Assembly: GCA_903930805.1 (NCBI GenBank)
Contig: CAIYZZ010000124.1
Coordinates: forward strand, 1 to 13,325
Source: an uncultured Rhodocyclaceae bacterium
GTDB taxonomy: Bacteria; Pseudomonadota; Gammaproteobacteria; Burkholderiales; Rhodocyclaceae
Reading direction: 5' to 3'
Length of the DNA: 13,325 bases
In this document: piece by piece, positions 1 to 13,325 of the stretch
Position numbering within the stretch: position 1 is the first letter of the stretch
Layout: every line of letters begins with the position of its first letter
Position numbers and translations under genes: made by a program
Notes under the pieces: generated by a model
What the model saw: the letters and a program-made list of their open reading frames with translations, nothing else
Told to the model about the DNA's origin: nothing
The model's database searches: none

Positions 1-1
1 C

Positions 2-97
2 CAGATGCATGAATCACTCAAGCAGAATGATTTTCTCCAGCCTCTGATTGAACCTTCACCGATGTATCGGCAGATGGATGTTCCCTGTGAACACTGA
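2..97 (+). CDS. C-terminal fragment of an unrecognised protein
   Basis: An open frame enters from the left edge and ends at TGA 95-97. It reads about 31 residues ending in PSPMYRQMDVPCEH. I do not recognise the family. No motif, membrane segment or repeat can be seen in so short a piece. It could also be chance, since an open run of 31 codons is not strong evidence. The 58 bases between this stop and the next gene show no clear promoter or terminator. Confidence 0.35.
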   Translation, partial: QMHESLKQNDFLQPLIEPSPMYRQMDVPCEH

Positions 98-155
98 AGG
101 AAATTCAGCTACCGCAATTCAACCTCATTGATCTCAATTAACGCAATCTGACATC

Positions 156-935
156 ATGCTGGGCGCAATCATCGGCGACATCGTGGGTTCGGTCTACGAA
201 TTCAACAACTACAAGGCCAAGGACTTCGAGCCGTTCTTCCATCCGAAGGCATTCTTCACCGACGATACCGTCTGCACCGTAGCGGTGGCCGATGCGCTGG
301 TGAATGGCATCGACCCCGCCGTTGCGTTGCGCACCTGGGGACGCAGGTACGAAAAGAATGGCGGCTGGGGCATGCGTTTTGCGCAATGGCTTGGTAGCGA
401 CGATGCGGGCCCCTACAACAGCTATGGCAACGGTGCCGGCATGCGCGTCTCGCCGGCCGGCCTGCTGGCCGGCAGCATCGAAGAGGCCATCCGTCTTTCC
501 AACCACGTAACCGCCGTTACCCACAACCACCCGCAAGGCATGCGCGCGGCGGCGGCCACCGCCGTCGCCATTCATCTTGCCCGCACCGGCATGGCAGCAA
601 ACGCCATCCGCGCGGAAATCGTCAGCCGCTTCGGCTACGACCTGTCCATGAGCGTCGATGAAATCCGCCCCCGCTATCGCTACAACGAACGCGCCCTCGA
701 CACCATTCCCCAAGCCCTCACCTGCGCGCTCGAAGCCACCAACTTCGAGGACGCCATTCGCAACGCCATCTCCATCGGTGGCGACAGCGACACCATTGCA
801 GCCATCGCCGGCGGGCTCGCCGAAGCACTCTTCGGCATCCCGGAAGACATTGCGGCAATCGCCCGGCTGAAAATCCCCGAGGACATGCGGGAGGTGCTCA
901 CCACCCTCTATGCAAAAGCAGCGCAAAGTTCCTGA
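156..935 (+). CDS. ADP-ribosylglycohydrolase family protein (DraG-like)
   Basis: A 259-residue protein of the DraG/ARH family, whose members hydrolyse the bond between ADP-ribose and a protein side chain or small molecule using two divalent metals. The N-terminus MLGAIIGDIVGSVYE is typical of the family. The metal-binding sequences are FTDDT (T35, D36, D37) and GGDSDT (residues 208-213) in the C-terminal quarter. GNGAGMRVSPAG (about 91-102) is a further family signature. The length is normal and there is no signal peptide, so it should be cytoplasmic. The start at ATG 156 is fixed by the conserved N-terminus, although no strong ribosome binding site precedes it. The substrate cannot be told from sequence. 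A Sir2 gene follows after 43 bases, and both proteins belong to NAD/ADP-ribose chemistry, so a shared pathway is possible. A copy of the window's dispersed repeat lies 9 bases after the stop. Confidence 0.9.
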   Translation: MLGAIIGDIVGSVYEFNNYKAKDFEPFFHPKAFFTDDTVCTVAVADALVNGIDPAVALRTWGRRYEKNGGWGMRFAQWLGSDDAGPYNSYGNGAGMRVSPAGLLAGSIEEAIRLSNHVTAVTHNHPQGMRAAAATAVAIHLARTGMAANAIRAEIVSRFGYDLSMSVDEIRPRYRYNERALDTIPQALTCALEATNFEDAIRNAISIGGDSDTIAAIAGGLAEALFGIPEDIAAIARLKIPEDMREVLTTLYAKAAQSS

Positions 936-944
936 CGGATTATT

Positions 945-968
945 GCCGTCCCGCCACCACCGACTTTT
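945..968 (+). repeat. Dispersed 24-bp repeat, copy 1
   Basis: It begins GCCGTCCCGCCA and ends CCGACTTTT. Four copies occur in the window (945, 1815, 5544, and inverted at 6188). This one sits in the 43-base gap between the ADP-ribosylglycohydrolase stop and the Sir2 start and has CACCACC where copies 2 and 3 have CAGCGCC. It is followed by TC, as in copy 4. Confidence 0.8.
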
Positions 969-978
969 CGACCTTGCC

Positions 979-1801
979 ATGATCTCAGACCCGCTCCGCC
1001 AGCACCTCCGCTCTTGTCAGAACATCGTCGTCTTCACCGGCGCTGGCCTGTCGGCCGAAAGCGGCATCCCGACTTACCGTGATCGACTTGGCGACCCATG
1101 GGCGCATATGACCCGCAGGAGATGGCGACGCCGGAGGCATTTCGCACCAATCCGCAACTGGTGTGGGATTGGCATGTGCATCTGGCCGAGACGATCCGGC
1201 AAGCCAAGCCGAACGCCGGGCATGAGGCTATCGCGCGCATGCAGGACTTCGGGCCCCGCATCACGGTGCTCACGACAAATATCGACGGGTTGCATCAGGC
1301 CGCCGGCAGTCGCAATATCGCCGAACTGCATGGCACCCTCGCCAGACTCAAGGGGTTCAGTGATCCCGAGGCACAGCAAGGCGGAGAGAAATTCGCCGCC
1401 TGCCAGCTTTGCGGCGGCATGACGCGGGCCGAAAACTGTAACCCGGCCTTTGATCCGACAGGTATCGCGCCCATCAAGCTCGTCACCGGCCCGGTGCCGC
1501 ACTGCCCCGCCTGCGGTCTGCTCCTGCGGCCCGGTATCGTCTGGTTTGGCGAACCGCTCGAAGAAAGATTCGACCGCTTTGCCTACATGGTTGCGACTAC
1601 CTGCGATGCCTTGATCTGTATCGGTACGCGCAGGATGTGCGGTCGGAGTTGTGGATTCCACGGATTGCCATCGATGAAGGCGTAACCGTGATCGAAATCG
1701 ACACCGAGCGCACCGAGATCAGCGGCTATGCCGATGTGTTTCTGCAAGGTAGTCCGGCGACTATACTGCCGCAGCTTGTTGGAGAAGCTTGGGCAGGTTA
1801 A
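979..1801 (+). pseudogene. Sir2-family NAD-dependent deacylase, frameshifted twice
   Basis: The sirtuin is readable across three frames. Frame one starts at ATG 979 and carries the NAD-binding sequence FTGAGLSAESGIPTYRD. The frame then shifts near 1105, between WA and YDPQE; restoring one base gives WARYDPQE, which matches the family. The next frame holds TNIDGLHQAAGS, the catalytic-histidine motif ELHGTL, the zinc cysteines CQLCGG and CPACG, and GIVWFGE. A second shift of the same size lies near 1626-1631, just after IGT. The last frame ends GVTVIEIDTERTEISGYADVF and stops at TAA 1799-1801. All catalytic and zinc motifs survive, so this is either a recent pseudogene or a sequencing/assembly error with two one-base losses, both beside GC-alternating stretches. 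Repaired length would be about 274 residues, normal for the family. Sirtuins remove acyl groups from lysine using NAD, and some are ADP-ribosyltransferases. It follows the ADP-ribosylglycohydrolase gene closely. Confidence 0.85.
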
Positions 1802-1814
1802 GCCGATATCTACT

Positions 1815-1837
1815 GCCGTCCCGCCAGCGCCGACTTT
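1815..1837 (+). repeat. Dispersed 24-bp repeat, copy 2
   Basis: It is identical to copy 3 over GCCGTCCCGCCAGCGCC and GACTTT, with C in place of the last T. It starts 13 bases after the Sir2 stop and ends 12 bases before the next start codon, so it fills most of the intergenic gap. Confidence 0.8.
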
Positions 1838-1849
1838 CTGGGAGAAATA

Positions 1850-2746
1850 ATGGCACTTTGGAAAATAATGTGCGAAGAAAACAGGTACCCCGGCATGTGG
1901 CAGCGCTGGTACTTAAATCAATGCGTCGGCGTAGGCTGGCAAGCTCAAGATGGCTACCTGCTTGTAGGAGAGATTGCACGCGGTGTCCCATTCCGGCAGG
2001 GATGGGTACTCTGCCGTAACCTGCTGAACCGTATGGCGGTTGGCGATTACATTGTGGTCACTCTCGCCGATAGCCGGGCCGCCCGTATTGGCCAGATTAC
2101 TGGCTTCGCCATTGAGGATGCTCAATGGAACCCCTTGGTACCCCCAAGCAAGACCTTGCCCTTTGGCGAAATCGGTCGCCGTATCTTGGTTCGGTGGAAT
2201 TTGACAATTGGACCAGATGACCGGGGTTTAGTTGTTGTTCTCCCTGAGGGAAAAAGATTTGCGCTACATGAATTGCGACCAACACTTGCCGAAGTAAGGT
2301 CGATGTCACTGGAACAATTGATAGACACGATGAACGACCCGACAAACTGGGTCAACTTGCTAGGACATTTCGCGTATGAGCGAGCACTGTCCGAATATAT
2401 CGCGGCCTACCCGTACAAACTTGAAGACGGTTTACTCCAACATCCGAGTGAGAAAGTTCGAGAAAAGGTATTTGGCGATGGACGCAGGTCGGATGTATTG
2501 CTGATCGACAGGACAGGTAGGTCTGTTGTTGTTGAATGCAAACAAAATGCTCCGACCATCGCTGATTGTGACCAACTTCTCCATTACCTTGAACTGCTGC
2601 GCGGAGAAACAGGCGCTTTGGTGCGTGGCATTCTTGTACACGGGGGACCAGCAAAGCTCAGAAAAGATATTTCAGAATATGCTGCGGCCAAATCTATCGA
2701 AATCGTGCGGTATCGATTGGATGTTGAATTTCTGCCATGCGCTTGA
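1850..2746 (+). CDS. Predicted nuclease with NucS/DUF91-like C-terminal domain
   Basis: A 298-residue protein. Residues about 1-170 are unassigned; they are rich in beta-strand-like sequence and contain many tryptophans near the start. Residues about 175-290 resemble the C-terminal nuclease domain of NucS/EndoMS and DUF91 proteins: YERALSEYI, then LEDGL, then RRSDVLLID (D215), then VVVECKQN (E229-x-K231), then DQLLHYLELL. The D...ExK spacing fits a PD-(D/E)xK active site with metal-dependent DNA cleavage. The start at ATG 1850 is preceded by GGGAGA at suitable spacing. No signal peptide or membrane segment is visible. The gene is visibly richer in A and T than the genes on both sides, which suggests acquisition by transfer. 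A second nuclease-like gene begins 42 bases downstream on the same strand, probably in one transcript. The biological role is unknown; DNA repair and defence are both possible. Confidence 0.7.
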   Translation: MALWKIMCEENRYPGMWQRWYLNQCVGVGWQAQDGYLLVGEIARGVPFRQGWVLCRNLLNRMAVGDYIVVTLADSRAARIGQITGFAIEDAQWNPLVPPSKTLPFGEIGRRILVRWNLTIGPDDRGLVVVLPEGKRFALHELRPTLAEVRSMSLEQLIDTMNDPTNWVNLLGHFAYERALSEYIAAYPYKLEDGLLQHPSEKVREKVFGDGRRSDVLLIDRTGRSVVVECKQNAPTIADCDQLLHYLELLRGETGALVRGILVHGGPAKLRKDISEYAAAKSIEIVRYRLDVEFLPCA

Positions 2747-2788
2747 TTACGCCGCTAAGTAACTTTGGGATGATGATTGAGGAAACGA

Positions 2789-3778
2789 ATGGCTACCCGT
2801 TCTGAAAACAACCTTGTTGGGGCTGCGGGAGAATATTTTGTCTGTGCGGAGCTTTGCAGGAGAGGCTTTCTGGCACTGATGACACCGAAGAATAACCCGC
2901 TATTTGATGTGGTGGCCGCGTCTTCCGATGGCGCTCACTCTGTATCCATCCAGGTGAAGACAAGGTCTGTCCACAACATTCAAGGGTGGAAGCTCGGCAC
3001 GGATATTACGAAGAAGGATGTACCTACGGATCTATTTGTAGTGCTTGTAAATCTTGAGGATGGTGTGCTGCCTACCTTTTACGTCTATGAATACTCTGTT
3101 CTTGCAGGGAGAGTTTCAGACGTTTACGAAGCCTACATTAACAAACCCAAGCGAGATGGCACCCCAAAGAAGGAGGTGGGTTTCCGCTGGTTCGATGAAG
3201 GGTCATTTACTGATGATGATCGTTCCCGAAAAAATAACTGGCAATCGATAATCGATGCTCTGAGCTGCCCGACGGATAAGAACAGGCTCAAAAGAGTAGA
3301 TTTTCAGAGCCCTGAAAAGTTAACGATCAACGAACTGCTCTCCGCTCACGGATCGGTTCTCGATGAATTGAAGCACCGGGGCGTTATTCGCTCTAAGAAT
3401 AATCCGACGGGCGATTACGCAGAGTGGTTATTTTCCACAAAGCTGGGGCTTACCTTGGAGCCCCAGGCGAATGGAGGTTTCGATGCAACGGACTCCCAGA
3501 GAGTACGCTACCAGATCAAGAGCCGCCGGGTAACGCCCGACAACCCATCGACCCAACTCGGTGTCATCAGGAATCTGGACAAAAATGATTTTGACTTTCT
3601 CCTCGCGGTTGTTTTCGACGCCGACTGGCAAGTTCTCCGTGCGGCGAAAATATCGCATAAAGTCGTTGGGACTCTAGCGACGTTTCGTTCCCACCAAAAC
3701 GGCCACATCATGCACCTGCGCCCAACAGTTTTTGATGTTCCGGAAGTTGAGGACATTACCAAGGTGTTACGCGATTGA
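2789..3778 (+). CDS. Unknown protein with two PD-(D/E)xK-like nuclease domains in tandem
   Basis: A 329-residue protein I cannot name. The N-terminal part has AAGEYFVCAELCRRGF (E15), then NNPLFDVV (D40) and SIQVKTRS (Q55-x-K57). This is the E...D...QxK pattern of restriction-endonuclease-like folds, close in style to Holliday-junction-resolvase-like and DUF4365-type proteins. The same pattern returns near residues 205-250: NPTGDYAEWLF (D209, E212), GGFDATDS (D232), YQIKSRR (Q242-x-K244). The protein therefore looks like an internal duplication of a nuclease fold, or one active and one structural copy. The start is taken at ATG 2789 because GAGG stands 7 bases upstream; an in-frame TTG at 2777 lies before that site. 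Base composition is as AT-rich as in the preceding nuclease gene. A perfect hairpin follows the stop at 3787-3807. There are no transposase or helicase motifs. Function is inferred only from fold-level motifs. Confidence 0.65.
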   Translation: MATRSENNLVGAAGEYFVCAELCRRGFLALMTPKNNPLFDVVAASSDGAHSVSIQVKTRSVHNIQGWKLGTDITKKDVPTDLFVVLVNLEDGVLPTFYVYEYSVLAGRVSDVYEAYINKPKRDGTPKKEVGFRWFDEGSFTDDDRSRKNNWQSIIDALSCPTDKNRLKRVDFQSPEKLTINELLSAHGSVLDELKHRGVIRSKNNPTGDYAEWLFSTKLGLTLEPQANGGFDATDSQRVRYQIKSRRVTPDNPSTQLGVIRNLDKNDFDFLLAVVFDADWQVLRAAKISHKVVGTLATFRSHQNGHIMHLRPTVFDVPEVEDITKVLRD

Positions 3779-3786
3779 TTGGCCGA

Positions 3787-3807
3787 GATGCTCACCCCCT
3801 GAGCATC
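3787..3807 (+). terminator. Perfect 8-bp hairpin after the nuclease genes
   Basis: GATGCTCA (3787-3794) and TGAGCATC (3800-3807) pair perfectly around a CCCCC loop, 9 bases after the stop codon at 3776-3778. No T run follows, so it is not a classic intrinsic terminator; it may stabilise the 3' end or act with Rho. Placement between an AT-rich gene pair and a GC-rich gene supports a transcript boundary here. Confidence 0.45.
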
Positions 3808-3855
3808 GCTGGCGTTACGATGACCGCATGACTCCATCGTGACGAGGAACACAGC

Positions 3856-5541
3856 ATGAGCCGCTACGACGACACCGCCCTCGACCAACTGATCTGGGAG
3901 GCGATTGGCACCAGCGCATGCCCCGAGGACTTTCGCGCCTACCTGGATCATCGGCCGGAAAACGCCGGGCATCTGGATGAGGCGCTGGATCGACTGATTG
4001 AACTTGACGATGCCGATGCCGCCTGTAACGAGGGCGAGTTGCGCTATCCGGCTGCCATTGCGACTATCGAGGCATTGGCGAACACCGGCAACGCCACGGC
4101 GCAGTTCCACATGGGCAAGGTGTTGGGGCACGGCATCGGTGTGCCGCTCGATATCGGGCGCGGCGTGGCTTGGTATCGGTTGGCGATCCTGCAAGGCGAA
4201 ACACGCAGCCATATCAATCTCGGCAACCTGCTGCTTGAAGGCGATGCCACACCGGCCGACTACGACGAGGCGAAACAGCTTTACGCCAAGGCGGCGGAGC
4301 TGGGCGAGCCGATGGGCACCTTCATCCTCGGGCGTCTTGCTGCCGCTGGCCGGGGTGAGGCAAATGGTCGGCCCAACCCTGTTCGCGCCCTCGAACTTTT
4401 CCATGCAGCTTGGGAACAGGGAGACAAGAACGCGGCCTGGTGGATCGGCTACAAGCTGCGGGCGGGCGACGGCGTGCGCCAGGACAAGGCGCTGGGCAGG
4501 GAGTGGATCGAGAAATCAGCTGCAGTGGGCTGCATCGGTGCAATGCAGCAGATGGGGTCGGATGCCGAGCATGGCCGGGGTTGCGAAAAGGACGCTCATG
4601 CAGCCGCCGACTGGTATCGCCGCGCTGCCGAGTTGGGCGACATGGAATGCCAGTGCAAGCTGGCCAATCTGCTGTTGCGTGGCGAGGGCATCGCCAAGGA
4701 TGGCGCACAGGCCGTGCGCTGGCTCAAATGTACTGCCGCCCGCAATGACGCCAACGCGCAACGCATGCTGGGCGTCGTTTATCTGCTGGGGATCGACGTC
4801 GTGCGCAACGTGCGCTTCGGCCGCAAGTGGCTAACGCGCGCGGCCGGGAACGGCGATGCGGATGCGGCGTGGCGACTCGGCCTGCTTTTGCAGCAGGACA
4901 AAGAGCGTGATCTGCCGGCGGCAGTGCAGTGGTTTTCGCAGGCCGCACTGGCCGGGCACAGCGAGGCGCAGGCAGCGCTGGGCACCTGTTATTGGCGCGG
5001 TCATGGCGTGCCCGCCGACGCGCATGCGGCCTTCAAGTGGATTCACCTGTCCGCACTGCAGGGCGAGCCGCATGCTCTATACATGCTGGGCCGCCTGTAC
5101 CTTGAGGGCATCGGCGTCGCCGCCGACTACGCGCAGGCCGCGCAGTATTTTCGCCGGGCGGCCGAGCGCGGCTACGCCAGCGGCCAGGGTCATCTCGGCT
5201 GGTGTTATCTGAATGGCGAGGGTGTCGACCGCGACATTGCCGAAGGCATGTTGTGGCTGGCGCGGGCGGCGGAACAGGGCGACGCGGCAGCCAGCCGGAT
5301 GATTGGTCGCGTGTTGCTCGATGGTATCGGTGTCGAACGAAATACGACCGAAGCGTCGAAGTGGTTGCTCGATGCCGCCGAGAAGGGCGATGCGGCCGGC
5401 CAATACGAGCTGGCACTGCTCTACGCCGAAGGGCGCGGCTTGCAACAGAACGGCGAGGAAGCCCGGCAGTGGATGGAAAAGGCGGCAGCGCAGGGCAACG
5501 CGGACGCCAGCAGCTGGTTGAAGGCGCAGGCCGCTGGCTAA
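3856..5541 (+). CDS. Sel1-repeat (tetratricopeptide-like) protein
   Basis: A 561-residue protein. Residues 1 to about 75 are a non-repeat, acidic lead (SRYDDTALDQLIWEAI...). The rest is about 13 Sel1-like repeats of 36 or so residues, each with the pattern GD-x-x-A-x-x-x-LG-x-x-Y-x-x-G-x-GV-x-x-D and then a W-x-x-x-AA helix. Clear examples are GHSEAQAALGTCYWRGHGV, GEPHALYMLGRLYLEGIGV and GDAAASRMIGRVLLDGIGV. The array would form a curved alpha-helical solenoid used for protein-protein contacts. No signal peptide or membrane segment is seen, so a cytoplasmic scaffold or adaptor is likely. GAGGAA 7 bases before ATG 3856 fixes the start. The partner cannot be read from the sequence. It ends only 27 bases from the convergent folB gene, and that gap is almost exactly one copy of the dispersed repeat. 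Confidence 0.88.
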   Translation: MSRYDDTALDQLIWEAIGTSACPEDFRAYLDHRPENAGHLDEALDRLIELDDADAACNEGELRYPAAIATIEALANTGNATAQFHMGKVLGHGIGVPLDIGRGVAWYRLAILQGETRSHINLGNLLLEGDATPADYDEAKQLYAKAAELGEPMGTFILGRLAAAGRGEANGRPNPVRALELFHAAWEQGDKNAAWWIGYKLRAGDGVRQDKALGREWIEKSAAVGCIGAMQQMGSDAEHGRGCEKDAHAAADWYRRAAELGDMECQCKLANLLLRGEGIAKDGAQAVRWLKCTAARNDANAQRMLGVVYLLGIDVVRNVRFGRKWLTRAAGNGDADAAWRLGLLLQQDKERDLPAAVQWFSQAALAGHSEAQAALGTCYWRGHGVPADAHAAFKWIHLSALQGEPHALYMLGRLYLEGIGVAADYAQAAQYFRRAAERGYASGQGHLGWCYLNGEGVDRDIAEGMLWLARAAEQGDAAASRMIGRVLLDGIGVERNTTEASKWLLDAAEKGDAAGQYELALLYAEGRGLQQNGEEARQWMEKAAAQGNADASSWLKAQAAG

Positions 5542-5543
5542 CC

Positions 5544-5567
5544 GCCGTCCCGCCAGCGCCGACTTTT
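5544..5567 (+). repeat. Dispersed 24-bp repeat, copy 3
   Basis: This copy fills the space between two convergent genes: it begins 2 bases after the Sel1-protein stop (TAA 5539-5541) and ends 1 base before the folB stop (TAG, minus strand, 5569-5571). It matches copy 2 across GCCGTCCCGCCAGCGCC and GACTTT and carries the full TTTT end. Confidence 0.85.
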
Positions 5568-5568
5568 G

Positions 5569-5919
5569 CTAACCGCGTGCCCGTTCGATCTGCACCCCAA
5601 CCCGTCGCACCCCGCGTGCGATGCCCACCTTGGCGATTGACACTTTGACCCAGGGTGCGCGGAACTCTTCGAGCAGTAGCCCGATGATGTATTCGCCCAG
5701 CGTTTCAAGCAGGTTGAAATGCCGTGCCGACAGTTCGGCGCGCACGCGCTGAATCACCGCGGCATAGTCGATGGTCTTGGCGATATCGTCGTCCTGTGCG
5801 GCTTCGTCAGGCACACCGAAGGTCAGGGTGAGATCCAAAGTTTGTGGCGCGGCGCGTTCGCGGTCGTAGATGCCGACGTGTGCTTCGACGCGCATCTCCT
5901 CGATGAAAATAAAGTCCAT
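5569..5919 (-). CDS. folB: Dihydroneopterin aldolase
   Basis: A 116-residue protein of normal FolB length. It converts 7,8-dihydroneopterin to 6-hydroxymethyl-dihydropterin and glycolaldehyde in folate synthesis and acts as a cytoplasmic octamer in known members. The start MDFIFIEEMRVEAHVGIYDRERAAPQ is the family N-terminus, with E21 matching the substrate-binding glutamate. IDYAAVI carries the conserved tyrosine, and VSIAKVGI carries the catalytic lysine (K97). The start codon, read on the minus strand at 5919, has GAGAG upstream at good spacing. It is divergent from plsY with only 32 bases between the two start codons, as in many betaproteobacteria and gammaproteobacteria, so the two promoters must overlap. 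Confidence 0.93.
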   Translation of the reverse strand: MDFIFIEEMRVEAHVGIYDRERAAPQTLDLTLTFGVPDEAAQDDDIAKTIDYAAVIQRVRAELSARHFNLLETLGEYIIGLLLEEFRAPWVKVSIAKVGIARGVRRVGVQIERARG

Positions 5920-5933
5920 GTAAAACTCTCGTT

Positions 5934-5939
5934 TAGAAT
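5934..5939 (+). promoter_or_regulatory. Possible -10 box for plsY
   Basis: TAGAAT lies 12 bases before the plsY start inside the 32-base folB/plsY gap. No convincing -35 element stands 16-18 bases upstream. If used, the plsY transcript would have only a few untranslated bases. Weak support. Confidence 0.3.
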
Positions 5940-5951
5940 TCCGGCCATTCT

Positions 5952-6569
5952 ATGGAAACCACGCCTTCCCTGCTCATCTACCTTGCCTACCTGGCATTGG
6001 GCTACCTGATCGGTTCACTGCCCTTCGCGGTGATCGTCTCCAGACTTTTCGGTCTCGCCGACCCGCGCAGCTTTGGTTCAGGCAACCCCGGCGCGACGAA
6101 TGTGCTGCGCACCGGTAACAAGGTCGCCGCGGTGCTCACTTTGCTGGGCGATGCGGCCAAGGGTTGGCTGGCAATGTATGTCTCGGGAAAAGTCGGTGCT
6201 GGCGGGACGGCAATTGCCTGGGTGGGACTGGCTGCTTTCCTCGGCCATCTATTTCCTGTCTTTCTGCGCTTCAAGGGCGGCAAGGGTGTCGCCACTGCCA
6301 TCGGTGTACTGATTGGGCTGGACGGTGTCATTGCCCTCGGCGCAGCGCTTACCTGGGTGGCGACGGCTGCACTCACGCGTTATTCTTCCCTCGCCGCGCT
6401 TGTTGCCGCCTGTGTCGCGCCAGTGCTGGCGCTGGCGCGGCATGGCCTAGGTGCGGTATCCGTGGTCGTAGGTATCATGTGCCTGCTGCTGATCGTGCGC
6501 CACAAGGCGAACATCGTGCGCCTGATCGAGGGCACCGAAGGCCGCATCGGTGGCGAAAAGACCACTTAA
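5952..6569 (+). CDS. plsY: Acyl-phosphate:glycerol-3-phosphate acyltransferase
   Basis: A 205-residue inner-membrane enzyme that moves an acyl group from acyl-phosphate to glycerol-3-phosphate, the first step of phospholipid synthesis (partner PlsX). The three family motifs are present: [12 protein letters not shown] (about residues 43-54), FKGGKGVAT in the middle, and [12 protein letters not shown] near the C-terminus. Several hydrophobic membrane segments alternate with these loops. A copy of the dispersed repeat lies inverted within the gene at 6188-6211. It is read in frame as GKVGAGGTA in a loop whose sequence and length vary in the family, so the enzyme should still work. The stop codon overlaps the tsaD stop on the other strand (6566-6569), leaving no room for a terminator between the convergent genes. 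Confidence 0.93.
6188..6211 (-). repeat. Dispersed 24-bp repeat, copy 4, inside plsY
   Basis: On the minus strand this reads GCCGTCCCGCCAGCACC then GACTTTT. It shares ATT before the repeat and the A in CACC with copy 1. It is wholly inside the plsY coding sequence, with the reading frame intact, and is the only inverted copy. Confidence 0.8.
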
Positions 6570-7582
6570 CGCGTAGCGAGCGGCCAGCGTGGTTTCACCG
6601 CAAAACTGCCCGCGCGATTCACGTTGCTAACCGCCCCGGCCAATAAATGCTGCGCACCCGCGAAGGCGATCATCGCGCCGTTGTCGGTGCAAAGTTCCAT
6701 TTCAGGATAGCAGACGCGGACACTGTTTTGTGCCGCGGCGACGTTCAAGCGCTCCCGCAGCCGCTTGTTGGCACCGACACCGCCGGCAACGACCAGCGTG
6801 GAAAGTCGGCGCTGGCGGCACGCCGCCAAGGCCTTGGTCGCCAGGACCTCGGTGGCCGCTTCCTGAAATTCGGCAGCCAGATCGGCCTTGTCCTGATCCG
6901 TCAGCGGGCGCTGGCGCACGGCAGTCAGTACGGCGGTTTTGAGGCCGGAAAAGCTGAAGCTGAAGTCGCCGCTGTTAATCATCGGGCGCGGCAGCCTGAA
7001 TCGACCGGGCTTACCCAACTCGGCAAGTTTGGCCAGCGCTGGCCCGCCGGGATAACCGAGGCCGAGCAGTTGTGCGGTCTTGTCGAAGGCCTCGCCGGCG
7101 GCATCATCAAGCGACTCGCCCATCAGTTCGTAAGTGCCCACTTGCGTCACGCACATGATCTGCGTGTGTCCTCCAGAAACCAGCAGGGCGATGAAAGGAA
7201 ATTTCGCCGGATCGCTGGAGAGCAGCGGCGAGAGTAGATGGCCTTCGAGGTGATGCACGGGCAGCGCCGGAATATTGAGCGCCAGCGCCAGTCCCTCCGC
7301 GAAGCTCGCGCCCACCAGCAAGGCCCCGGCCAGCCCCGGCCCGGCGGTGTAGGCAATCGCATCGAGGTCTTCACGCGTACAGGCGGCCGCCTGCAATACC
7401 TTTTCCAGCAACGGGATCAGGCGACGGATATGGTCGCGCGAGGCGAGTTCCGGCACCACGCCGCCGTAGGCCTCGTGCATCGCCACCTGCGTATGCACGG
7501 TATGGGCGAGCAGGCCGCGCACGGTGTCGTAGAGGGCAACGCCGGTTTCGTCACAGGAGGATTCGATACCCAAGATAAGCAT
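6566..7582 (-). CDS. tsaD: tRNA N6-threonylcarbamoyladenosine synthesis protein TsaD
   Basis: A 338-residue ASKHA-fold protein that, with TsaB and TsaE, transfers the threonylcarbamoyl group to A37 of ANN-decoding tRNAs (t6A). The N-terminus [19 protein letters not shown] fixes the start. Metal ligands are visible as HHLEGH (H111, H115) and [12 protein letters not shown] (D300). LLVSGGHTQ and [14 protein letters not shown] are the other nucleotide-site motifs. Length is normal. There is no ribosome binding site before the start; a TAAAAT box on the minus strand (7589-7594) would put transcription start at or near the A of ATG, so the mRNA may be leaderless. It is divergent from rpsU, the same arrangement as in E. 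coli. The intron-bearing tRNA-Ile(CAU) elsewhere in this window decodes AUA, so its A37 is expected to be a substrate. Confidence 0.96.
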
Positions 7583-7588
7583 GCGGCA

Positions 7589-7594
7589 ATTTTA
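7589..7594 (-). promoter_or_regulatory. Possible tsaD -10 box
   Basis: Read on the minus strand the bases are TAAAAT, ending 6 bases before the tsaD start codon. It is next to the rpsU -35 element (7597-7602), so the two divergent promoters would compete for polymerase. No clear -35 element is seen. Confidence 0.4.
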
Positions 7595-7596
7595 CT

Positions 7597-7624
7597 TTGA
7601 CAAGCAGAAAGAAGCGGCTAAAAT
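7597..7624 (+). promoter_or_regulatory. Sigma70 promoter of the rpsU-yqeY-dnaG-rpoD operon
   Basis: A perfect TTGACA (-35, 7597-7602) is followed after 16 bases by TAAAAT (-10, 7619-7624). The bases after the -10 are GCGCGGC, a GC-rich discriminator of the sort found in promoters turned down by ppGpp/DksA. The transcript would have a leader of about 35 bases before rpsU. Confidence 0.8.
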
Positions 7625-7666
7625 GCGCGGCTCTTTTGTTCGCCTCAACCCATCCAGGAAATTCGC

Positions 7667-7879
7667 ATGCCCGGTATTCGTCTCAAGGAAAATGAGCCTT
7701 TCGAGGTTGCTATCCGCCGCTTCAAGCGCACTATCGAGAAGGCTGGCACGCTCACTGAACTGCGTTCGCGCGAGTTCTACGAGAAGCCCACTTCCGAGCG
7801 CAAGCGCAAGCTCGCCGCTGCTGTAAAGCGCCATCACAAGCGCATTCGCAGCCAGTTGCTCCCGCCCAAGATGTATTGA
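7667..7879 (+). CDS. rpsU: 30S ribosomal protein S21
   Basis: A 70-residue, very basic protein matching bacterial S21: [27 protein letters not shown] at the start, [25 protein letters not shown] in the middle, and a short C-terminal tail. S21 sits on the 30S platform near the 3' end of 16S rRNA and helps mRNA initiation. AGGAA stands 6 bases before ATG 7667. It is the first gene of the macromolecular synthesis operon. Two hairpins follow, the second terminator-like, so much of the transcription is expected to stop after rpsU, giving more S21 than primase. Confidence 0.97.
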
Positions 7880-7884
7880 TTCCA

Positions 7885-7909
7885 CTGGCGCCTGCTAGAC
7901 AGGCGCCAG
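7885..7909 (+). terminator. Perfect 10-bp hairpin after rpsU
   Basis: CTGGCGCCTG (7885-7894) pairs perfectly with CAGGCGCCAG (7900-7909) around loop CTAGA, starting 5 bases after the rpsU stop. No T run follows. It may protect the rpsU mRNA 3' end, serve as a processing site, or act together with the next hairpin. Confidence 0.5.
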
Positions 7910-7917
7910 CAGTCGAT

Positions 7918-7947
7918 ACCGCCCCGGATAGCGCCGTGGGCGGTTTT
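7918..7947 (+). terminator. Intrinsic terminator or attenuator between rpsU and yqeY
   Basis: ACCGCCC (7918-7924) pairs with GGGCGGT (7938-7944). The stem can be extended inward by CGG (7925-7927) with CCG (7934-7936), leaving one bulged T. TTTT (7944-7947) follows directly. The T run is short, so partial termination is likely. This matches the known position of an internal terminator in the E. coli operon. Confidence 0.65.
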
Positions 7948-7970
7948 GTCGTTTCTGAAACTGGAACATT

Positions 7971-7975
7971 GGAGG
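7971..7975 (+). promoter_or_regulatory. Ribosome binding site deciding the yqeY start
   Basis: GGAGG lies 6 bases before ATG 7982 and so selects that codon over an upstream in-frame TTG at 7946. Confidence 0.8.
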
Positions 7976-7981
7976 TTTGTC

Positions 7982-8431
7982 ATGCCGCTGAAATCTCGAA
8001 TCACCGAAGATATGAAGCTCGCCATGAAGGCGAGGGAGGTCACCCGCCTGGGTGCCATACGTCTTCTGTTGGCCGCCATCAAACAGCGCGAGGTCGATGA
8101 GCGCATCGAACTCGACGATGTGGCGGTGATCGCTGTGATCGAAAAGATGCTGAAGCAGCGCAAGGATTCGATCACCCAGTACGAAGCGGCGAAGCGGCAG
8201 GATCTCGCTGACGCCGAAAAGTTCGAAGTTGAAGTCTTGCTAGCCTACATGCCGCAGGCGATGAGCGCTACCGAAGTGGCGGCGATTGTCGAGCAAGCAG
8301 TGGCCGATTCCGGCGCCAAGGCACCTGCTGACATGGGCAAGGTGATGGCGCTGGTGAAACCCCAGATTGCGGGGCGTGCCGACATGGGCGAAGTATCCAG
8401 GCTGGTGAAGGCCAAGCTGAGCGGCCAATGA
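7982..8431 (+). CDS. yqeY: GatB/YqeY domain protein
   Basis: A 149-residue protein of the YqeY family, related to the C-terminal tRNA-binding part of GatB. The sequence reads MPLKSRITEDMKLAMKAREVTRLGAIRLLLAAIKQREVDER, then KQRKDSITQYEAAKRQDLADAEKFEVEVLLAYMPQAMS, then ADMGKVMALVKPQIAGRADMGEVSRLVKAKL, covering the whole family. The start at ATG 7982 has a strong GGAGG. Its exact molecular role is not established; tRNA binding is assumed from the GatB relation. Its place between rpsU and dnaG is a frequent bacterial arrangement. The protein ends 22 bases before the dnaG start. Confidence 0.93.
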   Translation: MPLKSRITEDMKLAMKAREVTRLGAIRLLLAAIKQREVDERIELDDVAVIAVIEKMLKQRKDSITQYEAAKRQDLADAEKFEVEVLLAYMPQAMSATEVAAIVEQAVADSGAKAPADMGKVMALVKPQIAGRADMGEVSRLVKAKLSGQ

Positions 8432-8437
8432 GTCGCT

Positions 8438-8453
8438 GGCGCATAATCGCGCC
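8438..8453 (+). promoter_or_regulatory. Inverted repeat with -10-like box abutting the dnaG start
   Basis: GGCGC (8438-8442) and GCGCC (8449-8453) flank ATAATC and end directly at the GTG start codon of dnaG. CATAAT (8442-8447) resembles a -10 box and would place transcription start at about the GTG itself. No Shine-Dalgarno sequence is present. Either reading suggests low primase production. Confidence 0.4.
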
Positions 8454-10190
8454 GTGATTCCCGAGTCTTTCATCCAGGAACTGCTTGCTCGCATCGATAT
8501 CGTCGATGTTGTCGAGCGTTACGTCCAACTCAAGAAGGCAGGCGCCAATTATCAGGCCTGCTGCCCCTTCCATTCCGAGAAGAGCCCATCCTTTACGGTC
8601 AGTCCGTCCAAACAGTTCTATCACTGCTTCGGTTGTGGTGCCCACGGCAGCGCCATCAGCTTTGTCATGCAGTATGCCGGGCTTGGTTTCATCGAGGCGG
8701 TGGAGGATCTCGCCAACAGCCTCGGCATGCCGGTACCGCGCGAGGTAGGTGCCCACTCACAGCAGAAAGCGCGACAGGCACCACTTACAGAGCGCATGGC
8801 GCAAGCTGCGCGTTTTTACAAAGACCAGCTCAAGGCCAGCCCCGTGGCCATCGAGTATCTCAAGGGGCGCGGCCTGACCGGTGAAATTGCCGCGCGTTAT
8901 GGTCTCGGTTACGCACCGGACGAGTGGCAGGGTTTGCAGCGCGTCTTCGACGATTACACCTCACCAGCCTTGGCTGAGTGTGGCCTGGTGATCGATAACG
9001 AACAGGGGCGGCGGTATGATCGTTTTCGTGACCGCATCATGTTTCCCATCCAGGACCAGCGTGGCAGCGTCATCGGTTTTGGCGGGCGCGTACTCGGTGC
9101 GGGCGAACCAAAATACCTCAACTCGCCTGAAACCCCATTGTTTCACAAGGGCGAGGAGCTTTATGGTCTGCCGCAGGCGCGCAAGGAAATCCAGCAGCAG
9201 AACATGGTGCTGGTTGTCGAGGGCTATATGGATGTGGTGGGCTTGGCGCAAAGTGGTGTCGAAAACGTGGTTGCTACCCTCGGCACGGCGGCCACCGGGA
9301 TCAACATCCAGCGCCTGATCCGCCTGGCCGACCGCGTCGTGTTCTGCTTCGACCGCGATGCCGCCGGAGAGCGTGCTGCCAAGCGAGCCATGGAGGTCAG
9401 CCTCGAATACCTCGTCGATGGCAAAAGCATCGAGTTTCTCTACATGGATGGCAACCAGGACCCGGACGAGTTTGTCCGCGAACACGGCAAGGAAGCTTTC
9501 CTCCGGCAAACGCTGAACGCGGCCAGATTGAGCGACTTCCTAGTGCGCAAGTTGATGCAGGAAAGTAATACCCATACGGCAGAAGGTCGCGCCAGACTGG
9601 TCAGCGAAGCGAAACCGCTATTGCAGAAGATTTCTGCGCCGGTGCTGCGTGTGCAGATCACCAAGGAAGTTGCCAAGTACGCGCAACTTTCCCAGGCCGA
9701 GTTGGAAGCGCAATGCGGTCTGAAGTCACTCGCCTGGAACCGCAATGCCCCGCCTCCACAAGGCCGGTTGCGCCCGGCGCCGAACGCGCTCGAACGCACC
9801 TTGCTCATGACCGTCCTGCGCCGCCCGGAGCGCGCCGCTCGCCTGCCTCTCGACCTGATCGCCCAGGATAACGCCGAGGGTGCGGCACTGGTTGCTGTAG
9901 CCGACGCCATCGAGCACGCCGCCTTGCTGTCAGGAAATCTCGGGCTGCTGATCGAGTATTTTCGCGGTAGCGCGCATGAGGAAATTATCGCCACAATATC
10001 CGGGCGGATTGAGGAGGATGCGGGTGATGAAGGCGAACAGGAGAGGGTTTTCATAGATACCGTTGAGCGCCTGCATGAGCAGGCCCTGCATCGTCAGATC
10101 GAAGAAATGAATGCTAAGGCTCGCGCCGGCGCCCTTTCGACCGAAGAACGGCAAACCCTCGCCAGGCTGCTTTCGCGCAAAAGAGCTTGA
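8454..10190 (+). CDS. dnaG: DNA primase
   Basis: A 578-residue primase that makes RNA primers for replication at the fork with DnaB helicase. The zinc-binding domain is at the N-terminus with C37, H40, C58 and C61 (CCPFH and HCFGCG). The RNA-polymerase domain contains [21 protein letters not shown] and the TOPRIM acidic residues VVEGYMD (E256) and [10 protein letters not shown] (D300, D302). The C-terminal part (about 430-578) is the helicase-binding region, less conserved as usual. Length is normal. The start codon is GTG 8454, fixed by the conserved [24 protein letters not shown]; no ribosome binding site is seen before it. Third gene of the macromolecular synthesis operon, 46 bases before rpoD. 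Confidence 0.97.
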
Positions 10191-10199
10191 TAGCACGTG

Positions 10200-10205
10200 T
10201 ATAAT
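10200..10205 (+). promoter_or_regulatory. Perfect -10 box before rpoD
   Basis: TATAAT stands 31 bases before the rpoD start, followed by CGCGCGC, a GC-rich discriminator. No good -35 element is found at the right distance (the bases there are GCAAAA). It is probably an internal promoter that gives rpoD its own transcription, as in E. coli, where minor promoters lie within dnaG. Confidence 0.5.
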
Positions 10206-10236
10206 CGCGCGCTTTGCCGCGATTCGAGTCGAGCCC

Positions 10237-12546
10237 ATGTCAAAGCCAACCACCAAGCCGACCAAGGCCTCCCCCAAGCCTGCCGCCAAACCGGCAATGG
10301 CCAAGTCTGCCAGGTCTGAGAAGCCTGCGGCCAAGGTCGCTCCTGTAGCCAGAGCCAGGCCAGCTGCCAGGGCGGTAGCAAAGCCCGCCAAGGCCGCAGT
10401 CAAACCTGTCGCCAAGCTAGCGCAGGGCAAGCCAGTAGCGGCGGGCAAGCCGGGAAAAACGAGCCACAAATCCGAACCGTCACAGGTTAAGGCAACAGTC
10501 CCTGCTGCTCATGTTGCCAAGGTAGCTAAAGTTGCGACCCCGATTACCCCCCCGCCCGTCCCTGCTCCTGCGGCACCCGTGGTAATTGAACCGGTAGTGG
10601 CCCCCGTCGGCAAACTTAGCGCCAAAGCCAAGAAGCTCCGGGACAAACAAATGCTGGCTGCGCTCGAGCAGGCGCAACCGACCACCATTGATCTCGAGGC
10701 CCGCCGCACGCGCCTGAAGAGCCTGATCACGCTTGGCAAGGAGCGTGGTTTCCTCACTTATTCGGAAATCAACGATCACCTGCCGGATGATCTGGTCGAT
10801 GCTGAGCAGATCGAGGCAATCATCAGCACCTTCAACGACATGGGTATCCAGGTCTATGACCAGGCACCCGCGCCGGAAGAGATGCTGCTGGCCGAACAGA
10901 GCACCGCGCCGATCGATGCCGCCGAAGCTGAAGAGCAAGCCGAGCAGGCACTGTCGACGGTCGACTCGGAATTCGGCCGCACGACCGATCCGGTGCGCAT
11001 GTACATGCGCGAGATGGGTACGGTCGAATTGCTGACGCGCGAAGGTGAGATCGAAATCGCCAAACGTATCGAGGAAGGTCTCAAGCACATGGTGCTGGCA
11101 ATTTCTGCCTGCCCCACGACGATCACCGAAATCCTCGAGATGGCCAACAAGGTTTCCCTGGACGAGATGCGCATCGATGAGTTGGTCGATGGCCTGATCG
11201 ATCCAGATGCCCCTGACGAGGATATCGAGGCCAAGGCCAACAGCGTAGACGACGAAGGCGAAGGTGTGGGGCTGGATGACGAAGAAGACGACGAGGAAGC
11301 CGCCGAGGCCCGCGTGTCCGCTTCGTTGTTGCAACTCAAGCAGGATGCTCTAGAACGCTTCACCGTCATCCACCAGTTATATGGCAAATTGATGCCGGCA
11401 CTGATGAAGCGCGGCTCCCAGGACAAGAGCTACCTGCGCATCCAGAAGCAGATTTCCAACGAGCTGATGAATATCCGCTTCACCGCGCGCTCCATCGAGC
11501 GTCTGTGCGATTCGGTGCGCGGTATGGTCGAGGCGGCACGGGCTCACGAACGCAAGGTCTTGCATCTTTGCGTCGATAAGGCGCACATGCCGCGCCAGCA
11601 TTTCATCAAGGTCTTCCCGGGTAACGAAACCAACATGGAGTGGCTGAAACACGAGGTGCAATCCGGTAAACCCTATGTTGGCGTGCTAATGCGTCAGGCG
11701 CCAGCCATTCTCGAAGAGCAGCAATCCCTGATCGATCTGCAGGGACGCATGGGCATCCCGCTCAGGGAACTCAAGGACATCAATAAGCAGATGTCCACCG
11801 GTGAGGCCAAGGCGCGCCGGGCCAAACGCGAGATGACTGAGGCCAACCTGCGACTCGTCATTTCCATTGCCAAGAAATACACCAACCGTGGCTTGCAGTT
11901 TCTCGACCTGATCCAGGAAGGCAACATCGGCCTGATGAAGGCGGTGGATAAGTTCGAATATCGTCGTGGCTACAAGTTCTCTACCTATGCGACGTGGTGG
12001 ATCCGTCAGGCCATTACCCGCTCGATCGCCGATCAGGCGCGCACCATCCGCATCCCGGTGCACATGATTGAAACGATCAACAAGATGAACCGCATTAGTC
12101 GCCAGATCCTCCAAGAAACCGGCAGCGAACCCGATCCGGCCACGCTGGCGATCAAGATGGAAATGCCCGAGGACAAGATTCGCAAGATTCTCAAAATCAG
12201 CAAAGAGCCAATCTCGATGGAAACGCCAATCGGCGACGACGACGATTCGCATCTAGGCGACTTCATTGAAGATCAATCAACACTCGCCCCCGCCGACGCC
12301 GCACTGTTTGCCAGTTTGCGCGAGATCACCAAGGAAGTACTCGACAGCCTGACGCCGCGCGAAGCCAAGGTGTTGCGCATGCGTTTCGGCATCGAGATGA
12401 ACACCGATCACACGCTGGAAGAAGTTGGCAAGCAGTTCGACGTAACGCGCGAACGGATCCGCCAGATCGAGGCCAAGGCATTGCGCAAGCTGCGCCACCC
12501 CTCGCGTTCGGAGAAGATGCGCAGTTTCTTGGACGGTAGCGAATAA
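10237..12546 (+). CDS. rpoD: RNA polymerase primary sigma factor RpoD (sigma70)
   Basis: A 769-residue primary sigma factor. Residues 1 to about 128 are a low-complexity extension rich in Ala, Lys and Pro ([18 protein letters not shown]...). Region 1.1 follows at about 128-208 ([23 protein letters not shown]). Region 1.2 contains [21 protein letters not shown]. The non-conserved region holds an acidic run ([14 protein letters not shown], about 345-358). Region 2 begins about 528 with [19 protein letters not shown], then [19 protein letters not shown] and [17 protein letters not shown] (-10 recognition). Region 4 ends the protein, with the -35-binding helix-turn-helix [20 protein letters not shown]. 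The start at ATG 10237 is chosen because an in-frame ATG at 10111 would overlap dnaG by 80 bases and put non-family sequence in front. Last protein gene of the operon. Confidence 0.97.
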
Positions 12547-12558
12547 GGTTTTACTCTG

Positions 12559-12583
12559 GCCGGTGCGGGTCTCCCGCGCCGGC
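12559..12583 (+). terminator. Strong 11-bp hairpin between rpoD and the tRNA gene
   Basis: GCCGGTGCGGG (12559-12569) pairs with CCCGCGCCGGC (12573-12583) around loop TCT, with one G-T pair. No T run follows, and the tRNA begins 4 bases later. It may be a Rho-assisted terminator, or an RNase III/processing hairpin if rpoD and the tRNA share a transcript. Confidence 0.5.
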
Positions 12584-12587
12584 TAGC

Positions 12588-12871
12588 GGGCCTGTAGCTC
12601 AGTTGGTTAGAGCAGAGGACTCATAGCGTAAGTTGTGCCATACGTTTGGAAACTGCGTATGGGATGGTGTCAAATTCGGTGAAAGCTAAGTGCAGCAATG
12701 CATACGCCAACGCCGAGCCAAGCTTCGATGCGAAAGTGTCGTTGAAGGTGTAGAGACTAGACGGCACCCACCTAAAGCGAAAGCCACGGTGAAGGCATAG
12801 TCCAGGGAGTAGTGAAAACTACACAAACCGGAATCCTTTGGTCCACGGTTCAAGTCCGTGCGGGCCCACCA
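12588..12871 (+). tRNA. tRNA-Ile(CAU), interrupted by a group I intron
   Basis: The two exons are 12588-12624 (37 nt) and 12832-12871 (40 nt). Joined, they give a 77-nt cloverleaf with encoded CCA: acceptor GGGCCTG/CGGGCCC, D arm GCTC/GAGC, anticodon stem GAGGA/TCCTT, T stem CACGG/CCGTG with loop TTCAAGT. The anticodon is CAT in the loop CTCATAA. The GACTCATAATC-like anticodon arm is that of isoleucine tRNA 2, which reads AUA after TilS changes C34 to lysidine. It is not initiator tRNA (position 1 pairs normally with 72 and there is no GGG/CCC anticodon stem) and not elongator tRNA-Met. The intron sits between positions 36 and 37, so the tRNA is unusable until splicing. An intrinsic terminator follows. 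Confidence 0.95.
12625..12831 (+). ncRNA. Group I self-splicing intron (IC3-type, Azoarcus-like)
   Basis: A 207-nt intron with the expected parts. P1 pairs exon CAT plus intron AGC (12622-12627) with GTTGTG (12632-12637) around a GTAA loop, placing the required U-G wobble at the splice site. P2 is 12638-12644 with 12656-12662. P3 is GGTGTC (12666-12671) with GGCACC (12763-12768). P5 is TGCA/TGCA with loop GCAA. P6a is GATGC/GTGTC with a GAAA loop and an outer CTTC/GAAG stem. P7 is GACTA (12755-12759) with TAGTC (12798-12802), the guanosine-binding helix. P8 is CACC/GGTG. P9 is GTAGT/ACTAC with a GAAA loop. The terminal G (omega-G) is 12831. From memory it closely resembles the intron of Azoarcus BH72 tRNA-Ile(CAU), with paired changes in P2, P5, P6a and P9. 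No homing endonuclease is encoded. It should fold and splice without protein. Confidence 0.95.
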
Positions 12872-12875
12872 ATTT

Positions 12876-12907
12876 AAAAACCCAACCCTTATCGGTTGGG
12901 TTTTTTT
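12876..12907 (+). terminator. Intrinsic terminator after tRNA-Ile
   Basis: CCCAACC (12881-12887) pairs with GGTTGGG (12894-12900) around CTTATC; the stem extends with A run 12876-12880 against T run 12901-12905. Seven T residues follow the stem. It starts 4 bases after the encoded CCA. Because the A run is also upstream, it could work on both strands. Confidence 0.9.
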
Positions 12908-12909
12908 CT

Positions 12910-12966
12910 GCCTGTTGCGCCAGTACTGGCGGGGCTTTGGCAAAGATGCGTTGCCAGCCAACAGGC
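12910..12966. other. Predicted three-way-junction structure
   Basis: Outer stem GCCTGTT (12910-12916) pairs with AACAGGC (12960-12966). Inside are hairpin CGCCA-GTAC-TGGCG (12918-12931, part of a perfect 14-base palindrome) and a second hairpin in which GGCT and GGCAA (12933-12943) pair with TTGCC and AGCC (12951-12959) across a TT bulge. Found by eye only. It could be a REP-like element, a small-RNA domain or the remnant of a mobile element. Confidence 0.4.
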
Positions 12967-13276
12967 CACACCATCCATTTTTGTCTCTACCACTCCCCGG
13001 AATCCTCTCTTTTCTCCATTTGACCTGTGGCTGACCACCCCTCGACCACTCGATTTCATGCGGGATTCCAGCCGGTAGTTGGGCGGCAACAAATGGTTCT
13101 TCAACCAGCTGATGCTCAAGGTCTTCGGCGGGTGAGGTCTGGGAGCGGGCGCGGCGATTGCTCGAGCAGCGGGAGGAAGAAATACCTCACTCCAATTAAA
13201 TTGCATAAACCGCTTGGCTCTTTTTCCACCTAGAGCGTTCATGCACACATCATCAACAGCCAAGCAGGAGCGCGAA
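12967..13276. other. Intergenic stretch without a recognisable gene
   Basis: About 310 bases with no convincing coding sequence. Short open frames exist on both strands but lack a ribosome binding site and family resemblance. One short run at 13079-13135 (LGGNKWFFNQLMLKVFGG then stop) looks protein-like and may be a decayed gene remnant. No clear sigma70 promoter was found for the gene at 13277. Confidence 0.5.
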
Positions 13277-13325
13277 ATGACTCAACCCAAACGCAAGTTC
13301 ACCGTCGACGAACTGGGCCTCATCC
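13277..13325 (+). CDS. N-terminal fragment of an unrecognised protein
   Basis: ATG 13277 is preceded by GGAG at 6 bases spacing and opens a frame that runs off the right edge (MTQPKRKFTVDELGLI). The first 16 residues are not enough to name a family. The good ribosome binding site makes this a probable real start. Confidence 0.6.
   Translation, partial: MTQPKRKFTVDELGLI

Follow-up and report, generated by a model that had tools for sequence, protein, structure and literature searches.

A group I intron of the Azoarcus type in the tRNA-Ile(CAU) gene of an uncultured Rhodocyclaceae bacterium, and integrative elements as a plausible vehicle of its family

The tRNA-Ile(CAU) gene of an uncultured Rhodocyclaceae bacterium was found to be split in the anticodon loop by 207 nt with the structure of a group I intron. 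The gene lies in a stretch of 13,325 nt, which was analysed as a whole and is called the window here. Taken jointly, the data are very probably best explained by an ORF-less intron of the IC3/Azoarcus type that would be removed by guanosine-dependent splicing and whose family has spread in part by integrative elements. The intron is a new natural ribozyme of the Azoarcus type, a kind that is already known.

Results

The interrupted gene

With introns allowed, ARAGORN found a single tRNA in the window, tRNA(cat) [12588,12871], with a 207-nt intron at gene base 38; without introns it found zero tRNAs across the window. The joined exons form a 77-nt cloverleaf, which the program labelled 'tRNA-Met(cat)', the label Met being given to every CAU tRNA in this analysis. 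In two congeners (L270 and L274) the same 77 nt occur without interruption 3' of rpoD, and the intron boundaries are therefore exact. These results agree with a preliminary description of the window, in which its only tRNA was described as broken by 207 nt between anticodon bases 36 and 37, the exons joining to a tRNA of 77 nt. The features of the locus are as follows (positions of the window).

10111..12546, + strand: rpoD, directly 5' of the tRNA gene, gap of 41 nt (ORF list)
12588-12871, + strand: tRNA-Ile(CAU) gene, split by the intron (ARAGORN with introns allowed)
12588..12624, + strand: 5' exon of tRNA-Ile(CAU), 37 nt, ending with CAU34-36 (ARAGORN with introns; same in intronless L270 and L274)
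12625..12831, + strand: group I intron, 207 nt, terminal G (ARAGORN with introns; RF00028; covariation)
12622..12637, + strand: P1, exon CAU and intron AGC opposite the GUU GUG guide, loop GUAA (covariation; minimum-energy fold)
12638..12662, + strand: P2 with GAAA loop (89.4% of cells paired; both sides changed in 6 of 7 stem pairs)
12666..12671, + strand: P3, 5' strand, partner 12763-12768 (100% of cells paired)
12675..12717, + strand: P4-P5, with P4 at 12675-12680/12712-12717 and P5 between (covariation; P4 93.4% of cells paired)
12718..12748, + strand: P6 and its extension, GAAA loop (P6 base pairs 100% of cells paired)
12753..12759, + strand: P7, 5' strand with bulged A, partner 12798-12803, region of the G-binding site (100% of cells paired)
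12763..12768, + strand: P3, 3' strand (covariation)
12769..12791, + strand: P8 (main stem 100% of cells paired)
12798..12803, + strand: P7, 3' strand (covariation)
12805..12829, + strand: P9.0 (12805-12806/12828-12829) and P9 (12809-12813/12818-12822) with GAAA loop (covariation)
12831..12831, + strand: omega-G, last base of the intron (sequence; invariant in 43 of 43)
12832..12871, + strand: 3' exon of tRNA-Ile(CAU), 40 nt, from A37, CCA encoded (ARAGORN with introns; L270, L274)
12876..12907, + strand: terminator-like hairpin and T run, 3' of the tRNA (sequence)
12686-12961, - strand: ORF of 91 aa antisense to intron and tRNA, most likely spurious (ORF list)

Both the CAU anticodon and an Ile2-like body are present in the joined exons. 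By its identity features and its locus, the joined tRNA is presumably tRNA-Ile2, the lysidine-modified type, and this is how the product of the interrupted gene was read from sequence and locus. A hairpin and T run comparable to that of the window follow the tRNA gene of the intronless congener G493 (L275). At 66 of 148 intron-bearing loci, duplicates counted, rpoD was present on the same strand at most 1.5 kb upstream.

Structure and expected splicing

A match to the Rfam model RF00028 was obtained at 12620-12824. Of the group I model search that had been proposed in the preliminary description, the full-length match stood (all 253 model positions, E 1.1e-10), while the score of 46.6 bits missed the gathering score of 50 bits, a curated threshold and no biological feature. 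The default Rfam scan of the window was empty because the match lies below this score. Across 300 genomes of the order RF00028 gave a match in 32, and the gathering score was passed by 9. As such low scores are common in the order, the expected group I helices were written out on the window sequence, and all 61 expected pairs (P1-P9.0) form in the window copy. Weak matches to RF02553, RF02837 and RF02278 were far under their cut-offs, overlapped the tRNA, the upstream hairpin or the terminator, and were rejected.

Covariation was measured in 43 sequences, the window and 42 others chosen for dissimilarity from 148 intron loci, with introns longer than 216 nt or containing N left out. The expected partners were paired in 95.2% of 2554 cells, and slid partners in at most 35.8%. 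Both sides had changed in 37 of the 61 pairs, and none of 500 shuffles reached any of the five covariation measures; chance pairing is thus excluded by the covariation. The minimum-energy fold of the whole gene was 2.6 sd below that of shuffles, 2 of 200 shuffles being as low. The group I core P3-P8 and the P7 pseudoknot are present and conserved in this set. The U.G pair of P1 at the 5' splice site occurred in 43 of 43 sequences, P9.0 was paired in 100% of cells, and the last pair of P7 showed an A-U/U-A exchange in 11 of 43. The complete group I ribozyme fold that had been claimed earlier is borne out by the full-length model match together with the covarying structure of 61 pairs.

P5 is a short hairpin, and the P5abc extension is absent. 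The + strand of the intron has no ORF of its own of at least 80 aa that could encode a homing endonuclease; the sole listed ORF of this length is antisense and extends beyond the intron. IC3 introns are described as devoid of P5(a-d) in a passage of PMC11835236, and the window intron combines absence of P5abc and small size (207 nt) with a tRNA host. Judged by this anatomy (small, short P5, tRNA host), the intron is probably of the IC3/Azoarcus type.

P1 would be formed in the pre-tRNA by pairing of the exon CAU with the GUG of the intron guide. Guanosine bound in P7 would attack 3' of the U in CAU, and the freed exon would then attack 3' of the terminal G, yielding the 77-nt tRNA-Ile(CAU) and a linear intron of 207 nt. 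This two-step chemistry is established for group I introns. The intact, covarying core and an experimentally known relative point to self-splicing of the window intron. That relative, the intron of Azoarcus sp. BH72, comes from another organism and is 205 nt long, against 207 nt in the window; its insertion site and the GAAA loops of L2 and L9 are presumably those of the window intron. Like the window intron, it belongs to group I, is small and interrupts the pre-tRNA-Ile of a proteobacterium (Reinhold-Hurek and Shub 1992; Tanner and Cech 1996, as cited in passages of PMC4033280 and PMC4390854). Parts of PMC3984707 name crystal structures of pre-tRNA-Ile and give the chemistry as guanosine attack at the exon end, then exon attack after the terminal G.

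The group I introns of cyanobacterial and plastid tRNA-Leu(UAA) differ from the window intron in host tRNA and in exon pairing. Their subgroup is presumably the same. A 20-nt core motif of the intron family of the window was also present in many tRNA-Leu introns of viral contigs. At least 120 stretches of viral contigs carried this motif (L298, L299, L301-L418); 91 of the 120 listed lay inside an intron-bearing tRNA according to ARAGORN, and 47 were labelled tRNA-Leu(UAA), some isotype labels being unreliable. In the order, group I-like introns were also seen in other tRNAs, namely Leu(UAA) and, by ARAGORN, Asp, Asn and Thr (L003, L008, L010-L012, L016-L019, L021).

Occurrence in other genomes

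Only 1 of 19 genomes of the genus contained the intron. In the family, 52 of 395 genomes gave some match to it, and 12 of 395, that of the window included, were at least 80% identical to it over query bases 15-217 or a longer span. The same insertion site was found in at least 118 pattern-matching stretches of named genomes. The listed matches were mostly titled Betaproteobacteria (Polynucleobacter, Limnohabitans, Methylotenera, Rhodocyclaceae and others), and a few named Gammaproteobacteria; some titles of metagenome-assembled genomes in the list (Akkermansia, Opitutae) look wrong.

The trees of intron and rpoD were compared for 45 loci with both sequences. In AU tests the intron data rejected the rpoD tree (p 4e-55), and the rpoD data rejected the intron tree (p 4e-4). 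In the intron tree the branch of L100 had a length of 8.5, which points to misalignment; when L100 and L114 were left out, the intron data still rejected the rpoD tree (p 4e-73). The clearest pair was Gulbenkiania mobilis (L043) and a member of the family of the window, G641 (L180): their introns were 98.6% and their rpoD genes 77.8% identical, and between -497 and +382 relative to the tRNA their DNA aligned at 88.8%.

For the window intron itself the conflict with rpoD is mild. Its best match was the Gulbenkiania intron (90.3%; rpoD 72.7%), followed by that of L180 (89.9%; rpoD 78.3%). Vertical descent from an old betaproteobacterial ancestor, with loss from the other sampled members of the genus, is therefore to be weighed and appears rather unlikely. 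Many groups share the insertion site and a conserved core, the lead of Gulbenkiania over L180 amounts to 0.4 points only, and L182, close to the window by rpoD (81.4%), is also close by its intron (88.8%). Losses would, however, be needed in 18 other sampled congeners, as the single occurrence in the genus implies, and within the family the good matches are limited to the 12 of 395 genomes mentioned. The conflict of the two trees also stands against descent, as does L059, the closest relative by rpoD (82.6%), whose intron is just 82.1% identical to that of the window.

Introns of about 245-300 nt were also observed at another position of the same tRNA-Ile2, after base 33 and before base 34 (L020, L024, L025, L026, L028, L029, L204 and L342). 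In Polynucleobacter sp. MWH-HuK1 (L075, L129, L131, L450-L455), four tRNA-Ile2 genes were complete and carried the intron, and two additional 3' halves were present. At L119 (CAIYZI010000323.1; L036 is the other copy) the exons of the intron-bearing tRNA seem mismatched, as in chimeric halves, the 5' exons being alike in both copies.

Orphan halves and integrative elements in relatives

Spread of the intron family by integrative elements, the preferred reading, was suggested by remnants of split tRNA genes. An orphan 5' half of another tRNA-Ile2, ending in the anticodon loop, was located upstream of 48 of 118 intron-bearing loci (those among 128 unique loci with at least 400 nt upstream); such counts ignore kinship, and many loci belong to Polynucleobacter or Limnohabitans. 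The distance from the orphan half to the gene had a median of 162 nt (range 112-445). A second method found orphan halves at 47 of 118, the half of L058 being omitted from this count and treated as absent in the integrase association test given below. No orphan half was obtained on the reversed sequence (0 of 118) or in the 900 nt downstream (0 of 102). Intronless loci had an orphan half in 2 of 46 cases, compared with 48 of 118 (Fisher p 1e-6, relatedness ignored); these 46 came from the family or genus of the window only and were mostly selected by similarity to its tRNA. Of the twelve loci listed in or near the family, four had the half. Two of the eight loci with the 33/34 site also had upstream orphan 5' halves, L020 having two.

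In the intronless congeners L266 (G478) and L276 (G490), one or two orphan tRNA-Ile2 5' halves were seen after rpoD, and behind them lay a complete tRNA of a different type, which indicates turnover of tRNA-Ile2. In L271 (G494), also intronless, such a half or halves follow other genes, and the contig end cuts the region. In the two orphan cases of the genus with a full tRNA, G478 and G490, the replacements are intronless.

The pattern of the 3' half occurred at 57 places in 20 genomes, 40 of which were read. The genomes had been reached via intron loci, a selection from which the relative frequency of replacements with and without the intron cannot be derived. Complete intron-bearing genes were present at 22 places, including L471, where the intron occupies a different site, and the 5' half was missing at 18. 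At 11 of these 18 an element-like arm ending in TCTCAT was joined to an intronless 3' half, and at two (L470, L476) the arm was joined to the whole intron and 3' half. Three (L455, L464, L482) had kept an intron piece alone, and two (L466, L485) had other junctions. In five genomes (G686, G689, G692, G693 and G702) one contig carried the intron-bearing gene with its orphan 5' half as well as an intronless 3' half that had been displaced, and the two element ends were 9.7 to 59.6 kb apart.

An integrase-like ORF was present 0.1-4.3 kb downstream of the intron-bearing gene in six island pieces (L490, L492, L495, L496, L498, L499), which represent four genomes plus the two islands of G698 counted apart. 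All six ORFs and a second short recombinase matched integrase families of PHROGs; the Pfam cut-off was passed by only 3 of these 7. The island of G689 showed no integrase-like ORF by eye. Among 116 flanks, 13 had an integrase relative within 4 kb downstream, five of them as fragments of 41-120 aa only. Integrases were not significantly associated with orphan halves: among loci whose flank sufficed, the counts were 5 of 27 against 2 of 34 (p 0.22).

The displaced 3' halves and the integrase genes are the marks of integrative elements that introduce a replacement tRNA with an intron. Crossover would take place at CTCATA(A) in the tRNA-Ile2 anticodon loop; the gene in residence would be split, and the element would provide an intact copy. 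Such elements are a plausible vehicle for the intron, which may in part have spread horizontally between hosts in this way. The CAT|AA of the orphan halves was rejected as proof of an intronless target, the bases after CAT stemming from the incoming element. Intron-bearing tRNAs are split as well, since the displaced L470 and L476 hold the whole intron. It was also considered that the intron, by dividing the crossover sequence CTCATAA, makes renewed integration into the replacement tRNA less frequent; this idea is weakened, because two displaced 3' halves came from intron-bearing and 11 from intronless tRNAs.

Two phage observations concern the same tRNA. The phage contig IMGVR_UViG_3300023174_008937 (L301 3129-3776; pattern match 2861-3088) carries an intron-bearing tRNA-Ile(CAU) adjoined by a TilS-domain gene (126.6 bits, cut-off 93.6), and it encodes UvsX-like and single-strand-binding proteins; tRNA and TilS-domain gene are possibly a phage kit for reading AUA. 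Pseudomonas phage phi3 (NC_030940.1; L419 2501-2577) contains a 77-nt tRNA-Ile2-like sequence, 94.9% identical to the joined exons, which overlaps the end of the integrase gene and is a likely attachment site.

Arrival of the intron at the window locus

The window locus (L001) had no orphan 5' half upstream, rpoD and the tRNA being 41 nt apart, and no element marks were found at the locus. The DNA downstream matched that of the intronless congener G493 (74% over 217 nt). The intron occupies the resident gene, which is free of an element scar; possible routes are an old element that was later lost, recombination between tRNA copies, or inheritance with losses elsewhere. Recombination of 5' half with 5' half and of 3' half with 3' half would erase the element and leave the arrangement seen in the window. 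It is quite possible, although short of probable, that all of the following hold together for the Betaproteobacteria: the tRNA-Ile2 intron is largely cargo of integrative elements, it moved between families, and the window copy is a later product from which scar and element were lost.

Arrival by reverse splicing or homing, with no element involved, is unlikely. It would account for the locus without an element scar and for the precise insertion into a tRNA identical to intronless ones, but the 207 nt contain no homing endonuclease ORF, and copies in relatives are borne by elements.

State of the gene in its host

In ten ORFs of the window, selected by eye, AUA accounted for 7 of 193 Ile codons. 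The draft genome yielded 25 further tRNAs, a number that looks short of a full set, and no second tRNA-Ile(CAU) was one of them; the other CAU tRNA (L210) resembles, by eye, the elongator Met tRNA. The search of the draft for TilS-like proteins gave a single, weak match, to a protein that is TtcA (485.6 bits), and PF09179, the TilS domain, had no match in the draft, this model detecting only 3 of 14 controls. TilS was over the cut-off in 16 of 19 genomes of the genus (that of the window being in the 19 and outside the 16), and its lack in the draft may therefore be an assembly gap. It is plausible that the tRNA, and with it splicing, is essential.

That the insertion is decayed or inactive and the gene a pseudogene, with another tRNA-Ile(CAU) at work, is highly improbable. 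A second copy could be missing from a draft with 25 other tRNAs, and the RF00028 score is under the cut-off; against this, every expected pair forms in the window copy, the invariant core positions are kept in 43 of 43 sequences including that of the window, and the exons equal those of intact genes. An artefact of assembly or binning that brought in a contig of another organism can be dismissed: the single occurrence in the genus and a draft of 558 contigs (contamination 5.69%) might suggest it, but contamination as the source is ruled out by DnaG of the same contig, which matched best in congener G478 (81% identity) and then in G417 (70%) in 199 family genomes searched, and by the end of rpoD, 82-89% identical to 16 congeners, and the downstream match to G493 agrees.

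Discussion

The proposed spread of an ORF-less, presumably guanosine-spliced intron by integrative elements resembles known systems in part. Phages whose replacement tRNA has no att motif (Rhizobium phage vTRX32-1) are treated in PMC8631192, and islands with a replacement tRNA in PMC4383910 (Islander). In these phages and islands, as in the relatives of the window, the target tRNA is split and a full replacement is supplied. The vTRX32-1 type brings a replacement without att motif, whereas in the relatives of the window the replacement is interrupted by a group I intron, and a 5' half broken off in the anticodon loop is left as an orphan.

For archaea, gain of tRNA introns through the att site of an element has been proposed (Sugahara et al. 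2012; passages of PMC3293823 and PMC8371274), and the idea of Randau and Soll that tRNA introns give protection is taken up in a passage of PMC4390854. In that model, as in the relatives of the window, tRNA genes are the place where an intron and an integration target coincide, but archaeal tRNA introns are spliced by enzymes, while the bacterial tRNA-Ile2 introns are ribozymes. Passages of PMC8371274, PMC4390854 and PMC3293823 link tRNA introns to archaeal integration, and tRNA introns are also treated in a part of PMC4033280. According to a passage of PMC3984707, the phage group I introns known by 2014 were all in protein genes. Among the open-licence papers listed in the literature searches, no title connected group I introns of bacterial tRNA genes with integrative elements.

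Default ARAGORN without introns and Rfam at the gathering score both miss the window gene entirely, and a genome can therefore seem to have no tRNA-Ile(CAU); negative default scans were not accepted as a sign of absence. For the intron family, elements that carry an intron-bearing replacement tRNA would provide a testable vehicle for an old puzzle, the scatter of small, endonuclease-free tRNA introns over distant bacteria.
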